7,569 nt of DNA from Verrucomicrobiaceae bacterium (lineage in GTDB: Bacteria; Verrucomicrobiota; Verrucomicrobiae; Verrucomicrobiales; Akkermansiaceae): positions 1 to 7,569 of the forward strand of contig CANBTO010000232.1 in NCBI GenBank assembly GCA_947372405.1, read 5' to 3'. Made by a program: the position numbers and the translations under genes. Positions 1 to 7,569 of this stretch are shown here, one piece after another. Positions within the stretch are counted from its first letter, which is position 1; each line of letters begins with the position of its first letter. The notes beneath the pieces were generated by a model. The model saw only the letters and a program-made list of their open reading frames with translations, had not been told where the DNA came from and ran no database searches.

Positions 1-18
1 GTCCGCTGGTCAAAGGTC

Positions 19-231
19 TCACTCACAGTCCGCATGGATTTTTTCTAACAATTTATCAAGATCCTCCATCGCCTTCATGGCGGAGTTCACGGTGGATGCC
101 AGCTCGGACAAGTAATCGCTTTCGAATTCCAGCGCCTTCTGGTCGGACCATGATTCGCGGGTCCGCTCCCAGTTCGCCAGGAGCTGGCGGGTGGCCAGCG
201 CGAGGGCTCCCTTGCCGCCGGAAGCACTCAT
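19..231 (-). CDS. Small WXG100-like helical protein (70 aa), last visible gene of the trio
   Basis: The 70-residue product is predicted to be almost wholly helical, with no signal peptide and no membrane segment. Its key motif is W28-S29-D30-Q31 followed by F36, matching W43-x-D45-Q46-x4-F51 in the 90-aa protein two genes upstream. Both resemble the mid-protein turn of WXG100/ESAT-6 proteins, with Asp in place of Gly. Known WXG100 proteins are about 100-residue helical hairpins exported by FtsK/EssC-type ATPases, so 70 residues is short. The ATG at 231 was chosen because it overlaps the stop of the preceding gene (ATGA) and has the best ribosome site in the trio, GGGAGG six bases upstream. 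A longer in-frame reading starting at 435 would run antiphase through the preceding gene and is rejected. The gene is real with good confidence; the WXG100 link is inferred from the motif. It could also be a structural partner of the coiled-coil protein. Confidence 0.72.
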   Translation of the reverse strand: MSASGGKGALALATRQLLANWERTRESWSDQKALEFESDYLSELASTVNSAMKAMEDLDKLLEKIHADCE

Positions 232-761
232 GTGGCGCCTCCCTCTCCCGTATTCTCCGTGGCAGCCGGCGCGGATGGTTTCGATGACAGGCCGGTTTCC
301 GCATAAGCCTGCAAGGTCTTGACCAACTCTCCCAACGAATGGATTCCCGCATGCAGCGTCCGCTCGACAAGGAAATGCATCGGATCCAACTGCCGCAGCA
401 ATGGCGTGACTCGGTTGTCGTAATTCCGCCTCCATTTTTTGAGGACGAGCATTTTCTCCTCAGCCTCCTCAAGCCTGCGGCGCGCCTTGAGCACGCCCAT
501 TTTCTGGAAGGCATGGCTTTCAGTGGGACTGGTGATCGTGACGCTGTAGAGTTCCGCCTCGGCCGCTTCGAGTTGCTTCTTCCGCAACCGAATCTGCGAA
601 TTCCAATGACCCGTGCGGTCCACCTCCAACCAAGTCTGCGTGCGTCTCACTTCGCCCCCCGCATCTTCCAGCGCCACACGCGCCCTCTCCACATATTTGA
701 TCAAATCCACGCGGAACGCTTCCAGCGCGTCAATGGAGGAAACTTTCGCATGCTCTGCCAT
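228..761 (-). CDS. Cytoplasmic coiled-coil protein (177 aa) between two WXG100-like genes
   Basis: I do not recognise a named family. The protein has no signal peptide or membrane segment. Residues about 9-112 are rich in A, E, L, K and R with heptad-like spacing and look like a long helical hairpin. Two tryptophans, W44 and W53, sit near the first bend, and the stretch between them (W44-L-E-V-D) loosely recalls the W-x-D turn of the neighbours. Residues 110-155 look like further helices, and the last 20 or so are a Ser/Pro/Ala/Thr/Gly-rich, probably disordered tail. The gene starts 18 bp after the upstream stop and overlaps the next start by 4 bp, so the three are probably one transcript and the products may form a complex. 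Only a weak ribosome site (GGAA) precedes the ATG. A role as a chaperone or scaffold for the small WXG100-like proteins is a guess from context. Confidence 0.75.
   Translation of the reverse strand: MAEHAKVSSIDALEAFRVDLIKYVERARVALEDAGGEVRRTQTWLEVDRTGHWNSQIRLRKKQLEAAEAELYSVTITSPTESHAFQKMGVLKARRRLEEAEEKMLVLKKWRRNYDNRVTPLLRQLDPMHFLVERTLHAGIHSLGELVKTLQAYAETGLSSKPSAPAATENTGEGGAT
238..243 (-). promoter_or_regulatory. Strong Shine-Dalgarno site for the 70-aa WXG100-like gene
   Basis: On the minus strand GGGAGG lies six bases before the ATG at 231, inside the end of the preceding coding region. Most other starts in the window have little or no Shine-Dalgarno match, so this site supports the internal start at 231 and suggests efficient, coupled translation of the last gene. 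Confidence 0.6.
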
Positions 762-779
762 GGCGGTTGTTCCGGATCT

Positions 780-1052
780 TCAACGCTGGTCCAGATACTG
801 CTGGATTCGCTCGGCTTTGCGCAGGAGATAGGGCGTGTGGCGCTCGGACAGCTCGAGAAAGCCCTTCAGCGTTTTCATCAGCTGCACGAACTCACCCGCG
901 AATTTCTCCTGCTCCTGATCCTGCCAGGTGTCTCCCAGCGCGGTGAAACGCGCCATCAACGCTCCTGTCCGCTCTCGCAAATCTCCGTTGAACCGTTTCA
1001 ACTCCGCAGCGAAACGACGGACCTCCTCGGGATCGATGATGGCTTGTGACAT
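780..1052 (-). CDS. WXG100-like protein (90 aa), first gene of the trio
   Basis: The 90-residue product has no signal peptide and is predicted to be two long helices joined at a turn: about residues 8-40, then 47-88. The turn carries W43-Q44-D45, and F51, F55 and L59 follow on one helix face. Length, helix layout and Trp position match the WXG100 (ESAT-6/EsxA) family, in which the W-x-G motif is also near residue 43; here Gly is replaced by Asp. The Y-x-x-x-D/E export signal used by mycobacterial ESX substrates is not present: Y87-L-D-Q ends in Arg. The 70-aa protein downstream shares the W-x-D-Q-x4-F motif, so the two look like distant paralogues that could pair. The ATG at 1052 has no clear Shine-Dalgarno site. 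A cytosolic coiled-coil role unrelated to secretion remains possible. Confidence 0.75.
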   Translation of the reverse strand: MSQAIIDPEEVRRFAAELKRFNGDLRERTGALMARFTALGDTWQDQEQEKFAGEFVQLMKTLKGFLELSERHTPYLLRKAERIQQYLDQR

Positions 1053-1090
1053 GAATTTACCGGCGGTTTGGCGCGCCTTCTTTCCACACC

Positions 1091-1119
1091 ATCTGACCCG
1101 TTTCCCCGAGCCCTGCCAA
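1091..1119 (-). promoter_or_regulatory. Weak candidate promoter for the WXG100-like operon
   Basis: The gap between msrB and the trio (1053-1162) holds TTGGCA (1114-1119) and, 17 bp on, TCAGAT (1091-1096), read on the minus strand. The first matches a sigma70-type -35 at five of six bases; the second is a poor -10. An AT-rich stretch at 1138-1151 lies further upstream. Promoter consensus in this lineage is uncertain, so this is only a pointer. Confidence 0.2.
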
Positions 1120-1162
1120 TTCCATTCTCGCCCTGCTAGAAATATTTATTCGGAAAACCCGC

Positions 1163-1714
1163 TCACGGTTTGGCCGGCGGGGATTTCTCCTCCTTGGCAG
1201 GAACGAATTTCAGCCCCACACCATTGATGCAGTAGCGCTTGTCCGTGGGCGTGCCAAAGCCCTCACCCTCGAAGACGTGGCCGAGGTGGCCACCGCATTT
1301 CGCGCAGTTCACTTCGATACGGACCATGCCGCCGCTGGTGTCCCTCTTGGTCACCACATTCTCGGCCTTGGCAGGATCATAGAACGAAGGCCAGCCGCAG
1401 CCGGAGTCGAACTTCTGATCGGACGAGAACAACAAGGCACCGCAACCAGCGCAATGATAGCTGCCTTTCCCCTGGTGCTTGAACTCCTTGTAAACCGCGC
1501 CGTTGGCCGGCTCCGTGCCAGCCTGGCGAAGGATGCGGTATTGCTCGGGAGTGAGTTCCTTTTTCCACTCGGCATCGGTTTTCTCGACCTTGCCTGTGGG
1601 CTCTGCGGGTGTTTCGGAGACGGTTTCCATGGCTGCTTTCTTTTCGTCTCCGGCGGAGCAGGCCGCAAGCGGGAATGTGCAGCAAAGAAGGGAAAGAATC
1701 TGGTTCGCGGTCAT
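1163..1714 (-). CDS. msrB: Lipoprotein peptide-methionine (R)-S-oxide reductase MsrB
   Basis: MsrB reduces the R form of methionine sulfoxide in proteins. Residues 1-19 form a lipoprotein signal peptide ending in lipobox L16-A17-A18-C19, with Ser at +2, which by the E. coli sorting rule would favour the outer membrane. Residues 20-47 are a polar linker and about 48-172 the MsrB (SelR) domain. Zinc ligands are C88, C91, C137 and C140. Further landmarks are G-C-G-W-P-S-F (C106-F111), H-L-G-H-V-F (H143-F148) and the catalytic C162 in R-Y-C-I-N. A Lys/Pro-rich tail follows. The catalytic cysteine is a normal Cys codon, not selenocysteine. The start at 1714 is set by the signal peptide; no Shine-Dalgarno site is seen. 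The gene lies 76 bp downstream of sdhB on the same strand, so co-transcription is possible. The likely job is repair of oxidised envelope proteins; its reductant partner is not in the window. Confidence 0.95.
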
Positions 1715-1790
1715 CAGGGGTCAGAGGGCAAGGGACGGATTGTATTCCAACAATCTGAATGTCCTCACCTTTGGCCGGTTTTGCCAAAAA

Positions 1791-2549
1791 TCAAGGTGCC
1801 ACGAGCTGTTCGCGAAGCACGGCCATCGAGTAATCGCGGTTGAGGCGGGCGATGTGTTCGACGCTGATTTCCTTCGGGCAGGCGGCCTCGCACTCGTATT
1901 GGTTGGTGCAGTTTCCGAAGCCTTCGGCATCCATCTGGCGGACCATCGCGAGCACGCGCTTGTCACGCTCCGGCTGGCCTTGCGGCAGGTGCCCTAGGTG
2001 GGAGACCTTGGCGGAAACGAAGAGCATGGCGGAGGCGTTCTTGCAGGATGCCACACAGGCACCGCAGCCGATGCAGGCGGCGGCATCAAACGAGGCGTCC
2101 GATTGGGCCTTGGGAATGGGAATCGAGTTGGCGTCGATAGCGGAGCCCGTGCGCACGTCCACATAGCCGCCTGCGGCAATGATGCGGTCGAAGGCCTCGC
2201 GGTCCACGATGAGGTCGCGGATGACCGGGAAGGGATTGGCGCGGAAAGGCTCCACCCAGATGGTGTCACCGTCTTTGAATTTGCGCATGTGGAGCTGGCA
2301 GGTGGTCACGCCGCGGTCCTTGCCGTGGGGAATGCCGTTGATCGTGAGCGAGCAGGCTCCGCAGATGCCTTCGCGACAATCGTGATCGAAGTGGATCGGC
2401 TCCTCGCCTTTTTCGATGATGCGTTCGTTGACGATGTCGAGCATTTCGAGAAACGAAGCCTCCGCAGGGATGTTCTTCGCGTCATACGTTTCGATTTTGC
2501 CTTGGGCCTTGGGCCCGGACTGCCGCCATACTTTGAGTGTCAGATTCAT
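1791..2549 (-). CDS. sdhB: Succinate dehydrogenase/fumarate reductase iron-sulfur subunit
   Basis: SdhB passes electrons from the flavoprotein SdhA to the membrane cytochrome b subunit in complex II. The 252-residue product is full length. The N-terminal [2Fe-2S] ferredoxin domain has C58, C63 and C66 (in [10 protein letters not shown]) and C84. The C-terminal domain has C159, C162 and C165, which with C224 should hold the [4Fe-4S] centre, and C169, C214 and C220 for the [3Fe-4S] centre, so all eleven expected ligands are present. The insert-rich sequence looks closer to the diheme-cytochrome b type found in Bacteroidetes and epsilon-proteobacteria than to E. coli SdhB; that subtype is my inference. 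sdhA and sdhC are not adjacent: upstream lies a non-coding gap and then a divergent glycosidase gene, and downstream lies msrB. No Shine-Dalgarno site precedes the ATG. Confidence 0.95.
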
Positions 2550-2580
2550 GGGGTGAGATACGGAAAATTGATCTGGAATC

Positions 2581-2594
2581 CGGCGTGTCCGCCG
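2581..2594. promoter_or_regulatory. Small GC hairpin in the sdhB leader
   Basis: CGGCG-TGTC-CGCCG forms a 5-bp stem with a 4-base loop, 32 bp before the sdhB start. There is no T-run on either side, so it is not a terminator. It may structure the 5' leader or be chance in GC-rich DNA. Confidence 0.2.
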
Positions 2595-2645
2595 TGACCG
2601 CCAACGCGAGCAGATTAGTTGGCATTGCGCCGCGGGCTAGGAGAA

Positions 2646-2657
2646 AAATCCGGATTT
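2646..2657. promoter_or_regulatory. 12-bp perfect palindrome, possible operator
   Basis: AAATCCGGATTT is a perfect 12-bp palindrome in the non-coding gap between the divergent sdhB and GH2 genes, about 97 bp before the sdhB start. Perfect even palindromes in such a position are typical of binding sites for dimeric regulators, but no regulator gene is in the window and only one copy was noticed. Confidence 0.25.
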
Positions 2658-2790
2658 GTGGTCCCTTCCCCTGATTTTCCACGCATCATTTGACAAGACC
2701 GCCAGCCACACCGGTGAACCCGAAAAAAATTTCGACATCCAGTTTGACAGGCAGGGATTCCGGTGATTTTTTCCCGGCGTCGCAAGACAA

Positions 2791-2857
2791 AGGCGGCCCG
2801 ATTGAGCTTCCCTCTGGGTTTTTGGGTTTTTCCCGGGGATTATCGATCGGGCCGCCT
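2791..2857. repeat. Long GC-rich inverted repeat around a T-rich loop
   Basis: The arms 2791-2802 and 2846-2857 (AGGCGGCCCGAT and its complement) match perfectly over 12 bp. The stem extends to 15 pairs, 2791-2805 with 2843-2857, if one G-U pair is allowed. The 37-base loop holds a tandem GGGTTTTT duplication (2816-2831) followed by CCC, and an inner TCCC/GGGA stem (2809-2812 with 2836-2839). It ends 79 bp before the GH2 start and would be in its leader if transcription begins upstream. It could be a structured 5' UTR, a palindromic dispersed repeat (REP/MITE-like), or a terminator. On the minus strand the stem is followed by TTTGTCTT, but no gene reading that way ends here. Confidence 0.6.
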
Positions 2858-2874
2858 CGCGTACGGGTCATGTC

Positions 2875-2888
2875 ATCCCGAACGGGAT
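2875..2888. promoter_or_regulatory. Short hairpin in the GH2 leader
   Basis: ATCCC-GAAC-GGGAT folds into a 5-bp stem with a 4-base loop, 18 bp after the larger inverted repeat and 48 bp before the GH2 start. Together they give the leader two successive stems. There is no T-run, so it is not an intrinsic terminator. Confidence 0.25.
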
Positions 2889-2936
2889 AATCCGCTTGTC
2901 CTGATCCGTCCTGATGCCGACGCTCGGGTTGTCGTT

Positions 2937-5411
2937 ATGAAAACCCACACCCTGCTTGTTCTCGCGGCGTCAGTTCTTGCATTACATGGAGCCACCCGGG
3001 AGTCGTTCGACTTCTCCTGGAAATTCGCCCGCTTCGGTGCCATGCCGGACGGCTCGCAACTCGCCGAGCCCACCGCGGACTCCTTGCCCACCGCGCCCGC
3101 TTTCGATGACGCCAAATGGCGCGCCGTCAACCTGCCGCATGACTGGGGCATCGAAGGCCCGTTCCGCGCGGATCTGCCGAACAGCACCGGCAAGCTGCCA
3201 TGGGCCGGCATCGGCTGGTACCGTCGGACGCTCGACCTAACAGACGCCGACCAGGGCAAGGCGCTCTTCCTCGACTTCGACGGTGCGATGTCCCAGCCGA
3301 AAGTCTTCGTCAACGGCAAGCTGGCGGGCGAATGGGCCTACGGCTACAGCTCCTTCCGCATCGACATCACCAAGTTCGTGAAATTAGACGCGCCCAACAC
3401 CATCGCCGTCCGGTTGGAAACTCTTCCCGATTCCTCACGCTGGTATCCGGGAGCGGGCCTTTACCGTCACGTCTGGCTGGTGAAGGCGAATCCCACCCAC
3501 ATCGCCTACAACGGCGTGTTCGCGCACGCGGAAAACATCACGACGGACACTGCCGACCTTGTGGTCAAAGTCGCGCTCGCTCCGGATGCCGGCTCTGGCC
3601 AGCCGATCGGAGTGATCTACGAACTTTTGGACCAAAGCGGAAAACGCGCGCAACGAGCAATCGGCCCGGCGGACTCCAAGGACATCCGGATCAAGCTCAA
3701 ATCCCCCAACCTTTGGCAGACCGAAAAACCTTACCTCTACACTTTGCGCACCACGCTCTTTAGAGGCGAAGATAAACTCGACAGCGAGGACACTCTGATC
3801 GGCATCCGCAGCGCCACATGGAAACCGGACGGCTTTTACCTGAACGGCGAGCGCGTCCAGATCAAAGGTGTCTGCAACCACCACGACCTCGGTGCCATCG
3901 GCTCCGCCTTCAACGAGCGCGCCGCCGAGCGACAACTCCAGTTGCTCAAAGACATGGGCTGCAATTCCATCCGCACGTCCCACAATCCGCCGGCACCGCA
4001 GTTGTTAGACCTGTGCGACCGCATGGGCATGCTGGTCCTCGACGAGTTGTTCGACGCATGGAAGCTCGCCAAGAAAGCCGACGACTACCACCTCCACTTC
4101 GACAAGTGGCACGAGCGCGATGTCGAGAATTTCATCCGCCGCGACCGCAACCACCCCTGCGTGATCGCATGGAGCACCGGCAACGAAATCCCGGAACAGG
4201 CGAAACCTGAATTCAATGGGGTTTCCGCGGAACTCACCGGACTCTTCCGCAGCCATGATCCCACCCGGCAGATCACGCTTGGTATGAACCACCTCGGCAG
4301 CGCGCTCACCCCCTTCGCTGATACCGTGGACATCACCGGCCTCAACTATCCGGTGAAGGATCCGAAGATCATCGAAAAGATTCGTGCACGGAAACCGGAC
4401 GTGCCGGTGCTCACTTCCGAGAGTTCTTCCTGCGTGAGCAGCCGCGGTTGCTACTTCTTCCCCGTGAAATGGGACAAGGGCTCTGGATTCCGCGGATTCC
4501 ACGCAAGTTCCTATGAGCTCTACGCCCCGGGCTGGGCCAACCGCCCGGACCTCGATTTCGAACTGCTCGAAAAGAACCCGTTCATGGCCGGCGAATTCGT
4601 CTGGACCGGCTTCGATTACCTTGGCGAGCCGACCCCATTCAATACGGACAGCTCCAACGCCCTCAACTTCGACAACGAGGAGGACAAGAAGAAGTCGATG
4701 GAACTCTTCGCGAAACTCGGCGGCAAGTCCCCTTCCCGCTCGTCCTACTTCGGCATCCTCGACCTCGCCGGTTTTCCGAAGGACCGCTATTATCTCTATC
4801 AGGCGCACTGGCGTCAGGACTTCCCGATGGCCCACATCCTGCCGCACTGGAACTGGTCCGAGCGCGTCGGACAGGTCACGCCCGTGCATGTCTTCACCTC
4901 GGGCGATGAAGCTGAGCTCTTCCTCAACGGACAATCGCTGGGTCGGAAAAAGAAGGAAAAATATCAATACCGAATCGTCTGGGATGACGTCGTCTATCAG
5001 CCAGGCACGCTCACGGTGAAGACCTGGAAAAACGGCAAGCCCTGGGCGCAGGACGAACGCTCCACCACCGGTGCTGCATCCAAGATCCTCGTCACCGCCG
5101 ACCGCCCTGAGATCAAGGCGGATGGCAAGGACCTCTGCTATGTCAGCATCACCATCGCCGATGACCAGGGCCGCCTCGTCCCGCGTTCAATGAACCGTCT
5201 TCAATTCAAAGTGGAAGGCGATGCGGAAATCGCCGGCGTCTGCAACGGCGACCCCACCAACCTCGAATCCATGCAAGGAGACACCCTGCCCGCCTTCAAC
5301 GGCCTCTGCCAGGTCGTGCTGCGTGGGAAAGCGGGAAAACCCGGCGTCGTGACTCTCAGCGTGGCTTCGGAAAATCTCCCGGCCGGTAAAGTAACGGTCA
5401 CCATGAAGTGA
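2937..5411 (+). CDS. Secreted GH2 beta-galactosidase-type glycoside hydrolase (824 aa)
   Basis: This is a retaining exo-glycosidase of family GH2, most like the multi-domain beta-galactosidases of Bacteroidetes and Verrucomicrobia. Residues 1-19 are a signal peptide (K2, hydrophobic 5-16, likely cut after L-H-G-A). Then come the sugar-binding sandwich (about 22-185), an Ig-like domain (about 187-292), the TIM barrel (about 295-622), a DUF4982-like domain (about 635-705) and a C-terminal Ig-like domain (about 712-820). In the barrel, G-V-C-N-H-H-D (311-317), S-I-R-T-S-H-N-P-P (344-352), acid/base E417 in G-N-E and nucleophile E495 in T-S-E-S are intact, as is the E-F-V-W-T-G-F-D-Y region (553-561). 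The start at 2937 is set by the signal peptide. An in-frame ATG at 2763 would add 58 residues that run through the inverted repeat and hide the signal. No Shine-Dalgarno site is clear. The gene stands alone, with no transporter or regulator beside it. Substrate could be galactosides or host/algal glycans; exact specificity cannot be read here. Confidence 0.93.
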   Translation: MKTHTLLVLAASVLALHGATRESFDFSWKFARFGAMPDGSQLAEPTADSLPTAPAFDDAKWRAVNLPHDWGIEGPFRADLPNSTGKLPWAGIGWYRRTLDLTDADQGKALFLDFDGAMSQPKVFVNGKLAGEWAYGYSSFRIDITKFVKLDAPNTIAVRLETLPDSSRWYPGAGLYRHVWLVKANPTHIAYNGVFAHAENITTDTADLVVKVALAPDAGSGQPIGVIYELLDQSGKRAQRAIGPADSKDIRIKLKSPNLWQTEKPYLYTLRTTLFRGEDKLDSEDTLIGIRSATWKPDGFYLNGERVQIKGVCNHHDLGAIGSAFNERAAERQLQLLKDMGCNSIRTSHNPPAPQLLDLCDRMGMLVLDELFDAWKLAKKADDYHLHFDKWHERDVENFIRRDRNHPCVIAWSTGNEIPEQAKPEFNGVSAELTGLFRSHDPTRQITLGMNHLGSALTPFADTVDITGLNYPVKDPKIIEKIRARKPDVPVLTSESSSCVSSRGCYFFPVKWDKGSGFRGFHASSYELYAPGWANRPDLDFELLEKNPFMAGEFVWTGFDYLGEPTPFNTDSSNALNFDNEEDKKKSMELFAKLGGKSPSRSSYFGILDLAGFPKDRYYLYQAHWRQDFPMAHILPHWNWSERVGQVTPVHVFTSGDEAELFLNGQSLGRKKKEKYQYRIVWDDVVYQPGTLTVKTWKNGKPWAQDERSTTGAASKILVTADRPEIKADGKDLCYVSITIADDQGRLVPRSMNRLQFKVEGDAEIAGVCNGDPTNLESMQGDTLPAFNGLCQVVLRGKAGKPGVVTLSVASENLPAGKVTVTMK

Positions 5412-5544
5412 TCGTTGCATCGCAGCATCGTTTCTAACAAGTTCCGGCACCCCGGCCGTGGCGGCGGAAGGAGGCGCATGGCTTCCGTTCCCGCGACATC
5501 TCACCCCGAATTCCGAAGGTGCCGGGATGGCATGTTAGAATTTG

Positions 5545-5657
5545 ACCACGGATTACACGGATTACACGGATTACACGGATTACAGACTTCACCAAACAGG
5601 TTCATCAATCAATTCCACAACCTCTTCATCATCCGTGTAATCCGTGTAATCCGTGGT
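5545..5657. repeat. 27-bp inverted repeat built from CACGGATTA units between convergent genes
   Basis: Arms 5545-5571 and 5631-5657 are perfect reverse complements over 27 bp, enclosing 59 bases. On the plus strand the right arm is followed by TTCAATTTTGGTTTT, so the structure could end transcripts of the GH2 gene. From the other side it lies just past the stop of the pseudoprotease gene. ACCACGGATTACACGG-type repeats like this recur between genes in many environmental bacterial genomes, as I recall; I cannot check copy number here. It may be a dispersed palindromic repeat that also serves as a bidirectional terminator. Confidence 0.75.
5547..5582 (+). repeat. Four tandem copies of the 9-bp unit CACGGATTA
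   Basis: Four exact head-to-tail copies of CACGGATTA fill these 36 bp. The opposite arm holds two full copies and a partial third in inverted orientation, so the left arm looks expanded by slippage. The rest of the 5412-5734 gap shows no gene. It has only an 8-bp inverted repeat, CCGGCACC (5445-5452) with GGTGCCGG (5518-5525), too far apart to weigh much. Confidence 0.85.
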
Positions 5658-5734
5658 TCAATTTTGGTTTTCGGGCTCACCACTCCCACCCAAAAAGCAT
5701 CCCTTGTTTCCCGACACGAATATCGGTCAGGCCG

Positions 5735-6790
5735 TCATTGGACTCCGTCCGTAGCCGCGTCACCGCCGCCGGACTTCGGCGCCTGATCGGGCACGCCGGG
5801 CTCCTTCATCAAGCGCCCGGCGAGGGCTTTGAGATCCTCCACGGGAATGGCAAAACTTTCGGCGCGGTTGGCGCGAGCGATGTTCATGCCGATGCATTGA
5901 CCGTCCAGATCAATCAAGGGGCCGCCGACTGACTTGCTGTTTCCGAGGATGTCGGTCTGCATCACGCGGGGGAATCCGCTGCGGCGCTTGGAGTAGTCCC
6001 CGCTCATCTGGTCGTTGCGGTTCATTTGATCGGTGAACATCTCGCTCTTGGCTGCAAGCCGGACTTCAACCGTTTTCTCCTCCTTGCCACGGCGGTAGGT
6101 GAGTTTCACGGTGCTTCCCGCCTTGCGGTCTTTGAGAACATCAGCGACGTCCTTGAGCACCTTGACGGGTTTGTCCTCGATGGAGAGGATCACGTCACCT
6201 TTCTGAATCCCAGCCTCCTTGGCACCGCTTTTTTCATTCACATCGTCCACTTCCAGCCGCTTGCTGTCCGGCTTGAGTACGAGGCCGAGGGCGGCTCCTC
6301 CGGCAGCAGGGATCTCACGGATCTTCGCACTGACGATGCCGGCGAGCAACCGGCGGGTGGTGCGGGTGGTCGCGCCGTTGGCGACGACCCACGACCCCTG
6401 AGGCACGTCGCTCGTTGGTGCATATCTAACGGGAACAAGCCCGGTGGCCTCGATCTTCAGCAGCGCGACGTCCCACTCGGCGTCGATCGCCAGGATCTTC
6501 ACTTCCGGGTAGTTGGTGTGGTCCACGGTGACGGCGAGCTTTTCCACCTGCGAGACCTCGCTGGCCTTGGTGAGGATGTGGCCCTCCGCGGAAACAACGA
6601 CTCCGTAGCCGCATTCCTTGTGGCCGTCGAGAATCACGGCGCTGGATGTCTGGAGGACGGCGCGCTGCGTTTCGAAGGCGGCGACCACCGCGGGACCGGT
6701 GGTGCGGTATTCGGACTCAAGCGACTGTTGCCCTAACAGCGGAGTGGCAAGGCAGCAGAAAACAAACGGGCGGAGGAAATCAGCGTTCAC
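5735..6790 (-). CDS. Secreted HtrA-like pseudoprotease with a PDZ domain nested in the protease fold (351 aa)
   Basis: The protein resembles trypsin-like HtrA/DegP proteases but has lost catalytic residues. A signal peptide (residues 1-20, R7, hydrophobic 9-19, cut near L-L-G/Q21) leads into the first beta-barrel half: G-Y-G-V-V-V (61-66) and I-L-T-K-A-S (72-77), where family members read T-N/A-x-H, so the His position is Ser77. D107 in E-W-D-V-A-L is kept. A PDZ domain follows at about 165-247 (E-A-G-I-Q-K-G-D-V-I, 192-201). The second barrel half is at about 272-328: S287-V288-G-G-P-L replaces G-D-S-G-G-P-L, so the nucleophile is Val288, then D-L-D-G-Q-C-I-G. A Gly/Asp-rich tail ends it. 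GTG at 6790 is the only start that places the signal peptide at the N terminus; it overlaps the upstream stop by 11 bp. Reading frame and fold landmarks are otherwise intact, so this looks like a functional non-enzyme, not a decayed gene. It may bind peptides or regulate the neighbouring active protease (inference). Confidence 0.85.
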   Translation of the reverse strand: MNADFLRPFVFCCLATPLLGQQSLESEYRTTGPAVVAAFETQRAVLQTSSAVILDGHKECGYGVVVSAEGHILTKASEVSQVEKLAVTVDHTNYPEVKILAIDAEWDVALLKIEATGLVPVRYAPTSDVPQGSWVVANGATTRTTRRLLAGIVSAKIREIPAAGGAALGLVLKPDSKRLEVDDVNEKSGAKEAGIQKGDVILSIEDKPVKVLKDVADVLKDRKAGSTVKLTYRRGKEEKTVEVRLAAKSEMFTDQMNRNDQMSGDYSKRRSGFPRVMQTDILGNSKSVGGPLIDLDGQCIGMNIARANRAESFAIPVEDLKALAGRLMKEPGVPDQAPKSGGGDAATDGVQ

Positions 6791-7569
6791 CGAGTTTGAA
6801 GGTAAGGGTTTCGTTCTTGCCGTTGCGTTCGAGTTCGAGCTTGAGCTCGTCACCGGCGGACATTTCCTTGAGAAGATCCTGTAGCTGTTCGCGCTTCGAC
6901 AGCGGCGTGTCATTCAACTTGAGGATCACGTCGCCGACCTTTACCCCGGCTTCCTGGGCGGGACTCTTGTCCCCCACCTTGGTCACCGACAGGCCGCCCT
7001 CCGCACGGGACTCAGTGGCCAACCCGAGGAAGCCGTTGCCCTTCACCGGTTTTTTGGCGAACGGCCCCTCTCCGATAAACTCGCCTTTCACCAGTCCGTC
7101 CCAGTTTTTGACGAACTCGTTCATCGGCACGTGCATGTTCACCTGGAGCTGCTGGCCGACACGCGAATGGATGCCCACCAGCTTTCCCGTTAGATCAAAC
7201 AGCGGGCCGCCGGAGTCCCCGCCAATGAGGATGCAGTCCGATTGAAACGTGGAGTTCGCCACCCGCACCAGGCGGCCGAGACGCACGACCGAGCCGCGGG
7301 TCTTGTCGAATCCGCCGGAATGGCCGAGCGCGAAGACCCAGTCGCCAAGACGCGTGGAGTTCGAGCGGTCCATTTCCACGAAAGGATAGGTTCCCTTGTC
7401 GATGATGCGGATCATGGCCGCGTCCGTATCCGCCACTAGGCCGAGGGTTTCCGCCTTCAGTTTGGTGCCGTCCTCGAGAATGATGGTGACCTTTTTCCCC
7501 ACTCCCGAGCTGACGTGGGCGGCGGTGAGCACCAGTCCTTCCGGGGAAACAATGACTCCGCTGCCCGAT
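6780..7569 (-). CDS. HtrA/DegP-type serine protease with C-terminal PDZ domain, N terminus beyond the right edge
   Basis: The reading frame is open to the right edge, and 262 residues are visible. Visible residues 1-19 already match the protease core (G-S-G-V-I-V-S-P-E-G-L-V-L-T-A-A-H-V), so the signal peptide and start lie outside the window; the GTG at 7532 codes for a Val inside this motif and is not the start. The triad is complete: His18 (T-A-A-H), Asp49 (D-T-D-A-A-M) and Ser119 (G-G-D-S-G-G-P-L). One PDZ domain follows at about 177-259, with E-A-G-V-K-V-G-D-V-I as its ligand-side helix region. HtrA proteases degrade or refold damaged periplasmic proteins. It overlaps the downstream pseudoprotease gene by 11 bp and is surely co-transcribed with it. 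DegS-like single-PDZ architecture is possible, depending on whether the missing N terminus is a membrane anchor. Confidence 0.9.
   Translation of the reverse strand, partial: SGSGVIVSPEGLVLTAAHVSSGVGKKVTIILEDGTKLKAETLGLVADTDAAMIRIIDKGTYPFVEMDRSNSTRLGDWVFALGHSGGFDKTRGSVVRLGRLVRVANSTFQSDCILIGGDSGGPLFDLTGKLVGIHSRVGQQLQVNMHVPMNEFVKNWDGLVKGEFIGEGPFAKKPVKGNGFLGLATESRAEGGLSVTKVGDKSPAQEAGVKVGDVILKLNDTPLSKREQLQDLLKEMSAGDELKLELERNGKNETLTFKLGER

Follow-up and report, generated by a model that had tools for sequence, protein, structure and literature searches.

The window, meaning the whole 7,569-nt stretch of DNA analyzed here, carries on its minus strand two overlapping genes of the HtrA type, P0001 and its partner P0002. 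Their features are as follows, with the basis of each in parentheses.

5735..6790, minus: gene P0001, a nested-PDZ HtrA pseudoprotease (351 aa, GTG start, stop codon inside the range; homologues found)
6731..6790, minus: probable export signal, P0001 residues ~1–20 (hydrophobic N terminus; model helix 3–14)
6311..6643, minus: first part of the double barrel, P0001 residues 50–160 (Trypsin_2 61–158; model strands 50–160)
6557..6568, minus: K-A-S-E, P0001 residues 75–78, with Ser77 at the catalytic His site (codons checked)
6470..6472, minus: Asp107 at the catalytic Asp site of P0001 (family counts)
6317..6319, minus: Arg158 of P0001, equivalent to DegS Arg178 of loop L3 (alignment A3; DegS numbering checked)
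6056..6292, minus: PDZ domain, P0001 residues 167–245, within loop L3 (PDZ_2, E 4.9e-17)
5969..6019, minus: conserved linker RNDQMSGDYSKRRSGFP, P0001 residues 258–274, where the chain returns to the barrel (alignment A2)
5801..5974, minus: second part of the double barrel, P0001 residues 273–330 (phmmer alignment; predicted fold)
5957..5959, minus: Gln278 of P0001, equivalent to DegS Gln191 (phmmer alignment; the Q of Q-T-D)
5927..5929, minus: Val288 at the catalytic Ser site of P0001 (codon checked)
6780..6790, minus: 11-nt overlap of P0001 and P0002, GTGAACGCTGA (sequence check)
6780..7568, minus: partner HtrA P0002, 5′ end cut by the window, protease then PDZ (Pfam; His18, Asp49, and Ser119 intact)

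Pfam matches only profile positions 1–108 of 144 of Trypsin_2 in P0001 (residues 61–158), followed by PDZ_2 (residues 167–245), which is the broken protease plus PDZ that domain tools might show according to a sequence-only reading of this DNA. That reading also gave the coordinates and domain order of P0001 correctly (ORF 6790–5735, minus strand; Pfam and phmmer). As aligned by phmmer to a solved DegP-like chain, P0001 residues 59–162 correspond to chain residues 96–199 and residues 275–329 to chain residues 204–263. Since chain residues 199 and 204 are the counterparts of P0001 residues 162 and 275, the PDZ domain and the linker occupy a single loop, in which ∼112 residues of P0001, PDZ included, replace ∼5 of the DegP-like chain. 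The predicted fold places both trypsin-like parts in one double barrel, with only ∼128 model residues preceding the PDZ domain within the aligned range. The model was built on 27 sequences and has a pLDDT of 63–68 in the linker; many columns of the linker are invariant or nearly so in alignment A2.

The prediction and the fold alignment thus bear out the earlier proposal of a PDZ domain nested in one double barrel: residues 272–328 did not fold separately, and no homologues appeared with a C-terminal PDZ and a gap to explain the order. Two separate folds were ruled out by 180 residues aligned to a PDZ-less chain, ending at 330. The search for homologues that the same reading had proposed returned the identical domain order in 170 distinct domains, obtained from 197 nested domains in the fetched loci at 98% identity. 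A frameshift, an assembly error, a gene-call artefact, or chance was ruled out because the order is kept in all 170. The protease-PDZ-protease order is also found in 47 of the 54 proteins P0243–P0296.

In DegS, the signal passes from the PDZ domain to loop L3 and on to the active site of the neighbouring subunit. The accessible text on DegS gives L3 as residues 176–189 and describes Arg178 of L3 as meeting the LD′ loop of the next subunit in an activation cluster with Thr167 and Gln191 among its members (PMC11642142); the accessible text on HtrA2 has LD and L1 contacting the PDZ domain of the adjacent subunit (PMC5759095). With DegS numbering checked against the E. coli K-12 sequence, the spacing from Arg178 to Gln191 is 12 residues in DegS and has a median of 120 (111–140) in the nested family (n = 217, with P0243 and L162, the same protein, both counted). 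The residue matching Arg158 is Arg in 168 of the 170 distinct domains. The residue matching Gln278 is Gln in 164 of 170, an equivalence that rests on the phmmer alignment and on the common Q-x-D ahead of the Ser loop; alignment A3 is unusable past the insertion, where the C-terminal barrel part of DegS and DegQ is misplaced. The long spacing therefore puts the PDZ domain in L3 with both flanking relay residues kept. Judged from sequence, the nested PDZ of P0001 is inserted in the sensor loop L3, a point absent from the sequence-only reading. Gly169 of the PDZ loop is kept in 214 of the 217 nested sequences. Insertion in the LD/autolysis loop was ruled out by the DegS sequence and the L3 range (176–189) in the accessible text of PMC11642142.

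The earlier implication that residues 55–160 and 272–328 supply a protease's His, Asp, and Ser was not supported. P0001 itself has Ser77, Asp107, and Val288 at the His, Asp, and Ser sites, and the loss is family-wide. At the His site, the 170 distinct nested domains have Ser (165), Thr (3), or Glu (2), and never His (0/170); the Asp site is Asp in 167 and Asn in 3; and the Ser site is M in 71, V in 42, C in 28, I in 9, T in 6, Q in 5, A in 5, E in 2, S in 1, and L in 1. The sole Ser at the Ser site belongs to L162, whose His site is Ser. The 57 members formed by the first locus set and the window have Ser (55), Thr (1), or a gap (1) at the His site. All 47 nested proteins of P0243–P0296 have Ser there, and at the Ser site they have Cys (29), Thr (11), Ile (3), Ser (2; P0243 and P0244), Ala (1), or Met (1). 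The K-x-S-E motif at the His site is nearly fixed across the family: Lys75 is kept in 167 of the 170 distinct domains, and the 217 nested sequences keep Lys75 in 214, Ser77 in 212, and Asp107 in 213.

By these residues P0001 is a pseudoprotease, as is the nested family, which the sequence-only reading had not recognized. An active nested relative could have escaped, since members were gathered by similarity to the family and the searches scored only the best 7 candidates in each genome. Where P0001 has Thr279 (5954–5956), 189 of the 217 nested sequences have a family-specific His (Q-H-D); canonical HtrA proteins and P0001 have Thr.

P0002 contains a whole Trypsin_2 domain (residues 2–133) followed by PDZ_2 (residues 180–259), the usual HtrA order already ascribed to this neighbour. 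The triad is HDS in 55 of 55 partners of the first set and in 166 of 166 overall, counting the L055 fusion twice. An HtrA gene lies just upstream on the same strand in 156 of the 170 distinct nested domains, and an ATG or GTG allowing the identical 11-nt overlap is present in 35 of 55 pairs. Nine more of the 170 are fused to an active HtrA (8 active-first, 1 nested-first), and the remainder comprise 3 at contig edges, one without a partner (L110), and one odd case (L055). In L055, at 2365–4242 (+), a 625-aa protein has its nested half behind a degenerate first half, and a 743-aa active-plus-nested fusion follows directly downstream.

By the reach of the partner-HMM match, 143 of the 156 separate partners have a PDZ domain and 13 do not; the PDZ labels, those of L054 and L155 included, come from this span, and among those labeled as lacking one, P0281 matches a PDZ weakly and L055 contains a PDZ-like stretch in its spacer. 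Within L095–L107, 11 distinct pairs have partners of 246–254 aa without PDZ, and L106 alongside is a fusion of that type; the representatives L095, L106, and L107 form one clade on the nested tree. There the nested PDZ is the only PDZ of the pair. With 143 of 156 separate partners carrying a PDZ of their own, sensing may not depend on the nested PDZ alone.

A partnership of the nested pseudoprotease with an active HtrA is strongly supported by these data; the pairing was not part of the sequence-only reading. Its recurrence in related bacterial groups suggests that sensing and cutting are divided between two partner proteins. Besides the pair itself, any one neighbouring family was present in at most 21 of 53 loci; two of the 55 loci supplied, L019 and L031, fell out because their nested ORF had not been retained. 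Six neighbour representatives examined with Pfam (RNA polymerase alpha, ribosomal L17, photolyase, a methyltransferase, a TPM domain, and one without a hit) gave no hint of a pathway.

A protein search with a Lentisphaera fusion as query gave 113 matches. Fusion was found in 21 of the 47 nested proteins of P0243–P0296, of which 14 are nested-first and 7 active-first, and G-D-S-G-G is present in 20 of the 21, the exception being P0255, which is named partial. The fused state requires 6 changes on the nested tree (89 representatives) and 5 on the partner tree; both trees were built by a quick method, many of their forks are weak, and some branches are long. On this sequence evidence, fusion arose several times and in both orders. 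The predicted model of the natural fusion L106 has a pTM of 0.74, and its fold-search match is silent on how the halves meet.

Mapped on the partner tree, the five groups of the nested tree require 4 changes, which is the minimum (3 rows ungrouped), and group sysB alone needs 2 and is no clean clade there. Distances on the nested and partner trees correlate with r = 0.88, where permutations reach at most 0.25; part of this reflects shared descent, as shared inheritance alone also yields a high tree correlation. Four genomes each have a second nested-type match, with an HtrA in front in the two examined (L085 and L086), and the second-pair partners likewise form one group on the partner tree. 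As the trees read, the paralogous pairs were duplicated as units. The second pair of L085, L086, L153, and L154 has the same gene order and a nested pseudoprotease of 421–431 aa with K-W-S-E; its Ser site in L085 and L086 reads C-G-G-P. On a barrel-only tree, 29 nested and 29 partner sequences each make up one side of a branch with full support, and 14 canonical HtrAs stand apart from them. Together with the history of the pairs, this separation makes the nesting look like a single old event followed by long co-inheritance.

Matches at E ≤ 1e-25 were found in 31 of 288 Verrucomicrobiota genomes and in 205 of 288 genomes at the level of the order (Verrucomicrobiales), with the best 7 candidates scored per genome. 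None of 296 Bacteroidota genomes gave one at this threshold among the best 7 candidates each, an empty answer that by itself carries no weight, and five Bacteroidota genomes gave split hits only. Names among the nested-family loci are Akkermansiaceae, Verrucomicrobiaceae, Rubritalea, Luteolibacter, Haloferula, and Roseibacillus, and further names are Phragmitibacter, Roseimicrobium, and Prosthecobacter. Matches to the Lentisphaera query add Lentisphaeraceae, Lentisphaerales, Planctomycetaceae, Mariniblastus (Planctomycetota), and Planctomycetes. By these matches, the nested family reaches across Verrucomicrobiota, Lentisphaerota, and Planctomycetota, and the planctomycete relatives suggested in the sequence-only reading were borne out (P0259, Planctomycetaceae; P0269, Mariniblastus; P0288, Planctomycetes). 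P0113, at 71% identity, is named a Gloeobacteraceae cyanobacterium MAG and speaks against a family confined to the PVC group; we suspect that its cyanobacterial label reflects mis-binning. P0263, P0269 (Mariniblastus), P0274, and P0278 have long tails behind the barrel, several with acidic and Lys-rich repeat runs ahead.

We lean, with modest confidence, towards a model of a two-protein HtrA system in which P0001 senses, without cutting, and turns its active partner on. Both proteins would be exported, the hydrophobic residues ∼1–20 of P0001 being a probable export signal, and would come together in a mixed HtrA oligomer. Binding of a peptide, probably a protein C terminus, to the nested PDZ would move L3 directly. 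Arg158 and Gln278 would carry the signal on to the neighbouring active subunit at its LD loop, in the way that Arg178 of DegS L3 acts across subunits, and the partner would be switched on as a result. With ligand sensing by the dead subunit and cutting by its partner, the two functions would thus be divided between subunits. Consistent with this two-protein model are the single barrel, the lost His and Ser, the insertion in L3, the retained relay residues, the pairing and fusion, and the partners without PDZ. Against it stand the partnerless L110, the odd second protein of L055, the unclean sysB, and the PDZ domains that most partners have of their own. That P0001 switches its partner at all is what we infer from these features; that it activates rather than inhibits is a guess by analogy to DegS. 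Generalized to the PVC group, the proposal would be a split HtrA in which a dead subunit with a PDZ in L3 gates an active subunit in trans within an obligate mixed oligomer, and in which the PDZ-less cutting subunit of one clade depends on its dead partner for all PDZ sensing. We regard this wider version as tentative, just short of an even chance.

The same pairing and fusion evidence would fit an inhibitor, i.e., a dead subunit in the oligomer of the partner that keeps the partner off up to its release by a ligand or by stress, and the accessible text on DegS describes the L3/PDZ contacts as autoinhibitory without ligand (PMC11642142). Retention in the nested family of the residues that activate DegS argues against inhibition, and a permanent one-to-one fusion would still require a release signal; as such a signal is required either way, the inhibitor departs from the activator model in its default state only. 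We consider inhibition unlikely. Somewhat more doubtful is an adaptor, in which the barrel is a mere scaffold and the nested PDZ captures C termini and passes substrates to the partner with no L3 relay involved. The retention of Gly169 (214 of 217) and the partners of L095–L107 that lack a PDZ accord with this role, which leaves unexplained both the placement of the PDZ in L3 and the near-fixed Arg158, Gln278, and K-x-S-E.

The family might also not be dead, having re-made an active site from Lys75, Ser77, and Asp107 (214, 212, and 213 of 217), often with Cys at the Ser site (28/170 and 29/47) or His at the Thr279 position (189/217). This we judge very improbable: the Ser site and the preceding loop vary freely in the main clade, P0001 has Val288 and Thr279, and a catalytic set of Lys, Ser, and Asp with Cys or His is not known in a trypsin fold. 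A separate function, for instance in binding a metal or ligand, with the neighbour retained for unrelated reasons, has a precedent in the dead HtrA MamO, which binds metal and is found beside active MamE in the accessible text of PMC4794232. Pairing that is almost strict, fusions that recurred in both orders, and duplication of the two genes together make such independence the least credible of these explanations, and we give it hardly any weight.

Compared with HtrA/Deg proteins (DegS, DegP, DegQ, and AlgW), P0001 shares the HtrA-kind trypsin double barrel. It differs in having Ser77, Asp107, and Val288 instead of the His-Asp-Ser triad and in having its PDZ (167–245) between barrel parts 50–160 and 273–330, whereas theirs follows the complete protease; nested members are, moreover, encoded as a pair with an active HtrA. 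The activating model for P0001 has its closest working analogue in MamO/MamE of the magnetosome, where a degenerate HtrA fold likewise occurs with an active HtrA in the same cluster, and the dead homologue MamO is needed for proteolysis that depends on active MamE, as the accessible text reports (PMC4794232). That text gives MamO a C-terminal transporter domain and metal binding and describes no nested PDZ (PMC4794232), whereas P0001 (351 aa) has a nested PDZ and no transporter domain (Pfam, up to E 1). A surface di-His metal site is a further mark of the MamO type.

SpoIVB (S55) has a trypsin-like fold in close contact with a PDZ, termed a “PDZ domain insertion” in the accessible text, where the PDZ lies ahead of the protease with one PDZ strand tucked in, and His236 and Ser378 are present (PMC12502668). 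In P0001, by contrast, the PDZ interrupts the sequence of the barrel, and neither the catalytic His nor the catalytic Ser remains; the NCBIfam spore_IV_B model matches only the PDZ (164–243). S41 C-terminal processing peptidases (CtpA, CtpB, and Prc) have a PDZ within the peptidase chain and a different peptidase fold. P0001 has no S41 Pfam domain up to E 1, and NCBIfam S41 models match only ∼165–261, the PDZ region. The parts are known (HtrA fold, PDZ, pseudoprotease); no description of the nesting site, of the family-wide loss with near-fixed K-x-S-E, or of the split pair was found in the open-licence literature searched, outside which most subscription papers lie. If the model is true, the family would be a natural experiment separating sensing from cutting, in which the L3-to-LD relay could be studied with a single sender and a single receiver. 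An implication is that many PVC proteins now labeled “serine protease Do” or “S1C family serine protease” probably do not act as proteases on their own.

Elsewhere in the window, the intergenic region at 5539–5663, between convergent genes, contains facing 9-bp units (ATTACACGG) in 33-nt arms that are 94% complementary and 59 nt apart; a 24-nt piece was found in 0 of 223 loci compared. At 780–1052 (minus), a gene for a 90-aa WXG100 (ESAT-6-like) protein (39 bits versus a cut-off of 27.3) adjoins two small ORFs, 228–761 and 19–435 (minus), that have no Pfam match above the cut-off. This arrangement hints at a WXG100 secretion gene set in a Verrucomicrobium.
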